Below the pieces are notes generated by a model. It had not been told where the DNA came from and did no database searches. It saw only the letters and a list, made by a program, of their open reading frames with translations. The position numbers and the translations under genes are program-made. From the NCBI RefSeq assembly GCF_014205225.1, contig NZ_JACHNB010000001.1:9095501-9159500 (forward strand): a stretch of DNA of 64,000 bases. The letters are read 5' to 3'. Positions 1 to 64,000 of this stretch are shown here, piece by piece. This DNA comes from Actinoplanes octamycinicus. GTDB taxonomy: Bacteria; Actinomycetota; Actinomycetes; Mycobacteriales; Micromonosporaceae. The stretch's first letter is position 1. Each line of letters opens with the position of its first letter.

Positions 1-375
1 GCCGCCCTGCTCACCGAGGTGGAGCTGACGCACCGGGCCGATCTCCGGGCCGGCCGGCTGTCCGGCGGGGAGCGGCGCCGGCTCGACCTGGCCGTGGCTC
101 TGACCGGCCGCCCCCGGCTGCTGTTGCTCGACGAGCCGACCACCGGCCTCGACCCGCAGTCCCGCGCGCACACCTGGGCGCTGCTGCGGGCACTGCGCGA
201 GCAGGGCGTCACCATCCTGCTCACCACCCACTACCTGGAGGAGGCGGAGGCGTTGGCAGACCGGATCGCCATCATGGACGCCGGCCGGGTCGTCTTCACC
301 GGCACGCTCGACGAGGCCGGCGGCCCGGGCTCGCTGGCCACCACCTTCCACCGCATCGCCGGGCAGCCACGATGA
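1..375 (+). CDS. ABC transporter ATP-binding protein, 5'-truncated by the window edge
   Basis: The reading frame is open from base 1 and continues out of the window, so only the C-terminal ~124 residues are present. They carry the ABC signature [12 protein letters not shown], Walker B (LLLLDEP), the D-loop (TTGLDP) and the H-loop histidine (TTHYLEEAE), as in DrrA/CcmA-type ATPases that drive ABC-2 exporters. The ATPase would energise export from the cytoplasmic face of the membrane. The permease gene begins 154 bp downstream on the same strand, so the two very likely form one exporter. The substrate cannot be deduced; drug or lipid export is usual for the family. Confidence 0.93.
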
Positions 376-529
376 CCGGCCACCGGGGACCCCTGGCCAG
401 GCGGCCCTCCGACAAGCCGTCCCGGCCTGCCGCTCGCCGCCCCGCCGTTCTCCACGATCACGTTCTTCGCGGTGATCTCGGCGAACCGGCCATCGACCGC
501 CATCAGACCCCCTCCTCAGGAGCACCACG

Positions 530-1264
530 ATGAGCCGTCACTGGTTACTGATCGCCGGGTCCGAGTTCACGCTGCTCCGCCGCAGCCCTTTCACACTGGT
601 GATGGGCGCGGTGTTGCCGGCCGCGCTGGGACTGATGATCCTCTGGGCGGAGGCGGACACCGGCCGGGCCGGTCCGGGCGCCACCGCCGGATTGTTGCTG
701 GTCACGGTGATCGCCTTGACCAGTTATGTCTCGGGCACCACGACGCTGGCCGCCCGCCGCCGCCAGTCGGTCCTGCGCCGGCTGCGGGCCAGCGGCGCCT
801 CGGACGCCGCGATCCTGGCCGGCGTGCTGGCACCGTCGGCAGCGCTCACCGCGGCACAGATCTTGCTGCTGTTCGGCATCGCCGCGGCCGGCGACGGTCT
901 CGGCCCGGTCGCTGCCGGGCCGCTGCTGCTCGCTGTCGTGGCCGGCACCACGCTCGGCTGTGCGCTGGCAGCGCTGACCGCCGCGGTCACCTCCGCGCCG
1001 GAGCTGGCCCAGTTGACCACGTCGCCGATCGCGCTGGCCTGGCTGGGCGGCGCGCTGTGGACCGCCCGCACCGCGCCGGACGAGGTCTCCACGCTGATGC
1101 TCGCCCTGCCCGGCGCCGCGGTGACACAGCTGGCCCGGATCGCCTGGCACGTCCCCGGCGCCACCGGCCTGTTCCCGGCCGCCGTCTTCCTGGTCCTGCC
1201 GGCCTTGGTCGCCGTCCCGATGGCCGCCCGGCTCTTCCGATGGGATCCCCGGGACACCTCTTAA
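530..1264 (+). CDS. ABC-2 type transporter permease
   Basis: A 244-residue protein with about six hydrophobic segments (first near residues 23-42) and no long soluble domain, the size and pattern of ABC-2/DrrB-like permeases. It follows the ATPase gene on the same strand and should be its membrane partner. The ATG is preceded by a CAGGAG Shine-Dalgarno at about 517-522. The 154-bp gap after the ATPase contains only a 53-codon frame that overlaps both genes at ATGA junctions, which does not look like a conserved protein. The final residues run into a G-rich repeat region just after the stop codon. Confidence 0.9.
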   Translation: MSRHWLLIAGSEFTLLRRSPFTLVMGAVLPAALGLMILWAEADTGRAGPGATAGLLLVTVIALTSYVSGTTTLAARRRQSVLRRLRASGASDAAILAGVLAPSAALTAAQILLLFGIAAAGDGLGPVAAGPLLLAVVAGTTLGCALAALTAAVTSAPELAQLTTSPIALAWLGGALWTARTAPDEVSTLMLALPGAAVTQLARIAWHVPGATGLFPAAVFLVLPALVAVPMAARLFRWDPRDTS

Positions 1265-1302
1265 CCCGGCAAGCCACCGCGACTCAGCTCCATCTCGGCC
1301 TG

Positions 1303-1640
1303 TCACGGCCGGCCGAGGCAGGTCGGTCCCCGCGGGTCGGCCGGCCTGTCGGGGCAGGCCGGTCGCGGCCAGCTGGGGCAAGTCGGCCGGGGCGAGCCGG
1401 CGGGGCGGTCAGGACAGGGTGGCCTGCTCTGGCCGGTCGCGGGCGATCGGTCAGGGCAGGCCAGGCACGGGCGATCGGCCAGGGCAAACCGGGCGGGACA
1501 GTCCGGGCGCGATAGGCCGGGCGGGACAGGCCGGGCCGGGCAGGCCGGGCGGGACAGGGCGGGCTGGACAGGCCGGGCGGGACAGGCCGGGCTGGACAGG
1601 CCGGGCGGGACAGGCGGGCGGGACAGGTCGGCAGCTGAGG
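1303..1640 (+). repeat. G-rich minisatellite, about 14-bp unit, with G-quadruplex potential
   Basis: The convergent gap between the permease and the monooxygenase is filled by degenerate repeats. The regular core, about 1490-1627, consists of units like GGCCGGGCGGGACA alternating with GGCCGGGCTGGACA and GGCCGGGCCGGGCA. Several stretches fit the canonical G3+N1-7 quadruplex pattern on the + strand. Long reading frames cross it in several frames only because it lacks stop codons; none has a conserved-looking protein. No other gene is visible in 1265-1661. Confidence 0.85.
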
Positions 1641-1661
1641 GGAGGGGTCGAGGTGCGGGGC

Positions 1662-3086
1662 TCAGGGCAGGAAGTCGGTGCGGCGCAGGCGGGCGGTGCG
1701 GCGGCGGTACTCGGCGGCCATGCCGGGCCAGTTCGTGACCACTCGGCCGGACGCGGTGCGGTACCAGCTCTGGCACGACGTCCAGACGCTTCCCGCGAGG
1801 CGGGTCTGCAGCTCCTCGTCGTAGGTGGCGGCGACGTCCGGACGTACCTCAAGAAAGGTTTGATGATGATCGATGTGATTGACGGCCTGGGCGATCCAGC
1901 GGGCCTGGGCCTCGTGGAAGTAGACCACCGAGGTGTTCCCGGTGTTCGTGTTCGGGCCGTAGACCAGGAACATGTTCGGGAAACCGGGCACCGCCATGCC
2001 GAGGTAGGCGTGCGCCCCGTCCCGCCACACCTCGTCCAGGTCCGCGCCGTCGCGGCCGGTGATCCGGATCGGGACCAGGAACTCGGTCGCGGCGAAGCCG
2101 GTGCCGTAGATCAGCACGTCGGCCGGGTGTTCCACGCCGTCGGCGGTCCGCACGCCGCCGGGCGTCACCGCGATGATCTTTTCGGTGATCAGGTCGACGT
2201 CCGGGCGGGCCAGCGTGGGCAGCCAGTCGTTGGTGAACAGCACCCGCTTGCAGCCCATCGGCTCGTCCGGCGTGACCTTGCGGCGCAGTTCCGGGTCGCG
2301 CACCTGCCAGCGGCGCTGCGCCGCGGAGAGGCCGTGCAGCAGCGCGCCGGCGATCTTGTGGCCGGTCAGCGCACGGCCGGTGACCACGGTCATCAGCCAG
2401 GTGCCCGCCCGGGCCGGGCCCATCAGCGCCGGCAGCGACCGATAGAGCCCGCGCCGGATCCGGCCGTAACGACGGTTCGGCTTGGGCAGCGTCCACGGCG
2501 CGGTCCGCTGGAAGACGGTGACCTTCGCGGCCTGGCCGGCGATCACCGGGACCAGCTGGATCACGCTCGCGCCGGTGCCGACCACGGCGACCCGCTTGCC
2601 CTCGATGGCGACCCCCGGGTCCCACCGAGCGGTGTGCATGGCCGGCCCGGCGAAACTGCCGCTCAGCTGCGGCATCGCCGGCCGGGACAGCTGCCCCACC
2701 GCCGGGATCAGCACCTCCGCCTCGAAGACCTCACCGGTCGAGGTGGTCACCCGCCACACCCCGTCGCCCCAGGTCGCCCCGGTCACCTCGGTGCCGAGCC
2801 GCACCTTCCCGGCGAGGCCGAAATCGGTCACGCAGCGTTCCAGATAGGCCAGGATCTCCGGCTGTGGCGGGAAGCGGCGGCTCCAGGCGGGGTTCTGAGC
2901 GTACGAGTACGAGTAGAGCGGCGCCGGGATGTCGCACGCGCACCCGGGATACCGGTTGTCCCGCCACACGCCGCCGATCCGGTCCGCCTTCTCCACCATG
3001 GTGATCTCGGTGAAGCCGGCCTTGAGCAGCTCGTTCGCAACCGCCACCCCGCCGAATCCGGCTCCGATGATGAGGATGCGGGTCAT
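1662..3086 (-). CDS. flavin-containing monooxygenase of Baeyer-Villiger type
   Basis: A 474-residue FAD/NADPH enzyme. The N-terminus has the FAD Rossmann motif GAGFGG (residues 8-13). The BVMO fingerprint F-x-G-x3-H-x3-W-[PD] is present as F145..H151..W155-D156, followed by the NADPH-binding GTGAS (about 170-174). I chose the ATG at 3086 because the Rossmann strand starts at residue 4 and because this codon overlaps the stop of the upstream GMC gene (ATGA); the frame stays open far upstream but as a shadow of that gene. Such enzymes insert oxygen next to ketones. With a sterol-oxidase-like partner, oxidation of an alicyclic or steroid-like alcohol to ketone and then to ester or lactone is a reasonable inference, but the substrate is unknown. 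Confidence 0.93.
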   Translation of the reverse strand: MTRILIIGAGFGGVAVANELLKAGFTEITMVEKADRIGGVWRDNRYPGCACDIPAPLYSYSYAQNPAWSRRFPPQPEILAYLERCVTDFGLAGKVRLGTEVTGATWGDGVWRVTTSTGEVFEAEVLIPAVGQLSRPAMPQLSGSFAGPAMHTARWDPGVAIEGKRVAVVGTGASVIQLVPVIAGQAAKVTVFQRTAPWTLPKPNRRYGRIRRGLYRSLPALMGPARAGTWLMTVVTGRALTGHKIAGALLHGLSAAQRRWQVRDPELRRKVTPDEPMGCKRVLFTNDWLPTLARPDVDLITEKIIAVTPGGVRTADGVEHPADVLIYGTGFAATEFLVPIRITGRDGADLDEVWRDGAHAYLGMAVPGFPNMFLVYGPNTNTGNTSVVYFHEAQARWIAQAVNHIDHHQTFLEVRPDVAATYDEELQTRLAGSVWTSCQSWYRTASGRVVTNWPGMAAEYRRRTARLRRTDFLP

Positions 3087-4741
3087 CTCCGGATCTCCAG
3101 TCGCAGCGCCGCCGGAGCGTTCGCCGGGACCACCGGCTTGAGCGGCTCGACCGGGTTCAGCTCCACATATCCGGTGGCCGGTCGTGGGTCGCTCTCCCCC
3201 GCGTTCGGCCAGAGCGCCACCGCCCGCTCCGCCAGCGCGGTGATGGTCAGCGACGGGTTCACCCCGAGGTTGGCGGCCACCGTCGAGCCGTCGATCACGT
3301 GCAGCCCCGGATGCCCGAAAAGCCGATGATAGGGATCGACCACCCCACTCGCCGGGTCCGCGCCGATCGCGCACCCGCCGATGAAGTGCCCGGTCACCGG
3401 CTTGCCGACCAGCTCGGTGTAGGAGCCGAGCGGCACCCCGTCCACCTTCTCGGCGGTCCGCCGGGCCACGTCGTGCGCGGCCGGCACCCAGTCCGGATTC
3501 GGTTCGCCGATGCCGGGCCGGCTGGTCAGCCGCCCCCGCTTGCGGAACACCGTGATCGAGTTGTCCAGCGGCTGCATGGCCAGCAGCACCACGGTCTGCC
3601 GCGACCAGTCCCGTGGCGACAGGTAAAGCCGCAGGTCCCGCCCCGCCCTGGCCAGTTGTTTGAGGGCCGCCCACCAGCGGGGCCGCTTCCCGGCGTCGTC
3701 GACCATCACGGTGGACAGCAGGGCGAGCAGGTTGCTGCCCGGGCCGTAACGCACCGGCTCGACGTGGGTGACCGGGTCGGGGTGGATCGACGAGGTGATC
3801 GCCACGCCGTGGCTGAAGTCGCGGTCCCGGCGGCGGGTGCGGGCGCCCAGGATGGACTCCGAGTTCGTCCGGCTCAGCTCGCCGAGCCGCGGCGAAATGG
3901 CCGGCAGGCTGCCCCGGTCGCGCAGCCGGTGCAGCAGCCGCTGGGTGCCGAGCGCACCCGCCGCGAAGACGACCTGCTCCGCGGTGAAGGTGCGCTTCGC
4001 CAGTCCACCGGTGCGCCGGCTGGCGATCGCGTATCCGCCGCCCGGCAGCGGTCGCACGTCGCGCACCGTGGTCAGCTCGTGCACCTGCGCGCCGGCCCGT
4101 TCGGCCAGGTAGAGATAGTTCTTGACCAGGGTGTTCTTGGCGTTCCCCCGGCAGCCGGTCATGCACGATCCGCACAGCGTGCAGGCCCGGCGCTCCGGGC
4201 CCGCCCCACCGAAGAAGGGGTCCGCCGCCACGGCGCCGGGTTCGCTTCCGAAGAAGACTCCGACTGGCGTACGCCGATAGCTGCCCCCGACGCCCAAGTC
4301 CTCGGCGACCGCTCGCAGGGCCCGGTCAGACTCCGTCTCGACCAAGTTGACCGTCACCCCGAGCATTCGTTTGGCCTGGTCGTAGTAGGGGGCGAGGGCG
4401 GTCTTCCAGTCGGTGATCGCGGCCCACTGCGGGTCGGCGTAAAAGGCGTCCGGCGGCTCGTAAAGCGTGTTCGCGTAACCGAGCGAGCCGCCACCGACCC
4501 CGGCGCCCGACATGATCAGCACGTTCTTGAGCAGGGTCAGGCGGAGGATGCCGTAACAGCCGAGGGCCGGGGCGTAAACGTAATCGCGCAGCCGCCAGGA
4601 CGTCTTGGCGAACTGCTCGTCGGTGAACCGGCGGCCGGCCTCGAGGACGCCGACGCGGTAGCCCTTCTCGGTCAGGCGCAGCGCGGTGACGCTGCCGCCG
4701 AACCCGGAGCCGATCACGAGGACGTCGTAGTCGTACGACAT
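3083..4741 (-). CDS. GMC-family oxidoreductase, cholesterol-oxidase-like
   Basis: A 552-residue flavoprotein with the N-terminal dinucleotide motif IGSGFGGS (residues 10-17) and a Gly-rich GMC segment (SGAGVGGGSLGYANT). The C-terminal part has FIGGCAIGADPASG and a closing FAD-binding segment (HVIDGSTVAANLGVNPSLTITALAERA). This architecture matches actinobacterial ChoD-like GMC oxidoreductases, which oxidise hydroxyl groups with FAD. It lies upstream of the monooxygenase with a 4-bp ATGA overlap, so the two are co-translated. A CxxCxxxC-like cluster (CTLCGSCMTGC, mid-protein) is common in this subgroup and might bind metal. No signal peptide is visible, so a cytoplasmic location is likely. Confidence 0.93.
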   Translation of the reverse strand: MSYDYDVLVIGSGFGGSVTALRLTEKGYRVGVLEAGRRFTDEQFAKTSWRLRDYVYAPALGCYGILRLTLLKNVLIMSGAGVGGGSLGYANTLYEPPDAFYADPQWAAITDWKTALAPYYDQAKRMLGVTVNLVETESDRALRAVAEDLGVGGSYRRTPVGVFFGSEPGAVAADPFFGGAGPERRACTLCGSCMTGCRGNAKNTLVKNYLYLAERAGAQVHELTTVRDVRPLPGGGYAIASRRTGGLAKRTFTAEQVVFAAGALGTQRLLHRLRDRGSLPAISPRLGELSRTNSESILGARTRRRDRDFSHGVAITSSIHPDPVTHVEPVRYGPGSNLLALLSTVMVDDAGKRPRWWAALKQLARAGRDLRLYLSPRDWSRQTVVLLAMQPLDNSITVFRKRGRLTSRPGIGEPNPDWVPAAHDVARRTAEKVDGVPLGSYTELVGKPVTGHFIGGCAIGADPASGVVDPYHRLFGHPGLHVIDGSTVAANLGVNPSLTITALAERAVALWPNAGESDPRPATGYVELNPVEPLKPVVPANAPAALRLEIRR

Positions 4742-4748
4742 CGCCGTA

Positions 4749-4777
4749 GCATCACGCCCTTATTGGCAACATGTCAA
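4749..4777 (-). promoter_or_regulatory. candidate promoter of the GMC-monooxygenase operon
   Basis: On the minus strand a perfect TTGACA lies at 4777-4772, with a weak -10 candidate TGATGC at 4754-4749 after 17 bp. Transcription would begin almost at the GMC start codon (4741), giving a near-leaderless transcript. The -35 match is good and the -10 is poor. Confidence 0.35.
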
Positions 4778-4902
4778 CAACGCGTTTCCCGGTCTTGCCC
4801 GCACCGCCAATCCACCCGTCCAGCGGTCCCGCCGCGCCCCCACAGACGGCATGGTGCTCGGATGACCCCACACCCGGTCCCCTCCCCACCGGTCACCACG
4901 CC

Positions 4903-5166
4903 ACACCTCGCCACCCGCACAACGCCACACTCCCCGGGCTCCGGGACGCCGCACGGCCCGGCCCACACAACGCCACACAGCCGGGCCACGGCGGCCCCAC
5001 ACGGCCCGGCCCACACGACGCCACACGGCGCGGTCCACACGACACCACACGGCCCGGCCACTGCGGCCCCACACGGCCCGGCCACCGCGGCCCCACACGG
5101 CCCGGCCACCGCGGCCCCACACGGCCCGGCCCGCACGACGCCACACGGCTCGGTCCACGCGGGACT
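4903..5166. repeat. 24-bp tandem array, 11 units
   Basis: Eleven head-to-tail 24-bp units begin at 4903, 4927, 4951, 4975, 4999, 5023, 5047, 5071, 5095, 5119 and 5143. The middle and later units share ACACGGCCCGGCC followed by either ACCGCGGCCCC or a CACACGACGCC-type ending. Because 24 is a multiple of three, all frames give octapeptide repeats and stay open, but none has coding character. The array lies in the divergent gap between the GMC gene and the hydrolase gene (4742-5208), directly upstream of the hydrolase start. Confidence 0.92.
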
Positions 5167-5208
5167 GGGCGGCTCGATCAGTGCCTCGACCCGCGGGATG
5201 GTTCGCTG

Positions 5209-6021
5209 ATGACCGGGCTAGTTCACCACCGGGGTGGGTCCGGGGAGCCGCTTCTGCTGATCCACGGCATCGGCAGCCACTGGCAGGTGTGGAACCCGGT
5301 GCTTCTCCTGCTGGAACCGCACCGCGACGTCATCGCCGTCGACCTGCCCGGCTTCGGCGCCTCGCCGCTCTGGCCCGCGCCGCCACCCGGCGTCCGGCCC
5401 GGTTCGGTGCCGCACCTGGCCGACCTGGTGTCGTCGTTCCTCGACTCGCTCGATCTCGACGTGGTCGACGTGGCCGGCAGTTCGATGGGCGGCGGCGTCG
5501 CCCTGGAGCTGGGGCGTCGTGGCCGGGCCCGCGCGGTGACCGCCTTCTCGCCGGTCGGCTTCTGGCCACCCGGCGGCGCCCGCTGGTGCCGCTTCGTGGT
5601 GGGCGCGGCCCGGGCCGGCAGCGCCGCGCTCGACCCGCTGCTCCCCCGCCTGATGTCGTCCCGTGCGGGCCGGGCAGTGCTGTGCGCGCCGTTCTACGCC
5701 CACCCCGCCTTGCTGGCCCAGGACGATTGCGTCGCCGCGGCTCGCGCCCTGGCCGGCGCGCCGGGGTTCACCGCCTCGCGCACCGCCTTCCGCCACCTGA
5801 CACCCTGGTCGCTGCAGGATCCCGGCGCCCTGACCCGCATCCCGGTCACCATCGCGTGGGGCACCCGGGACGCCGTCCTGCCCTACCGCAACCAGGCCCA
5901 CCGCGCCCGGACCGCCCTGCCGTCCGCCCGCCACGTCCCGCTACCGGGTTGCGGCCACCTGCCGTTCCCCGACGCCCCAGCCCGCTGCGCCGACCTGGTC
6001 CTCCACCCCGCCCCGGTCTGA
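5209..6021 (+). CDS. alpha/beta-fold hydrolase
   Basis: A 270-residue protein with the alpha/beta hydrolase signature: oxyanion-hole HG (residues 19-20, LLLIHGIG), nucleophile elbow G-S-S92-M-G, an acid in WGTRDAVLP and the catalytic histidine in GCGHLPF near the C-terminus. There is no signal peptide, so a cytoplasmic esterase, lipase or epoxide-hydrolase-like role is likely; the substrate is unknown. The ATG at 5209 is chosen because the conserved fold begins within ten residues. The frame is open further upstream, but only through the 24-bp repeat array. Confidence 0.88.
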   Translation: MTGLVHHRGGSGEPLLLIHGIGSHWQVWNPVLLLLEPHRDVIAVDLPGFGASPLWPAPPPGVRPGSVPHLADLVSSFLDSLDLDVVDVAGSSMGGGVALELGRRGRARAVTAFSPVGFWPPGGARWCRFVVGAARAGSAALDPLLPRLMSSRAGRAVLCAPFYAHPALLAQDDCVAAARALAGAPGFTASRTAFRHLTPWSLQDPGALTRIPVTIAWGTRDAVLPYRNQAHRARTALPSARHVPLPGCGHLPFPDAPARCADLVLHPAPV

Positions 6022-6061
6022 CACCAACGCCGCCACACCCACCGCACCAAGCCCCACGCCG

Positions 6062-6232
6062 ACCTCCACCCGACGCCGCATCCGCCAGAACGCGCCGGAC
6101 CACCACACCACCCGACCACATCGCACTCCGCCCACCTCCACCCGGCGCCACACCCGCCGGAACGCGCCGGACCACCACACCACCCGACCACATCGCACCC
6201 CGCCCACCTCCACCCGACGCCACACCCGCCGG
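6062..6232. repeat. 72-bp imperfect tandem repeat, about 2.4 copies, almost G-free in part
   Basis: Units start at 6062, 6134 and 6206 (exact 72-bp spacing), each opening with ACCTCCACCC and containing a CCACCACACCACCCGACCAC block. The + strand is very rich in C and A. The array fills the first half of the convergent gap 6022-6453. I see no gene in the rest of the gap, only C-rich sequence. Confidence 0.88.
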
Positions 6233-6453
6233 GCCCGATCCCAGCCCGAGCGCCTTCACCCCACCGCAATGCCGCCTCCAGCAGGCCGCATTCCGTCGGC
6301 ACGAACTCGGCTGGCCACGTCCAGCTGCGCCAGCCAAGGCACCACCTCAGATGACGAGAGGGCAAAGGGCGAACAGGCGGGGAGGACCGAGGGGGACAGC
6401 GAGGTCCGCTCCACCGAACAGCGCGAGAGCCGGGGACGCGAGACCAGAGGTCT

Positions 6454-7614
6454 TCACTGCCAGAGGACGGCTACGAAGCGGGCGTCGACCGGATCGCCCG
6501 ACGGTGCGCGGCAGCTGACGCGTACCTCAATTGCCTGATCTTGTGGGGTTGTCACGCAGGTGGCGGCCGTGTCGTAGCCGGTGATCTGGACGACCCCGAC
6601 CCCCGCCGGCAGTCCGGGAAAGCTCACCCGATACTCCCCCGGCCCCGACCGCGTCACCGCATTCGCCCGCCCGGCGCCGTTGAACTGCGTGTCCCCGGTG
6701 GGCGTGTACTCCGGCTCTGCCGGATGATCCGCCCGCAGGTACCCCGCCGCACCGTGCCGCACCCCGCTGACCACGGCGAACTGCGAGTCCACCGCCTGCC
6801 CCGCCGAGTCCCGGCAGTGCACCCGGACGGCCAGTTCCGACCCGTCCAACGGCCCCGGCAGCCCCGGCGGCCCCACGTCACAGACCGCCGCGGCCGAGCC
6901 GACCGCCGTGACCGTCACCGCCCCACCGGACGGCTGCTGACCGAAAGAGACCAGATAAGAGCCGATGTCCTCCCGGTCCACCGAGTTCGTCCCGCCGGCC
7001 GAGTTGTAGCTGTACTCGTCGTCCAGCCCCGGATCGCCGAACCGCAGGTACGCCGCCGTCCGCTCATCGTCCCGCGGATGCCAGAACCGGGCCGCGAACC
7101 CGCTGTCCGCCGCCCGCCCGGCCCGGTCGAAGCAGGCCACCCGCACCAGCTCGTCGTCGCCGTCCGGTTGCCAGTCCGGCAGCGTGCAGATCCGGTCGTC
7201 CGCGGAGTACGGCGTCACCTCGGCCACCCCGCCCTCGGCCCCCAGGTCCTCGAAGCTGACCAGATAGACCCCGGTCCCGGTGCGCTCGACGGCGTTCTCC
7301 CCACCCGCCGAGTTGCACTGGCGACCGGGTCGATAACGGTCCTCCGCGGGCCGATCGGCCAGCACGTAGCCGGACCCCGCGCAGGACGGCAACGGCGCCG
7401 GTTCCGGCTTGCGCGCCCAGGTCACCGCCATGATCAGGATCGGCAGCACGCCGCCGACCAGGGCCACCAGCGCGACCAGGGCACTGATCCGCGGCTCGGA
7501 GGGCGCCGCCCGCGAGCCCGGCGAGATCCAGTCCCCGACCGTGGTCATCGCCCGCGAACCGAACCGGTCCAGGCGCTCCCGCCAGTCCGCGGTCCGGACC
7601 GGCGTCATCGGCAC
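6454..7614 (-). CDS. membrane-anchored protein with three tandem beta-type repeats
   Basis: A 386-residue protein with a cytoplasmic N-terminus, one membrane segment at about residues 43-65, and an extracellular part made of three repeats of about 95 residues (roughly 82-178, 190-275 and 290-386). Each repeat has the order Y-[LV]-x-A-D-x-P..., N-[SG]-A-G-G/R-x-N-[AS]-V, [GS]-x-Y-x-V-S-F, then V-x-V-x-C-x-x-x-[SA]-G-x-x-x-D-S-x-F. Similar repeats occur in many secreted actinobacterial proteins of unknown function, from my general knowledge. The conserved cysteines could pair within each repeat. Its start overlaps the lipoprotein gene upstream by 10 bp, so the two are probably one operon for the cell surface. 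Confidence 0.8.
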   Translation of the reverse strand: MPMTPVRTADWRERLDRFGSRAMTTVGDWISPGSRAAPSEPRISALVALVALVGGVLPILIMAVTWARKPEPAPLPSCAGSGYVLADRPAEDRYRPGRQCNSAGGENAVERTGTGVYLVSFEDLGAEGGVAEVTPYSADDRICTLPDWQPDGDDELVRVACFDRAGRAADSGFAARFWHPRDDERTAAYLRFGDPGLDDEYSYNSAGGTNSVDREDIGSYLVSFGQQPSGGAVTVTAVGSAAAVCDVGPPGLPGPLDGSELAVRVHCRDSAGQAVDSQFAVVSGVRHGAAGYLRADHPAEPEYTPTGDTQFNGAGRANAVTRSGPGEYRVSFPGLPAGVGVVQITGYDTAATCVTTPQDQAIEVRVSCRAPSGDPVDARFVAVLWQ

Positions 7615-8225
7615 CGCACGACCCCGCAGGTCACGTCACCCGTGGATCCGTTCTCCGGTCGCGCCGCCGCCCCTTCCGCGGGCGTGGCCGGCGCGGCTCC
7701 CGGATCGGACGAACCCGGCGATGCCGGCTCGGTGACCGGCGCCGGATCGTGCGGCTTCTTCGTCTTCTTCACCCGCTTGGCCGGTTTGTCCGGTGCAGCC
7801 GGCTTGGCGGGCGAAGCCGGTTTGGCCGGTCTGGCCGACGGTTCCGAGCGGACATCTCCGGCCGAGGTGGTCGCCCGCGCCGTCGGCACCGGTGGAGCCG
7901 GTCGATCCGGCATGACCCGCCGGGTCGAGGTGTCCGATCGGTCCTCCCGCGGCTCGGGCCACTGCCGCTCCCGACCGTCGCCCGCAGCACCCGGGGCCGG
8001 CGCCGGATCCCCGGGCAGCACCGTCCGGGCCGGCATCTCCGGAGCCAGCACGTCCCTCGACGGTGCCGCCGACGCCGCCGCCCCGGCCTGCCAGGACGCC
8101 CCCGGAGGCAGACTCTCGGAGACCGGCGTGAGCGTTCCGGGCCGGTCCGCCGCGGACCCGTCGCAGCCGGCCAGTGGCACCACGCCCAGCACCACCGCCA
8201 GCAGAAGCCGACGTCCTCGCCTCAC
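7605..8225 (-). CDS. Pro/Lys-rich lipoprotein of unknown function
   Basis: A 206-residue protein starting with a lipoprotein signal peptide (charged MRRGRR, hydrophobic core, lipobox LAGC). The mature part is of low complexity, rich in Pro, Ala, Lys and Arg (for example SPAKPAAPDKPAKR), and ends in a short segment with two cysteines. It is probably anchored to the outer face of the membrane with an extended, wall-spanning chain. It overlaps the downstream three-repeat protein by 10 bp on the same strand. I recognise no catalytic domain. Confidence 0.7.
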   Translation of the reverse strand: MRRGRRLLLAVVLGVVPLAGCDGSAADRPGTLTPVSESLPPGASWQAGAAASAAPSRDVLAPEMPARTVLPGDPAPAPGAAGDGRERQWPEPREDRSDTSTRRVMPDRPAPPVPTARATTSAGDVRSEPSARPAKPASPAKPAAPDKPAKRVKKTKKPHDPAPVTEPASPGSSDPGAAPATPAEGAAARPENGSTGDVTCGVVRCR

Positions 8226-8320
8226 CGAACCTCCACCACGACGCCCGTCTGTTGCTCAAACGACCCACCGCGGGAACGGTGATGCGGCCGGTCGCGGTCC
8301 GCTGCCACACTTTCCGGTAC

Positions 8321-8380
8321 GCCGACCGGATGACCGGCACGCCGACCGGATGACCGGTGCGCCGACTGGATGAGGAGCCC
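8321..8380 (+). repeat. 20-bp direct repeat, three copies, the last forming a ribosome binding site
   Basis: GCCGACCGGATGACCGGCAC (8321-8340) is repeated at 8341-8360 with one change. A third, diverged copy at 8361-8380 turns GGATGACC into GGATGAGGAG, which is the Shine-Dalgarno of the sirtuin start at 8387. It may also be an operator, but no regulator can be named. Confidence 0.8.
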
Positions 8381-8386
8381 CGCCCG

Positions 8387-9151
8387 ATGGACCTGCACGA
8401 CGCCGCGAAACTGCTCGGACAGGCCCGCCACGTGGTCGTCTTCACCGGAGCCGGGATCTCGGCGGAGAGCGGCGTGCCCACCTTCCGGGACGCCCTGACC
8501 GGACTCTGGTCCCGGTTCGACGCCCAGGCGCTGGCCACCCCGCAGGCCTTCGAGGAGGACCCGGCCCTGGTCTGGGGCTGGTACGAGTGGCGCCGCCAGC
8601 TCGCCCAGCGGGTCCGCCCCAATCACGGCCATCTCGCCGTCGCCCGGATGGCCGCGCACGCCCCGGAGCTCACCGTGCTCACCCAGAACGTCGACGACCT
8701 GCACGAACGCGCCGGCTCCAGCTCGGTGACCCACCTGCACGGCAGCCTGTTCGCCCCACGCTGCGCCACCTGCACCCGCGCGGCGGAGCTGCCGGACAGC
8801 GCCGAGGAGCAGCCGGACGACGGCCGCCGGGTGCCGCCCCCGCACTGCCGGTACTGCGACGGCCTGATCCGCCCGGGTGTCGTCTGGTTCGGCGAGGCGC
8901 TGCCGCAGGAGGCTCTGGAGGCCGCCGCGGTCGCCGCGTCCACCTGCGACGTGCTGCTCACCGTCGGCACGTCCGGCCTGGTCTACCCGGCCGCCGAGAT
9001 CCCCCGCCTGGCCGCCCGGTACGGCGCCGCGGTGATCCAGGTGAACCCGCAGCCCACCCCGCTCGACCCGGTGGCCCGGGTGAACCTGCACGGCACCGCC
9101 GCCGAGGTGCTCCCGGCCCTGGTCAGCGCGGCGTGGTCAGACGCTGGGTGA
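8387..9151 (+). CDS. cobB: NAD-dependent protein deacylase (sirtuin, Sir2 family)
   Basis: A 254-residue class III-type sirtuin, removing acyl groups from protein lysines with NAD. Visible motifs are the NAD loop GAGISAESGVPTFR, TQNVDDLHERAG, the catalytic histidine in THLHGS, two zinc-binding Cys pairs (CATC and CRYC) and GTSGLVYPAA. A Y-x-x-R element (WYEWRR, near residue 66) at the place expected for acid recognition suggests desuccinylase or demalonylase activity. The ATG at 8387 is chosen over an in-frame upstream GTG at 8357 because GAGGAG lies at 8372-8377. The gene stands alone between divergent and convergent neighbours. Confidence 0.93.
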   Translation: MDLHDAAKLLGQARHVVVFTGAGISAESGVPTFRDALTGLWSRFDAQALATPQAFEEDPALVWGWYEWRRQLAQRVRPNHGHLAVARMAAHAPELTVLTQNVDDLHERAGSSSVTHLHGSLFAPRCATCTRAAELPDSAEEQPDDGRRVPPPHCRYCDGLIRPGVVWFGEALPQEALEAAAVAASTCDVLLTVGTSGLVYPAAEIPRLAARYGAAVIQVNPQPTPLDPVARVNLHGTAAEVLPALVSAAWSDAG

Positions 9152-9291
9152 GGGGCAGCGAGCGCACCGGCCCCGTCCGCACCCGGCGTACGAGATCCGC
9201 CGCCCCTCGAAGATCAGCGCGGTGCGCCGGGCGACATCGCCGCCCGGCGCGCCGGCCAGGAGCCCAGCCCTGCGTTGTGCGTGGACGGTCC

Positions 9292-9747
9292 TCAGGCGTA
9301 CTGGCGGTAGACGGTCCGGGCGACGCAGGCCGGCTTGTCCTCGCCGTCGATCTGCACGGTGAAGTCGAACGTGCTCTGCGTCCCGCCGGGCACGTCCTCG
9401 ACGCTGACCACGGTGGCCGCCAGCCGGATCTTCGAGCCCACTTTCACCGGGCTCGGGAACCGCACCTTCTCCAGCCCGTAGTTCACCCCCATCCGCACCC
9501 CCTCAACCTTGAGCAGGTTCTGGAAGAGCGGAATGACCAGGGACAACGTCAGGTAGCCGTGAGCGATCGGGGCGCCGAACGGCCCCGCCTCGGCCCGCTC
9601 CGGGTCGACGTGGATCCACTGGTGGTCGTCGGTCGCGTCGGCGAACGTGTTCACCCGCTCCTGGGTGATCTCCAGCCATTCGCTGACGCCGAGATCCTTG
9701 CCGACGAGCGCCTTGAGTTCGTCCAGGCCGTTCACGATCGTGGTCAT
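9292..9747 (-). CDS. MaoC-like (R)-specific enoyl-CoA hydratase
   Basis: A 151-residue single hot-dog domain. The hydratase-2 motif is present, with catalytic Asp and His in DATDDHQWIHVDPERA and the following FGAPIAHGYLTLSL. Members hydrate trans-2-enoyl-CoA to (R)-3-hydroxyacyl-CoA, or act as NodN-like dehydratases; the substrate here is unknown. The ATG has a strong Shine-Dalgarno (AAGGAGAAACC) just upstream on the minus strand. The 140 bp between it and the convergent sirtuin hold nothing I recognise. Confidence 0.92.
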   Translation of the reverse strand: MTTIVNGLDELKALVGKDLGVSEWLEITQERVNTFADATDDHQWIHVDPERAEAGPFGAPIAHGYLTLSLVIPLFQNLLKVEGVRMGVNYGLEKVRFPSPVKVGSKIRLAATVVSVEDVPGGTQSTFDFTVQIDGEDKPACVARTVYRQYA

Positions 9748-10108
9748 TGCGGTTTCTCCTTAGAGGCCGGGTAAGCGACAGGATCCGGGTCGGCGACGGA
9801 AGCTGAGTTCGGGTTCCAGCGGACTTCTCAACCTCTCACGAGGGCTGGACTTGGGGAAAGTGGCGGTGCGCGGTCGGGCCCGGCGGCCCTCGACCCGCGC
9901 ACTGGTCCGACCGCCGGACTCACCGCCACCCAGACAGTGAGTTTCGCCAGTGCCTGATCACCGCCTGGCCCTCCCTGACCTGACCCGCCCTCCGGACCGC
10001 GGCCCTGCCAAGATCCGTTGTGGTGCCGCCTCTCCTCTGGCTGCGGCCGCGCGCACCTCGGCAACCCGGTTCTCTCCGCACCGGTCCGTCCCGGCCGATA
10101 GGACCGGC
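9748..10108. other. gene-free divergent intergenic region
   Basis: These 361 bp separate the MaoC gene from the GGDEF-EAL gene and must contain both promoters. Apart from the MaoC ribosome binding site I see no clear hexamers, operator, repeat or small gene. A reading frame runs through it into the cyclase, but its residues do not resemble a protein. Confidence 0.6.
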
Positions 10109-12406
10109 ATGCAGACCCGCGGCGCCCGCCACCTGTGGTGGATCTACCTGCTGGTCACCTCGGCGCTCGCGGCGATCTACCTGACCGTCCCGTTCAACGC
10201 CGGCACCCGGTGGATCTACGTGCTGGTGAACAGCACCGCGCCGGTCGCGGTCTGGCTGGGGCTGCGGCGGCACTCCCCGCAGCGCCGCACCGGCTGGCTG
10301 ATGATCGGGGCCGGGCTGCTGTTCTCCGCGGCCGGCGACATCGTCTTCGCGACGCACACCGCGCTCGGCGGTGATCCGCCGTTCCCGTCCGGCGCGGACG
10401 TCCTCTACCTGGCCGGGCACCTGACCATCGCGGCCGGCGCCGCGGTGCTCGCCGCCCGGGCCGGCCGGACCGCGTTCGTCGACTCCGCGGTGATCCTCGC
10501 GCCGCTGGCCGGTATCGCCTGGATCCTGGTGGTGCAGCCGGCGATGACCGTGGGCGGCAGCCTGCCGGCCCGGTTCTTCGCGGTGGCGGCGCCGGTCAAC
10601 ACGCTGCTGGTGGTCTACTGCGCGCTGGCCCTCGCGCTCGGCGTCGAACTGCGCACGCCCGGGGTCCGCTGGCTGCTGACCGGCCTGCTCGCCTGGTTCG
10701 TCTCGGACGCGCTCTACACGCACGTGGGACTGACCGGGACGTACACCGAAGGCAGTTTGATCGATCTGGGCTGGATGGCCATGCCGATCCTGCTCGGCAC
10801 GGCCGGCCTGCACCCGTCGATGGTGGCCACCACGCCACGGCGGTCCGCGCTGAACGTGCTGACCCTGCGCCGCGCCATGATCCTGCTCGGCGCCGCGCTG
10901 ATCCTGCCCACCCTGCACCTGTTCTGGGACCCGGACCCGGACATCGCGCTGATCGTCGGGGCGGCGCTGTCGATGGGGCTGGTCGCGTTCCGGCTGACCG
11001 GTCCGATCCACGAGTTGGCCTGGCGGGCCGGGCACGACCCGCTGACCCGGCTGGTCAACCGCAGCCTGCTGATGGACCGGCTGGCGCTGGCGCTGAGCGC
11101 GCTGCCGGCCGACCGGTCGGCCCGGGTCGGCCTGCTCTTCTGCGACCTGGACCACTTCAAGGACGTCAACGACAGCCTCGGCCACGACGCCGGCGACCGG
11201 GTGCTGGTCGAGATCAGCACCCGGCTGCGGGCCGCGGTCGGGGACGGTGACGTGGTCTGCCGGCTCGGCGGCGACGAGTTCGTCATCCTGATGCCGGAGA
11301 CCACCGACGAGCGGGCGGCGGCGATCGCCGAGCGGGTCGGCGAGAACCTGGGCCGGCCGATCCGGCTCGCCGACGGCACCGAGTTCTTCGCCTCGCTGTC
11401 GATCGGGCTGCGGACCACCGGCGACCCGGACGCCGACCCGGACACCCTGATGCAGGACGCGGACACCGCGATGTACCAGGCCAAGGCGGCCGGCCGGGGC
11501 CGGGTGGTGCGGTTCGACGCGGAGATCCGCTCGGAGGCGGCGCAGCGGTTGCGCTTGGACGCCGACCTGCGCCACGCGCTCACCCACCCGGGCGAGCTGT
11601 TCTGCCTCTACCAGCCGGTGTTCCGGGTCGGCGACGGCCGGTTGAGCTCGGTGGAGGCCCTGGTCCGGTGGCAGCACCCGGCCGACGGGGTGCTGCCACC
11701 GGCCCTGTTCGTGCCGATCGCCGAGGCGGCCGGCACCATCGCCCAGGTGTTCGCGCTGGTGCTCGAACAGACCCTGGCCGAGCAGCGCGGCTGGTACAAC
11801 CGGACCGGCCGGTGGATCCCCGTCGCGGTCAACCTGTCCCCCCGACAGCTCGACGCGTCCACGGCCGACCTGGTGCTCACCACGCTGCGCCGGACCGGCA
11901 CCCCACCGGACATGCTCACCCTGGAGCTGACCGAGACCGGGATGGCCGAGCCGGCCACGGTCGCGGCGGCGCTCGGACCGCTGCGCCGGGCCGGCGTCCG
12001 GATCGCGGTCGACGACTTCGGTACCGGCTACTCGTCGATGGCCCGGGTCGCCGACCACGGCTGGGACGTCGTGAAGATCGACCGGGCCTTCGTCGCCGGC
12101 ATCCACCGCGACACCTCGCGCGCCGCGCTGGCCGACGCGATGGTGAAGATGGCGCACGCCCTCGGCATGCAGACCGTCGCCGAGGGCGTCGACAACGCCG
12201 CCGACCTGCAGATACTCGCCCGCCTGGGCTGCGAGTACGCCCAGGGATACCTGCTGTCCCACCCGGTCGACGCGGTCGGCATCCTGGAGCTGGCCGACAC
12301 CGAGCCCCGGGTGTCGGTGGAGCTGGCGTCAGGCCCCGGCCGCGTCGAGCCGGGCGAGCTGGCCGGCGTCCAGCTTGACGTCGAGGGCCGGGAGCAGGTC
12401 GTCTAG
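10109..12406 (+). CDS. membrane GGDEF-EAL cyclic-di-GMP turnover protein
   Basis: A 765-residue protein. The N-terminal ~300 residues hold about eight hydrophobic segments without a recognisable sensor. Next is a GGDEF domain with an intact GGDEF at 387-391, and then an EAL domain with EALVRW (516-521), DDFGTGYSS, KIDRAF and AEGVD intact. Both cyclase and phosphodiesterase activity are therefore possible. The RxxD product-inhibition site five residues before GGDEF is absent (GDGD there). I chose the ATG at 10109 since the first membrane helix begins about ten residues later. Its last 78 bp overlap the end of the convergent aldo/keto reductase gene. Confidence 0.93.
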   Translation: MQTRGARHLWWIYLLVTSALAAIYLTVPFNAGTRWIYVLVNSTAPVAVWLGLRRHSPQRRTGWLMIGAGLLFSAAGDIVFATHTALGGDPPFPSGADVLYLAGHLTIAAGAAVLAARAGRTAFVDSAVILAPLAGIAWILVVQPAMTVGGSLPARFFAVAAPVNTLLVVYCALALALGVELRTPGVRWLLTGLLAWFVSDALYTHVGLTGTYTEGSLIDLGWMAMPILLGTAGLHPSMVATTPRRSALNVLTLRRAMILLGAALILPTLHLFWDPDPDIALIVGAALSMGLVAFRLTGPIHELAWRAGHDPLTRLVNRSLLMDRLALALSALPADRSARVGLLFCDLDHFKDVNDSLGHDAGDRVLVEISTRLRAAVGDGDVVCRLGGDEFVILMPETTDERAAAIAERVGENLGRPIRLADGTEFFASLSIGLRTTGDPDADPDTLMQDADTAMYQAKAAGRGRVVRFDAEIRSEAAQRLRLDADLRHALTHPGELFCLYQPVFRVGDGRLSSVEALVRWQHPADGVLPPALFVPIAEAAGTIAQVFALVLEQTLAEQRGWYNRTGRWIPVAVNLSPRQLDASTADLVLTTLRRTGTPPDMLTLELTETGMAEPATVAAALGPLRRAGVRIAVDDFGTGYSSMARVADHGWDVVKIDRAFVAGIHRDTSRAALADAMVKMAHALGMQTVAEGVDNAADLQILARLGCEYAQGYLLSHPVDAVGILELADTEPRVSVELASGPGRVEPGELAGVQLDVEGREQVV

Positions 12407-13339
12407 CTGCTCCGGGGTCTTCGGGCCGATCAGCGGGATCACCGAGGGCCCGGTCCGCTGCAGCAGCCAGGCCAGCACGGTCCGGTTCGGGGTGGCGCCC
12501 ACCTCGGCGGCCACCTCCTGGAGCACGGCCAGCCGGGCGTCCACGTCCGGGCCCGCGTAGTTCTCCATCATCCAGTGGCCGGACCGCTTGGCCGGGTCGT
12601 CGTAGATCCCCTTGAGGATCGGCGAGTAGGCCACCAGCTGCAGGTCCCGGTGCCGGTCGAGGTACTCCCACTGCTCCGGCCCGACGATCGAGGCGGACGC
12701 GTTGCCGGCCTTCGGGCGCAGGTAGGAGTGCTGCTGCTGGAGCGCCACCGGGGCGGCCCAGCCGTGCCGGTCGCACAGCTGCCGGATCGCCTCCAGCCGC
12801 CAGGTGCGCACGTTGGACCAGCCGAGATAGCGCACCTTGCCCGCGGTGACCAGCCCGTTCAGCGCCTCCAGGGTTTCCTCCAGCGGGGTCGCCAGGTCGT
12901 CCACGTGCACGTAGTAGAGGTCGACGTGGTCGGTGCCGAGCCGCTTCAGGCTGCCGTCCAGCGCGTGCCGCAGGGTGTCCGCCCCGGCGCCGGCGAAGGT
13001 GCGCCGGGCCAGCTCCCAGTTCGCCGTCCCGTCCGCATTCCACAGCTCGTCCGAGTAGGCCGGCACGGCGCTGCCCTTGGTCGCCAGGAAGACCCGGTCC
13101 CGGCGGTTCTTGAGCCAGCGGCCGAGCAGCTCCTCGCTCTCGCCGCCGCGGCTGCCCCGGTGCGCCCACCACTCGTAGCAGTCGGCGGTGTCCAGGAACG
13201 AGCCGCCGGCCTCGGTGTAGCGGTCCAGCATCCGGATCGAGTCCGCCTCGCTGGTGGCGCCGCCCATCTGCATGGCGCCGAGGGCGAGCTTGCTGACCTG
13301 CGTTCCGGTGCGTCCCAGTTCCGTCATCTCCATGGCCAT
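12329..13339 (-). CDS. aldo/keto reductase
   Basis: A 336-residue (beta/alpha)8 NADPH-dependent oxidoreductase. The catalytic tetrad can be read as Asp and Tyr in DTADCYEW, Lys in FLATKGS and His in LYYVHVDDL. Cofactor residues near the C-terminus (IPLIGPKTPEQLDDLL) are also present. It is closest in style to the YhdN/IolS group that reduces aldehydes or ketones; the substrate is unknown. It is divergent from the DHA2 exporter gene and its start faces the twin operator-like repeats, so it may share the TetR control. An alternative start two codons downstream is possible. Confidence 0.92.
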   Translation of the reverse strand: MAMEMTELGRTGTQVSKLALGAMQMGGATSEADSIRMLDRYTEAGGSFLDTADCYEWWAHRGSRGGESEELLGRWLKNRRDRVFLATKGSAVPAYSDELWNADGTANWELARRTFAGAGADTLRHALDGSLKRLGTDHVDLYYVHVDDLATPLEETLEALNGLVTAGKVRYLGWSNVRTWRLEAIRQLCDRHGWAAPVALQQQHSYLRPKAGNASASIVGPEQWEYLDRHRDLQLVAYSPILKGIYDDPAKRSGHWMMENYAGPDVDARLAVLQEVAAEVGATPNRTVLAWLLQRTGPSVIPLIGPKTPEQLDDLLPALDVKLDAGQLARLDAAGA

Positions 13340-13392
13340 GACGCTAGGAGCTGGAGCGCACTCCAGGTCAACACGTGACGCCCGACACTTTC

Positions 13393-13419
13393 GATACGAG
13401 AGCGTTCCGTTTTCTTATC
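13393..13419. promoter_or_regulatory. operator-like repeat 1 (TetR type)
   Basis: GATACGAGAGCGTTCCGTTT starts here and recurs, nearly identical, at 13444. It is an imperfect inverted repeat (ATACGAGA facing TTTTCTTAT). It sits between the divergent aldo/keto reductase and the exporter, whose adjacent TetR gene is the obvious candidate regulator. Confidence 0.6.
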
Positions 13420-13443
13420 GGGCAGGACTAGCGTGCTCATTGA

Positions 13444-13468
13444 GATACGAGACAGTTCCGTTTCGAAA
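13444..13468. promoter_or_regulatory. operator-like repeat 2 (TetR type)
   Basis: GATACGAGACAGTTCCGTTT followed by CGAAA is the second copy, 51 bp from the first. It contains the imperfect palindrome CGAGAC-N6-GTTTCG. It ends 17 bp before the exporter start codon, a position suited to repression. Confidence 0.6.
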
Positions 13469-13485
13469 CCGGGGGGAAACACCGG

Positions 13486-15066
13486 ATGAACGCGCAAGTG
13501 CACCAACCCCAGGCCGGGCATCCCCGACGCTGGGCCATCCTCGGCGTGCTGGTCATCAGCCTGCTGGTGGTGGTGCTCGACAACACCGTGCTGAACGTGG
13601 CCCTGCGGATCATCTCCGACCCGCAGCGCGGCCTCGGCGCCACGCAGAGCGAGCTCGAGTGGGCCATCAACTCCTACACGCTGGTCTTCGCCGGCCTGCT
13701 GTTCACCGCCGGCATCCTGGCCGACCGGCTGGGCCGCCGGATCACCCTGACCGTGGGCCTGGTGCTGTTCGGCATCGCCTCACTGATCTCGGCGTACGCC
13801 GGATCGCCCGACCAGCTGATCGCCGCCCGCGCGGTGATGGGCCTGGGCGCCGCCGCCGTCATGCCGGCCACCCTGTCGATCATCGCGAACGTCTTCGAGC
13901 CGAAGGAGCGCGGCCGCGCCATCGGCGTCTGGGCCGGCGCGGTCGGTCTCGCCGTCGCCCTCGGCCCGATCCTCGGCGGCTTCCTGCTGGAGCACTTCTG
14001 GTGGGGCTCGGTCTTCCTGATCAACGTGCCGATCGTGATCGTCGGCGTGGTCCTGGTCGCCGTCCTGGTGCCGGAGTCGCGCGACCCGAAGCCGGGCCGG
14101 ATCGACGTGCTCGGCGTGCTCCTCTCCATCGTCGGCCTGACCCTGCTCACCTACGGCGTGATCAAGGGCGGCGAGGACGGCTTCGCCGACACCCTGGCCT
14201 GGGCCCCGCTCGCCTCCGGCATCCTGGTGCTGGCCGGCTTCGTGCTCTACCAGAGCCGCATCGAGTTCCCGTCGCTGGACGTCAAGCTGTTCCGCAACCG
14301 GCAGTTCTCCGCCTCCACTTCCATGATCGGCCTGGTCTTCTTCGCGGCCATGGGCGCGATGTTCTTCGGCGCGTTCTACCTGCAGCTGGTCCGTGGTTAC
14401 GGCCCGCTCGCCTCCGGCGCGCTGTTCGTGCCGTTCGCGGTCGGCCAGATGGTCTTCGCCCCGATCAGCTCGACCATGGTGAAGCGGTTCGGCCCGAAGC
14501 TGGTCAGCACGGTGGGCCTGCTGCTGGTCGCGCTCGGCCTGGCGGCCTGGCTGCCGATCGGCGCGGACACCCCGATCGCGGTGGTCGCGCTGGCCTTCTT
14601 CGTCCAGGGCGTCGGCATGGCCAACGTGATGCCGCCGGCCACCGAGTCGATCATGTCGGCGCTCCCCCGGGAGAAGGCCGGCGTCGGCTCCGCGGTCAGC
14701 AACACCATCCGCCAGCTCGGCGGCGCCCTCGGCGTCGCGGTGCTGGGCGCGGTCCTCTCCTCGGTCTACCGGGACAACCTCGGCGCGGCCACCGACGGCC
14801 TGCCCGCCCCGGCCGCCGAGGCGGCCCGCGAGTCGATCTCCGGGGCGTACGCGGTGGCCGCCCAGGCCGGCCCGGCCGGTCCCGGCCTGATCCAGGGCGC
14901 CAACGAGGCGTTCGTCACCGCGATGCACTGGGCGACCGCCGGTGGCCTGGTCTTCGCGCTGCTCGGCGCGCTGGTCGCGGCGCTCTTCCTGCCCGGCAAG
15001 CGACCGGCCGGCCAGCACACCCCGGTGCTCGCCGAGGAGCAGGGCGTGGCCCTGGTCGAGGCATGA
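13486..15066 (+). CDS. DHA2-family (EmrB/QacA type) MFS drug exporter
   Basis: A 526-residue, 14-helix major facilitator. It shows the DHA2 features: LDNTVLNVALR in helix 1, GRLADRLGRR-like ILADRLGRR after helix 2, and motif C-like GPILGGFL in helix 5. It should expel hydrophobic or cationic drugs in exchange for protons. The ATG is preceded by GGGGGGA at 13471-13477. The TetR gene follows after 13 bp on the same strand and two operator-like repeats lie upstream, a standard self-repressed efflux unit. Confidence 0.94.
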   Translation: MNAQVHQPQAGHPRRWAILGVLVISLLVVVLDNTVLNVALRIISDPQRGLGATQSELEWAINSYTLVFAGLLFTAGILADRLGRRITLTVGLVLFGIASLISAYAGSPDQLIAARAVMGLGAAAVMPATLSIIANVFEPKERGRAIGVWAGAVGLAVALGPILGGFLLEHFWWGSVFLINVPIVIVGVVLVAVLVPESRDPKPGRIDVLGVLLSIVGLTLLTYGVIKGGEDGFADTLAWAPLASGILVLAGFVLYQSRIEFPSLDVKLFRNRQFSASTSMIGLVFFAAMGAMFFGAFYLQLVRGYGPLASGALFVPFAVGQMVFAPISSTMVKRFGPKLVSTVGLLLVALGLAAWLPIGADTPIAVVALAFFVQGVGMANVMPPATESIMSALPREKAGVGSAVSNTIRQLGGALGVAVLGAVLSSVYRDNLGAATDGLPAPAAEAARESISGAYAVAAQAGPAGPGLIQGANEAFVTAMHWATAGGLVFALLGALVAALFLPGKRPAGQHTPVLAEEQGVALVEA

Positions 15067-15079
15067 CCCGCGGGTAACA

Positions 15080-15694
15080 ATGAACACCATGACCAGCACC
15101 ACCACGACCGGCCAGGAGCGTAAGGCTCCTGGCCGGCCCCGCAACGCCCAGGCCGACGAGGCGATCCTCGACGCGGTGCTCACGCTGATGGCCGAGGGCC
15201 AGAGCGCGGCGGCCGTCTCGATCGAGTCGGTCGCGGCCAAGGCGGGCGTCGGCAAGGCCACCATCTACCGCCGCTGGCCGAACAAAGAGGCGCTGCTGAT
15301 CGACGCGGTGCGGAGCATGAAGGGGCCGATCCCGGAGCTGGCCGGTGTCTCGGCCCGGGCCGACCTGATCGCCATGGTCACCGCGAACCGGTCGTCCCGG
15401 GTCCAGGAGTTCGGCAAGGTGACCGCCTGCCTGCTGCCCGAGCTGATGAAGGACGAGCAGCTCCGGCAGATGCACCACGCGGTGATGGAGCCCCGCCGCG
15501 AGGTGATGCGGGAGATCCTGCGGCGCGGCATCGCCAGCGGCGAGCTGCGCGCCGACCTGAACATCGAGCTGACCCTGCTGATGCTCTCCGGCCCGTCGAT
15601 GGCCCAGGGCCTGTTCGGCACCGAGACCGGCGTCCCGCTGGAGGAGTTCCCGGTCGTGCTGGTCGACGCCCTGCTACGCGGCGCCGCCGCCTAG
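15080..15694 (+). CDS. TetR-family transcriptional regulator
   Basis: A 204-residue regulator. An N-terminal TetR HTH is clear (VSIESVAAKAGVGKATIYRRWPNKEALLIDAV, about residues 50-80), and the C-terminal ligand domain resembles TetR_C_16/AefR-like sensors. It follows the exporter gene by 13 bp and probably represses both exporter and itself through the repeats at 13393-13468. The start at 15080 has no strong Shine-Dalgarno, and an in-frame ATG at 15089 is equally possible. Confidence 0.92.
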   Translation: MNTMTSTTTTGQERKAPGRPRNAQADEAILDAVLTLMAEGQSAAAVSIESVAAKAGVGKATIYRRWPNKEALLIDAVRSMKGPIPELAGVSARADLIAMVTANRSSRVQEFGKVTACLLPELMKDEQLRQMHHAVMEPRREVMREILRRGIASGELRADLNIELTLLMLSGPSMAQGLFGTETGVPLEEFPVVLVDALLRGAAA

Positions 15695-15698
15695 CCCC

Positions 15699-15728
15699 GC
15701 CGCTCGACGGCCCGACCCGTCGAGCGGC
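15699..15728 (+). terminator. hairpin terminator after the TetR gene
   Basis: A perfect 11-bp stem, GCCGCTCGACG (15699-15709) with CGTCGAGCGGC (15718-15728), around an 8-nt loop, five bases after the TetR stop. There is no long T tract, as is usual in actinobacteria. Confidence 0.75.
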
Positions 15729-15854
15729 CATCGTTCGCTTTCCACGCACCACCCCCTTGTCGCGCGTAACCTTACGCACGTACAGTTGTCGCATGCCATC
15801 TAGCGCCTCGGGAAGTACACGGGTAACGGAGGAACCGCGTTGAGGAGCAAGGGT

Positions 15855-16088
15855 ATGAGATTCAACCTGGCAGAAACCGAAACTGGCCGTGAGATCGCCC
15901 AGGAGAATCAGGAACTGGGACGCGAACTGGGGCTGATCCGTTCGATGGAGCTCTTTCTCCAGACCCGCTTCGGCGACTTCCCCGACCAGTACGACCTGGC
16001 ACGGAAGCTCGTGACCGAGGACCACGCGGCGAACGTGGCGCGGATCCTGGATGGCGCCTCGTTGGAAGAACTGCGGCGGTCCCGATGA
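15855..16088 (+). CDS. small protein resembling the C-terminal tail of Rpn/PD-(D/E)XK transposase-like proteins
   Basis: A 77-residue helical protein. The order TETGREIAQENQELGRELGLIR, then a short arm LQTRFGDFPD and a closing ARILDGASLEEL resembles the Q/G-E-rich linker plus DUF4351-like tail found at the C-terminus of Rpn-type recombination-promoting nucleases. That family resemblance is from memory. The nuclease domain itself is missing, so this is either an independent small gene or a remnant. GAGGAG at 15842-15847 supports the ATG at 15855. It is convergent with the giant helicase, 23 bp apart. Confidence 0.65.
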   Translation: MRFNLAETETGREIAQENQELGRELGLIRSMELFLQTRFGDFPDQYDLARKLVTEDHAANVARILDGASLEELRRSR

Positions 16089-16111
16089 CTGAGCAGGTCA
16101 GCACATAGCGG

Positions 16112-19100
16112 CTACCGGCGCGCGGTCCGCGCGGCGCGCAGCACGCGCGGGCGGGCGTTCGGGGCTCGGTCGGCGGCGGGCGCCTCGATCGCGCCGGTCC
16201 GTCCGGGACGGGCTGCCGCGGCGCGTTCCAGCGCGGTTCGCAGCCGGGCCTCCTCGCCCGCCCGGTCGCGGTACCACGCGAGCGCCCACGCCCGGTGCAG
16301 CCGCCAGCCCAGGTCGGTCAGCACCTGGTCGGTGAGCCGGTCCCGGTCCCGGGCCGCCGGGCAGTCCCGGTATCCCGGCCCGTCGCACCGGATCCCGAGC
16401 AGGTAATCGCCGTCCGGGTCGTCCGGGTGCCGGATCGCGATGTCCACCCGGCCACCGGCGGTGCCCAGTCCGGTCCGGGCCGGATAGCCCCAGGACCGGA
16501 CCGTCTCCAGGACCGAGTCGACGAACTCGCCGGTCCCGTCGGCCAGGTCGGACCGGGTGTCGCCGGCGCCGTGCTCGACGTAGTCCAGGTAGGCGGCGAG
16601 CTGCCGGACCCCCTCGTTCTCCGATTCCGGCACGTCCCGGGACAGGATCGAGGTGACCAGCTCCACCCGGTGCCGGGCGCGGGTGATCGCCACGTTCAGC
16701 CGGCGCCAGCCGTTCGGCCGGTTCAGCGCCCCGAAGTTCGCGCTGATCTTCCCGGACTCGTCGTAGCCGTACCCGATCGAGAAGATCATCACGTCCCGCT
16801 CGTCGCCCTGCACCGACTCCAGGCTCTTCACGAAGAAGCCGTGCAGCCGGTCGTCGGCGACCGCGCGTTCCAGGGCCGGATGCCCGGCCGCGACCTTCTC
16901 CAGGGCCCGCTCGATCGCCTCGGCCTGGGCCACCGAGAAGGTGACCACGCCCAGCGTGCGGTCCGGCCGGGTGGTGAAGTGATGCACGATCCGCTCGGCG
17001 ACCCGTTCCGCCTCGACCGGGTTGTCCCGGCTGGTGGCCCGCCGGTAGACGCCGGCCACCGGGAACAGCTCGACGCCGGTGTCCGGCCCGCCGCTGCCCG
17101 GGGCCGGGAAGGTGCTCAGCCGGCCCTGGTAGAACGCGTCGTTGGCGAACGCCACCAGCGCCTGGTGCCGGCTGCGGTAGTGCCAGGTCAAACCCATCCC
17201 GGGGAACGCGCCGCAGGCCTTGGCCAGCTCCAGCACCGACTGGTAGTCGAGCACCTCGGTGTCCGGCACGGTGGTGAACGCCCGGTCGAAGAACGAGGTC
17301 GGCGGCAGCTGCCGGTCGTCGCCCGCGGTGATCAGGGACCGGCCGCGATAGATGCAGTTGATCGCGTCGGCCGGGGTGATCTGGGACGCCTCGTCGAAGA
17401 TCACCACGTCGAAGCCGATGTCCGGGGGCAGCGACTGGCTCACGGTCAGCGGCGAGGCCAGCACGCAGGGCCGCAGGGCGAGCACCACATCCCGGGTACG
17501 GGCGATCAGGTCGCGTACCGGAGACTGGCGGTCCGCCTTCATCGCCTCCCGGCGCAGCAGGCCGGCGCCGGCGCTGTCGGCCGCCGGCCGGCGCGCCTCG
17601 ATGGCGGTGACGATCTCCCGGGCCGCGACCGCGGCGAGCCGCTCGTCGGCCTGGCGGAACTCGGCGAGCAGCCGGTCCCGGTCCTCGGCCCGCCAGGGCA
17701 GCAGCCGGTCGTCGGCCCGGACCACCGCGTCCACCCAGCCGTGCAGCAGTGCACGTTCCAGCGCCGCCGGCACGTCGGCGCTGTCCAGGTGCTGGTCGGC
17801 GCAGTACTCGACGGCCGCGTCCAGGCCGTGGAAGGTGAGCACGTCGCGGGCGTCCAGGCAGGCGAACCACTCCTCCTGCCCGCTGCTGTCGTCCCGGATG
17901 TCGCGCAGGAAGGCCGCCGCCCGCTGGTAGTCGGCGAAACGGTCGCGCAGCTCGGCCTGCCGGGCCGGGCCGAAGCCGGCGAGCACCGCCCGGCTGGCCT
18001 CGGCCCACTCCTGGGCCCGCTCGGCCAGCCCGGTGATCGGGCGCAGGTCGCGCAGCGCGCCGGCCTGGGCCTCGGTGAGCGGGCCGCCGGCGAACTCGCG
18101 GGCGGCGGCCGCCCAGTCGACGCTCGCGCGGAGCGCGGCCGGGTCGGCGTCCGGCAGGTCCGCGGCCGGCCCGCCGAGCGCCGCCTCGGCCCGGGCGGCC
18201 GCCGCGCGCAGCTCGGCCAGCCGGACCGCCTCGGCGTAGTCCAGGGTCCGCCCGGTCGCGGCGTCGAACGCGCGCACCGTGTCGGCGGCCGCGTGCAGTG
18301 CCGTGACGTGCGCCTGCAGCCAGGCGATCGCGTCGTCGATCGGGCCGGCCACCAGTTCCGGGCGGGCCGCCGGGTAGGGCGCCGGGCGCAGCGTGGCCTG
18401 CCAGCGCAGCAGCGCCTCGCGGGCCTCGGTGACCAGGTGGATCGGCTCCGGGTCGGGGGCCGGGGCGCACACGTAGCCGAGCACCGCGTCCAGCCCGGCC
18501 TGCGGGGCCGAGGCGAGCGCCGCGGCGGCCACCGCGATCGCCTCGTCCAGCGCCGCGAAGTCGGTGCCCCGGCCCCGCCAGTACCGGCCGAGCGCGGTGG
18601 CGTACCGGTGCTCGGCCGCGGCCAGTTCCTGCAGCGCCCGTTTCCAGGCGACCGCGGTGCCGAGCCGGTCGATCGCGTCGCCGAGGTGCGCGGTCGGCAG
18701 CACGAACCCGGCCACCTGCCGCTTGTCCCGCCGGTACGCCGCCCGCAGCTTCCCGAACCCACGGTGCACCGTGGCGAACCGCTCGGCCAGCTCCTCCACC
18801 GGCTGGCTCAGCAGCCCCTCGGAGAAGTACGGCCGGGCCTGGATCTCCGCCCCGACCAGCACCTCCAGGGCCCGGCGCAGCGCACTGGCGCCGGCCTGCA
18901 CCCCGGCCAGCGCGCCCGGCGAGAACCAGAACCGCTCCGGCTTGTGCGCCTTGACGCCCAGCTCGGCGACCGCGGCCACCCGGGAGATGTCCCGGATCGT
19001 GTGCGCCTGCGGCAGCCCCAGCTTGCTGGTCACCCGGTTGACTGCGCGGCGGTGCCGGTCCAGCTCGTCCGCGGCCCGCCCGAATGACCGGGCCAGCTCG

Positions 19101-20944
19101 TCGGCCTCGGCGGCGGTCAGCGTCTCCAGCGGGACCGGCGCGGTGAGCCCGTCCAGCGACGGCGGCATCGGCAGGTCGGCGGCGGACGGCAGCGCGGTCC
19201 ACGGCACCCCGGCCCGCTGCCGCACCGCCTCGGCCGCGGCGGCCGCCGCGGCCAGTTCGTCGCTGCGCCGGTCCGCGGCCTGACGGACCGGCTCCAGGTC
19301 GGCGGCGGTGAGCCAGTCGTCGGCCACCCCGTCCGGGCGCCGGCCGGCGTGCTCGGCGAGCCGGGCCAGCACCGCCGCGTCGGCCGGCCGGCCCAGGCCG
19401 AACGCCCGGGCCGCCGGGTCGGCGATCCGGGCCGCCCGGGCCAGCGCGGCGAGCGCCTTCTCGGCCCGGCTCAGCGCCGGGTCGAGCGGCTCCCGGGTGA
19501 TCACGTCGCGCCAGAGCAGGCCGTCGCCGTCGACCATCGCCCGCCAGGAGCGGGCCAGCTGGTTGGTGGCCTCGCGGACCCGGTGCATCACGTCCGGGGT
19601 GAGCGAGCCGGGGGTGATCGCCGGCACCGGGGCGGCCGGGGCCTCGGCGAGCGCGGCGCACCGGCCGATGATCTCGTGCAGGCTGGCGCCGAGCGGACGG
19701 CGGGTCTCGTTCATCGCGTACGCGAACGCGGTCAGCCGTTCCCGGCGCTCGCGCAGCGCGCCGCGGTCCACCACCGGTCCCTCGCCGGGCGTCTCCGGCG
19801 CCTCGTCGACCGCGGCGGCCAGCAGCGTGGCCACCTCCCGCCGGCCGGCCTGCTGCCCGTGCAGCTCCAGGATGTAGCGGTGCAGCCCGGCCTCGGCGAG
19901 CCGGTTGCGGACCACGTCCAGCGCGGCGACCTTCTCCGAGACGAACAGGACCCGCTTGCCGGCGTGCAGCAGGGCACCGATCATGTTGGCCACGGTCTGC
20001 GACTTGCCGGTGCCGGGCGGCCCGTCCATCACGAAGCTGTGCCCGGCCAGCGCGGCGGCCACGCAGGCGCGTTGCGAGGAGTCGGCGTCCAGCACCAGCG
20101 GCACGTCCTCGGGCGGGGCGAGCCGGTCCACCTCGTCCGGCCGGATCGGGGTGAACCGGAACTGGTCGGTCTGCCGCCGGTGGTCGGTGGTGGCCAGCGC
20201 CCGGATCACCGGGTGGGCCAGGATCCGCTCCTCGTTCTCCTGCAGGTCGCGGTAGATCGCCTCCTTGTGGAAGGTGAGGCAGGTCAGGATCACGGTCCGC
20301 TCGATGTGCCAGCCGTGCCGGCGGGCCACCGTGTCGGTGAAGTCCGTCCAGAACTTCGACACGTGCAGCTCGGCGCCCGGCTCCAGGGCCGGGACCGCGA
20401 TGCCGGCCTGCCGCAGCCGCAGCGCGAGCGCCGGGTTGACCACCGGCTCCTCGTCGCGCAGCCGCAGCTCGGGGTGTTCACCCAGCTCGCCGGTGACCAG
20501 CTCGGCGGGGAGCAGCAGCAGCGGGCTGGCGTACCCGGCCGGTTCGGTCTCGTCGTCCTCGACCGGCGGCCGCCAGTGCAGCAGGCCGAGCGCCAGGTGC
20601 AGCACCGAGACCCCGCGGTCGAGGTACTCCTGCTGGTCGCGGCGCAGCATCCGGCGCAGCACCGGGCCCAGTGAGCGTTCGGTCAGCTCGGTCCGGAACA
20701 CGTCGTCGGCCGGCCCGCCCGGCCCGGTCAGAGCCCGGGTGGCGCCCTGGGTCAGGGTGGCGACCACCTGGTCCGGCTCGGGCGCGGTGATCTCCACCAG
20801 GTCGGCGTTGCCGGCCGTGAAGTTGATCAGGCGGTTGTTGTCGCCGAGATCGATCAGGCTTTCCCGCCAGGCCCGCAGTGCCGCGTGCACGCCGGCCCGG
20901 GCCGGCCTCGGCTCGGACCGGTCGTCGTCACTCCGGCGTTCCAT
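16112..20944 (-). CDS. giant superfamily 1 helicase (DUF4011 type) with C-terminal nuclease-like domain
   Basis: A 1610-residue cytoplasmic protein. The order is an N-terminal DUF4011-like region, Walker A GPPGTGKSQ (about 307-315), a long Ala/Arg-rich helical insertion (about 450-1090), helicase motif II DEAS (about 1183), GDDRQLPPT, QGDERDVMIFSIGYG and motif VI NVAITRARHR (about 1418). It ends in a Vsr/PD-(D/E)XK-like domain around residues 1490-1590 (VDIAIRHP, GIRCDG, ARDRDRL). Relatives usually read ECDG..YH in that domain; here Glu and His are both Arg, so nuclease activity is doubtful. Such helicases often occur in mobile or defence contexts, but no partner defence gene is adjacent. Confidence 0.88.
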   Translation of the reverse strand: MERRSDDDRSEPRPARAGVHAALRAWRESLIDLGDNNRLINFTAGNADLVEITAPEPDQVVATLTQGATRALTGPGGPADDVFRTELTERSLGPVLRRMLRRDQQEYLDRGVSVLHLALGLLHWRPPVEDDETEPAGYASPLLLLPAELVTGELGEHPELRLRDEEPVVNPALALRLRQAGIAVPALEPGAELHVSKFWTDFTDTVARRHGWHIERTVILTCLTFHKEAIYRDLQENEERILAHPVIRALATTDHRRQTDQFRFTPIRPDEVDRLAPPEDVPLVLDADSSQRACVAAALAGHSFVMDGPPGTGKSQTVANMIGALLHAGKRVLFVSEKVAALDVVRNRLAEAGLHRYILELHGQQAGRREVATLLAAAVDEAPETPGEGPVVDRGALRERRERLTAFAYAMNETRRPLGASLHEIIGRCAALAEAPAAPVPAITPGSLTPDVMHRVREATNQLARSWRAMVDGDGLLWRDVITREPLDPALSRAEKALAALARAARIADPAARAFGLGRPADAAVLARLAEHAGRRPDGVADDWLTAADLEPVRQAADRRSDELAAAAAAAEAVRQRAGVPWTALPSAADLPMPPSLDGLTAPVPLETLTAAEADELARSFGRAADELDRHRRAVNRVTSKLGLPQAHTIRDISRVAAVAELGVKAHKPERFWFSPGALAGVQAGASALRRALEVLVGAEIQARPYFSEGLLSQPVEELAERFATVHRGFGKLRAAYRRDKRQVAGFVLPTAHLGDAIDRLGTAVAWKRALQELAAAEHRYATALGRYWRGRGTDFAALDEAIAVAAAALASAPQAGLDAVLGYVCAPAPDPEPIHLVTEAREALLRWQATLRPAPYPAARPELVAGPIDDAIAWLQAHVTALHAAADTVRAFDAATGRTLDYAEAVRLAELRAAAARAEAALGGPAADLPDADPAALRASVDWAAAAREFAGGPLTEAQAGALRDLRPITGLAERAQEWAEASRAVLAGFGPARQAELRDRFADYQRAAAFLRDIRDDSSGQEEWFACLDARDVLTFHGLDAAVEYCADQHLDSADVPAALERALLHGWVDAVVRADDRLLPWRAEDRDRLLAEFRQADERLAAVAAREIVTAIEARRPAADSAGAGLLRREAMKADRQSPVRDLIARTRDVVLALRPCVLASPLTVSQSLPPDIGFDVVIFDEASQITPADAINCIYRGRSLITAGDDRQLPPTSFFDRAFTTVPDTEVLDYQSVLELAKACGAFPGMGLTWHYRSRHQALVAFANDAFYQGRLSTFPAPGSGGPDTGVELFPVAGVYRRATSRDNPVEAERVAERIVHHFTTRPDRTLGVVTFSVAQAEAIERALEKVAAGHPALERAVADDRLHGFFVKSLESVQGDERDVMIFSIGYGYDESGKISANFGALNRPNGWRRLNVAITRARHRVELVTSILSRDVPESENEGVRQLAAYLDYVEHGAGDTRSDLADGTGEFVDSVLETVRSWGYPARTGLGTAGGRVDIAIRHPDDPDGDYLLGIRCDGPGYRDCPAARDRDRLTDQVLTDLGWRLHRAWALAWYRDRAGEEARLRTALERAAAARPGRTGAIEAPAADRAPNARPRVLRAARTARR

Positions 20945-21008
20945 GTCCCGATTGCAGCAGCGGAAACGCTTTCGCGCTGGAGAATAGGATTCTTCGCCTT
21001 TGTCGGAA

Positions 21009-22811
21009 TCAGCCCGGCGCTGCGTACAGCACCGGCAACGGAGCGGGCAGCACGCACTCCTCGGCCAGCCGGGCGATCACCACCGCGGTGTCCGTCCCGG
21101 CCGCGGGCGTCCGCAACTGGGCCGGATCCAGCGGCGGCACCTCGACGTGCGAGATCAGCGGGTGGATCGGCCGGCGGTCGACCTCGCCGGCGCCGAACAG
21201 CGTCTCGGCGAGCTTCTCCCCCGGACGCAGGCCGGTGTACTCGATCGCCACCGGCTTGCGGGCCAGCGCGACCATCTGCCGGGCCACCTCGGCGATCCGC
21301 ACCGGCTCGCCCATGTCCAGCACCAGCGCCTCGCCGTCCTGCCCGATCGCGGCGGCCTGGATCACCAGGTGCACCGCCTCCTGGGTGGTCATGAAGTACC
21401 GGGTGACGTCCGGGTCGGTGACGGTGACCGGGCCACCCTCGGCGATCTGCGTGCTGAACGTGGTGAACACCGACCCCCGGCTGCCCAGCACGTTGCCGAA
21501 CCGGACGCTCAGGAACGTCCCGCGGCGGCGGCGCGCGGTCCAGGCGGTGAGCCGCTCGGTGATCCGCTTCGAGTAGCCGAGCACGCTGATCGGATCGGCC
21601 GCCTTGTCGGTGGAGATGTTCACGAACCGCTCCACCGACTCAGCCGCCTCCAGCACGTTCAGCGTGCCCAGCACGTTGGTCTTGACCGCCTCGGCCGGGT
21701 GCCGCTGCAGCAGTGCCAGGTGCTTGAGCGCGGCGGCGTGGAAGACCACCTGCGGCCGGCGGGTCCGGAAGATCTCCCGGATCCGGCCGGCGTCGCGCAG
21801 GTCGGCCAGGATCACCCCGGGGTCGTCCAGCCGGGCCTGCGGGTCGATGGAGAGCTGCACGGCCAGCAGCGAGGTCTCGTCGCGGTCCAGCATCATCAGC
21901 TCGGCCGGCCGGAAGTGGTGGATCTGCCGGCAGAGCTCCGAGCCGATCGAGCCGCCGGCGCCGGTGACCAGCACCCGCTTGCCGGTCAGGTAGCCGCCGA
22001 TGGTGCTCAGGTCGGTGTCCACCTGGTGCCGGCCGAGCAGGTCGGTGACCTGCACCTCGCGGATGTCGCCGACCTCCACCGAGCTGTCCATCAGCTCGCT
22101 GACCGAGGGCACCACCTTGAACGCGGCGCCGGCCGCCAGGGTGCGGTCCCGGATCTCCCGGACCAGCGCGGCGTCCGCGTTGGCGACCGCGAGGATCAGC
22201 AGCTCGGCGCCGGTGCGGGCGAGCACCGCGGGGATGTCGTCGCGCCCGCCGAGCACCGGGACGCCGAGGATCCGCAGCCGTCGCTTGCCCGGGTCGTCGT
22301 CGATCAGGGCGACCGGCAGGTAGCGGCCCTTCGGGTCGTGCAGCATCGAGGCGACCAGGTGGTCACCGGCGCTGCCGGCGCCGAACAGGATGACCGGGGC
22401 GGCGGTGCGCACGTCCGGGCGCAGCCGTCGGGACAGCTGGGTCCGCCGGACGTAGCGGACGCCGAGCATCAGGGTCAGCGCGGCGGCGCCGGCCAGGGCG
22501 GGCAGGCCGAGCGGGATCGGGTGCGGGGAGAGCAGCACGACCACCGCGGTCAGCGCGAAGGTGGCCGCGGCGGTGGTGGTGGCGACCGCGCGGAGCTCGT
22601 CGAAGCTGGCGAACCGGTACCGGCCGCGGTAGAGCTGCCGGGTGTGGCCGATCGCCGCCTGCAGGACGACGGCGAGGAGCATCGCGACCAGGGCGCCGGC
22701 CAGGGCCCGCCGGGTGGGGGCGAAGTCGTACCGGGCGAGGACGGCGGCGAGCAGGCCGGCTCCCCATGCGGCGCCGTCCACGAGCAGCGGAAGCAGGCGT
22801 GCGCCCCTCAT
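21009..22811 (-). CDS. membrane-bound nucleotide-sugar 4,6-dehydratase/epimerase (CapD/WbpM/PglF family)
   Basis: A 600-residue protein with four N-terminal membrane helices, a first Rossmann-like domain (ILFGAGSAGDHL, about 145), and a C-terminal extended SDR domain with GAGGSIGSE (about 282-290), the NISTDKAADP segment and an LGYSK active-site element. Members convert UDP-GlcNAc to its 4-keto-6-deoxy form at the inner membrane face. It opens the exopolysaccharide locus, divergent from the Wzz-like gene 110 bp away. With the aminotransferase and priming transferase at 27991-29762 it fits a 4-amino-4,6-dideoxy sugar pathway. The exact nucleotide sugar is inferred. Confidence 0.93.
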   Translation of the reverse strand: MRGARLLPLLVDGAAWGAGLLAAVLARYDFAPTRRALAGALVAMLLAVVLQAAIGHTRQLYRGRYRFASFDELRAVATTTAAATFALTAVVVLLSPHPIPLGLPALAGAAALTLMLGVRYVRRTQLSRRLRPDVRTAAPVILFGAGSAGDHLVASMLHDPKGRYLPVALIDDDPGKRRLRILGVPVLGGRDDIPAVLARTGAELLILAVANADAALVREIRDRTLAAGAAFKVVPSVSELMDSSVEVGDIREVQVTDLLGRHQVDTDLSTIGGYLTGKRVLVTGAGGSIGSELCRQIHHFRPAELMMLDRDETSLLAVQLSIDPQARLDDPGVILADLRDAGRIREIFRTRRPQVVFHAAALKHLALLQRHPAEAVKTNVLGTLNVLEAAESVERFVNISTDKAADPISVLGYSKRITERLTAWTARRRRGTFLSVRFGNVLGSRGSVFTTFSTQIAEGGPVTVTDPDVTRYFMTTQEAVHLVIQAAAIGQDGEALVLDMGEPVRIAEVARQMVALARKPVAIEYTGLRPGEKLAETLFGAGEVDRRPIHPLISHVEVPPLDPAQLRTPAAGTDTAVVIARLAEECVLPAPLPVLYAAPG

Positions 22812-22921
22812 GCGGGCAGCCTAGCAGCGCAAATACCCCTTAAAGCGGACTTTTTCGATACCGGTGAAGGGCCTTGAACATCGCCATAGGGTGACCTGTA
22901 GCCGCGGAACGGGAGGTCGGG

Positions 22922-24316
22922 GTGGGCCTGCGCGATTACCTCCGGGTCGCCCGAAGGCACTGGTTGTTGCTGCTGATCTCGGTGCTCACCGGGCTGAGCG
23001 TGGCCCTGATCGTCAACCTGACCACCACCCCGGTGTACGCGGCCCGGGTCACCTTCGTCTTCTCCACCCCGGTCACCGGGGCCTCCGACCTCTACCCGGC
23101 CAGCATGTTCAACACCAGCCGGCTCGCCACCTACACCCGGTTGCTGACCAGCGACGAGGTGGCCACCCCGCTGGCCGGCACGCCGGGCGTCGACCTGGAC
23201 GTCCAGGAGGTGCGCGACGCGATCTTCGCGGAGACCATCGCCGACACGGTGATGATGCAGGTCAGCGTGGAGGACCGGGACCCGAACCGGGCGCTGCTGC
23301 TGCTCACCCGGCTGGCCAAGCGCTTCCAGGCCGCGGTGGAGTCCCTGGAGCAGCCGGCCCCGACCGAGCCGTCCGCGGTGAAGGTCACCGTGGTCTCCGG
23401 GCCGGCCCTGGAGGAGGACCCGGTCAAGCCGAACGCGCTGAACAACTTCGCCCTCGGCGCGGTCGTCGGGCTGGTCGCCGGGGCCGCCGGGTCGGTGGGC
23501 CGGGAGGTCGCCGACAACACGGTCCGCACCGCCGAGGCCCTGCAGGTGCTCGCGTCGGCGCCGGTGCTGGCCGCGGTGCCGATGGACGTGGGCAGCCCGT
23601 TCGTCTCGCCGAGCGCGTCACCGCGTACCGAGGCGCTGCGCGAGATCCGCGTCCAGGTGCAGTGCGCGGCCGCCACCAACTCGGTGAAGACGCTCGCGGT
23701 GACCAGCGCGGTGCCCGGCGAGGGCCGGTCGGCCACCGCGTGCGGGCTGGCGCTGCTGTTCGCCGAGGCCGGGCAGCGGGTGCTGATCGTCGACGCCGAG
23801 CTGCGCCACCCCCGGCTCGCCGCGCTGCTGGGCCGGGAGGGGTCGGCCGGGCTGAGCACGGTGCTGGACGGCACCGCGGTGCTGGAGCAGGTGCTGCAGC
23901 CGTGGGGGGCCGGCCTGTGGCTGCTGGCCAGCGGGCGCACCCCGCCGAACCCGAGCGAGTTGCTCAGTTCGCCGCGGATGACCGAGCTGGTGGACGACGT
24001 ACGGAAGAGATTCGATGTGGTGATCTTCGATTGCCCGCCGATGCTGCCGGTCACCGACGCGGCGGTGGTCGCCGCCCGGGCGGACGGGACGCTGCTCGTG
24101 GTGCGCGCCCGGCGCACCACGTCGGCGCAGGTCACCGCGGCGGTCCGGGCGCTGCACGCGGTGAACGCCACGCTGCTCGGCTGCGTGCTGAACATGGTGG
24201 CGCGCTCCGGGCCGGACGCCCTGCCCCGCTACGACACGTACTTCCCGTCGCAGCCCCCGGCCCGCCGGGCCCGCTGGTGGCGGATGTCCCACGAGCCGCT
24301 GGGCGTGTCCGCGTGA
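22922..24316 (+). CDS. Wzz-like chain-length protein fused to a BY-kinase-like domain with altered Walker motifs
   Basis: A 464-residue protein. Two membrane helices (about 17-35 and 175-195) flank an extracytoplasmic Wzz domain, followed by a cytoplasmic CpsD/CapB-like P-loop domain. The Walker A Lys is Arg (PGEGRS, R269), and Walker A' reads VDAELRHP with Glu293 where Asp is usual. Walker B (FDCPP, D370) is intact. The C-terminal tail has only two tyrosines (YDTYFPSQ). Classical BY-kinases need the Lys, so activity may be reduced or lost. The start is GTG with GGGAGG about six bases before it. It heads the operon with flippase and polymerase. Confidence 0.92.
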   Translation: MGLRDYLRVARRHWLLLLISVLTGLSVALIVNLTTTPVYAARVTFVFSTPVTGASDLYPASMFNTSRLATYTRLLTSDEVATPLAGTPGVDLDVQEVRDAIFAETIADTVMMQVSVEDRDPNRALLLLTRLAKRFQAAVESLEQPAPTEPSAVKVTVVSGPALEEDPVKPNALNNFALGAVVGLVAGAAGSVGREVADNTVRTAEALQVLASAPVLAAVPMDVGSPFVSPSASPRTEALREIRVQVQCAAATNSVKTLAVTSAVPGEGRSATACGLALLFAEAGQRVLIVDAELRHPRLAALLGREGSAGLSTVLDGTAVLEQVLQPWGAGLWLLASGRTPPNPSELLSSPRMTELVDDVRKRFDVVIFDCPPMLPVTDAAVVAARADGTLLVVRARRTTSAQVTAAVRALHAVNATLLGCVLNMVARSGPDALPRYDTYFPSQPPARRARWWRMSHEPLGVSA

Positions 24317-24319
24317 GTC

Positions 24320-25606
24320 ATGCCGCCCGGTGACAGTCTCCGGTCGCTGCTGCGGACCGTCCCGGTGGCCGTGCGCCGCGACTATGCCGCGAGCCTGCTG
24401 GTCCAGTGGTTCGTGCTGGGCACCGGGCTGGTGATGTTCCACCTGGTGGCGCGGCGCGGCAGCACCGGCGGGTTCGCCTATTACCAGATCGCCCGGGGCA
24501 CGGTCAGCACGCTGCAGCCGGTCCTGATGCTCGGCCTCGGGCTGGGCCTGCAGCGTTACCTGCCGCACACCGAGCACACCACCCGCCGCCTCGCCCGGCG
24601 CGCGCTCTACCTCGAGATCGTCCTGGTCACCGCGGTCGGCCTGGCCGCGGTGGGCGCCGGGACCTGGCTCGCCGACGTGCTCGGCCTGCCGGGCGGGCGG
24701 TCCGCGGTGGCCGCCATCACGATCATGGTGGGCGGCACCTGCCTGTGCACCGTGGCGCTCGCCGCGCTGCGCGGCAACCACCAGGTGGTCGACGCCTATC
24801 TGACCTTCGGGCTGGGGCTCGGGCTGGTGCCGCTGATCGCCTTCGTCGCCGCCGACCGGATCGAGGACTTCCTGATCATCCAGGGCGTCGGCGCCGCCGC
24901 GATCGGCGTGTGGGGCACGCTGGTGGTCCGCCGGCCGGGCGTGCCGCAGGGCGACGGCTTCCTGGAACCCACGATCAAGACCCTGGTCGCGTACGGCATC
25001 CGTCGCATGCCCGGCGAGTTGGCCCTGCCGACCCTCTACACCTTCCCCACCTTCGCCATGGCGGTGACCATGCCAGGCAGCCCGCAAGCGGGGTACGTCG
25101 GCTTCACCACCTCCGCGGTCACCCTGATCTGCTCGCTGTTCGCCATGCTCACCCCGGTGCTGCTGCCCCGGCTCAGCCGGCTGTTCCACCGGGCCGGCGC
25201 GGACGCGGCGGTGCGCCGGCTGCTCACCGCGCTGCCGCTGGCCGCCGGGGTGCTGGCCGCCGTACCGACGCTGGTGATCGTGCTGTGCGCGCCGGTGCTG
25301 GTGCACGCGTTCCTCGGCGACGAGTTCGCCGGGGCGGTGCCGGTGCTGCGGCTCGGGGTGCTCGCCGCGATCCCCATGGCCATGTTCTACGCGGCCCGGC
25401 CGACCATGGAGACCCTGCTCGAGGCGACCTTCCTGAGCCGGCTGCTGCTCGCCTGCCTGCTGCTGGAGGTGGTGGCGACCTGGATCGCCACGGTGTTCGT
25501 GGCGCCGCCGCACGCCGCGGTGCTCGGCCTGATCGCCGCGGCCACCGCGCTCGGCTGCGACGCGGTCGGGCTGACCAACCGCGCCCTGCGCCAGCAGCGC
25601 CGATGA
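24320..25606 (+). CDS. polysaccharide flippase (Wzx/MOP family)
   Basis: A 428-residue polytopic protein with 12 or so hydrophobic segments and few charged loops, typical of the oligosaccharide flippase branch of the MOP superfamily. It should move lipid-linked repeat units across the membrane. It starts 4 bp after the Wzz-like gene and its stop overlaps the start of the polymerase gene (ATGA), so the three are one translational unit. No single sequence motif defines the family; the call rests on topology and context. Confidence 0.85.
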   Translation: MPPGDSLRSLLRTVPVAVRRDYAASLLVQWFVLGTGLVMFHLVARRGSTGGFAYYQIARGTVSTLQPVLMLGLGLGLQRYLPHTEHTTRRLARRALYLEIVLVTAVGLAAVGAGTWLADVLGLPGGRSAVAAITIMVGGTCLCTVALAALRGNHQVVDAYLTFGLGLGLVPLIAFVAADRIEDFLIIQGVGAAAIGVWGTLVVRRPGVPQGDGFLEPTIKTLVAYGIRRMPGELALPTLYTFPTFAMAVTMPGSPQAGYVGFTTSAVTLICSLFAMLTPVLLPRLSRLFHRAGADAAVRRLLTALPLAAGVLAAVPTLVIVLCAPVLVHAFLGDEFAGAVPVLRLGVLAAIPMAMFYAARPTMETLLEATFLSRLLLACLLLEVVATWIATVFVAPPHAAVLGLIAAATALGCDAVGLTNRALRQQRR

Positions 25607-26793
25607 GCGCCGTCCCCGGCCGTCCCGGGCTGGTCGTCGTGGTCGCCTTCATCGTGACGCTGGCCGGCCGGTTCACCCTGACCCGGGCCGGCCTGGACCT
25701 GCCGGTGGTCAACGACGTCCGGGTCCCGCTCTTCTTCGTCCTGCTGCTGAGCCTGATCCTGGAGGCGCACCGGATCGGCCCCTACCCGGTCTCCGGTGGC
25801 ACCGCCCTGCTCGGCGTCCTGATCCTGCTGCTCTACCAGGGCCTGTCCGCGCTGTGGACGCCGCCGGGCACCAACACCGGCCCGGCGATCGGCGACCTGT
25901 GCGCCGTCGCCGGCCTGCTGATCGTCTACTTCACCCTGGCCAACTGGGACCGGGACCGGGTCACCGCGACCACGCTGGTGCTGTTCCACGTGGCCGCCTG
26001 GGTCTACTTCCTGGCCGCCGCCTCCGGCCGGGGCCACGCCTCGGGCGGCCGGTGGGCGGCGCTCGGCGGCGGCCCGAACGTCTTCGTCCGGCTGATGATC
26101 CTCGGCGTGATCACCTCGATCTACCTCTACCTGCGCAGCGGCGAACGGCTGATCTGGCTGATCCCGATCCCGGCGTTCCTGTTCGGCGCGGTCGCCTCCG
26201 GTTCCCGCGGCGGCATCGTGGCGCTCGCCATGACGGCGGTGATCGCGCTGCTCGCCATCCGGCCCAAGCTCGACTTCGACCGGCTGGCCAAGCCGCTCGG
26301 CCTGCTGCTGGTGGTCGGCGCGGTGCTGGTGCTGGTCGCCGGCCCGTCGATCGCCGGGTTCGTCCAGTCCCGGTTCGTCGAGGCGACCATCGGGCAGGGC
26401 TACGCGTCGCAGCGTGACGTGCTGTTCCGGATGGCGTTGCGGATCTTCCTGCAGCGACCGATCCTGGGCACCGGGGTGGGCGGCTTCTCCGCGGTCACCG
26501 ACCTCGGCCCCGGCGAGAAGTACGTGCACAACCTGCCGCTGTCGATCGCGGCCGAGGGCGGCTTCGCCGGGTTGACCCTGCTCGTGGTGGCCTGGCTGGG
26601 CCTCTGGCAGGCGTACTCCAGCGTGCCGAAGGCGGAACGCAGCCTGGAGTCCCGGACCGCCGTCTACTGCGGCATCTTCATCGGCTGCACCAGCCTGTTC
26701 TCCGGCGACTACTACGACGCGCGGCTGATGTGGATCCTGCTGTTAATCGCCGCGGTCCGGCCGGCGCGGGTCGCGGCCCCGCTCCTCCGGTGA
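25603..26793 (+). CDS. O-antigen ligase/polymerase-like membrane protein (Wzy/WaaL)
   Basis: A 396-residue protein with about ten membrane segments. A long extracytoplasmic segment before the late helices includes the Wzy_C-like elements RPILGTGVGGF and YVHNLPLSIAAEGG (about 285-325), where the conserved H-N pair is seen in O-antigen ligases and polymerases. It should polymerise or transfer flipped oligosaccharides. The ATG at 25603 overlaps the flippase stop. Its last 51 bp overlap the 3' end of the convergent glycosyltransferase gene. Confidence 0.88.
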   Translation: MSAVPGRPGLVVVVAFIVTLAGRFTLTRAGLDLPVVNDVRVPLFFVLLLSLILEAHRIGPYPVSGGTALLGVLILLLYQGLSALWTPPGTNTGPAIGDLCAVAGLLIVYFTLANWDRDRVTATTLVLFHVAAWVYFLAAASGRGHASGGRWAALGGGPNVFVRLMILGVITSIYLYLRSGERLIWLIPIPAFLFGAVASGSRGGIVALAMTAVIALLAIRPKLDFDRLAKPLGLLLVVGAVLVLVAGPSIAGFVQSRFVEATIGQGYASQRDVLFRMALRIFLQRPILGTGVGGFSAVTDLGPGEKYVHNLPLSIAAEGGFAGLTLLVVAWLGLWQAYSSVPKAERSLESRTAVYCGIFIGCTSLFSGDYYDARLMWILLLIAAVRPARVAAPLLR

Positions 26794-27990
26794 GCCACCG
26801 GCCGCCTCGGTCAGCACCCGCTCGAAGTCCCGGAACACCAGATCCCGGTCGAAGCGCTCGCGGGCCAGGTCGCGCGCCGCGGCCCGGGCGGCCGCCCGGG
26901 CCGCCGGATCCCGCAGGAAGGCCGCGGTCACCGCGGCCGCCGCCACCGGATCGCCCGGCGGCAGCACCAGGCCGGCGCCGCTCGTGGTGATCAGCTCGGC
27001 CAGCCAGCCGCCGTGGTTCACCGCGACCGGCCGCCCGGCGGCGAAGCCGTCGAAGACCTTGTTCGCCGAGTTGCTGGCCAGCTCCGGCACGTCGACGGTC
27101 ACCGAGACGGTCAGGTCGCAGGCGCCGAAGAACGCCACCACCTCGGTCTTGGCGACCGGCCCGAGCAGGAACAGGTTCCGGTCCAGCACGCCCAGCTCGG
27201 CGGCCAGCCCGCGGACCTGATCCCGCATCCGGCCCTCGCCGATGATCACCAGCCGTACCTCGGGGTCCGTCTCGGCCAGCCGGGCGGCCATCCGGACCAG
27301 ATAGTCCACGCCGTTCACCAGCCCGAGCGTCCCGGCGTAGAGGACCAGCGGCCGGTCACCCAGCCACGGCCTGTCCCGGCGCAGCGCCACGCCGGCCCGG
27401 TCAGCGTCGGCGAACAGCTCCCGGTCGCAGCTGTTCGGCACCACGGTGACCGGGACGCCCGGGTTCCGGCGCCGGATGCTGTCGGCCATCCCCGGGGAGA
27501 GCGCGATGACCCGCGCCGCCCGGTGGTACGCCCACGCCTCCAGCCGCCGGGCCGCCCAGCGGCTGACCGGGGAACGCAGCGCGCCCAGCGCGATCGGCAG
27601 CTCCGGCCAGACGTCGCGGACCTCCAGCACCATCGGCACCCGGCGGCGCAGCGCCGCGTAGACGCCGGGGATCGCCACCGTCAGCGGGGTGCTGGTGACG
27701 AAGACCAGGTCGTGCCGCAGCCGCCCGGCCACCACCGCCGACCGGCCGACGAAGCCGAGGAACGCCCAGATCCGCCGCCGGTAGCTCATCGCGTTGCGGT
27801 AGGGCACCGGCAGCCAGTGCACCACGATGCCGGCCTCGGTGCTGATCCCGGCCCGGACCCCGTCCGGCGCACCGGTGATCATGTGCACCTCGTGGCCGCG
27901 CGCGACCAGCCGCCGGGCCAGCTCGTACGACCGGGTCCCGCCGGCCATGCCGGGCGTCTTGAAGTATTGGTGGATGTAGGTGATCCGCAC
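26743..27990 (-). CDS. glycosyltransferase family 4 (WbuB-like)
   Basis: A 415-residue GT-B enzyme. It has the N-terminal HQYFKTPGMAGGTRSYELARRL acceptor region, central PNSCDRELF, LVLYAGTLGLVNG, and the donor-binding E-x7-E-like segment (SNSANKVFDGFAAGRPVAVN). It is probably the enzyme that adds a sugar to the lipid-linked primer. The start is GTG directly abutting the stop of the priming transferase gene, so it is the last gene of the minus-strand arm (aminotransferase, priming transferase, glycosyltransferase). No second glycosyltransferase is visible in the locus. Confidence 0.92.
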   Translation of the reverse strand: MRITYIHQYFKTPGMAGGTRSYELARRLVARGHEVHMITGAPDGVRAGISTEAGIVVHWLPVPYRNAMSYRRRIWAFLGFVGRSAVVAGRLRHDLVFVTSTPLTVAIPGVYAALRRRVPMVLEVRDVWPELPIALGALRSPVSRWAARRLEAWAYHRAARVIALSPGMADSIRRRNPGVPVTVVPNSCDRELFADADRAGVALRRDRPWLGDRPLVLYAGTLGLVNGVDYLVRMAARLAETDPEVRLVIIGEGRMRDQVRGLAAELGVLDRNLFLLGPVAKTEVVAFFGACDLTVSVTVDVPELASNSANKVFDGFAAGRPVAVNHGGWLAELITTSGAGLVLPPGDPVAAAAVTAAFLRDPAARAAARAAARDLARERFDRDLVFRDFERVLTEAAGGSPEERGRDPRRPDRGD

Positions 27991-28623
27991 TCAGTCGCCC
28001 TTCGCCCGCGGGGAGCCGGTGAACTGCGGCATCGTCGAGTCGCCCGGGGCCGTGATCCCGTGCCGGCGCAGCAGGATCAGCACGGTCCGCACGAAGATCC
28101 GGAGGTGCAGGCCGAGCGAGCGGTGGTCGACGTACCAGACGTCGAGCGCCAGCCGCTCCTCCCAGTCCACCGCGTTGCGCCCGCTCACCTGCGCGAGCCC
28201 GGTCACCCCGGGCCGGACCAGATGGCGGCGGGCCTGCTCCGGCGTGTAGAGGTCGAGGTAGTGCATCAGCAGCGGCCGCGGCCCGACCAGGCTCATCTCA
28301 CCGCGCAGCACGTTCCACATGGTCGGCAGCTCGTCCAGGCTGGTCGCCCGGAGCAGCCGGCCGAGCCGGGTCAGCCGGTCGGCGTCGGAGACCAGGCCGC
28401 GCCGCTCGTCCACGTCCCGCATGGTGCGGAACTTGACCAGGGTGAACGGCCGCCCGTGCCGCCCCGGCCGCGCCTGGCGGAACAGCACCGGCCGGCCCAG
28501 CCCGGCCGCGACCAGCACCGCCACCACCGCCATCACCGGGGCCGCGACGACCAGGACGACGACGGCGACGACGATGTCGAGCGCGCGCTGCACGACGTCG
28601 GTGACCCGGGTGGACAGGCTCAC
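27991..28623 (-). CDS. undecaprenyl-phosphate sugar phosphotransferase (PglC/WcaJ core type)
   Basis: A 210-residue monotopic phosphoglycosyl transferase. One N-terminal re-entrant hydrophobic segment is followed by the family signatures KFRTM, SLDELPTMWNVLRGEMSLVGPRP, RPGVTGLAQVSGRN and W-x2-R-L-x-L-D-x2-Y. It transfers a phospho-sugar from UDP-sugar to undecaprenyl phosphate, priming the repeat unit. Lacking the four-helix extension of WbaP, it is the short PglC form. Its start overlaps the aminotransferase stop by 4 bp, and the next gene starts right after its own stop. Confidence 0.94.
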   Translation of the reverse strand: MSLSTRVTDVVQRALDIVVAVVVLVVAAPVMAVVAVLVAAGLGRPVLFRQARPGRHGRPFTLVKFRTMRDVDERRGLVSDADRLTRLGRLLRATSLDELPTMWNVLRGEMSLVGPRPLLMHYLDLYTPEQARRHLVRPGVTGLAQVSGRNAVDWEERLALDVWYVDHRSLGLHLRIFVRTVLILLRRHGITAPGDSTMPQFTGSPRAKGD

Positions 28624-29762
28624 CGGCGGCCGTCCAGGAACTCGGCGACGCCGTCCAGCACCCAGCGCACCTGCTCCCCGGTCAGCGCCGAGCCGCTGGG
28701 CAGCGCCAGGCCGTGGCGGAACAGGTGCTCGGCGGCGCCGCTCAGGACCGCCCGGGCGCCGGCGAAGAGCGGCTGCAGATGCATCGGCTTGAAGATCGGC
28801 CGGGTCTCCACCCGCCGCGCCGCCAGGTGCGCGGCCAGCTCGGCGACCGGCCAGCCGGTCCGCTCCGGATCGACGACGGCGCAGCTCAGCCAGCAGTTCG
28901 CCGCCGGGTCCGCGTCGCCCAGCAGGCGCACCCCATCAACACCGGAGAAGATTTTCGCGTACGCGTCGTGCACCGCGCGACGGCGTTCGATCATCTCGTC
29001 CAGGCGGCGCAGCTGCGCCCGGCCCAGCGCGGCCAGCAGGTTGCTCAGCCGGTAGTTGTAGCCCACCTCGGCGTGCTCGTAGTGCTCGGCGGGCAACCGC
29101 GCCTGCCCGGCCAGGTGCCGCGCCCGACCGGCCAGCCCGGCGTCCGCGGTGAGCAGCATGCCGCCGCCGGAGGTGGTGATGATCTTGTTGCCGTTGAAGG
29201 AGAGCGCCGCGGCCCGGCCGAACGACCCGGCCGCCCGGCCCCGGCAGGTCGCGCCGAGCGCCTCGGCGGCGTCCTCGACCAGCGGGACGCCGTAGCGCTC
29301 ACAGATCGGGAGGAGGCGCTCGTAGTCGGCGCAGCAGCCGTAGAGGTCGACGGTGAGCACCGCGCGGACCGGGGTGCCGGCCGCGGTCAGCTCGGCGAGC
29401 AGCTCGGCCAGCAGGTCCGGGTCGAGATTGCCGGTGACCGGGTCACAGTCGGCGAAGACCGGCGTGGCGCCGGTGTAGACCACCGCGTTCGCCGTGGCCA
29501 CGAAGGTCAGGGTGGGCACCACGACGACGTCGCCCGGGCCGGCGCCGAGTCCCAGCAGGGCCAGGTGCAGTGCGGCGGTGCCCGAACTCAGGCCGACCGC
29601 GTGCGGCACGCCGACCCGCTCGGCGATCTCCCGCTCGAACGCGTCCAGGTCCGGGCCGACCGGCGCGACCCAGCCGGACCGCAGGGCGGCCAGGACGAAC
29701 TCCTGCTCCAGGTCGCCGACGTCGGGACCGGACAGCAGAACGGTCTGACTCTTCCCGCTCAT
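28620..29762 (-). CDS. DegT/DnrJ/EryC1-family sugar aminotransferase
   Basis: A 380-residue PLP enzyme with the Schiff-base lysine in SFNGNKIITTSGGG (K193), GTAALHLAL (about 61-69) and VEDAAEALG (about 162-170). The resemblance to PglE/PseC-type enzymes suggests amination of a 4-keto-6-deoxy nucleotide sugar made by the CapD-type dehydratase at 21009. It is the first gene of the minus-strand arm and overlaps the priming transferase by 4 bp. No PglD-type acetyltransferase is present in the window, so an N-acetylation step, if any, is encoded elsewhere. Confidence 0.93.
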   Translation of the reverse strand: MSGKSQTVLLSGPDVGDLEQEFVLAALRSGWVAPVGPDLDAFEREIAERVGVPHAVGLSSGTAALHLALLGLGAGPGDVVVVPTLTFVATANAVVYTGATPVFADCDPVTGNLDPDLLAELLAELTAAGTPVRAVLTVDLYGCCADYERLLPICERYGVPLVEDAAEALGATCRGRAAGSFGRAAALSFNGNKIITTSGGGMLLTADAGLAGRARHLAGQARLPAEHYEHAEVGYNYRLSNLLAALGRAQLRRLDEMIERRRAVHDAYAKIFSGVDGVRLLGDADPAANCWLSCAVVDPERTGWPVAELAAHLAARRVETRPIFKPMHLQPLFAGARAVLSGAAEHLFRHGLALPSGSALTGEQVRWVLDGVAEFLDGRR

Positions 29763-29809
29763 CCCCCACCATCCATGGCCGGACCGGGGGATCTTTCATG
29801 CTAACCGGA

Positions 29810-29849
29810 CCGGGTTGCCGGCGACGGAACTCCGCCGCCGGCAACCCGG
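29810..29849. terminator. strong hairpin terminator between the surface protein and the polysaccharide genes
   Basis: A perfect 14-bp GC-rich stem, CCGGGTTGCCGGCG (29810-29823) with CGCCGGCAACCCGG (29836-29849), around a 12-nt loop, seven bases beyond the stop of the minus-strand surface protein gene. It should separate that transcript from the aminotransferase operon. Confidence 0.8.
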
Positions 29850-29855
29850 GACGGA

Positions 29856-31409
29856 TCAGGCGGTGTAGCGGGTGCCGCGGCGCTTCGCCGCCAGCAACGC
29901 GATCACACCGGCCGCGAGCAGCACCAGGCCCGCACCGGCCACCCAGGCCACGTTCGCCCCGGTGATCGGCAGGCTCGGTTCGTCGCTGTCGCCGCCGCCG
30001 GTGCCACCGGCGGCCTCGTCGCCGTCCCCGGCGGCGTCGCCGTTGTCACCGGCGGTGGCCGGGTTCAGCAGCAGCTTGCCGGTGTTGTTCGCGGCGTTCG
30101 CCTCCGGGGCGAAGGTGGTCGTGGTGCCGACCACCTCGATCCGGGCGGTGATCGCGCCGGTGCTCGGCGCCGCGTTGGTGATCTTCAGGGACAGCTCCCA
30201 GGTCGCCGACGCGCCGACGGCCAGCTCGCCGGTCAGGCACCGGAACGTCCCGGCCTTGCCCTCCACCGGCCCGCAGTTCCGGTCGGCGGTGACCAGCGTG
30301 GTCCCGGCCGGGATGGTCACCAGCACGCTCGGGAAGTGGTTCCAGGCGTCGATCCGGGCCGGTCCGAGGTTCTTCACGCCGAACTTCGCCTTGACCGTGT
30401 CACCCACCTTGCCCCGCACGGTGCCGCCGACCACGGTGAGGTCGGGCAGGTTCTTGCCGGTCACCGCGGTCACCACGTGGCTGAAGTTGTCGATCGCCGT
30501 GACGTCGGTCTGCGGGCCGGACCGCACCGCCGCCTTCTCCACCAGGCGCAGCTCCGGGCCGGTGCCCGGCTTGGCGCCGTGGTCCCGGATCGAGGCGACC
30601 CAGTCCTTCGCGTCGTCCGGGGTCTCCCACTCCGCGTAGGTGTCGAACTCGGACGGCGCGGGGGCGTCCTTGCTGATCGCGATGTCGATCGGCGCGGACA
30701 GGCCGTACTGCCGGCCGGGCGCCAGGTCCTGGTCGAACGTGCAGTAGAACTGCACGTCGGTGTAGAAGCAGTTCTTGTACCGCGCCACGTAGGCGGCGCT
30801 GCTCGAACCGGTGCTCGACGACAGCACCGCGCCGTGCACCGTGGCGCCGCCCGCGTTGCGGACCGTCGGCGACAGGCCCACGGTGGCGCCGGGCTTGCCG
30901 GACAGCTTGATCTCCGGGCCGGCGATCAGGTTGACCGCCTCGGCCACGGTCACCGCGCCGGTCGCCTCGCTCACCGGCAGGTCGTCGGCCTGGGCGGTGA
31001 CCCGGTAGGTGCCCTTCGCGCCGGCCGCGACGCCCTTGTCCGCCTTGAACGAGGCGTGCAGCGGGTACGCGTCGATGATCGAGACGTCGAGCGTCTCGTA
31101 GCTGCAGGTGGTCACGGTGCCCGCGGTGGCGCAGTCGCCGCCGGTGGCCGGCCACAGGTCCGCCACCGTCGCCACGCCGGCCAGGCCGGCCGCGTCCAGG
31201 GTGACCTTCACGTTGTGCAGCAGCACGCCCTCGTCACCCGGGTTGGCCAGGGTGACCGTGACGCTGGCCGCGGCGTTGCCGACCGGGATCAGCACATCTT
31301 CCGCCTCGACCCGGATCGGCCCGGCCTCGGCCGCGTGGGCCGTGCCCGGCGCCGCGAGCGCGAGGGCGGCGAGCGCGCCGGCCAGAGCCAGTCCACGCTT
31401 CGTTCTCAT
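29856..31409 (-). CDS. sortase-anchored surface protein (LPITG)
   Basis: A 517-residue secreted protein. It has a signal peptide (about 1-26, ending GTAHA), two or three DUF11/CARDB-like beta domains built around VRNAGG and VKNLGP segments, an Ala/Gly/Asp-rich linker, and a C-terminal sorting signal. The sorting signal is LPITG at 480-484, a hydrophobic helix and a KRRGTR tail. Sortase would cleave between Thr and Gly and link it to the cell wall. Its function is unknown; an adhesive or structural role is typical. GGGGAGGA lies a few bases before the ATG. Confidence 0.9.
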   Translation of the reverse strand: MRTKRGLALAGALAALALAAPGTAHAAEAGPIRVEAEDVLIPVGNAAASVTVTLANPGDEGVLLHNVKVTLDAAGLAGVATVADLWPATGGDCATAGTVTTCSYETLDVSIIDAYPLHASFKADKGVAAGAKGTYRVTAQADDLPVSEATGAVTVAEAVNLIAGPEIKLSGKPGATVGLSPTVRNAGGATVHGAVLSSSTGSSSAAYVARYKNCFYTDVQFYCTFDQDLAPGRQYGLSAPIDIAISKDAPAPSEFDTYAEWETPDDAKDWVASIRDHGAKPGTGPELRLVEKAAVRSGPQTDVTAIDNFSHVVTAVTGKNLPDLTVVGGTVRGKVGDTVKAKFGVKNLGPARIDAWNHFPSVLVTIPAGTTLVTADRNCGPVEGKAGTFRCLTGELAVGASATWELSLKITNAAPSTGAITARIEVVGTTTTFAPEANAANNTGKLLLNPATAGDNGDAAGDGDEAAGGTGGGDSDEPSLPITGANVAWVAGAGLVLLAAGVIALLAAKRRGTRYTA

Positions 31410-31653
31410 CGCATTCCTCCCCGTTGATGATCGCGAGGGATGTTAGCGAGTCGATGTCTTCCGCGTCGCCCCGGACGGCGGCCTGCACCAAACCTCCGCC
31501 ATTTGTTCACCGTTCCCGCAGTCGCGCCCCGCCCCGGCCATGCCGGTCCACGGTCGCTCAGCCCGGCCCGCAGTCACTCATCCCGGCCTCTCCCACCACT
31601 CGGCCCGGCGCTGGCCGTGCACGCCCCGGCCCGCTCCCCGGCCGGGTCGGAGG

Positions 31654-31956
31654 TCAGCTGGTCACCCAGGACGGGACATAGCCGGTCATCACCGCGACCG
31701 CCGCGGCGACCAGCGCCACCCCGAGGCCGACCAGCATGCCGATGCCGATCGGCTTGAACCGCGGGTTGTTCACCGCGATCGCCCCGACCGAGGCGGTGAT
31801 CGGCGCGATGCAGCAGCCACCGGTGCCGTAGAAATAGATCCACTGGTTCGGGTCGTCGGTCTCGGTCCACAACCAGTTCGCGGCGAACAGGCCGAGGCCG
31901 ACGTGCAGCGCGAGCACTAGAAGGGCGACCAGCACCGCCATTGATCCCTTAGCCAC
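31654..31956 (-). CDS. small three-helix membrane protein
   Basis: A 100-residue hydrophobic protein with membrane segments at about residues 6-27, 45-62 and 72-93, and a short polar loop with an aromatic/acidic patch (WTETDDPNQWIYFYGTGGCC). I do not recognise a family. The start at 31956 is GTG; an ATG five codons later (31941) is a good alternative. The 244 bp between it and the surface protein hold no other gene; the surface protein's promoter must lie there. Confidence 0.65.
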   Translation of the reverse strand: MAKGSMAVLVALLVLALHVGLGLFAANWLWTETDDPNQWIYFYGTGGCCIAPITASVGAIAVNNPRFKPIGIGMLVGLGVALVAAAVAVMTGYVPSWVTS

Positions 31957-32092
31957 ACGGGAACGTTAGCCGCACCGGTCCCACCAGACACGCGCGTAGC
32001 GCTATCAGTTTCCCGCCAAACTCGTGGCCAATCCCACATGCCGGTCATTCGTAGCGTCCAGCGACCAAACCGTCACCCACCGCTCCCGCCCG

Positions 32093-32530
32093 CCGAACCA
32101 CCGCGAGGCGCGCTTCAGTCCGGGCCGAAGCGCGACCCACGGCCGTTCAGCTGGCTCCCACGGGTCCCTCCCCACCCCCGAAACACCCCTCACCACCAGC
32201 CGAACCACCGCGAGGCGCCCAGCGGTCCGGACCCAAGCGCGCCCCACGGCCGTTCAGCTGGCTCCCACGGGTCCCTCACCACCCCCGAGACACCCCTCAC
32301 CACCAGCCGGACCACCGCGACGCGCGCAACGGTCCGGACCCAAGCGCGCCCCGCGGCCCTTCGGCTGGCTCCCACGGGTCCCTCCCCACCCCCGAGACAC
32401 CCATCACCACCAGCCGGACCACCGCGACGCGCGCAACGATCCGGACAGAAGCGCGCCCCGCGGCCGTTCGGCTGGCTCCCACGGGTGCCTCACCACCCGC
32501 GAGACACCCGTCACCACCAGCCGGACCACC
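32093..32530. repeat. 107-bp tandem array, four full copies plus the start of a fifth
   Basis: Copies begin at 32093, 32200, 32307 and 32414, with a fifth partial at 32521, exactly 107 bp apart. Each starts CCG[AG]ACCACCGCGA and contains GGCTCCCACGGGT[CG]CCTC and ACACCC[ACG]TCACCACCAG. Since 107 is not a multiple of three, any protein would change frame at every copy, so the array is noncoding. It lies in the 31957-32603 gap downstream of the MFS gene end and upstream of the small membrane protein. Nothing else is visible in that gap. Confidence 0.95.
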
Positions 32531-32603
32531 CGGGTCAGGGGGGCGAGGGCTGGGCGGCGGGGGGTGGGGCATGGAGCGGGGGCTCCGGGCGTACCGGAAA
32601 GGG

Positions 32604-33788
32604 TCAGGGATGGACAGCGGCCTCGCGCCGATCGGCGGGGTTGCGGCCGGCGAGCGACGCCGCGGACATCGCGCCCACCGCGAGCAGCCCGGCCAGCGGA
32701 GCGAAGGCGAAGCCGGCGCGGACGCCTTCGCCGACCAACGGCCCGGTGATCGCCGCACCCGCCGCGCTGCCCACGGTGAACGCCGTGATGATCCACGCGA
32801 ACGCCTCCACCGCGGTGCCCGCCGGCGTCAACCGGTCGGCGGTGAGGAAGACCGCGGTCAGCACCGGCGGCAGCGACAACCCGGCGACGGCGAGCAGCAA
32901 CGCCATCGGCCACGGCCCGGGCATCGCCAGCAACGGGACGAAACCGAGCGCAAGCCCCGCGGTGACCAGCGGAAGACGACCCGGACCGCCGGGCCGCGCC
33001 CGCATGTAGAGCAGTCCGCCGACCAGCGCGCCGGTCGCCTGGGCGGCCAGCAGCCAGCCGCTGAGGGAACGGTTCCCGGCCGCCTCGGCATACCCGGTGA
33101 CGGCGACCGGCAGACTTCCGATGGCGGCGCCGGCGCAGGTCACGCCGAGCAGGATGACGACGAACCGGGCCACCCGCAGCGGACCGGCCCAGTGCCGGGC
33201 CGCGGCCACCCCGCGCCAGGTGCGGACCAGCGGGGTGCGGGCGAAGATCGCCACGCCGGCCAGCTGCAGCACCGCGGCGACGAGCAGACCGGCCGGCGGC
33301 CCGGCGACACCGACCGCGGCGAGAGTGACCAGCGGACCGGTCACGTAGATCACCTCTTGCACCGCGATGTCCAGCGAATAGGCCGCGGCGACCGCGTCCG
33401 CCTCGACCAGATCCGGCCAGAGCGCGCGCAGGCAGGCCTCCAGCGGCGGGGTGCCGAGCCCGGCCAGCACCGCACCGGTCAGCGTCGCCGGCAGGGCATG
33501 ACCACCGGCCGCGACCAGGACGAACCCGAGGCCGGACAGCACCGCGGAACCCCACAGCACGGGCGGCTGGCGCCAGCGGTCGACGATCCGGGCGAGCACC
33601 GGCGCGCTGACCGCCATGCCCGCGGTGTAGGCGCCGACGACCAGGCCGGCCACGGCGAGGCTGTGCGCCTCGCGGGCGAAGAGCAGGAGGGCGAGGGGCG
33701 CGGACGCCATCGGCAGGCGTCCGGTCTGGCTCGCGATCAAAAGCCGTTTGACGTACGGGGTACCGAGCAGTTTCGTGAGGGCGGACAT
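32604..33788 (-). CDS. MFS transporter
   Basis: A 394-residue protein with about 12 hydrophobic helices and a mostly Ala/Leu/Val composition. The loop between helices 2 and 3 reads ARIVDRWRQPPVL, a degenerate major-facilitator motif A. The substrate is unknown; many similar actinobacterial proteins are annotated as sugar or drug efflux pumps. It stands alone, with repeat arrays on both sides. Confidence 0.85.
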   Translation of the reverse strand: MSALTKLLGTPYVKRLLIASQTGRLPMASAPLALLLFAREAHSLAVAGLVVGAYTAGMAVSAPVLARIVDRWRQPPVLWGSAVLSGLGFVLVAAGGHALPATLTGAVLAGLGTPPLEACLRALWPDLVEADAVAAAYSLDIAVQEVIYVTGPLVTLAAVGVAGPPAGLLVAAVLQLAGVAIFARTPLVRTWRGVAAARHWAGPLRVARFVVILLGVTCAGAAIGSLPVAVTGYAEAAGNRSLSGWLLAAQATGALVGGLLYMRARPGGPGRLPLVTAGLALGFVPLLAMPGPWPMALLLAVAGLSLPPVLTAVFLTADRLTPAGTAVEAFAWIITAFTVGSAAGAAITGPLVGEGVRAGFAFAPLAGLLAVGAMSAASLAGRNPADRREAAVHP

Positions 33789-33889
33789 GCGTCGCTCTTT
33801 CGTTCCGAGGTGGGGGCGCTCTTGTTCCGGGTGCGTGGACCCGGCCCGCAGGCGCGGACGGGTCGTGCGGTGCGGTGGAAGAGCGAACC

Positions 33890-34000
33890 TCAGGGCGCGA
33901 AATCAGCCCGATCGTGATCGAGCCCGTAGAGCGGCAGATCCGGAGTGACCCAGCCGGCATAGGCGGCGGCGATGGCGTCGATCGGGGTCACACCGCGCAC
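33890..34000 (-). CDS. possible small ORF (36 codons)
   Basis: A GTG-started frame (a second GTG three codons on) encodes a peptide containing TPIDAIAAAYAGWVTPDL and ending LDHDRADFAP. About three quarters of its third positions are G or C, as in the real genes here. The residues look protein-like rather than random, yet no Shine-Dalgarno is clear. It could equally be the remnant of a longer gene. Confidence 0.25.
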   Translation of the reverse strand: MRGVTPIDAIAAAYAGWVTPDLPLYGLDHDRADFAP

Positions 34001-34009
34001 CCTACCGAA

Positions 34010-34310
34010 TCCGGCCGCCCCCGTCCCAGCCGCCGCCGCGGCCCTCCCAGCGACCCGGCCCCGTCCCGGCCGCCGTCACCCGCGGCCCGCCTCCGTTTGG
34101 CGTCGTCACTCTCCTCAGCGACCCGACCCTGTCCTGGCCGCCGCCGCCACCGTCGCAGCGGCCCGCCTCCGTTTCGCCCGCCGTCACCCTCCCGGCGGCG
34201 CGGCCCTGTCCTGGCCGCTGCCACCCTCGCGGCGGCCCGCCTCCGTTTTGGCCGCCGTCACCCTCTCGGCGGCTCGGCCCTGTCCTGGCCGCCGGCGCCT
34301 CCGGACCAGC
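34010..34310. repeat. degenerate ~75-bp repeats, about three copies
   Basis: The block GCGGCCCGCCTCCGTTT occurs at 34082, 34158 and 34232 (spacings 76 and 74), each followed by GCCGTCACCCTC-like and CGGCCCTGTCCTGGCCGC elements. An earlier, weaker copy precedes them. The region separates the MFS gene from lexA; apart from the doubtful small ORF I see no gene in 33789-34419. Confidence 0.75.
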
Positions 34311-34419
34311 GCTCCCGGCCCGCGGACTTCGCACACCCACCCACCAGGACGCGCGGCCAGCCCACAGCGCCCCCGGGCGGCCCTCGGCGCCTGGAAGCAG
34401 TGGGGCGGCGCACTGGCCG

Positions 34420-35202
34420 TCAGAGGCGGCGGATGACCGACACCACCTTGCCCAGGATCACCGCGTCGTCGCCGGGAATCACCGCATAGCTCGCATTCTG
34501 CGGCACCAGCTCGACGTGCCCGTCCCGGCGCTGGAAGGTCTTGACCGTCGCCTCGCCGTCGATCATGGCGGCGACGATCTCGCCGTTCTCCGCGACCGGC
34601 TGCTGCCGGACCACGACCACGTCCCCGTCGCAGATGGCCGCGTCGATCATCGAGTCACCTTTGACGTTCAGCGCGAACAGCGTCCCGTGCCCGACCATCC
34701 CGGCCGAGACCACCAGCTGATCCGTCACATGCTCCTCGGCCAGGATCGGCGCGCCGGCCGCGATGTCACCGAGCACCGGAACCGCCCGCACCTGATCAGC
34801 CCGGATCAGCTCCCGAACCTCAGCCAGGCCGCCCGCACCCGCCACCGAAGAAGCCGCGTTCTCGGCCGCGCCCGCCACCGAAGAAGCCGCGCCGCCGACT
34901 GCACCCCCCGCCGAAGAAGCCGTGCCGCCGGTCACACCCGAGGGGATCGCGTGGGGCTCCCGCACGTCCACCGCGCGCGAGCCATGCGGCTGCCGGCGCA
35001 GCAGCCCGTGCCGCTCCAGCACCTTGAGGTGGTGCGCCACCGACGACGGCGACACCAGCCCGACCGCCGCCCCGATCTCCCGCACGGTCGGCGGGAATCC
35101 CCGCTCCCGCACCGAGTCGCGGATGACCGCGAGAATGCGCTCCTGCTTGGCGGTTATTCGCGGTCGCGGCTCGTCACCGGCATCGACGCTCATGTCCGGC
35201 AC
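34420..35202 (-). CDS. lexA: LexA-type SOS repressor with an expanded repeat linker
   Basis: A 260-residue repressor-protease. It has an N-terminal winged HTH (about 14-80, with [27 protein letters not shown]), then a Gly/Ala/Ser linker of about 35 residues (93-126) built from an 11-residue repeat. The C-terminal S24 peptidase part has cleavage site A149-G150, nucleophile S184 (KGDSM) and K221 (ATVKTF). The family represses DNA-damage genes and self-cleaves on RecA filaments. Its HTH differs from the usual actinobacterial LexA, so it may be a paralogue. No perfect CGAAC-N4-GTTCG box lies upstream; a relaxed GAAC-N5-GTTC is at 35242-35254. Confidence 0.92.
34845..34930 (-). repeat. in-frame 33-bp repeat within lexA
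   Basis: CCGAAGAAGCCG on the + strand recurs at 34845, 34878 and 34911, exactly 33 bp apart, encoding the 11-residue [12 protein letters not shown] repeats of the LexA linker between its DNA-binding and protease domains. Confidence 0.9.
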
Positions 35203-35346
35203 CTTACCGCATGATTAGATCAAATGTACGAACCGTGACCGGAACAGCACGTTCGGACGACCATCCCGCAACCCCGCCGCCAGTCACCGCGGAGCCCACC
35301 CGCACCGCGACCTCTCGCCGCTCGGCCAACCAGCGGCACCGGCACG

Positions 35347-35616
35347 TCATGTCCCCAGCCTGGACGGATCCACCTCCACTTCGACCCGCACCACGTCGCC
35401 GTGGTCCTTCCCGGCCCGGATCCGCTTCGGCACCGCGAGCAGCCAGCCCGCCTCCTTGTCGCGCCACACGCTGGTCGCCCACCTCGTCCCGTCCACGGTC
35501 GCCGTCACCGGCACCCGCCCGAACGCCCCGGCCCGCTCCGGGGCGTGCTCCGCCGGCACCGGCGCGAAAACCCACGCGCTCTCCCCCGGCCATCGCACCA
35601 AGTCCGCCTCGAACAC
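35347..35616 (-). CDS. DUF1905 domain protein
   Basis: An 89-residue single-domain protein. It follows the DUF1905 pattern: FEADLVRWPGESAWVFAPVP, then VPVTATVDGTRWATSVW, a D-K-x2-G-[WG] turn and a closing basic/hydrophobic strand (VVRVEVEVDPSRL). The domain is a small beta-barrel of unknown function. I chose the GTG at 35616 because the domain begins at its second residue and GGAGG lies four bases upstream; the frame extends upstream without domain content. Confidence 0.82.
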   Translation of the reverse strand: MFEADLVRWPGESAWVFAPVPAEHAPERAGAFGRVPVTATVDGTRWATSVWRDKEAGWLLAVPKRIRAGKDHGDVVRVEVEVDPSRLGT

Positions 35617-35718
35617 CGCACCTCCCACCGCAGCACAGGCCGATGCCCGCCCGTCCCGGCGCGACCGAACACCCGGCCACCGCCACAACATGCCACGACC
35701 CACCGACAAAACTGGCGC

Positions 35719-37095
35719 TCAGCGGACGAAGAGCAGGAAGAGCCCCGCCCAGGTACATCCGATCATGAAGAGGACCAGCGGAAACTCCTCAGCAAGAGTG
35801 GCCAGCATCGGCCGCTCCGCCCGACCGGAGCCTTCAAGATCAGCCTTGGCGGCGCCCCGGCCGGAGTCCCGGAGATCAGCGTCCGCAGCGGCCAAGGCCT
35901 CGTCGTCGAGACCGACCCCGGCAGTCCCGCGCTCAGCCGCCCGCGCGACCCCTGCCACAGCCTGCTTCGCCGGGGCGCGCACCCCGGCCTCCAATGCGGC
36001 GTCGTGCGCCACGATCACCCCGGCCACGTGTCCCGCAAGGATCAGGCCCACCTGGACCCCGGCGATCACCGCCGGGATCGGCACGACGTCCCACCGCGCC
36101 TCGGACGCCAGCCCCCACTGCTGCACCAGCAGCAGCACCCCGCGCGGCCCTTCGACGATCAGCAGCGACAGGTAGTGCGCCAGCGTGTACCCCACCGCGA
36201 TCGGAATCAGCGAGGCGGTCACGTCCAGCCCCCCTGCGGTCTTCCGCACGGCGACCAGCACCCCGAGGCAGATCAGCACCAGCGCACCCGTCGCCCACCA
36301 AGCCGGATGCCCCGCCCGTTGAACGAACCCCGCCCACCACGGCGACCCGAAGGCGCTGTCGACAACCGTGGAGCCCCACCAGACAGCCACCAAGGCTGCC
36401 AATCCGACTGCCGACACAGAGGAGGCGGTCGAGGACAACGGCACAGCGAGCCCTCTCAACAGCCCCCGCCACCGGACCGGGCTGAGCCGCCCCGCCAACT
36501 CGGAGTAGACCTCGAAGCAGTCCCCCCGAGCGAACCACTCCTCCCCCCGCAGAGCAGCCATCCCGAGCTGCACCACCCCGTAGCTGATCAGGCCCCACCC
36601 GATCAGCCGAGGATCCGCCCGCCCCGGCGCCACCAGCTCGAACCACACGAACAGAAGCAGCCACGCCGCCGCCGGCCACACCCCGGCCCCACCCCCGGGC
36701 CGCAACCCGGAGGCGGGCAGCCGCAGCACCCGGAACAACGTCCGCAGCGGGTTGACCGCCCGCCACACCGGCCCGAACACCGCGCTGACCGGCACCAGCC
36801 CGACCCACAGCCAGACGAACACCGCGTGCGCCGCCGGGTTCGTCTCGCCGGCCGGGCCGAGCAGCGCGTTCCCCACCAGGTAGACCGTCAGCGCCAGGAC
36901 CAGCCAGCGCAGCACCGGCAGCCATCCCGCGGTCCGCGCCGTCCGCGGCACGCCACCGGCCAGCCGCGGCTTCCGCCACCAGAGCGCCGAGATCAGGAAC
37001 GACACCACCACGGTCGCCGCCCCGGCCTGCAGCACCAAGTCGAGCGGGAGGGGCAGGTCCGACGAGCTCCCGACCCCGTGGGCCAGAGCTGTCAC
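35719..37095 (-). CDS. polytopic membrane protein, last gene of the four-gene cupredoxin operon
   Basis: A 458-residue protein with about ten membrane helices and a soluble, acidic C-terminal stretch (about 390-440) before a last helix. Characteristic stretches are AHGVGSSSDLPLPL at the N-terminus, FGPVWRAVNPLRTLFR, and LRGEEWFARGDCFEVYSELAGRL. From memory, similar actinobacterial proteins are sometimes labelled fenitrothion-hydrolase-like; I would not rely on that label. The GTG start overlaps the stop of the cupredoxin gene (GTGA), so it is translated with it. Transport or an electron/metal-handling membrane role is inferred from context only. Confidence 0.82.
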   Translation of the reverse strand: MTALAHGVGSSSDLPLPLDLVLQAGAATVVVSFLISALWWRKPRLAGGVPRTARTAGWLPVLRWLVLALTVYLVGNALLGPAGETNPAAHAVFVWLWVGLVPVSAVFGPVWRAVNPLRTLFRVLRLPASGLRPGGGAGVWPAAAWLLLFVWFELVAPGRADPRLIGWGLISYGVVQLGMAALRGEEWFARGDCFEVYSELAGRLSPVRWRGLLRGLAVPLSSTASSVSAVGLAALVAVWWGSTVVDSAFGSPWWAGFVQRAGHPAWWATGALVLICLGVLVAVRKTAGGLDVTASLIPIAVGYTLAHYLSLLIVEGPRGVLLLVQQWGLASEARWDVVPIPAVIAGVQVGLILAGHVAGVIVAHDAALEAGVRAPAKQAVAGVARAAERGTAGVGLDDEALAAADADLRDSGRGAAKADLEGSGRAERPMLATLAEEFPLVLFMIGCTWAGLFLLFVR

Positions 37096-37739
37096 TTCAC
37101 CTCGAGCTGCAGCAGCAGCGTCTCCGGGTGCGCCTCGACGTCGAACAGCCCGGCCCGCGAGGCCACGAACACGATGCAGGCCGGCTGCCCGGGCTGCACC
37201 GGGTATTCCAGGTCGTAGCCGTGCACGTGGATGTCCGAGGCGACGTCGGCGGAGACCCCGAGCCGCACCTGGCTGCCGAGCGGCACGCTGACCCGGTGCG
37301 GCGCCGGCGACGCCTTCCCGTCCTGCAGCGCCGCGGTCGCCACCACCTGGTCCGGCGTCGGCGTCCCGCACGCGGCCGGGGTGGCCGCCTGGGCGGCCGG
37401 GGCGCTGGTGCACCCGGGCAGCAGGGCCAGCGCGGCCATCAGGAACGGCACGGTCCGCAGCGCCCGCCGCCCACCGCCGGACGGCGCGCCGGAGGACGGC
37501 GCCGTGGCCGGCATCACCGGCCCGCCGAACGCCACCGGCTCCCGCCGGATCAGCGCGAGCACCCCGAGCTGCGCGAAGATCGCGATCGACGCCGAGGAGA
37601 CCACCAGCACGAACGCCGCGAACAGCGAGGAGAAGGTGAGCAGGCTGGTGGCGGTCATCAGCACGGTGAGGCCGAAGAACGCCGGCACGGTCAGCACCAC
37701 CGACGACACCAGCAGGAGCAGCCCGGTCCACGCTCTCAT
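37092..37739 (-). CDS. membrane protein with internal lipobox and C-terminal cupredoxin-like domain
   Basis: A 215-residue protein. Residues 7-65 form two hydrophobic segments, then a Pro/Gly/Ser linker leads to a second, lipoprotein-like signal (RRALRTVPFLMAALALLPGC, Cys110). The C-terminal ~75 residues look like a cupredoxin (DIHVHGYDLEYPVQPGQP, then FDVEAHPE), with His and possible Cys ligands for copper. ATGA and GTGA overlaps couple it to both neighbours. The internal lipobox suggests either a fusion of a membrane peptide with a lipoprotein gene or an internal start at Met76 that yields a separate lipoprotein. Confidence 0.82.
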   Translation of the reverse strand: MRAWTGLLLLVSSVVLTVPAFFGLTVLMTATSLLTFSSLFAAFVLVVSSASIAIFAQLGVLALIRREPVAFGGPVMPATAPSSGAPSGGGRRALRTVPFLMAALALLPGCTSAPAAQAATPAACGTPTPDQVVATAALQDGKASPAPHRVSVPLGSQVRLGVSADVASDIHVHGYDLEYPVQPGQPACIVFVASRAGLFDVEAHPETLLLQLEVK

Positions 37740-38626
37740 GCCCGCACCTCCGAAGCCGATGGCGAGGCCGCCCGCTGCGCGAGCCGGCGCAGCACCGACG
37801 CCCCGGCCACCGCGACCCCGGCGCCGACGCCGAGCGCCAGCACCACGAGCACCCGCTCGACCGCCGGCGGCCCGGCGAACGGCAGCACCGCCCGGTGGAA
37901 CGAGGTCACGTCGGGCAGCACGAACACCGCGGTCAGCGCGGCGCCGGCGCAGACCGCGAGCAGCCCGGCGGGCCGGCCGCGGAGCGCCACGATCGCGCCG
38001 CCGAGCAGCAGCGGCCAGGCCAGCAGGTTGATCCCGGCGGCGCTGAGGAAGGTGCCGGCCGGCGGCGCCGACTCGACCGCCAGGGTGGAGCCGAGGACGT
38101 GGGTGACCGACGCCGCCATCGCGATCGCGCCGGCCGCGGCGAGCAGCAGGTCGGCGCGGTGCAGGCGGCGGGCGATCACGGGTACGGCCACGGCCGACAC
38201 GATAGCCAGCGCCCACCAGGGCAGCGGGTTCGGCGGCTGCTCCCCGGTGAGCACGCCGGCGACCGTGACGGCGGTGCCACCGGCGTCCAGCGGGACCGTC
38301 CAGGTGGCCGTACGGAAAGCTGGAAGGTCTTTGCCCTCCGGCGCGAACCGCGAGTCTGCCCAGGTCAGCGAGTCGCCGGGGGCGACGGTCCGATTGATGC
38401 CGGAGACCGTGACCGGGCCGCCGGTGTGGTTGGTCAGGCGCAGCTTGGCGCCGTCCTCGATGGCGACCACGGTGAGGCCCGGGAGCTGCGGTGTGACGGT
38501 CACCACCTCGCTGCGCGCGTTGGTCGCCACCAGGCCGCCGGCGTGCGCCGACGCCGGCCCGGCCGTGCCGAGCACGACCCCGGCGACCAGGGCCAGCAAC
38601 ACCAGGAGGCGACGCACCGGGATCAC
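37736..38626 (-). CDS. exported CopC-like/His-initial protein with membrane domain
   Basis: A 296-residue protein with a signal peptide (to about residue 27, ...GPASA) whose predicted mature N-terminus is His-Ala-Gly-Gly. An exposed N-terminal His binds copper in CopC and related proteins. A beta-rich extracytoplasmic part (about 28-135) is followed by five or so membrane helices. The N-terminal domain matches, from memory, an uncharacterised actinobacterial family. It overlaps the upstream gene by GTGA and the downstream gene by ATGA. Copper binding is inferred, not shown. Confidence 0.8.
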   Translation of the reverse strand: MIPVRRLLVLLALVAGVVLGTAGPASAHAGGLVATNARSEVVTVTPQLPGLTVVAIEDGAKLRLTNHTGGPVTVSGINRTVAPGDSLTWADSRFAPEGKDLPAFRTATWTVPLDAGGTAVTVAGVLTGEQPPNPLPWWALAIVSAVAVPVIARRLHRADLLLAAAGAIAMAASVTHVLGSTLAVESAPPAGTFLSAAGINLLAWPLLLGGAIVALRGRPAGLLAVCAGAALTAVFVLPDVTSFHRAVLPFAGPPAVERVLVVLALGVGAGVAVAGASVLRRLAQRAASPSASEVRA

Positions 38627-39687
38627 TCCGGTTGCAGGCGCTGGATGCTGCGGACCACCAGCACGGTCCCGGCGCCGGTCAGCGCGGTGAGCGTCAGCAG
38701 GCCGCTGACGATGTGGATGTTCCACCCCACGGTGCCGGTCTCGATCTTGCCGACCAGCAGCACGGCGCCCCACACGATCGGCGGCGCGAGGAGGCCGAGG
38801 GTGATCCACCGCGCCGTCACCGGCAGGGTGACCAGCGTGTTCCCCACGCGGAGCAGCAGCTCGACGGCGGGCGCGGCGATCGCCACGGTCAGGTGCGGCC
38901 ACCACGGACCCTGGGAGGCGAACATCAGGTGCATGAGCAGCGCGGGGATCGAGACCAGGGCGGTCGGCAGCCCGATCGGCAGCCGCCAGCGCCGGCCGAT
39001 CATCAGGATCGGGACGAGCAGCAGGACCGTGCTGAACAGGTAGCCGTGCATCAGCTGGCCGTCGGTGGAGAAGACGTTGGGCTCGGCCCGGCCGGTGCCC
39101 AGGTGGTAGAAGCCGAGCGCGGTGGCGTGCAGCGAGTAGATGTGCAGCGGCAGCACCGCGAAGAGCGCGGAGATGGCGACCAGGAAGGCGCCGCCGACGC
39201 TGAGCACGCGGCCGGGGAGGGTGGCGGTCATCAGCGCCGGGCCCATCGCGACCAGCACCATACCCAGGATGATCAGCTCGTGGCTGGGGCTGACGAAGAT
39301 CTCCAGGTTCTTCTCGATCCCGAAGATGTTGTGCCACAGCGTGTCCATCCCGCCGCCGACCAGCAGCGACGCCATGCCGGCCAGGGGGATGCGCAAAGCG
39401 TTCGGCAGGGCCAGCAGGCTCTGGTACGTCGGGATCGCCGGCAGCCGCGACTTCATGATCCAGAGCAGCGTGAACCCGGACGCGGCGATCCCCGAGTAGA
39501 GCACGCCGTGCCACGGGGTCCAGAACGTCTCCAGCTCCGGCGTGGTCGCGTGCGCGTAGGCGTCGAGCTGCAGCCCGATCACCAGCCAGGCGCTCGCGAC
39601 CAGCAGCACCCATCGCTCCCGTGCGGTGAACGCCGGGCTGGTGCTCGCGTCGTCGACCACCTGTGGCCGCTCCACGGACGTTGTCAC
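38623..39687 (-). CDS. polytopic membrane protein with duplicated D-x3-H ... [ST]P-x-H motif
   Basis: A 354-residue protein with about nine membrane helices and many histidines. Two similar elements occur at helix ends: D42-A-Y-A-H46 ... T-P-W-H60 and D115-T-L-W-H119 ... S-P-S-H136. The D-x3-H plus downstream His geometry resembles the metal site of PmoC/AmoC (D-x3-H-x12-H), although the rest is not recognisably that family. It is the first gene of the operon. The GTG start has GGAGG at 39696-39700. A metal- or heme-binding membrane role is inferred. Confidence 0.82.
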   Translation of the reverse strand: MTTSVERPQVVDDASTSPAFTARERWVLLVASAWLVIGLQLDAYAHATTPELETFWTPWHGVLYSGIAASGFTLLWIMKSRLPAIPTYQSLLALPNALRIPLAGMASLLVGGGMDTLWHNIFGIEKNLEIFVSPSHELIILGMVLVAMGPALMTATLPGRVLSVGGAFLVAISALFAVLPLHIYSLHATALGFYHLGTGRAEPNVFSTDGQLMHGYLFSTVLLLVPILMIGRRWRLPIGLPTALVSIPALLMHLMFASQGPWWPHLTVAIAAPAVELLLRVGNTLVTLPVTARWITLGLLAPPIVWGAVLLVGKIETGTVGWNIHIVSGLLTLTALTGAGTVLVVRSIQRLQPE

Positions 39688-39716
39688 GTTTCCCCCTCCG
39701 ATCGATCCGGGCGAAG

Positions 39717-39739
39717 GTAACCTACATCGCCCGTGTTAC
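39717..39739. promoter_or_regulatory. inverted repeat upstream of the four-gene membrane operon
   Basis: GTAAC (39717-39721) and GTTAC (39735-39739) form a 5-bp inverted repeat with 13-bp spacing in the divergent gap between the operon and the FAD monooxygenase. The gap is AT-richer here than its surroundings. It may be an operator for either gene. Confidence 0.35.
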
Positions 39740-39972
39740 ATCAATCGATCAGATACGACCCTGGAAAAACCCCGATTTCGGTACGCGACGAAGCCGCGTT
39801 CCCTCCTCGACCTCGGCTCCCGGCGTAACCCGGGCAGCGCCGGCCACTCCTCGATCCGGTGCGCCCACGTCTCGTCGCTGCAGAGCGCCCCGAACCGCTC
39901 CGGCGGCGGGCCGCGCATTCCCGGTACCGGTCTTCGTACCGGTTTCCGGCTTCCTTGCCTGAAGGGACCGCA

Positions 39973-41250
39973 ATGACCTCGAGCGTCGTCGTGGTGGGTG
40001 GGGGCATCGGCGGCCTCGCCACCGCCCTGTCGCTGACCCGCGCCGGGCAGCGCGTCACCGTGCTGGAGCAGGCGTCGTCCTTCGGCGAGGTGGGCGCCGG
40101 CATGCAGATCGCCCCGAACTGCACCCGCATCCTGCACGAGTGGGGCCTGCTCGACGAGGTCACGTCGCTGGGCGTGCTGCCCGAACGCATCGTCATGAAG
40201 GACGCGGTCGACGGCCGGCTGCTGAGCGCACTGGACCTGCACGACGTGGAACGCCGTTACGGCTTCCCCTACCTGGTGATCCACCGCAGCGACCTGCACG
40301 GCGTGCTGCTGCGAGCCTGCCGGAGCGCCGGCGTCGACCTGGTCACCGACGTCACGGTGACCGGTTACACGTCCTCGCCGACCGGCGCGACCGCGATCCA
40401 CGACGGCGGCACCGTCCCGGCCGACGTGGTGATCGCCGCGGACGGCCTTCACTCGGTGGCCCGCCGGGTCTTCAGCGACGACGAGCCGGTGAGTTCCGCC
40501 TACGTCGCCTATCGCGGGGCCGTTCCGATCGACAAGGTCGCCGAACTGGACGTCCACCTCAAGGACGTGGTCGTCTACGTCGGCCCGCGCTGCCACCTGG
40601 TCCAATACCCGCTGCGCGGCGGCGAGATGTTCAACCAGGTAGCCGTCTTCGAGTCCCCGAAAGCCAAGCTCGGCCTGGCCGACTGGGGCACCCCGGACGA
40701 GCTGGACGCCGCTTTCGCGGGCAGCTGCCCTCAGGTCCGGGCCGGCCTGCACCTGATGTGGCGCGACCGCTGGTGGCGCATGTTCGACCGCGAGCCCCTC
40801 GACACCTGGGTCACCGGCCGCCTGGCCCTGACCGGCGACGCCGCTCATCCACCCCTCCAATACTTGGCCCAGGGCGCAGTAATGGCCATCGAAGACGCGT
40901 GGGTCCTCGGCACTCACGCCGCCCCAAGCCCTCGGCCCGCCCCGGACGAACTCGGCCCGCGCCCCGCCTCACCCAAGCTCGAACCCCACGCCGTCCAGCC
41001 CGCCCCCGACTGGGACGCGGTTCTTGCCGCCTACAACGCCGTCCGCCCCGAGCACTGCCGCCGAGTCCTCACCACCGCCCGCTCGTGGGGCGAGTTCTGG
41101 CACCACGACGGCCCCGAACGCGCATGGCGCAACGAAGTCCTACGCAACCGCAACCTCTACGACTACTCCTATGTCGACTGGCTTTTCGGCCCCACAGCCC
41201 TGACCCCCGACCAGGAGCCGGAGATGTTCCCGAGCGGCACCTCGGTCTGA
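39973..41250 (+). CDS. FAD-dependent aromatic monooxygenase (salicylate/3-hydroxybenzoate hydroxylase type)
   Basis: A 425-residue class A flavoprotein hydroxylase. It has the FAD fingerprint GGGIGGLATA (about 9-18), the DG motif (IAADGLHS, about 157) and the GD motif (LTGDAAHPPLQYLAQGA, about 290). The pattern is closest to 3-hydroxybenzoate 6-hydroxylase and salicylate hydroxylase. A Pro-rich insertion of about 30 residues (PSPRPAPDELGPRPA region) sits in the late FAD domain and is unusual. The ATG is chosen because the Rossmann strand starts four residues later. It is divergent from the metal-type operon and stands alone. Confidence 0.92.
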   Translation: MTSSVVVVGGGIGGLATALSLTRAGQRVTVLEQASSFGEVGAGMQIAPNCTRILHEWGLLDEVTSLGVLPERIVMKDAVDGRLLSALDLHDVERRYGFPYLVIHRSDLHGVLLRACRSAGVDLVTDVTVTGYTSSPTGATAIHDGGTVPADVVIAADGLHSVARRVFSDDEPVSSAYVAYRGAVPIDKVAELDVHLKDVVVYVGPRCHLVQYPLRGGEMFNQVAVFESPKAKLGLADWGTPDELDAAFAGSCPQVRAGLHLMWRDRWWRMFDREPLDTWVTGRLALTGDAAHPPLQYLAQGAVMAIEDAWVLGTHAAPSPRPAPDELGPRPASPKLEPHAVQPAPDWDAVLAAYNAVRPEHCRRVLTTARSWGEFWHHDGPERAWRNEVLRNRNLYDYSYVDWLFGPTALTPDQEPEMFPSGTSV

Positions 41251-41392
41251 TCGACCCGCTCGCCTGCCACAGCAGTCCAGAGCGCGACTCGGCTCCGCGG
41301 ACCAGTTGGCTGTTGCGCCCCCATCGGTGTGGACGCACAGCCGGTCTCCCTCTTCCAGCCGGCGGCCCGGAGCAGGGCATCACCAACCCGGC

Positions 41393-41758
41393 TCAGCAGG
41401 TCGAATGAAATAGTCCACCGACTGCCACAGTGCCCGCCAACCCGTTGTAGATCCGCACCGCCTCGGTCGTCTCCGCCACGTGCACCTCGACGCCCCGCTC
41501 GCGCAGCAGCTCCAGCGTGGCCGGGTCGACCTGCAGCACCAGGTCCATCCCCCGGGAGAGCACCAGCACGGTGGCCCCGTTGTCCAGCAGCTCCGCGACA
41601 TCGGCCGGCTGGACACCGGGCTCGTGCCGGGTCCCGGTCTCATTCCAGTCCCAGGGCCGCCCACCGCCCGGCCAGAGCTTGAAGTCCTTGCCCTCCGGCA
41701 GCCCCTCGACCGCCATCTTTCCCCACGACACCGCGAGGATCTTCGGCGAATCCGCCAT
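41393..41758 (-). CDS. Mth938-like domain protein (DUF498)
   Basis: A 121-residue protein covering one Mth938/AAMDC-like domain: SWGKMAVEG, DFKLWPGGGRPWDWNETGTRHEPG, a central GATVLVLSRGMD and ETTEAVRIYNGL. The domain is widespread but of unknown biochemical role. It lies 2 bp downstream of the LysR-type gene on the same strand, so it is probably co-transcribed with it. Confidence 0.87.
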   Translation of the reverse strand: MADSPKILAVSWGKMAVEGLPEGKDFKLWPGGGRPWDWNETGTRHEPGVQPADVAELLDNGATVLVLSRGMDLVLQVDPATLELLRERGVEVHVAETTEAVRIYNGLAGTVAVGGLFHSTC

Positions 41759-41760
41759 CC

Positions 41761-42690
41761 TTACCCCTCCCGTTCCGAGACCTCAACGGTCGCCGCACCT
41801 TGAAGCGCCTCCGCCAGCCGCGCCGCCGCCGGCGACAGCGGATCGTGCACCCAGGCCAACGTCATCCGTCGCCCTTCCTCCGGACCACCGCGAACCGGCA
41901 GCACCCGCACCCCCTCCGGCACCGCGCCGGCCAGCAGCGGTGGAATCGTGGTCAGCCCGCACCCGGCCGCGACCAGGTGCAACTTGGCCAGCCAGTCCCG
42001 GGCCACGTGCGCGATCACCGGCCGCTCATCAAGCCCCGGCCACACGCCCATCAGCCGCTCGTTTCCCGAACTCTGCCCAGCGATCCACTCCTGTCCCCGC
42101 AGGTCTGCCACGTCCACGAACGCGCCCCCGGCCAGCGGATGCGTCGCCGGCACCGCAACCATCAGGCTGCGATCGGTCAGCACCCGCGTCCGCAACGGCG
42201 GCGCCTCGGTATCCGGCGGCCGATGCGGCGGCTCCGTCGCGATCACGGCCAGGTCCAGGCTGCCCGCACGCAGGGCACGGATCAACGCTGGCGTGGACGC
42301 TTCGCGGCTGGTGACCGTCACCCCGGGATGCGCACGCCGCAACTCACTCAGCGCACGCGGCACCAAACCGGCCCCGGCACTGGTGAACCACCCGAGCCGC
42401 ACCCGGCCGCCGGCGCCCGGCAACCCAGCCAGCTCACGCGCCGCCGCGTCGACCTGCTCGGCCACCGCGACCGCACGGCGCAGCACGATCCGCCCCGCGG
42501 AAGTAAGCCTCACCCCCTCATGACGCCGCTCCAGAAGATCCGCCCCCACGGCTCGCTCCAGAGCCGCGATCTGCCGGGAGACGGCCGACTGCGTATATCC
42601 CAACGCGGTCGCCGCGGCGGTGAAGGTGCCTCGCTCCGCCACCTCCCGGAACACGCGCAACGCTACCAACGACGCATCCGTGATCGCCAT
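41761..42690 (-). CDS. LysR-family transcriptional regulator
   Basis: A 309-residue regulator with an N-terminal winged HTH (FTAAATALGYTQSAVSRQIAALERAVGADLLER, about 22-55) and a substrate-binding-like effector domain (from about 90). It is divergent from the SDR gene, 70 bp apart, with a perfect palindrome only 7 bp before its own start, the usual arrangement for a LysR gene that represses itself and activates its neighbour. The effector is unknown. Confidence 0.94.
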   Translation of the reverse strand: MAITDASLVALRVFREVAERGTFTAAATALGYTQSAVSRQIAALERAVGADLLERRHEGVRLTSAGRIVLRRAVAVAEQVDAAARELAGLPGAGGRVRLGWFTSAGAGLVPRALSELRRAHPGVTVTSREASTPALIRALRAGSLDLAVIATEPPHRPPDTEAPPLRTRVLTDRSLMVAVPATHPLAGGAFVDVADLRGQEWIAGQSSGNERLMGVWPGLDERPVIAHVARDWLAKLHLVAAGCGLTTIPPLLAGAVPEGVRVLPVRGGPEEGRRMTLAWVHDPLSPAAARLAEALQGAATVEVSEREG

Positions 42691-42697
42691 GACGATT

Positions 42698-42716
42698 ACT
42701 CATACCAGCTATGAGT
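42698..42716. promoter_or_regulatory. perfect palindrome, probable LysR operator
   Basis: ACTCATACCAGCTATGAGT has 7-bp arms around CCAGC. It lies between the divergent LysR and SDR genes and is a good candidate for the regulator's binding site. Confidence 0.75.
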
Positions 42717-42724
42717 GAATCTCG

Positions 42725-42754
42725 TTGGCCGCATCGCCGCGACCGACCTAGCTT
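42725..42754 (+). promoter_or_regulatory. candidate promoter of the SDR gene
   Basis: TTGGCC (42725-42730), 18 bp, TAGCTT (42749-42754). The transcript would start close to the ATG at 42761, making it near-leaderless. No Shine-Dalgarno is visible, which fits. Confidence 0.4.
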
Positions 42755-42760
42755 GGGCGC

Positions 42761-43600
42761 ATGACTTCACGGATCGCCCTGGTCACCGGGGCTACTCAGG
42801 GGCTCGGCACGGCGCTGGTGGCCGGCCTCGCCCAGCGCATGGACGCCACCGACACCGTCTATCTGACCGGCCGCGACGCGGCCCGGGTGGGCGCGGCCGT
42901 CGCTTCCCTCCCCGCCTCCCCCGGTGAGGTCCGCGGCGAGGTCCTCGACGTCGCCGACCCGGAGTCGGTCACCCGGCTCGCCACCGAGCTGGAGCGCCGT
43001 CACGGCGGGGTCGACATCGTCGTCAACAACGCGGTGATGCGCGTCGGGCCGGATGACGATCCTCGCGCGATCATCGATGACTACGCCCAGGTCAACAACT
43101 TCGGGACCACCCGGGTGTTGCGCGCCTTCGCTCCCCTGCTGCGCGACGGCGGCCGGCTGATCGTGGTGGCCAGTTCCCTCGGCACGCTGAGATTCCTGGC
43201 TCCGGCACTCCATGACCGGTTCGATGGGCTGTCCTCGCTGGACGCCGTGGACGCCGCCACCGGCGACTGGTGCGATCAGGTCCGCGACGGCCGCGCCCGC
43301 GCCGGAGCCTGGCCCGGCTTCGTCAACATCCCGTCCAAGATCGCTCAGGTCGCCGCTGTCCGCGCGCTCGCCGACCAGCGCCGGCAGTCCGACGCTGACC
43401 GCGGCATTCTCGTAGCCGCTGTCTGCCCCGGCATGATGAACACTCCGACGTCAGCCCTGTGGTGGGACGTCAGCGACGCCCCTACCCCGGCCCAGGCCGC
43501 CGGCCCGTTGCTCTCCTTGGCGTTGGATCCGATCAAGCCTGACCACTACGGCGAGCTGATCCGCGACGGCGCCGTCCTCCCTTGGCGTCCAGCCGCCTGA
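42761..43600 (+). CDS. short-chain dehydrogenase/reductase lacking the catalytic tyrosine
   Basis: A 279-residue Rossmann protein with the cofactor motif TGATQGLG (about 9-16), NNAV (about 90) and the ASSLG strand. The active-site position normally held by Tyr (Y-x3-K) reads N189-I-P-S-K193, so the tyrosine is missing. The overall plan is that of CBR-like SDRs. It may therefore be a non-classical reductase or a binding protein. It is divergent from a LysR gene that probably controls it. Confidence 0.88.
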   Translation: MTSRIALVTGATQGLGTALVAGLAQRMDATDTVYLTGRDAARVGAAVASLPASPGEVRGEVLDVADPESVTRLATELERRHGGVDIVVNNAVMRVGPDDDPRAIIDDYAQVNNFGTTRVLRAFAPLLRDGGRLIVVASSLGTLRFLAPALHDRFDGLSSLDAVDAATGDWCDQVRDGRARAGAWPGFVNIPSKIAQVAAVRALADQRRQSDADRGILVAAVCPGMMNTPTSALWWDVSDAPTPAQAAGPLLSLALDPIKPDHYGELIRDGAVLPWRPAA

Positions 43601-43650
43601 CCAGCATCGCGGCCGCGGTTCGCCACTGCCGTTATCGGCATGTCAGGGCC

Positions 43651-43796
43651 AGATGCGCGGGGCTGCGAGCTGGTGGTTCCCATATGACAAAGGCAGATGC
43701 GCGGGCTGCGAGCGGAGGGTTCCGAGTGACAAGGCGAGATGCGCGGGCTGCCAGCGGGGTTCCGAGCGACAAGGCGAGATGCGGGGCCTGCGAGCG
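43651..43796. repeat. tandem repeat of 40-44 bp, four copies
   Basis: AGATGCGCGGG-type blocks start at 43651, 43695, 43737 and 43777 (spacings 44, 42, 40). They are followed by CTGCGAGC and a GTTCC[CG]A-TGACAA-like end. The array fills the convergent gap between the SDR and the next minus-strand gene. Confidence 0.8.
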
Positions 43797-43799
43797 TGG

Positions 43800-44711
43800 C
43801 TATGGGTTCGAGGTCTCCGAGTCGGGGACGTCGAAGCCGAGGGCACGCAGGCGTGCCGAGTCGAGGCCGAGCCCGCGGAGGCGGGTGACGTCCAGGCCCG
43901 CCCCCTCCAGGTCCGAGGTGTCGGGACCGGCGACCGCAGGCGCCGCAGCTTCAAGGCATGTGCCGTCGGCCGAGGAGCGTGAGTCGAATGCGAGGGGAGC
44001 GCGGTCGAGCGAGGAACGGGAGTCGACACCGACGGAAGTTCCGTCGGCGGGGAGGTGTGACGCAATGCCGAGGAGGTTGAGCACGTGGAGAGCGCGGTGG
44101 ACGGATCGGTCGGTGGCTTCCGGGGTGATCCAGTCCTGGTGGGTCTCGACGGTGAACAGCTCGTCGCCGACGACGGTCCAGGTGGGGAGTTCGTCGCGGA
44201 GTGCGGCCCAGCGCAGTTCGGGGCGGTCGAGGCGGGGCGAGTCACCGACGAAGCGGTACATGCTGCGCAGCGCCATCGCCGGTTCCGGCTGCGGCAGGCG
44301 CACCACGACGACGAGGCCATGCGCTTCGCGCTCCCGGACCAGCCCGGCGAAAGCGTTGCCGGTCCAGCGGACCCGTCCCACGATGACCGGAAAGCCGGCC
44401 ACCTCCCGCGTCCACACCGTCTCGACCGTCACGGCGCCCTGCCGCAGTTGCCCGTCCCACGGCCACTGCCGCCCCTGCGCATCGATCGGGTCCCACCCGG
44501 CGGCCTGCACCTCACGCACCATCCGGCGGCGACGACGACGGCGGGCGAGCGACACGCCTGCCGTGGTCGCCACGATCACGACTGCACTCCCGCCCAGGAA
44601 GAACGCGGGGTGAAAGGCCGCGATCCAACTCAGCGCCCACCGGATGGCGAACAGAATGGCGAACCCCACGGCGAGCAACACCGTCGGGACCAGACGCGGG
44701 ATCTTTGCCAT
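43800..44711 (-). CDS. two-helix membrane protein of unknown function
   Basis: A 303-residue protein. Two membrane helices (about 7-30 and 36-55) are followed by a basic stretch (ARRRRRRRM) and a cytoplasmic domain (about 65-210) with GWDPIDAQGRQWPW and PEPAMALRSMYRFVGDSPRL. The C-terminal 90 residues are of low complexity and include two DSRSS units and two L-D-x2-R-L-R-x-L-G repeats, as if expanded by slippage. I do not recognise a family. It is divergent from the NADH dehydrogenase gene. Confidence 0.72.
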   Translation of the reverse strand: MAKIPRLVPTVLLAVGFAILFAIRWALSWIAAFHPAFFLGGSAVVIVATTAGVSLARRRRRRRMVREVQAAGWDPIDAQGRQWPWDGQLRQGAVTVETVWTREVAGFPVIVGRVRWTGNAFAGLVREREAHGLVVVVRLPQPEPAMALRSMYRFVGDSPRLDRPELRWAALRDELPTWTVVGDELFTVETHQDWITPEATDRSVHRALHVLNLLGIASHLPADGTSVGVDSRSSLDRAPLAFDSRSSADGTCLEAAAPAVAGPDTSDLEGAGLDVTRLRGLGLDSARLRALGFDVPDSETSNP

Positions 44712-44794
44712 CGAAGCCCAGGTTAGAGGGCCACGGCGAGCCGTCCGGGCCGTGGCATCCGGTGAGAATGCGCACGTGAGTGGTCATTTTCACG

Positions 44795-44808
44795 GCATAC
44801 GGGTATGC
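44795..44808. promoter_or_regulatory. perfect palindrome upstream of the NADH dehydrogenase gene
   Basis: GCATACGGGTATGC (6-bp arms, 2-bp centre) lies 46 bp before the start codon at 44854, in the divergent gap. It is not a Rex-type box. It probably binds a dimeric regulator. Confidence 0.5.
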
Positions 44809-44853
44809 GGAAATGCGCTGTACTAAGCGGATCGACTGGGACGGGAGCAGGCA

Positions 44854-46389
44854 ATGACTCAGGCAAGTCACCGCCAACGCGTGGTCGTGGTGGGGGCCGG
44901 TTTCGGTGGGCTCTTCGCGATCAAGGCGCTGCGCAAGGCTCCGGTGGACATCACCCTCATCAACGGTACGGCGTACCACCTCTTCCAGCCGCTGCTCTAC
45001 CAGGTGGCGACCGGGATCCTGTCCGAGGGCGAGGTCGCTCCGCCGATCCGTGAGGTGCTGCGGCGGCAGAAGAATGTGGACGTTCGCCTGGGCTGGGTGA
45101 CGGACGTCGACGTCGAGAACAAGGTCGTCTCGGTGAGCGGTCCGGGCATCGACTACACCGTGGAGTACGACACGCTGATCGTGGCGGCCGGTGCCTCGCA
45201 GTCGTACTTCGGCAACGACCAGTTCGCCGATCACGCACCCGGCATGAAGAGCATCGACGACGCGCTCGAGCTGCGCGCGCGGATCTTCGGGGCGTTCGAG
45301 GTGGCTGACCTGCAGACCGACGCGGAGGCAGCGCAGCGCTGGCTGACCTTCGTGGTGGTCGGCGCCGGGCCGACCGGGACCGAGCTGGCCGGCCAGATCG
45401 CCGAGCTGGCCCACCGCAACCTGACGGGGCAGTACAAGCACATCGACCCGAGCAAGGCCCGGATCATCCTGGTCGACGCGATCGGGGCGGTGCTGAACAC
45501 GTTCGGCGATCACCTCTCCGCGGGTGCGCAGCGCGAGCTGGAGAAACTCGGCGTCGAGGTGAAGCTGAACACCAAGGTGGTCGGCGTGGACTCGACCGGC
45601 ATCGAGGTGGAGGACGCGAACGGCCGGCACCGCATCCCGTCGGTGACCAAGGTGTGGGCGGCCGGGGTGTCCGCGCCGCCGCTGGCCGCGAAACTGGCCG
45701 AGGCGACCGGGGCGAAGACCGACCGGGCCGGACGGGTGTTCGTGGAGCAGGACACCACGCTGCCCGGACACCCGGAGATCTTCGTGCTCGGCGACATGAT
45801 GAACCTGGCCGGCGACGACGGGAAACCGCTGCCCGGGGTGGCACAGGTGGCCATTCAGAGCGGCCGGCACGCGGCCGACCAGATCAAGCGGCGGCTCGGC
45901 GGGAAGGAGACAGGGCAGCCGTTCAAGTACTTCGACAAGGGCAGCCTGGCGACGATCTCCCGGTTCTCCGCGGTGGCCAGCATCGGCAAGCTGCGCCTGT
46001 CCGGCTTCCCGGCCTGGGTGGTGTGGGTCGCGGTGCACCTTTTCTACCTGGTTGGCTTCAAGAACCGGGTGACCGCGGTGCTGCACTGGGCGGTGAGCTT
46101 CATCGGGCGCGGCCGCTCGGAGCGGGTGGCGACGCAGCAGCAGGCGTTCGCCCGCCGGGCGATCCGGGCCTACGGCGACCCGTTCGCCCGGGAGCGCGCC
46201 GAGTCCGGTGACCACGCGGCTCTCGCCGCGGCGGACGCTGGGGCGGCCAGGCCGGCGACGTCGACGACCGCTGCGGAGCAGAAGCAGACCGGCACCGAGC
46301 CGCTGGCCCGATCCACCGAGCCCGGGGCCGGCAGCGCGGACGGTTCGGCGACGGCAGCGGCACGGGAGCGGTTGAGCGTGCGGGAGTAA
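44854..46389 (+). CDS. ndh: type II NADH:quinone oxidoreductase
   Basis: A 511-residue single-subunit NADH dehydrogenase. FAD-binding GAGFGGL (about 14-20), the quinone-side HLFQPLLYQVATG, NADH-binding VVVGAGPTGTELAGQIAEL (about 165-183), and the second FAD motif FVLGDM (about 309) are all present. An amphipathic or hydrophobic stretch near 390-410 (AWVVWVAVHLFYLVGF) should anchor it to the membrane. It oxidises NADH and reduces quinone without pumping protons. A GGGAG Shine-Dalgarno precedes the ATG. The last ~60 residues are a low-complexity Ala/Thr tail. Confidence 0.95.
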   Translation: MTQASHRQRVVVVGAGFGGLFAIKALRKAPVDITLINGTAYHLFQPLLYQVATGILSEGEVAPPIREVLRRQKNVDVRLGWVTDVDVENKVVSVSGPGIDYTVEYDTLIVAAGASQSYFGNDQFADHAPGMKSIDDALELRARIFGAFEVADLQTDAEAAQRWLTFVVVGAGPTGTELAGQIAELAHRNLTGQYKHIDPSKARIILVDAIGAVLNTFGDHLSAGAQRELEKLGVEVKLNTKVVGVDSTGIEVEDANGRHRIPSVTKVWAAGVSAPPLAAKLAEATGAKTDRAGRVFVEQDTTLPGHPEIFVLGDMMNLAGDDGKPLPGVAQVAIQSGRHAADQIKRRLGGKETGQPFKYFDKGSLATISRFSAVASIGKLRLSGFPAWVVWVAVHLFYLVGFKNRVTAVLHWAVSFIGRGRSERVATQQQAFARRAIRAYGDPFARERAESGDHAALAAADAGAARPATSTTAAEQKQTGTEPLARSTEPGAGSADGSATAAARERLSVRE

Positions 46390-46754
46390 CGATGGCCGGC
46401 CGAGCAGCGTCGGCGCATGGAAGCGGGCCGCTTGGGCAGGACCGCACATGCGTCGACCTGACGGTCGCCTGATCGTGACGAGGACCACGCCGAACGGCAG
46501 GGTCCGCGTGGTTCCGCGCGGGCGAGTCACGGCGCTGGAGCGGCGCGGGCTGGAGCGGTCGCAGCGCGAGGCGGGGCTGCTGCGGCGCGGAACTGGAACG
46601 GTCGCGGCGCGGGGTGGGGTTGCTTGGGCTCGGGCTGGGCTGCCTCGGCGCGAGATTGGAACGGTCGCTACGCGGGGCGGTCGCTACGCGGGGCGGTCTC
46701 AGCGCGGGGCGGTCTCAGCGCGGGGCGGGGCTGCGTCGACGCGTGGTTTGGGGC

Positions 46755-46930
46755 GGTCGCGGCGCAGGGAGGGGGCGGTCGCGGCGCACGGCGGGGACGG
46801 TCGCAGCGCACGGCGGGAGCGGTCGCAGCGCACGGCGGGAGCGGTCGCAGCGCACGGCGGGAGCGGTCGCAGCGCACGGCGGGAGCGGTCGCAGCGCACG
46901 GCGGGAGCGGTCGCAGCGCGGGGCGGGGGC
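46755..46930. repeat. 22-bp tandem array, eight copies, six nearly identical
   Basis: Units begin at 46755, 46777, 46799, 46821, 46843, 46865, 46887 and 46909, opening GGTCGCAGCGCACGG and closing CGGGAGC. Weaker relatives (GGTCGCGGCGC, GGTCTCAGCGCGGGGC) extend back to about 46550. Since 22 is not a multiple of three, it is noncoding. It lies in the 834-bp gap 46390-47223 between ndh and the thymidine kinase gene. I see no gene in that gap, and only the kinase's ribosome binding site (about 47202-47212) after the array. Confidence 0.95.
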
Positions 46931-47223
46931 TGGATCGGGTGAGGGGGCTTGGCGGGACGTGGAGGGGTGGGCGATGCGGTGGGTTTGAGCTGGCGGGAGG
47001 TTGGGGGCTGTCGGCCGGTTGGATGACGGGGAGGGCCGTTGTGATGGGGATTGTTCGTCGGGTGTCTTGAAGCTGACCGTCGACCGGCGGTAACCCGGGG
47101 TTCGATCACCAGGTAGCGTGTACCGGCCCCGCCCCGACGGAGTGATGGCGCTGATCGGCGCTGGTTCTGTGGGGCGACGGCGGAAATGCCTGATGAAACG
47201 CCCAGGAGAAGAGGCCCCGATTG

Positions 47224-47871
47224 ATGCCGGTCACCGCCGCGACCGTTCTTGCTTCTCGGCAGCCGGCGTTGGCTCCGGTCTTCGGGACCTTGACCCTGTT
47301 CACCGGGCGGATGGGGTCGGGCAAGAGCACGCTGGCGCTGCAGAACGCGTTCAACCGGCGGCAGGCCGGGCGGCCGGGCGTGCTGCTGACCAGTCAGGAC
47401 CGGGCCGGTGAGGGGATCATGTCGTCCCGGCTCGGGGTGACCGCGGACGCCGTCGAGGTGCACGCGGAGATGGACCTGGCGTCGCTGGTGACCGAGACCG
47501 TGCCGGCCGGCGGGTTCGTGATCGTGGACGAGGCGCAGTTCCTCAGTCCGGCTCAGGTGGAGCAGCTGGCCTGGGCGGCAGACGAGCTCGGCGTGGACAT
47601 CGACTGTTATGCGATCACCACGGATTTCCTGTCCCGGCTGTTCCCGGGGGCGCAGCGGCTGGTCGAGCTGTCCGACGTGATCGTCCCGTTGCAGGTCGAG
47701 GTGACCTGCTGGTGCGGGCGCCCGGGGCGGCAGAACGCTCGGATCGTGGACGGCCAGGTCGCCCGGATCGGCGAACAGGTCGCGGTCGGCGACACCACCC
47801 AGACGTCCGCGGTCTCCTACCGCGTCCTGTGCCGCCGCCACTGGCGCAACGGCGAACCCGGCCCCGCCTGA
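47224..47871 (+). CDS. tdk: thymidine kinase (type II)
   Basis: A 215-residue kinase. The P-loop is GRMGSGKS (28-35), Walker B is VIVDEAQFL, and a substrate-lid segment (DFLSRLFPGAQRLVELSD) follows. A zinc site is formed by CWCG and the C-terminal LCRRHW. It phosphorylates thymidine in the salvage pathway. The ATG at 47224 is preferred over a TTG one codon upstream; AGGAGA lies about 17 bases before it, somewhat far. It stands alone after the 22-bp array. Confidence 0.94.
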   Translation: MPVTAATVLASRQPALAPVFGTLTLFTGRMGSGKSTLALQNAFNRRQAGRPGVLLTSQDRAGEGIMSSRLGVTADAVEVHAEMDLASLVTETVPAGGFVIVDEAQFLSPAQVEQLAWAADELGVDIDCYAITTDFLSRLFPGAQRLVELSDVIVPLQVEVTCWCGRPGRQNARIVDGQVARIGEQVAVGDTTQTSAVSYRVLCRRHWRNGEPGPA

Positions 47872-47940
47872 CAATTCGGATATGTCCGCCACGGCAGAGC
47901 CAGTGGCCGCTTGACCGGAGACGCATACCCGGAAGACACG

Positions 47941-48120
47941 AACCCGAGAAGCGCGAATCGGGAAGGGCCGGACCCGGCGGACGCGACCCGGGAAAGGCCA
48001 GACCCGGCGGACGCGACCCGGGAAGAACCGGACCCGGCGGACGCGACCCGGGAAAAGCCAGACCCGGGGAACGCGACCCGGGAAAAGCCAGACCCGGGGA
48101 ACGCGCGCCCGGGAGACGCA
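47941..48120. repeat. 30-bp tandem array, six copies
   Basis: Units align exactly at 47941, 47971, 48001, 48031, 48061 and 48091, with a partial at 48121. The core reads GACCCGG[CG]G[GA]ACGCGACCCGGG followed by an A-rich end. Both strands give open decapeptide frames, but it lies between two convergent genes and shows no ribosome binding site. It fills most of the gap 47872-48168. Confidence 0.93.
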
Positions 48121-48168
48121 AACCCGGAGAGGGCGGACCCGGGAGTTGCTAGCGGAGCGTTTCGGGGG

Positions 48169-49419
48169 TCAGCATTTTCCGGTGCCCCACCAGCGGCAAG
48201 CTACCGTCCACATGTCCGAGGTCTGCAGGCGCACCTCGCCGCCTCGGTCGTCGAGGACGGCGCGGCCGCCGGCGAACGGCACCGTCATCGACTCGCCCGG
48301 CGCCAGCACCGTGCTCTCCTCGAACCGGTGCTGGTAGCGGCTCACCACCGCGTGCCCCTGCAGGTCGACCGGCCGGTCGCTGACGTTGACGACCTCGATC
48401 CGTTCCACGCCGCCGTACTTCACCTTCAGCGACACCTTGCCGGCCAGCGGGCTGCCGCAGCCGACCCGGCACGGGTAGACGAACGACTGCCGCAGATCGC
48501 CCTGCGGGTCGAACAGGTAGGCGCCGTCCCCGACCGAGTGCCCGAGCGGATCCACGTTCGTGAAGATCGGCGCGGTCAGCCCCCAGTACCGGTCCGTGGC
48601 GGTGTCCACCCCCTTGCCCACATGCACGTACACCGCGCCGCCGGCCGGCACCACGGTCCCCGCCGCGAACGTGTACCGCCGCAGCCCCGAGTCGCGCACC
48701 CACCAGCCGCCGATGCCGACCGGTGACGACCCGCCGTTGCCGATCCGGATCCACTCGCCGTTCAGGTTGGTGCCGTCGTCGCCGTCCGCGTCGCTGTTCG
48801 CCCAGACGGTCAGGCGCGCGCCGGCGGCCGGCCCGGCCCCGCAGTAGTCCTCGTCCCACATCAGGTTCTTCTCGCCGGACGCCTGCGCCTCGGCCAGCTC
48901 GTAGGCCGAGTCCCAGGCCCACTCCCCGGCGAACGGCAGCCACAGCGCGTAGCCGTGACGGATCAGGTCGACGCCGATGTCCCGCCACTTCCCATTGATC
49001 TTGACCGAGAGGGATCGCAACGGACGGTTACGACTCTGGCTGCCCGGCCGCTGCGCGGTCATCCGCACCACACCCTTGCCCGCCTTGACCAGCTGCTCGA
49101 CCCGCGCGGTCGCCTCCAGGGCGTGGCAGTCGCCGCGCCGCTTGGCCGGTTGCGGCGAGTAGGCGTGCTGCTCCATCGCCTGCACCCCGATCAGCCGGAT
49201 CGACCGCGGCGTCGGCGTGCCGTCCCCGTTGACGTCCACCAGCAGCGTGTCCCCGTCGGCCACCCAGGCCACCTTGCCGGTCCAGACGGTGCAGCGCGGA
49301 CTGCCGGCGACCGGGCGGCAGGCGGCCGACGCGGCAACCGCCGGGGCGGGCAGACCGGCCACGGTCAGGGCGGCGGCAGCGGTCACGGAGGTGGCCAGCG
49401 AGGCGAGTCGGCGCAGCAT
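48169..49419 (-). CDS. secreted staphylococcal-nuclease-like protein with lamin-tail domain
   Basis: A 416-residue protein with a signal peptide (about 1-33), an SNase-like domain (about 48-215) and a lamin-tail (LTD) beta domain (about 222-330), then a further beta-rich C-terminal domain. SNase residues D55/D57 (DGDT), R75 and E83 are present, but the position of the calcium-binding Asp (RLIGxDxPE) is Gln80. Activity may therefore be altered. I chose the ATG at 49419 because the signal peptide begins there; the frame extends 53 codons upstream without sense. It probably degrades or binds extracellular DNA. Confidence 0.88.
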   Translation of the reverse strand: MLRRLASLATSVTAAAALTVAGLPAPAVAASAACRPVAGSPRCTVWTGKVAWVADGDTLLVDVNGDGTPTPRSIRLIGVQAMEQHAYSPQPAKRRGDCHALEATARVEQLVKAGKGVVRMTAQRPGSQSRNRPLRSLSVKINGKWRDIGVDLIRHGYALWLPFAGEWAWDSAYELAEAQASGEKNLMWDEDYCGAGPAAGARLTVWANSDADGDDGTNLNGEWIRIGNGGSSPVGIGGWWVRDSGLRRYTFAAGTVVPAGGAVYVHVGKGVDTATDRYWGLTAPIFTNVDPLGHSVGDGAYLFDPQGDLRQSFVYPCRVGCGSPLAGKVSLKVKYGGVERIEVVNVSDRPVDLQGHAVVSRYQHRFEESTVLAPGESMTVPFAGGRAVLDDRGGEVRLQTSDMWTVACRWWGTGKC

Positions 49420-49604
49420 GCCCCCACGATCGGGGCGAGTCGGTTGCGGTTCGAGTCTTCCCCGGCTGCGGCCCGGTTGCGGTCCGCGTGAGGGGCACGG
49501 TGTGCGGCAGGCCACACCCCGATTCGGGTACGCCGGGCGCGCTTCCGCCGTACCCAAAACCGCTCTGACCCGGACCAATCGCCTCCCGCAACAAAGCGTT
49601 TAAA

Positions 49605-49621
49605 CCTATAAACCCGATAGG
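49605..49621 (+). promoter_or_regulatory. inverted repeat upstream of the sulfonate-type operon
   Basis: CCTAT (49605-49609) and ATAGG (49617-49621) form an inverted repeat in an unusually AT-rich stretch, about 80 bp before the binding-protein gene. It could be the operator for a sulfur-responsive regulator; none is encoded nearby. Confidence 0.45.
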
Positions 49622-49698
49622 CAATGTATATTCATCTCGCCTGTCATCCCGTGGACACGCATCGTCACCCCCGCCGGGATTCGCAAAGGGAAGAGCAC

Positions 49699-50745
49699 AT
49701 GACAAGTCCGATCCTGAACCGCCGCACGCTGCTCGGAGGACTCCTCGGAGTGACCGCGCTCGGCCTGACCGGATGTGCCGGCGACGATGCCGCCTCCGCT
49801 AGCCTGTCCGCCGCCGACCCGCTGCCCACCACGGTCGACCCGGCCACCCAGCTGATCATCTCGATCCACACCTCGCAGGTCGGGCTGACCGCGTCCGGTG
49901 AGATCGCCAAGCTTCCGTTCAAGGTCAAGGACTGGCCGAACATCTCGGCCGGTCCGGATGTCATCCAGGGCTTCCGCGCCAAGGCGATCGACCTGGCGAA
50001 CAACGCCGGCATCCCGCCGATCCAGGCCGCCGCGATCAATGTGGACGCGAAGATCGTGGCGGTGCAGACCGTGCACAAGCCGCAGTACACCTTCGTCACG
50101 TCGCCGGGCAACCCGGTCAAGGGCATCACCGACCTGCGCGGCAAGAAGATCGCCTTCTCCCAGGGCCAGGCGCAGGGGCTGGTGGTCCTGCGCACGCTCA
50201 AGGAGCAGGGACTGTCCCCCAAGGACGTGCAGCTGATCGCGCTGCCGAGCACCAAGTTCCTGGTCGCCCTGCAGAGCAAGCAGGTCGACATCGCGCCGCT
50301 CTACGAACCGGCCATCACCAAGTACCTCGCCGAGTACGGCAAGGACGGCGCCACCCAGTTCCCGATGACCGCGGTCGACTACCTGAGCGTGCTGTGGGCG
50401 CCGTCCGAGGTGCTGGCCGACTCCGCCAAGGTCGCCGCGATCCGCTCGTTCATCCCGTTCTGGGCCAAGGACCAGATCTGGCGCTGGGAGAACCCGGACA
50501 AGTGGCTGGACGCCTACTACGTCAAGGACCAGCAGGTGTCCGCCGCGGACGCCAAGCGGATCGGCACCACCCTGCAGCAGCCGTACTTCCCGAAGAGCTG
50601 GGACAAGGCGCTGGCCTGGGAGAAGGAGTCCGCCGACCTGCTCGTCGAGGGCGGCTTCATCAAGAAGATCGACCCAGAGAAGCTGTTCGACCGGCGCTTC
50701 GAGGGCATCGCCTCCGCCGCCGTTCCCGCCAAGTACCAGGAGTGA
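49699..50745 (+). CDS. ABC importer substrate-binding lipoprotein (sulfonate/nitrate type)
   Basis: A 348-residue SsuA/TauA/NrtA-like binding protein. It has a twin-domain fold, an N-terminal lipoprotein signal (MTSPILNRRTLLGG, lipobox LTGC) with an RR pair, and PEB-like elements such as IADLRGKKIAFSQGQAQG-type ITDLRGKKIAF and LVALQSKQVDIAPLYEP. The lipid anchor would hold it outside the membrane. It begins an operon with permease, ATPase and a flavin monooxygenase, which suggests uptake of an organosulfur compound as sulfur source. Confidence 0.92.
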   Translation: MTSPILNRRTLLGGLLGVTALGLTGCAGDDAASASLSAADPLPTTVDPATQLIISIHTSQVGLTASGEIAKLPFKVKDWPNISAGPDVIQGFRAKAIDLANNAGIPPIQAAAINVDAKIVAVQTVHKPQYTFVTSPGNPVKGITDLRGKKIAFSQGQAQGLVVLRTLKEQGLSPKDVQLIALPSTKFLVALQSKQVDIAPLYEPAITKYLAEYGKDGATQFPMTAVDYLSVLWAPSEVLADSAKVAAIRSFIPFWAKDQIWRWENPDKWLDAYYVKDQQVSAADAKRIGTTLQQPYFPKSWDKALAWEKESADLLVEGGFIKKIDPEKLFDRRFEGIASAAVPAKYQE

Positions 50746-50747
50746 CC

Positions 50748-51565
50748 ATGGCTACCGAGACCCTCTCCGTCGCCACCCGCCCCCGCGTCACCGCGACCCA
50801 GCCGCGCCGCAAGCGGCGCCGGGTGGGACCGGGCAAGCCCATTCCGTACGGTCGCGCGCTCGGCCCGGTGCTGCTCCTGGCGCTCTGGGCGCTCGCCTCG
50901 GCGACCGGTGTGCTGGACCCACGCAAGCTCTCCGCGCCGTGGACGGTGGCCAGCACCACGATCGACCTGATCCAGGCCGGCACGCTGCAGGACCACATCC
51001 TGGCCTCGCTGCAGCGCGCGGTCTTCGGCTTCGCGATCGGCGCCGTCGCCGGCCTGGCCCTGGCCCTGCTGGCCGGGACCAGCCGGATCGGCGAGGCGCT
51101 GATCGACGGTCCGATGCGGATCAAGCTGGCGATCCCCACGATCGGTCTGATCCCGCTGCTCATCCTCTGGCTGGGGATCAACGAGGGCTTCAAGATCACC
51201 ATCATCGCGGTGGCCGTCGCGGTCTACATGTACGTGCAGGTCCACGCCGGACTCACCGGCATCGACCAGCGGTACGTCGAGCTGGCCCAGGTGCAGAACT
51301 ACTCCCGCTGGGAGTTCGTCCGGCACGTGGTCTTCCCCGGCGCGCTGCCCGGCGTCTTCGTCGGCCTGCGCCTGTCGGTGACCGCCTCCTGGCTGATCCT
51401 GATCACCGTCGAGCAGATCAACGCGCTCTCCGGCATCGGCTACATGATGACCCAGGCCCAGGAGTACGCGCAGACCGACATCATCATCGTCGGCCTGGTG
51501 ATCTACGGCATCTTCGGGTTCGCCTCGGACGCCCTGGTCCGCATCGCTGAACGGAGGGTGCTGGG

Positions 51566-51590
<25 letters not shown>
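50748..51590 (+). CDS. ABC importer permease (SsuC/TauC type)
   Basis: A 280-residue permease with six helices and the EAA-like cytoplasmic loop ([34 protein letters not shown], about 185-220), which docks on the ATPase. A basic N-terminal tail (QPRRKRRR) precedes the first helix. It starts 2 bp after the binding-protein stop and overlaps the ATPase start by 25 bp, so it is tightly coupled. Confidence 0.93.
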
Positions 51591-52291
<701 letters not shown>

Positions 52292-52376
52292 CCGCCTGCA
52301 CCGAGCGGCAGCCACCGCAAGCTGCCCGGCAACGTCGCAGGCGAGGGCCAGAAGGGCATGCCAAGGAGGGCACAGC

Positions 52377-53699
52377 ATGAGCCGGCAGCTGCATTTGAAC
52401 GCGTTTCTGATGACGGTCGGGCACCACGAGGCGGCCTGGCGGCTCCCGGAGAGCGACCCGTTCGCGCACCTGAGCATCAAGCACTACATCCGGCTGGCCC
52501 AGATCGCCGAGCGGGGCAGACTCGACTCGCTGTTCCTGGCCGACAGCCCGGTGCTGTGGAGCAACATCGGTCGCCGCCCGTCCGGCGGCCTGGAGCCGAC
52601 CGTGCTGCTCACCGCGCTGGCCACCGCCACCGAGCACATCGGCCTGATCGCCACCGCGTCGACCAGCTACAACGAGCCGTACAACCTGGCCCGCCGGTTC
52701 GCCTCGCTGGACCACGTGAGCGAGGGCCGGGCCGGGTGGAACGTGGTCACCACCGCCGGTCCGGACGCGGCCCGCAACTTCAACCTGGACGACCAGCCGG
52801 CGCACGCCGACCGGTACCGGCGGGCGGCCGAGTTCATCGAGGTGTCCCGCAAGCTCTGGGACAGCTGGGAGGACGACGCCGCGCTCGGCGACAAGGCGAC
52901 CGGCGTCTGGGGCGACGACGCGAAGATCCACCCGGCCGGGCACGCCGGCGAGTTCTTCCAGGTGGCCGGCGCGCTGAACGTGCCACGCCCGCCGCAGGGT
53001 CATCCGCTGCTGGTGCAGGCCGGCTCCTCGGAGGACGGCAAGGAGCTGGCCGCGAAGTACGCCGACGCGGTCTTCACCGCCCAGCAGACCCTCGAGGACG
53101 CGCAGGCGTTCTACGGCGACCTCAAGCGCCGCACGCTGGCCGAGGGCCGCGACCCGGACACCATCAAGATCCTGCCCGGGATCGTACCGGCGATCGGTTC
53201 CACCGAGGCCGAGGCGCTGGCTCTGGAGGAGGAGCTGGACCGGCTGATCAAGCCGGAGTACGCGCTCAAGCAGCTCGCCACCACGCTCCACCTGGACCCG
53301 TCCGACCTGCACCTGGACCGGCAGCTGCCGGACGACCTGCCGGACGAGGACCAGATCGAGGCGGCGAAGAGCCGGTACACGCTGATCGTCGAGCTGGCCC
53401 GGCGGGAGAAGCTCACCGTGCGGCAGCTGATCGGCCGGCTCGGCGGCGGGCGCGGGCACCGCACCTTCGCCGGGACGCCGGAGCAGGTGGCCGACGCCAT
53501 CCAGCACTGGTTCGACAACGGCGCCGCCGACGGCTTCAACATCATGGCGCCGGTGCTGCCGTCCGGGCTGGAGCTCTTCGTCGAGCACGTGGTGCCGATC
53601 CTGCAGCGGCGCGGCCTGTTCCGCACCGAGTACACCACCCGCACCCTGCGGGAGCACTACGGCCTGCCACGTCCCGCGGTGACGCTGGCCCAGGCCTGA
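52377..53699 (+). CDS. LLM-class FMN-dependent monooxygenase (NtaA/SnaA/DszA group)
   Basis: A 440-residue bacterial luciferase-like enzyme. The N-terminal [19 protein letters not shown], the [11 protein letters not shown] segment (about 115-125), [20 protein letters not shown] and [24 protein letters not shown] are typical of the NtaA/SnaA/DszA/SfnG group, which uses FMNH2 to cleave C-S or C-N bonds. In an operon with a sulfonate-type importer it probably releases sulfite from an organosulfur compound. No FMN reductase gene is adjacent. AAGGAGG at 52362-52368 supports the start. The operon ends with a clear terminator. Confidence 0.93.
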
Positions 53700-53704
53700 G
53701 AGCG

Positions 53705-53735
53705 AAAACCCCGGTCCTCCCCGGCCGGGGTTTTT
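53705..53735 (+). terminator. rho-independent terminator of the sulfonate-type operon
   Basis: AAAACCCCGG (53705-53714) pairs with CCGGGGTTTT (53725-53734) around a 10-nt loop and ends in a T run, five bases after the monooxygenase stop. This is the most classical terminator in the window. Confidence 0.92.
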
Positions 53736-53749
53736 CTCCGCCCAGATCG

Positions 53750-53762
53750 TTAGCTAGGCTAA
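53750..53762 (+). promoter_or_regulatory. iron-box-like palindrome before the ABC transporter pair
   Basis: TTAGCTAGGCTAA is a perfect 5-bp inverted repeat with a TAG centre, and TAGGCT within it could be a -10 hexamer. The core TAGGCTAA matches the middle of the IdeR/DmdR1 box (TTAGGTTAGGCTAACCTAA), but the flanks match poorly, so iron control is only a suggestion. Confidence 0.45.
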
Positions 53763-53788
53763 GCACCACCAGCCGTAAGGAGCGCCGC

Positions 53789-55555
53789 TTGCCGTCCTCC
53801 CCCCGCCGCGCACCCCGGGCCGGCATCGACCCGGACCCCACCAAGACCTGGTTGCGCCGCGCCTGGCCGCTGCTCCGAGCGCATCGCGCCATGCTGATCG
53901 TCTCGTTGGCGCTCTCCTTCGCCGGCCTGATCGTCCAGGTGCAGATCCCCGACCTGGTCCGGATCGGCATCGACAACGCCCTGGTCGAGCGCACCGCGAG
54001 CCTGACCCGGTACGTCCTGCTGATCGCCGTCCTGGCCCTGGTCCAGGGCGTGATCAACTATCTGGCCCGGCTCTACCTGCTGCGCACCGCCTACGAGCTG
54101 GAGTACGACCTGCGCACCGTGGTCTTCGGCCACCTGATGCGGATGTCCTACGACTTCTACGACCGGGTCCAGTCCGGTGAGCTGATGTCCCGGGCCACCT
54201 CGGACATCCGGGCCGTGCAGATGTACCTGACCTTCGGCCCGTCGATCCTGGTCCAGTGCACCATCGCCGGGATCGCGTTCGCGTTGATGGTCTCGGTCAA
54301 CCCGGTCCTGGCCGTGGTGGCGATGCTGACCATGCCGGCCATCGCGGTGCTCGGCGTCCGGATGCGCAAGGCGATCTTCCCGGTCTCCTGGCTGATCCAG
54401 GCCCGGCTGGCCGGGGTGGCGACCGTGGTCGACGAGAACATCCAGGGTGTCCGGATCGTCAAGGCGTTCGCGGCCGAGCAGCGGCAGATCGACACCCTGG
54501 CCGGCGCGGCGGATCGGGTGCGGTGGGCGTACACCACCGACGCGCGGCTGCGCAGCCGGTGGATCCCGGTGATGGACAACCTGCCCCGGCTCGGGCTGGC
54601 GCTGGTGCTGCTGGTCGGCGGGCTGATGGTGCTCGACGGGCGAGCCACGGTGGGGACGGTGGTGGCGTTCAACTCGTACGTGCTGATGCTGCAGCCACCG
54701 TTCCGGATGCTCGGGATGATCATCATGATGGGTCAGCGGGCGGCGGCATCCGCGCAACGCATCTACGACATCCTCGATACAAAAACCGAAATAACCGACA
54801 AGGAGGAAACTGCGACTCCGGCCTCGCGCGGCGAGTTGGAGCTGCGCGATGTCCGCTTCGACTACCCCGACGGTACGACCGCGCTCGACGGCCTCGACCT
54901 GCACATCCGCCCCGGCGAGACGGTGGCCCTGGTCGGCGCCACCGGCTCCGGCAAGTCCACCATCGGCCGGCTGGCCGCCCGCTTCTACGACGTCACCGGC
55001 GGCCAGGTGCTGCTCGACGGCGTCGACGTCCGCGACTACCCGCTGGCGACCCTGCGCGACCGGGTCGGCATCGTCCCCGACGAGCCGTTCCTGTTCTCCG
55101 TCTCGCTGCACGACAACATCGCCTTCGGCCGCCCGGCCGCCAGCCGCGAGCAGGTGGTCGCCGCGGCGGTCGCGGCCGGCGCCGACGGGTTCATCCGGGA
55201 GCTGCCGAACGGCTACGACACGGTCGTCGGCGAGCGCGGGTACACCCTCTCCGGCGGTCAGCGGCAGCGCGTCGCGATCGCCCGGGCGCTGCTGGTCAAC
55301 CCGCCGGTGCTGATCCTGGACGACGCGACCAGCGCGGTCGACGTCCGGGTCGAGCACGAGATCCACGAGTCGCTGCGCGGCCTGATGACCGGCCGTACCA
55401 CGATCATGGTGGCGCACCGGCTGGCCACCATCGGCCTCGCCGACCGGGTGGTGCTGATCGACGGCGGCCGGGTGGTCGCCGACGGCACGCACGCCGGTCT
55501 GCTGGCCACCGAACCCCGTTACGCCCGGGTGCTGGCGAAGGAGCCCGTCGCATGA
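53789..55555 (+). CDS. ABC transporter half-subunit with degenerate catalytic site
   Basis: A 588-residue exporter-type half transporter: six helices (about 30-310) followed by a nucleotide-binding domain. Walker A GATGSGKST, signature LSGGQRQRVAIAR and H-loop AHRLAT are intact, but Walker B ends in D511-D512 (ILDDATS), with Asp for the catalytic Glu. The start is TTG at 53789, supported by TAAGGAG six bases before it and by the fold; upstream codons are the previous operon in another frame. It overlaps the next gene by ATGA and pairs with it. Confidence 0.92.
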   Translation: MPSSPRRAPRAGIDPDPTKTWLRRAWPLLRAHRAMLIVSLALSFAGLIVQVQIPDLVRIGIDNALVERTASLTRYVLLIAVLALVQGVINYLARLYLLRTAYELEYDLRTVVFGHLMRMSYDFYDRVQSGELMSRATSDIRAVQMYLTFGPSILVQCTIAGIAFALMVSVNPVLAVVAMLTMPAIAVLGVRMRKAIFPVSWLIQARLAGVATVVDENIQGVRIVKAFAAEQRQIDTLAGAADRVRWAYTTDARLRSRWIPVMDNLPRLGLALVLLVGGLMVLDGRATVGTVVAFNSYVLMLQPPFRMLGMIIMMGQRAAASAQRIYDILDTKTEITDKEETATPASRGELELRDVRFDYPDGTTALDGLDLHIRPGETVALVGATGSGKSTIGRLAARFYDVTGGQVLLDGVDVRDYPLATLRDRVGIVPDEPFLFSVSLHDNIAFGRPAASREQVVAAAVAAGADGFIRELPNGYDTVVGERGYTLSGGQRQRVAIARALLVNPPVLILDDATSAVDVRVEHEIHESLRGLMTGRTTIMVAHRLATIGLADRVVLIDGGRVVADGTHAGLLATEPRYARVLAKEPVA

Positions 55556-57483
55556 GCATGTTCGGAGGTGGCTTCGGTGGGCCGGGTGGCGCGATGCCCG
55601 GCGGGTTCAGCGGCGCGAGCCGGCGCGACCGGCAGAGCGGCACCCCGTTCGCCGGCATCCCCGCCGAGCTGGCCGCCGGCGTGGCCCGCCTGGAGTCCGC
55701 CGAGCCGCCGCACGACCCCCCGCACGAGCCGTTCCACCAGCAGCCCGAGGACCGGCGGCTCACCCTCTGGTCGCTGCTGATCAACCGGCCCGGCGTGCTG
55801 GCGGCCGCGGCGGTCGCGGTCCTCGCCGAGGCGCTGCTGCTGCAGGCCGGGCCGCTGCTCGTGCAGATCGGCATCGACCACGGCATCGTCGCCCGGGACG
55901 TCGCGGTGCTGGTCACCGCCGCGGTCGCCTTCCTGGCCGCGGTCGGCCTCACCGCGGTCGCCTCCGGGGTGCGGATCCGGCAGAGCGGCCGGCTGGCCGC
56001 CTACGTCACCCGGGACCTGCGGGTCCGGGTCTTCAGCCACCTGCAACGGCTCAGCCTGGACTTCTACACCCGGGAGAAGGCCGGGGTCACGATGACCCGG
56101 ATGACCTCCGACGTGGAGGCGCTGCAGCAGCTGCTGCAGGAGGGCTTCGCCCAGTTCCTGATCCAGGGGCTGACCATGGTGGTGGTCACCGCGGTGCTGG
56201 TGCACTACGACGCGGAGCTGGCCGCGATCACGTTGCTGCTGGTGGTGCCGGCCCTGGCGGCGCTGTCGATCTGGTTCCGGCGGGCCGCCGACCACGGCTA
56301 CCACCGGCAGCGGGACGCCATCGCCGCGCTCTTCTCGCACCTCTCCGAGAGCCTCTACGGCGTCCGCGTGATCACCGCGCACAACCAGCAGCGGCGCAGC
56401 GTGACCGACCATCGCGAGGTGGTCGGCCGGTACCGCGACGCGAACGACCACACCGGACGGATCAACGCGATCTACGGCCCGGGCAGCTCGGTGATCGGCC
56501 TGCTCGGGCTGGCCGCGCTGCTGCTGATCGGCGGCCGGATGGTGCTGCGCGGCGAGCTGACCATCGGCGAGCTGACCGCCTTCGTGCTCTACCTGAACGC
56601 GTTCTTCCAGCCGGTCCAGCAGCTGGTCCAGCTCTACACCAACTACCAGCAGGCCCGGGCGGCGCTCGGCAAACTGCGCGGGCTGCTCGGGACGGCTCCC
56701 GGCGTACCGGAAAGGGTTGATGCCGCCATCCTGCCGCTGGCCAGCGGCGGCATCGAGTTGCGCGAGGTCTCCTTCGGGTACGACCCGGAACGCCCGGTGC
56801 TGCGCGACGTCACGCTGCGCATCGAGCCCGGCGAGACCGTCGCGTGCGTGGGACCGACCGGCGCCGGCAAGTCGACGCTGGCCAAGCTGGTCGCCCGGCT
56901 CTACGACCCGGACCGGGGCGCGGTCCTGATCGACGGGCACGACCTGCGCGACGTGACGCTGGACTCGCTGCACCGCCAGGTGGGCGTGGTCCCGCAGGAG
57001 CCGTTCCTGTTCGCCGGGACGCTGCGCGACAACATCGCCTTCGCCCGCCCGGACGCGTCCCCGGCGGAGATCGACGCCGCGGTGGACGCGGTCGGCCTGC
57101 GCGATCTGGTCGACCGCTCCCCCGACGGCCTGGACACCATCCTGCACGAGCGCGGCCAGTCGGTCTCCTCCGGCGAACGCCAGCTGATCGCGCTGGCCCG
57201 GGTCTTCGTCGCGGCCCCGCGCGTGGTCGTTCTGGACGAGGCCACGTCCAGCCTGGACCTGCGCTCCGAGCTGCGCGTGGAGGCCGCCGTCCAGCGTCTG
57301 CTGGAGGGCCGCACCGCGATCCTGGTCGCGCACCGGCTCTCCACCGCGCGCCGCGCCGACCGGGTGATCGTGGTCGGCGACGGCGGCATCCTGGAGTCCG
57401 GCACCCACGACGAGCTGGTCGCGGCCGGCGGCCGCTACGCGAGCATGTATGCCACCTGGGAATCACACGCGGCGCGCGGTTAG
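55552..57483 (+). CDS. ABC transporter half-subunit, partner with intact Walker B
   Basis: A 643-residue half transporter with a Gly/Pro-rich N-terminal extension of about 65 residues (MSMFGGGFGGPGGAMPGGF), six helices and a nucleotide-binding domain. Walker A GPTGAGKST and Walker B LDEATS (E563) are canonical, whereas the signature is altered to SVSSGERQ (about 536-543). Together with the Asp512 of its partner this makes one degenerate and one active ATP site, the pattern of heterodimeric exporters such as BmrCD and TM287/288. The substrate is unknown. Confidence 0.93.
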   Translation: MSMFGGGFGGPGGAMPGGFSGASRRDRQSGTPFAGIPAELAAGVARLESAEPPHDPPHEPFHQQPEDRRLTLWSLLINRPGVLAAAAVAVLAEALLLQAGPLLVQIGIDHGIVARDVAVLVTAAVAFLAAVGLTAVASGVRIRQSGRLAAYVTRDLRVRVFSHLQRLSLDFYTREKAGVTMTRMTSDVEALQQLLQEGFAQFLIQGLTMVVVTAVLVHYDAELAAITLLLVVPALAALSIWFRRAADHGYHRQRDAIAALFSHLSESLYGVRVITAHNQQRRSVTDHREVVGRYRDANDHTGRINAIYGPGSSVIGLLGLAALLLIGGRMVLRGELTIGELTAFVLYLNAFFQPVQQLVQLYTNYQQARAALGKLRGLLGTAPGVPERVDAAILPLASGGIELREVSFGYDPERPVLRDVTLRIEPGETVACVGPTGAGKSTLAKLVARLYDPDRGAVLIDGHDLRDVTLDSLHRQVGVVPQEPFLFAGTLRDNIAFARPDASPAEIDAAVDAVGLRDLVDRSPDGLDTILHERGQSVSSGERQLIALARVFVAAPRVVVLDEATSSLDLRSELRVEAAVQRLLEGRTAILVAHRLSTARRADRVIVVGDGGILESGTHDELVAAGGRYASMYATWESHAARG

Positions 57484-57528
57484 CTCAACCCCGGTTTGCG
57501 GTACGCCCGACGCCCGGTCCCGTGGCGG

Positions 57529-58839
57529 TCAGGCGACTCTCGGGTGCACCCGGCAATTGGTGTGCAGGTAGCGGGAGTGGTCGTAGACGGCGACCGTCTG
57601 CGGGTCCTCCAGCGGGGTGGCCGGGGGCATCAGGAAGTGGGTCCTGCTGATCGGGAGCAGGTCGTAGGTGACCCGGTCGGGACGGCCGAGGATCCGCGCC
57701 TGCATCGGGTCGACGGCCTGGATCACCTGGAGGCGGTCGCCGGTGGCGACCACCTCGTAGCTGATTCCGGGGCGGGCGAAGACGCCGACGTAATCGGCGG
57801 GGTCCAGGGCGAGAGTGGGGTCGGGTTCCGGCAGTTCCGGGATGGTGGGCCGGTCGAGGCGGGTGAGGATCTCGTTGAAGACTCGCTTGTAGAACGACTC
57901 GCGCGGGCCGCCGTTGGTGAGCATCGCGATGGCCAGATCCGCCTCCGGCAGCAGTCGCAGGCGGGCGTTCTGGCCGATCGTGCTGCCGTCGCTGGCATAG
58001 ACGGTCTCGCCGTGCCAGTCGCAGACGATCAGGCCGAGCGCCCAGGCCGGGCCGAACAGGTAGGGGTCCGGCACCGGCACCCGCGACCGGCCCATCCGGT
58101 GGACCGGCCCGTCGAGCAGGAAGCGCGCCGTCGTCAGCACGTCGCCGATGGTCGAGCTGATGCCGCCGCCGGGGCCGTAGCACCGGGGCAGCCGGTCCAC
58201 CGGCGTGCGGACCGGGCCCGGCAGGTGACCTTTCGCGATCGGCCCGCGGCCGGCGTCGGCCGGGCGGCTGGTGGTGGCGGTCAGCCCGAGCGGGCCGAGG
58301 AGCCGGTCGGCCAGGACGTCGTCCCAGCGCTTGCCGTCGAGCACCTCCAGGATCCGGGCGAGGATCGCGTAGCCGAGCGCGGCGCTGTACCCGTGCGTGT
58401 GGCCGAGCGGATGCACCTGGCGGGCGCCGGCGATCCCGGCCACCATCCGCTCGTGGACGTCGTCGCCCTCGCCCGGGTCGCCGAAGTCCTCCTCGATGCC
58501 GCTGGTGTGCTGCAGCAGGTGACGCGGCGTGACCCGGGCGCTCACCTCCGGGTCGGCGACCCGGAACCCGGGCAGCCAGGTGCGCACCGGCTCGTCCAGC
58601 GAGGCCCGGCCCTCGTCGACCGACTGCAGGAAGGCCAGCGCGGTCCAGGTCTTGGTCATCGAACCGACCTGGTAGACGGTGCTCGTGGTGGCCGGTTCGC
58701 CGGTCGCGACGTCGGTGACGCCGACGGCGACCGTGGCGGTCTCGCCGCCCCGGAGGACGCCGAGCACCGCGCTCGGGATCCGGTACTCGGCGAGCAACTC
58801 GCCGACCCGCTCCGGGACGCCGGTCAGATCGATCGCCAC
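57529..58839 (-). CDS. serine hydrolase of the beta-lactamase/class C penicillin-binding fold
   Basis: A 436-residue protein. The nucleophile motif S-x2-K is SMTK (about 59-62, VYQVGSMTKTW), the second motif is Y-S-A (HTHGYSAALGY) and the third region is DGSTIG. No signal peptide is visible, so it may act in the cytoplasm as an esterase or peptidase rather than a lactamase. The C-terminal ~90 residues form a lipocalin-like DUF3471-type extension (ADYVGVF). It lies 5 bp downstream of the 88-residue hypothetical gene, suggesting one operon. Confidence 0.9.
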   Translation of the reverse strand: MAIDLTGVPERVGELLAEYRIPSAVLGVLRGGETATVAVGVTDVATGEPATTSTVYQVGSMTKTWTALAFLQSVDEGRASLDEPVRTWLPGFRVADPEVSARVTPRHLLQHTSGIEEDFGDPGEGDDVHERMVAGIAGARQVHPLGHTHGYSAALGYAILARILEVLDGKRWDDVLADRLLGPLGLTATTSRPADAGRGPIAKGHLPGPVRTPVDRLPRCYGPGGGISSTIGDVLTTARFLLDGPVHRMGRSRVPVPDPYLFGPAWALGLIVCDWHGETVYASDGSTIGQNARLRLLPEADLAIAMLTNGGPRESFYKRVFNEILTRLDRPTIPELPEPDPTLALDPADYVGVFARPGISYEVVATGDRLQVIQAVDPMQARILGRPDRVTYDLLPISRTHFLMPPATPLEDPQTVAVYDHSRYLHTNCRVHPRVA

Positions 58840-58844
58840 CGGCG

Positions 58845-59111
58845 TCAGCCGGCCAGGCCGACCGCGTTGGCGGTGTCGGCCTCGTAGAACTCGGTGGTGG
58901 CGAACGGGCCGGTGTACTCGGAGAAGAACGCCCGGGCCGCGTCGATCGAGTCGTGGCTGATGATGTTCACCGCCTTGGCGCCGTCGGTGCTGGCCACCGC
59001 CAGCGTCCAGCGGCTGTCGTGCGGGAGCCGGCCGTGCGCCCGCTTGAGCCCGGCCCAGAACGCCCGCTCGTCGGTGATCGTGGAAACCGCCATCACGTAG
59101 GTCTTGTCCAT
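58845..59111 (-). CDS. small hypothetical protein, possible dimeric alpha/beta-barrel
   Basis: An 88-residue protein with alternating strands and helices (YVMAVSTITDERAFWAGLKRA, WTLAVASTDGAKAVNIISHDS, a central DAARAFFSEYTG). This resembles small ferredoxin-like or dimeric alpha/beta-barrel proteins, but I cannot name the family. It is the first gene of a pair with the serine hydrolase and is divergent from a regulator gene, so it is probably the main regulated target. Confidence 0.75.
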   Translation of the reverse strand: MDKTYVMAVSTITDERAFWAGLKRAHGRLPHDSRWTLAVASTDGAKAVNIISHDSIDAARAFFSEYTGPFATTEFYEADTANAVGLAG

Positions 59112-59222
59112 AGCCGGAAACTATGTTGCATTCAGAATATCGTCAATAATGGCTAGGCACATTGACGTGCTGAAACGGCAATCGTTGCAATGGGAATGCC
59201 GGTTAATGCAAAGGAGCCGCCG
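59112..59222. promoter_or_regulatory. AT-rich divergent control region with TTGCA motifs
   Basis: Within this region TTGCATT (59126-59132), TTGCAAT (59185-59191) and AATGCAA (59205-59211) form direct and inverted pairs. It is one of the few AT-rich patches in the window and probably carries both promoters and operators for the adjacent double-HTH regulator. Confidence 0.4.
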
Positions 59223-60143
59223 ATGCCGGGCAGCAGACTCACGCGCGACGACCGGGAGCGGATCGCGGCCTGGCTGGCCGACGGGCTCGGCTACGCCGAG
59301 ATCGCCCGGCTGCTGGGCCGGCCGACCTCCACGATCAGCCGGGAGGTGGCGCGCAACGGGATCCCCGGCGACTACCTGCCCGGCCTGGCGCACGAGTCCG
59401 CGGTGCGCCGGGCGCCGCGCCGCCGGCCGGGCGCGGTCCGGCGGGCGGCGCCCGAGCCGCCGGCGTTCCGGGAGGAGTTCGCGGCGCTGCTGGCCGGGAC
59501 CGGGATGCCGCGGATGTGCGCGCGGGTCTTCGTCTGCCTGCTGCTCCGCGAGTCCGGCGGGATGACCTCCGCCGAGCTGGCCGGCGACCTCGCGGTCAGC
59601 CCGGCCTCGGTGTCCAAGGCGGTCGGCTACCTGGCCGCGATGGACCTCATCGTCCGACGGACCGAGCCGGGCCGCCGCCGGGAGCGCTACCTGGTGGCCG
59701 ACGACGTCTGGTCGCGGGCCTGGCGCACCGACGCCACCGCGCACGCCGACCTCGCGGACGCCGCCCGGCGCGGCGCCGACCTGGTCGGGGCCGGGACGGC
59801 GGCCGGGGCCCGGCTGACCGCGATGAGCCGGTTCTTCGGCTGGCTCAACGGGCAGATGCGGGACAGCCGCGTCCCGGACGGCGATCCGCTGACCGTGCTG
59901 GCCGCCCTGGTCCACGCCGGGACGCCGCGCACCACCGAGCAGCTCGCCGCCGCACTCGGCTGGCCGGCACAGCGGGTCGCCGGCGGGCTGGCGGTGCTGG
60001 CCGGCGAGCCGGGCATCGCCGATCCGCTGGCGCTGCGGAGCACCGAGGCCGGTTACACCGCCGAGGTCCGGGCGGACCGGCTCGGCCCGGCCCAGCGGGC
60101 GGCGCTCACAGCCGGTCCAGGACCAGCTCGTGCATCGCGGTGA
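59223..60143 (+). CDS. transcriptional regulator with IS30-like and MarR-like HTH domains
   Basis: A 306-residue protein. The first 45 residues (LTRDDRERIAAWLADGLGYAEIARLLGRPTSTISREVARNG pattern) form an HTH_38 domain like the N-terminus of IS30 transposases. A basic linker leads to a winged helix of MarR/GbsR type (about 105-175, MTSAELAGDLAVSPASVSKAVGYL), and a third HTH-like segment occurs near 245-270. No transposase catalytic domain is present. AAGGAG at 59211-59216 supports the ATG at 59223. It is divergent from the hypothetical/hydrolase pair and its end overlaps the next convergent gene by 38 bp. Confidence 0.87.
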   Translation: MPGSRLTRDDRERIAAWLADGLGYAEIARLLGRPTSTISREVARNGIPGDYLPGLAHESAVRRAPRRRPGAVRRAAPEPPAFREEFAALLAGTGMPRMCARVFVCLLLRESGGMTSAELAGDLAVSPASVSKAVGYLAAMDLIVRRTEPGRRRERYLVADDVWSRAWRTDATAHADLADAARRGADLVGAGTAAGARLTAMSRFFGWLNGQMRDSRVPDGDPLTVLAALVHAGTPRTTEQLAAALGWPAQRVAGGLAVLAGEPGIADPLALRSTEAGYTAEVRADRLGPAQRAALTAGPGPARASR

Positions 60144-61008
60144 GCACGTCCGTGTCGTGCTCACAGTGGGCGGTCACGGTGAGCACCGCCCGCTTCTGCG
60201 GGGCGATCACCGCGTACTGGCCGTAGGCCCCGTCCATCCGGTAGGTGCCGTTGCCGCTGAGCCACACCCCGAGGCCGTAGCCGTGGGTGAACTGCTCGCC
60301 GTGCTCGGCCGAGTCGGTGGTGTCGACGCTCTCGGCGGGCATCCGGCGGACGTACTCGGCCGGGATCACCCGGCGGCCCGCCCACTCGCCCTCCTGCAGC
60401 AGCAGCCGGGCGAACCGGGCCAGCTCCTCGGTGCGCAGGAAGAGGTCGCTCTCCGCGAACGGGTAACCGAGCGGGCAGGTGTGCCAGGCCGGGTTGTGCA
60501 GGTCGAGCGGGCGGAACAGGCGGGGCATCAGGTAGTCGCGGACGTTCGCGCCGGTGGCCCGGGCCAGCACCCGGCCGATCGCGTACGGCCCGGAGCCGGT
60601 GTAGGAGAACCGCTTCCCCGGCTCCGCCTCGAGCGGCGCCGCCACGAACTCGTGCAGCAGGTCGACCGCGTCGATCCGCAGGTGCGCGAACCACTTGTGG
60701 CTGCTGCCGCTGGTCATCGTGATCAGGTGCCGGAGGGTGACCCGCTCGAACCCGTCGGCGGCGATCGGGCGCAGCTCCGGGAAGTGGTCGAGGAACAGGT
60801 CGTCCAGGCCGAGCCGGCCCTCCGCCTCGGCCAGCCCGGCGGCGACCGAGGTGAAGGTCTTCGCCACCGAGTACAGGTTGACCCGGTCGTCGGAGCGGAA
60901 CCGGTGGGTCAGCGGCTCGTGCCCGTCCCGGTGCACGTGGATGCCGTAGAGGCCGAGGTCCCGCTCCCGGTCGGCGCGCACGAAGTCGGCGAGGAGGTCA
61001 ACAGTCAC
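60106..61008 (-). CDS. serine hydrolase of the beta-lactamase fold
   Basis: A 300-residue protein with the nucleophile motif SVAK (LYSVAKTF, about residues 47-50), the Y-T-G motif (FSYTGSGPY) and a third region DGAYGQYAV. It is shorter than the hydrolase at 57529 and lacks a C-terminal extension. Esterase or peptidase activity is likely and the substrate is unknown. The start is GTG at 61008, only 17 bp from the divergent ATG of the next gene, and without a clear Shine-Dalgarno. Confidence 0.9.
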   Translation of the reverse strand: MTVDLLADFVRADRERDLGLYGIHVHRDGHEPLTHRFRSDDRVNLYSVAKTFTSVAAGLAEAEGRLGLDDLFLDHFPELRPIAADGFERVTLRHLITMTSGSSHKWFAHLRIDAVDLLHEFVAAPLEAEPGKRFSYTGSGPYAIGRVLARATGANVRDYLMPRLFRPLDLHNPAWHTCPLGYPFAESDLFLRTEELARFARLLLQEGEWAGRRVIPAEYVRRMPAESVDTTDSAEHGEQFTHGYGLGVWLSGNGTYRMDGAYGQYAVIAPQKRAVLTVTAHCEHDTDVLTAMHELVLDRL

Positions 61009-61025
61009 GTCCGGACAATAGCCGG

Positions 61026-61787
61026 ATGCGGTCGTTCACTGTGGTCTCGTTGAACGTGGGCCTGGGCGTGCGGAACGGGATGCCGCCGTTGCGGGAGCGG
61101 GCCGCCGGACTCGCGGCCGAGGTCGAGGCGTCCGGGGCGGACGCGGTGCTGCTGCAGGAGATGTGGACTCCGGGGGCGATGCGGGTGATGCGGGCGCGGC
61201 TCACGGCGTACCCGCACTGGGTCGCGCGGAACGGTCTGGCGATCGGCGCACGGCGACCGGTCGGCGCACCGCGATTCCGGCGGTTCGCCGGCGTCCGCGC
61301 CGGGCATCGCAGCCAGGTGCTGCGGGCCGGGCTGGGGCGGTGGTTCCGGGGTCTGCTGACGGCGCGCACCGAGGACGGCATCCTGCTGGGCACCACCCAG
61401 CTGACGTCGAACCGGGACGGGGACTGGTCGGCGGCGAACCGGCATTTCCGGATGCAGCGCGGGCAGCTCGCCGCCGTGCACGAGGCGATGCGCGAGGCCG
61501 GGCCGGCGGCGTTGCGGGTGCTCGGCGGGGATTTCAACCTCGCCAGCGACGGGGTGCTCTATCCACGGATCGTCGACGGCGGGGCGTGGACGGATCCGTT
61601 CGCCGGGGATGAGCGGCCGACCTTCCGGGTGGATCGGCTGGCACCCGGCAGCGTCGCGCACCGGATCGACTATCTGCTGCTGCAGGGCGATTTCCGGGTC
61701 ACCGACCGGCGGTTGTTGTGCAGCGCGGAGCGGCCTCTCCTGACCGACCATCTGGCGCCGCTGGTCAGCGTTGCCCGGCGGGGGTGA
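61026..61787 (+). CDS. endonuclease/exonuclease/phosphatase-fold protein
   Basis: A 253-residue EEP-superfamily protein. Metal and catalytic residues can be read as Asn in SLNVG (about 10), Glu in LLQEMW (about 45), GGDFNLA, HRIDYLL and the terminal DH in LTDHLAPLV. The internal TH-x-x motif, usually [NGT]-T-H-L, is TTQL, so one active-site His is replaced by Gln. There is no signal peptide. Possible roles are phosphodiesterase or sphingomyelinase-like hydrolysis. Its start is very close to the divergent hydrolase and its end overlaps the next gene by 23 bp. Confidence 0.88.
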   Translation: MRSFTVVSLNVGLGVRNGMPPLRERAAGLAAEVEASGADAVLLQEMWTPGAMRVMRARLTAYPHWVARNGLAIGARRPVGAPRFRRFAGVRAGHRSQVLRAGLGRWFRGLLTARTEDGILLGTTQLTSNRDGDWSAANRHFRMQRGQLAAVHEAMREAGPAALRVLGGDFNLASDGVLYPRIVDGGAWTDPFAGDERPTFRVDRLAPGSVAHRIDYLLLQGDFRVTDRRLLCSAERPLLTDHLAPLVSVARRG

Positions 61788-62838
61788 GGAAGGCGAAGAC
61801 GCGGACGCCGACCGGGCCGGACGGCAGCGGGGCGGGGGCCGAGGCGGTCACTTTCATGCCGGTCTCCCACGGCTCGCCGTCCAGGAACACCTCGTTGGTG
61901 AGCAGCTGCCCGTCCTGGTACGCGGTGAAGAACCGCAGCGCGTGCACCGCGCGGCTCAGCGGGACATCCTTGAGCGCGGTCAGCAGCTGGTCGAGCAGCG
62001 GCTCGGCGGACGGCACCGGGTCGGTCGCGAACAGGTCCACCTGCGCGCCGAGCAACAGCTCGAACTCGCCGCCCGGGTGCGGATAACGCTCCACCAGCAC
62101 GTGGTCGCCGGCGGCCCGGCGGTCGAGCAGCGCGGCGATCATCGGGTAGGCCACCGCCCGCTCGAACATCGCCAGGCTCTGGAAGATCGCCTCCTTCCAG
62201 GTGCCGGCCACGCCGACGCAGCTCTCCACCATCCACGGGCGGGCCAGCGCCGGATGGTTGACCGCGAAGTTCACCTGGGCGACGACCAGCCCGGGCGCGG
62301 GGCGCGGGTGCGGGGTCAGGGTGGCCCGGAACTCGGCGTCGCCGACCCGGAGATCCTCGCCGACCGGGACGCCGTAGGCGGCCATCCAGTGCGCGAACAC
62401 CGTGGACGGCGCCGGCACCCCACCGCTGCCGGGGCGCAGCTCGGGCAGCGGCTCGTCCAGGGTGATCGGCCCGAGCGTCATCTCCTCGACCTTGGCCCCG
62501 CCCTGCAGGGCCTGACCGACCGCGGCGACCTCGTGGCTGTAGCCGGCGATCCGGGCGGTCTCCGCCTGCCCGGCCAGCTGCGCGACCCGCGCGGCGGCCA
62601 CGAAGACCGGGTCGCCGGCCAGCGGGCGGGTGACGCCGCCGTCGACGAAGGTGTCGTCGACGGTGACGCCGCCGAGCATCCGGCGGCCGAAGGCGATCGG
62701 CAGGAAGACCATCAGCCGGTCCGCCAGCCACGGCTCCAGACCGCCGCTGAGCAGGCCCTCCCGGATCTCCTCACCGGGCGGAGGCTGCGCGCCCGCACAG
62801 AACGCCGTGACCCCGACCAGTACCGCCTCGTCGAACAT
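61765..62838 (-). CDS. hypothetical protein, possibly DUF6348-like
   Basis: A 357-residue soluble protein of mixed alpha/beta character, without signal peptide or membrane helix. Its first 150 residues hold segments such as LADRLMVFLPIAFGRRMLGG and its second half FAVNHPALARPWMVESCVG, ERYPHPGGEFELLLGAQVDLFATDP and LDGEPWETGMKV. The second half reminds me of DUF6348-like proteins, with low certainty. I chose the ATG at 62838 since the upstream 28 codons look non-coding. It overlaps the convergent EEP gene by 23 bp. Confidence 0.78.
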   Translation of the reverse strand: MFDEAVLVGVTAFCAGAQPPPGEEIREGLLSGGLEPWLADRLMVFLPIAFGRRMLGGVTVDDTFVDGGVTRPLAGDPVFVAAARVAQLAGQAETARIAGYSHEVAAVGQALQGGAKVEEMTLGPITLDEPLPELRPGSGGVPAPSTVFAHWMAAYGVPVGEDLRVGDAEFRATLTPHPRPAPGLVVAQVNFAVNHPALARPWMVESCVGVAGTWKEAIFQSLAMFERAVAYPMIAALLDRRAAGDHVLVERYPHPGGEFELLLGAQVDLFATDPVPSAEPLLDQLLTALKDVPLSRAVHALRFFTAYQDGQLLTNEVFLDGEPWETGMKVTASAPAPLPSGPVGVRVFAFLTPAGQR

Positions 62839-62930
62839 CGCGTGAGCGTACCGCCCAGTAGCTCGATGGCAAGAACCGCTGAGCCCCCGGCCGATGCTGG
62901 TGAAAGCGGATCGGCGATGCACAATCTCTC

Positions 62931-63803
62931 ATGACCGCTTCCGCGCTTCGCGCACTTCTCACCCTCGACCGGGTCACCCACGTGCCCGGCGTCTGGGATC
63001 CGGTGACCGCCGCGCTCGCGGTGGCCGCCGGGCACCGCGCCGTGCACCTGTCCGGCGCCGCCGTCTCGGCCACCATGCTGGGCCGCCCCGACCTCGGCTT
63101 CGTGCACGCCACGCAGATCGCCGACCGGGCCACCACGCTGGTCCCGGCGTTGCGGGGCACACCGCTGCTGGCCGACGCGGACATCGGCTACGGCAACCCG
63201 GCGCACGCGGTCTGGACCGGGCTGGCCTACAGCCGGGCCGGGATCTCCGGGCTGCACCTGGAGGACCGGGTGCGCCCGGGACGCGGCGGTCACCCGGCCG
63301 GCAAGGAGGTGATCGAGATCGGACTGGCGGCCGCCAAGGTCAAGGCGCTGGCCGAGCAGGTGCCGGAGATCGCGGTGATCGCCCGGACGGACGCGTACGC
63401 GGTGAAGGGGCTCGGCGAGACCATCGTGCGCTGCGGCGCCTACGCCGAGGCGGGGGCCGACGCGGTGTTCCCGGAGGGCGTCCGGGACCTCGACGACCTC
63501 GCCGCCATCCACGCGGCGCTGCCGGGCGTACCGATGGTGGTCGATCGCAGTGAAGCCACGCCGGACCACCCCGCCTGGACCGACGCGGAGCTGCTCGCCG
63601 TGGGCGTGCGGCTGGTCCTGCACCCGGTCGCCGCCCTGCTCGCCGCGATGCGGGCCGCCTCGGTCACCTACCGCGCGATCGGCGAGAGCGGCGCCGCGGA
63701 CGCCGTCGAGCGGATGCCGTGGGCCGCCTTCACCGCCCTGGTCGGGCAGGACGAGGCGCTCGACCCGGACGCCGGTTACGTCCCCGGGACACTGCAGACG
63801 TGA
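62931..63803 (+). CDS. PEP mutase/isocitrate lyase-fold protein without the catalytic cysteine
   Basis: A 290-residue (beta/alpha)8 protein with the family's metal-binding DADIGYGN (82-89), HLEDRV (109-114) and IARTDAY. Lyases of this superfamily carry K-[KR]-C-G-H on the gating loop; here it reads G117-R-G119-G-H121, so the catalytic Cys is Gly. It is therefore unlikely to be an isocitrate or methylisocitrate lyase; PEP mutase, hydrolase or decarboxylase-like activity is more plausible. It stands alone, divergent from the hypothetical gene. Confidence 0.9.
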   Translation: MTASALRALLTLDRVTHVPGVWDPVTAALAVAAGHRAVHLSGAAVSATMLGRPDLGFVHATQIADRATTLVPALRGTPLLADADIGYGNPAHAVWTGLAYSRAGISGLHLEDRVRPGRGGHPAGKEVIEIGLAAAKVKALAEQVPEIAVIARTDAYAVKGLGETIVRCGAYAEAGADAVFPEGVRDLDDLAAIHAALPGVPMVVDRSEATPDHPAWTDAELLAVGVRLVLHPVAALLAAMRAASVTYRAIGESGAADAVERMPWAAFTALVGQDEALDPDAGYVPGTLQT

Positions 63804-63879
63804 GGCCGGTCCGGATCGCCGGCGCCGGCCGGCGGCCGGTTCGCCCGTCCGGCCGGCTGATCCGCGTCCCGGCGCGAGG

Positions 63880-64000
63880 TCAGTCCTCGCAGAGCCACGG
63901 GGTCCAGGTGCACACGTCGAGCGGGTTCTTCACCTTGCTCGGCTTGCCGGGTTTCGGCTCCTCCGGGTCGGGCTTGGGTTCCGGTTTCGGCGCGGGTTTG
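63880..64000 (-). CDS. C-terminal end of a Pro/Lys-rich, probably secreted protein (5' end outside window)
   Basis: The minus-strand frame is open to the window edge. It encodes about 40 residues: a K-P-x-P repeat stretch (KPAPKPEPKPDPEEPKPGKP) and a short end with two cysteines and three tryptophans or so (VCTWTPWLCED). Such Pro-rich linkers with a small Cys-paired tail are common at the end of exported actinobacterial proteins. The function cannot be judged from this part. Confidence 0.7.
   Translation of the reverse strand, partial: KPAPKPEPKPDPEEPKPGKPSKVKNPLDVCTWTPWLCED

Follow-up and report, generated by a model that had tools for sequence, protein, structure and literature searches.

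A widespread bacterial membrane protein family with a probable AmoC-like core, and its four-gene operon in Actinoplanes octamycinicus

Introduction

It is disputed at which copper site the particulate methane/ammonia monooxygenases activate oxygen, and these enzymes are difficult to work with in their native form. In PmoC, bacterial AmoC, and actinobacterial HmoC, two additional helices precede the core, while the CuB site of PmoB includes an N-terminal His and an H-x-H motif. According to PMC12576850, the PmoC ligands are D156, H160, and H173 for CuC and N227, H231, and H245 for CuD. PMC9038741 places archaeal AmoC in an AmoCAXB complex and describes conservation of the D site as restricted to bacterial lineages.

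Here we analyze a 64,000-nt stretch of the Actinoplanes octamycinicus genome (the window; GCF_014205225.1, NZ_JACHNB010000001.1, positions 9,095,501–9,159,500, forward strand) that contains a four-gene operon, A-B-C-D. Protein A belongs to a family that is widespread among bacteria and has no name in Pfam or NCBIfam, and its core is probably an AmoC-like copper core. If A is a relative of AmoC/PmoC, it unites both ligand sets, CuC and CuD, within a single polypeptide and in culturable bacteria, so that both sites could be studied without PmoA or PmoB; the superfamily would then reach beyond oxidizers of methane, ammonia, and alkanes, and a family lacking a database name would gain a lead to its function.

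Results and Discussion

The operon occupies positions 35719–39687 of the minus strand and encodes membrane proteins. As the first-pass annotation of this DNA had described, all four open reading frames are present in the sequence and are coupled by three 4-bp overlaps: GTGA between A and B (38623–38626, stop/start), ATGA between B and C (37736–37739, start/stop), and GTGA between C and D (37092–37095, stop/start). Gene A (38623–39687, minus strand) encodes 354 residues with ten predicted membrane helices, and AF2 modeled it with a pLDDT of 90.1 at full length and 91.4 for the core alone (residues 20–160). Neither Pfam nor NCBIfam holds a model that covers A, the window protein matched no Pfam family at E-values up to 10, and in the open-licence literature we recognized no paper describing the family. 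The two similar elements previously noted in A are borne out by the translation: D42-x3-H46-x13-H60 (TPWH; 39508–39564, minus strand) and D115-x3-H119-x16-H136 (SPSH; 39280–39345, minus strand), which read D42-AYA-H46 and D115-TLW-H119. The first has the CuC-type D-x3-H-x(12-13)-H arrangement at a helix end and start, and the second resembles the CuD set with Asp in place of Asn. The earlier comparison with PmoC/AmoC is largely supported and can be extended, as both elements of A have a counterpart, in the same order and at nearly equal spacing (73 residues from first to second element in A versus 71 in PmoC).

All six D/H residues (D42, H46, H60, D115, H119, and H136) occur unchanged in every one of 36 family members and in each of 69 core rows. 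Homologues lacking them would argue against a metal site; the residues are conserved in 159 of 159 rows of a larger alignment, in which certain rows represent one gene taken from two collections. Three loci were excluded from the A sets: a degenerate paralogue without the ligands (L083), a frame-broken copy (L081), and a short called piece (L320). Since 80 of the loci were retrieved with the pattern PWH..Y, conservation of W59, H60, and Y64 is biased in those loci, whereas the other five ligands are unaffected. A paired pattern, [DN]x3Hx(8-14)[TSA]PxH occurring twice 60–85 residues apart and composed after A and PmoC had been seen, matched 105 of the 112 genes called as A and none of the 1551 other called genes.

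The best explanation of the operon, and one we consider fairly likely, is that A is a remote AmoC/PmoC homologue that forms a copper complex with B, C, and D; judged from sequence, the operon most probably encodes a membrane complex that binds copper at an AmoC-type center. In this proposal, the first four helices of A would be remotely homologous to the AmoC/PmoC core found in copper membrane monooxygenases, with two helical hairpins on the putative extracytoplasmic side bearing the D-H-H sets that would correspond to CuC and CuD (Asp replacing the CuD Asn), and six further helices would follow the core. In Actinoplanes, Saccharothrix, and Actinopolymorpha, A together with B, C, and D would form a copper complex facing the extracytoplasmic side, in which B and C may deliver copper or electrons to the A center. 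Redox or oxygen-activating catalysis by this putative center is conceivable but somewhat doubtful. Still more tentatively, the A family may represent a branch of the AmoC/PmoC superfamily spanning several phyla, one that has kept both intramembrane copper sites, mostly without PmoA or PmoB, as a minimal stand-alone CuC/CuD copper enzyme; recruitment of B–D in Actinoplanes and Saccharothrix would then have given rise to a copper membrane oxidase or oxygenase of a new type.

The distribution of A bears on both its partners and its metal. Of 67 genomes from the same genus as the window, 37 carry A, and further records come from Saccharothrix, Meiothermus, and Paenibacillus. Genes outside the window were called with a simple in-house caller, and their start positions are therefore approximate. 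B and D, mostly with C, lie downstream of A in Actinoplanes, Saccharothrix, and Actinopolymorpha, an association that recurs in two distinct regions of the A tree. The four-gene unit does not hold as a conserved entity: 47 of 55 more distant loci carry A without B, C, or D. The first-pass annotation had set such loci as a ground for refuting its proposal; they refute an obligate four-gene complex, though not the metal site. Copper as the metal is suggested, at the level of sequence, by the N-terminal His of B, the H-x-H and additional His of C, and the neighbors of some stand-alone A genes. Genes for CsoR, CopA, HMA, or multicopper oxidase occur near stand-alone A in L061, L062, L082 (these three being one family), L275, and L298, and five CsoR-type genes fall within ~1.19 Mb, compared with 77 match rows in ~187 Mb from 60 Actinomycetota genomes. 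A PCuAC copper chaperone gene lies directly downstream of A in L313 (PF04314, E 4.2e-29), and the Nonomuraea copies of A are paired with a secreted protein that has a possible N-terminal His and with a protein whose YtkA-like match lies below the cut-off.

These same neighbors are consistent with a role in copper handling rather than catalysis, whereby an AmoC-fold A would buffer, move, or load copper at the outer face with B and C as carriers and D as a permease-like partner. We regard this as a credible alternative that falls a little short of being probable: copper enzymes also occur within copper-resistance clusters, and other stand-alone A genes have TetR-like genes as neighbors, in 7 of the 55 distant loci, or a P450 gene, in 3 of the 55, assignments for which Pfam was run on one example each.

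Archaeal AmoC (PF04896) is the best profile match of A: hhalign aligned the two over 105 columns with E 2.4e-5 and every ligand in register, and none of 150 shuffles preserving composition and hydropathy reached this score. The archaeal protein consists solely of the four-helix core seen in the first half of A (Pfam positions 88–243 of 245) and shares with it a D-x3-H with TP-x-H-x3-Y-S and a second set, N-x3-W/H with P-x-H. It differs in length (~187 versus 354 residues) and in beginning that second set with Asn where A has Asp. Bacterial-type PmoC alone gave E-values of 0.02–0.1 with an inconsistent register, and hhalign with a set of 16 phage PmoC, at E 0.099, put the second element of A on the first PmoC element; a sequence with a stop codon (L121) had been removed from the PmoC alignment. 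PmoC, bacterial AmoC, and HmoC also lack the six later helices of A and are encoded alongside XmoA and XmoB. E-values of this kind are loose, as a four-sequence PmoA profile also matches the first helix of A (34 columns, E 2.7e-4; 1.6e-3 in reversed order).

The Pfam AmoC model, which fails to recognize A, was matched by none of 36 members in single-sequence searches and is missing from the 13 families listed for them. The A profile found none of 114 AmoC/PmoC sequences at E-values up to 10, and the single sequence had no hits in the PDB, where the profile gave two hits that we rejected as chance. Across 148 genomes of the class, PF04896 produced a single sub-cut-off match, which by eye lies in a locus of branched-chain amino-acid permeases and was rejected. 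At the structural level, Foldseek placed AmoC/PmoC at ranks 2, 9, and 13 for the predicted four-helix core of A with E-values that are not significant. PmoC was listed for this core-only model and was absent from the listing for the full-length AF2 model against the PDB (Foldseek, VIA) and BFVD, an absence to which we attach no weight; with VIA, unrelated helical bundles scored level with PmoC.

Masking the six ligand columns abolished the A-AmoC match and reduced its score to 14.8, leaving room for convergence, in which an unrelated membrane family would have gained two metal-binding helical hairpins with the same spacing as in AmoC/PmoC, for zinc, iron, or copper. The dependence on six columns, the Foldseek E-values, and the abundance of four-helix bundles all fit such an origin. 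Yet both elements, their order, their spacing, and their P-x-H and YS/WH contexts agree with archaeal AmoC, and the shuffles never attained the observed score, which makes convergence unlikely.

Under the favored reading of A as an AmoC/PmoC homologue, B and C are its candidate partners. Gene B (37736–38626, minus strand) encodes 296 residues comprising a signal peptide, a soluble domain, and by eye about five hydrophobic stretches. The earlier proposal that B starts with His after signal cleavage is plausible from its sequence (GPASA|HAGG, with the cleavage site placed by eye), and the His is kept in all 25 aligned B proteins, out of 31 called, the remainder having been dropped by length, as the B, C, and D sets were length-filtered. 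This signal peptide followed by His recalls PmoB and CopC-type proteins, whereas the hydrophobic stretches after the soluble domain differ from them. An identity of B as CopC found no support in Pfam: window B matched no Pfam family at E-values up to 10, and hence neither CopC nor Monooxygenase_B, and Saccharothrix B gave a single weak family unrelated to CopC.

Gene C (37092–37739, minus strand; 215 residues as called) has a hydrophobic N-terminal part, a possible lipobox, and a cupredoxin-like domain. Several relatives are short lipoproteins of ~110–120 residues with LxGC, and the additional hydrophobic region ahead of the possible lipobox of window C (LLPGC) makes its true start uncertain. 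The cupredoxin-like end that had been described aligns to PDB CuA domains like that of cytochrome oxidase subunit II (E 0.019–0.11), and its three His, an H-x-H pair and one further along, are present in all 20 C proteins that were aligned from 23 hits, but the match to Pfam COX2 (E 0.13) misses the cut-off, as does that of the L289 protein to Cupredoxin_1 (E 0.022). C has no conserved Cys and thus no classical CuA or type-1 site. PDB hits to TAL-repeat proteins were dismissed as low-complexity artefacts, and a hit in L295, by eye an unrelated cupredoxin, was excluded.

A full monooxygenase-like machine, with A as the AmoC part, B (through its N-terminal His) and C (through its H-x-H) jointly mimicking PmoB, and D in the place of PmoA, is quite improbable: the A-AmoC match, the placement by hhalign of the C HVH beside the HVH of HmoB, the location of B and C in a single ORF in L256 and L258, and the recurrence of B–D in two parts of the A tree would suit it, but profiles of four sequences each gave E 0.072 for C against PmoB, 0.018 for B against PmoB (signal peptide and His only), and 0.61 for D against PmoA, which we rejected as no match, an internal lipobox permits separate starts for B and C in L256 and L258, and most distant loci lack B–D altogether. 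In Pfam searches, B, C, and D gave no XmoA or XmoB match, none of their profile scores against PmoA and PmoB was significant, and PF04744 matched nowhere in the whole genome and likewise in none of the controls.

Gene D (35719–37095, minus strand) encodes a polytopic membrane protein of 458 residues that was assigned to no family. The name "fenitrothion hydrolase," a database name for D-like proteins, was not among the names listed for D homologues, a literature search was unhelpful, and the name is accordingly not adopted here. D has 606 homologues and carries invariant His, Asp, and Glu residues, including three His kept in 137 of 137 aligned D proteins.

The A-B-C-D operon

Four minus-strand genes, read from the sequence and its translation, make up the operon: A (38623-39687), B (37736-38626), C (37092-37739) and D (35719-37095). 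The first-pass annotation had described them as coupled, and a sequence check bore this out, with a 4-bp overlap at all three junctions. The surrounding genome spans 10.28 Mb in one contig. None of the four proteins reached family level in Pfam, NCBIfam or PADLOC; AmoC is not among the 13 Pfam families listed for 36 homologues of A, and NCBIfam gave just one stray match, in a single member. The closest named relatives of A come from Actinoplanes, and no recognisable description of the family was found in the literature searched, which lay mostly outside subscription journals. Downstream of the operon lies a LexA-like repressor gene, recognised by eye (34420-35202, minus strand); 8 of the 25 loci of Actinoplanes type also have a similar gene close to A.

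Conserved candidate ligand residues in A

D42, H46, H60, D115, H119 and H136 are invariant among 36 aligned A homologues, 23 of which are only 23–28% identical to the window's A. The D/H motif proposed earlier held in a larger set: all six residues occur in 159 of 159 aligned rows (36 from the homologue alignment, 79 called genes of fetched loci and 44 proteins, with some genes present twice). W59, Y64, W118 and S133 are likewise kept in all 159, although the 80 fetched loci (the best 80 of 378) were retrieved by the pattern PWH..Y, which biases W59, H60 and Y64 and places no bias on the five other ligands. Omitted from these sets were a paralogue without the residues (L083), a broken copy (L081) and a short piece of L320. 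The genome behind L083 has two A-like genes (L083:1781-2875 and L065:3312-4376); the L083 gene lacks the metal residues while its fold region is still recognisable, and it is perhaps a partner or a decayed paralogue.

According to PMC12576850, the copper ligands of PmoC are D156, H160 and H173 at CuC and N227, H231 and H245 at CuD. In sequence these sites read D-GTW-H-x12-H (TPSH) and N-EWG-H-x13-H (APLH), spaced 71 residues apart; A has D-x3-H-x13-H (TPWH) and D-x3-H-x16-H (SPSH), 73 apart. The AF2 model of A (pLDDT 90.1) places each D-x3-H near one helix end, with the following helix beginning at the P-x-H. Basic residues precede helix 1 and also occur between helices 2 and 3, which suggests that both hairpins face outward. 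A paired signature, [DN]x3Hx(8-14)[TSA]PxH, drafted after inspecting A and PmoC, is present in 105 of 112 called A genes and 82 of 90 PmoC-type sequences, and in none of 1551 other called genes, one of which has a single element. Archaeal AmoC lacks it (0/24) because its second element has VP, which is outside the pattern.

Remote similarity to AmoC and PmoC

Viral contigs of IMG/VR are rich in pmoC/amoC, with 117 stretches confirmed from a PmoC query and 24 from an archaeal AmoC query (handles L084-L163, L170-L249 and L330-L353). By hhalign, A matched 24 viral-contig copies of archaeal AmoC at E 2.4e-5 (probability 75%) over 105 columns with 26% identity and all ligands in register; the score of 40.4 compares with a maximum of 24.1 among 150 shuffles and with 16.5 for the single reversed profile. 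A mixed AmoC/PmoC set of 114 scored 35.9 (100 shuffles, ≤24.7), and eight membrane families of the neighbourhood scored ≤24.7 against A, the highest being the D family itself. The 36-sequence A profile paired both elements in order with 11 diverse PmoC/AmoC/HmoC sequences (E 0.025). The 159-row profile matched 90 PmoC-type sequences at E 0.02, but the top alignment pairs the second element of A with the first of PmoC, and the collinear alignment ranks second (E 0.25); none of 150 hydropathy-preserving shuffles reached the 24.1 of this comparison (best 23.1).

A residues 50-160 alone matched archaeal AmoC at E 4.9e-5, compared with E 0.65 for residues 165-354. Masking the six ligand columns lowered the score to 14.8 (archaeal AmoC) and 18.3 (mixed set), so the resemblance elsewhere in the alignment does not reach significance by itself. 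E-values of such matches are loose, since a four-sequence PmoA profile also matched A's first helix (residues 12-49, window 39541-39654; 34 columns, E 2.7e-4; opposite order E 1.6e-3, with 0/100 shuffles as high). In hmmsearch runs, the profile of archaeal AmoC picked up 19 of the 159 A rows at E ≤10 (best 21.0 bits), and that of A picked up none of the 114 AmoC/PmoC sequences. Ligand conservation, helix-end placement in the model, operon coupling and remote AmoC similarity are established by these analyses; A probably contains an AmoC-like copper core.

Distribution and operon partners

Within the window's genus, 37 of 67 genomes carry A, as do 25 of 396 Actinomycetota genomes. A scan of genome contigs confirmed 378 stretches, and the best 80, analysed as loci, include Chloroflexota, Meiothermus, Rokubacteria, Nitrospirae, Paenibacillus and Peribacteraceae records. 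The 25 Actinoplanes-type loci carry B, C and D in 17 cases, B and D in 7 and A alone in 1. The four-gene unit claimed earlier does not extend to most of the 55 distant loci among these best 80: 47 are without B, C and D. B-C-D occurs in six and B with D in one, these seven belonging to Saccharothrix and Actinopolymorpha; the remaining C match was an unrelated protein. In a tree of the A proteins from these loci the 25 Actinoplanes-type sequences form one clade. The seven distant operon loci fall inside a 20-member clade whose 13 other members are non-operon, and no single clade unites the two groups. All seven are preceded by genes for a NarL-type regulator and a histidine kinase (Pfam run on L289).

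The partners also keep histidines: B its N-terminal His plus one further His in 25/25 aligned (31 called), C its H-x-H and H in 20/20 aligned (23 matches), and D three His in 137/137. A single ORF encodes both B and C in L256 and L258; a lipobox-like stretch lies inside it, so separate starts are possible.

Possible functions and gene neighbourhood

A may bind one or two copper ions on its outward-facing side; B and C would supply it with copper or electrons from outside, with D as a putative membrane partner. Redox catalysis by such a complex is conceivable, at somewhat less than even odds. As the first-pass annotation had stated, this is not a recognisable particulate monooxygenase: neither a Pfam AmoC match nor the partner subunits were found, and for this reason we do not file the system as a copper membrane monooxygenase.

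Copper handling is an alternative of about equal weight, on which the neighbours of stand-alone A bear. Copper genes were sought with chosen queries, and phmmer placed CsoR-type genes near A in five distant loci (L061, L062, L082, L275 and L298), four confirmed by Pfam and L082 by phmmer only; CopA, HMA or multicopper oxidase genes are also present in these loci. L061, L062 and L082 belong to a single actinobacterial family, so these amount to about three independent cases; in that family A lies between copper-resistance and NADH-dehydrogenase-like genes, and the 49-kDa-like subunit of L082 begins with a Met/His-rich stretch. The density is 5 in 1.19 Mb, against 77 match rows in 60 Actinomycetota genomes totalling 187 Mb, some rows being split and the loci not all Actinomycetota. 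A PCuAC chaperone gene lies directly downstream of A in L313 (E 4.2e-29). In four Nonomuraea loci A is followed by a secreted protein with a possible mature N-terminal His, and three of them encode a YtkA-like protein, below the cut-off.

The neighbours of other stand-alone copies give no pointer to copper homeostasis. TetR-like regulator genes stand beside A in 7 of 55 distant loci, all Chloroflexota-type records (Pfam run on L295), directly upstream and divergent in L295, L279, L293, L306, L328 and L329, the seventh locus being L292. An M16 peptidase gene follows A in 6/55, all Pseudonocardia (L280, L281, L309, L310, L316, L326), with a second such gene in at least some, and a P450-type gene follows on the same strand in 3/55 (L306:9053-10408, with Pfam PF00067; L329; L308).
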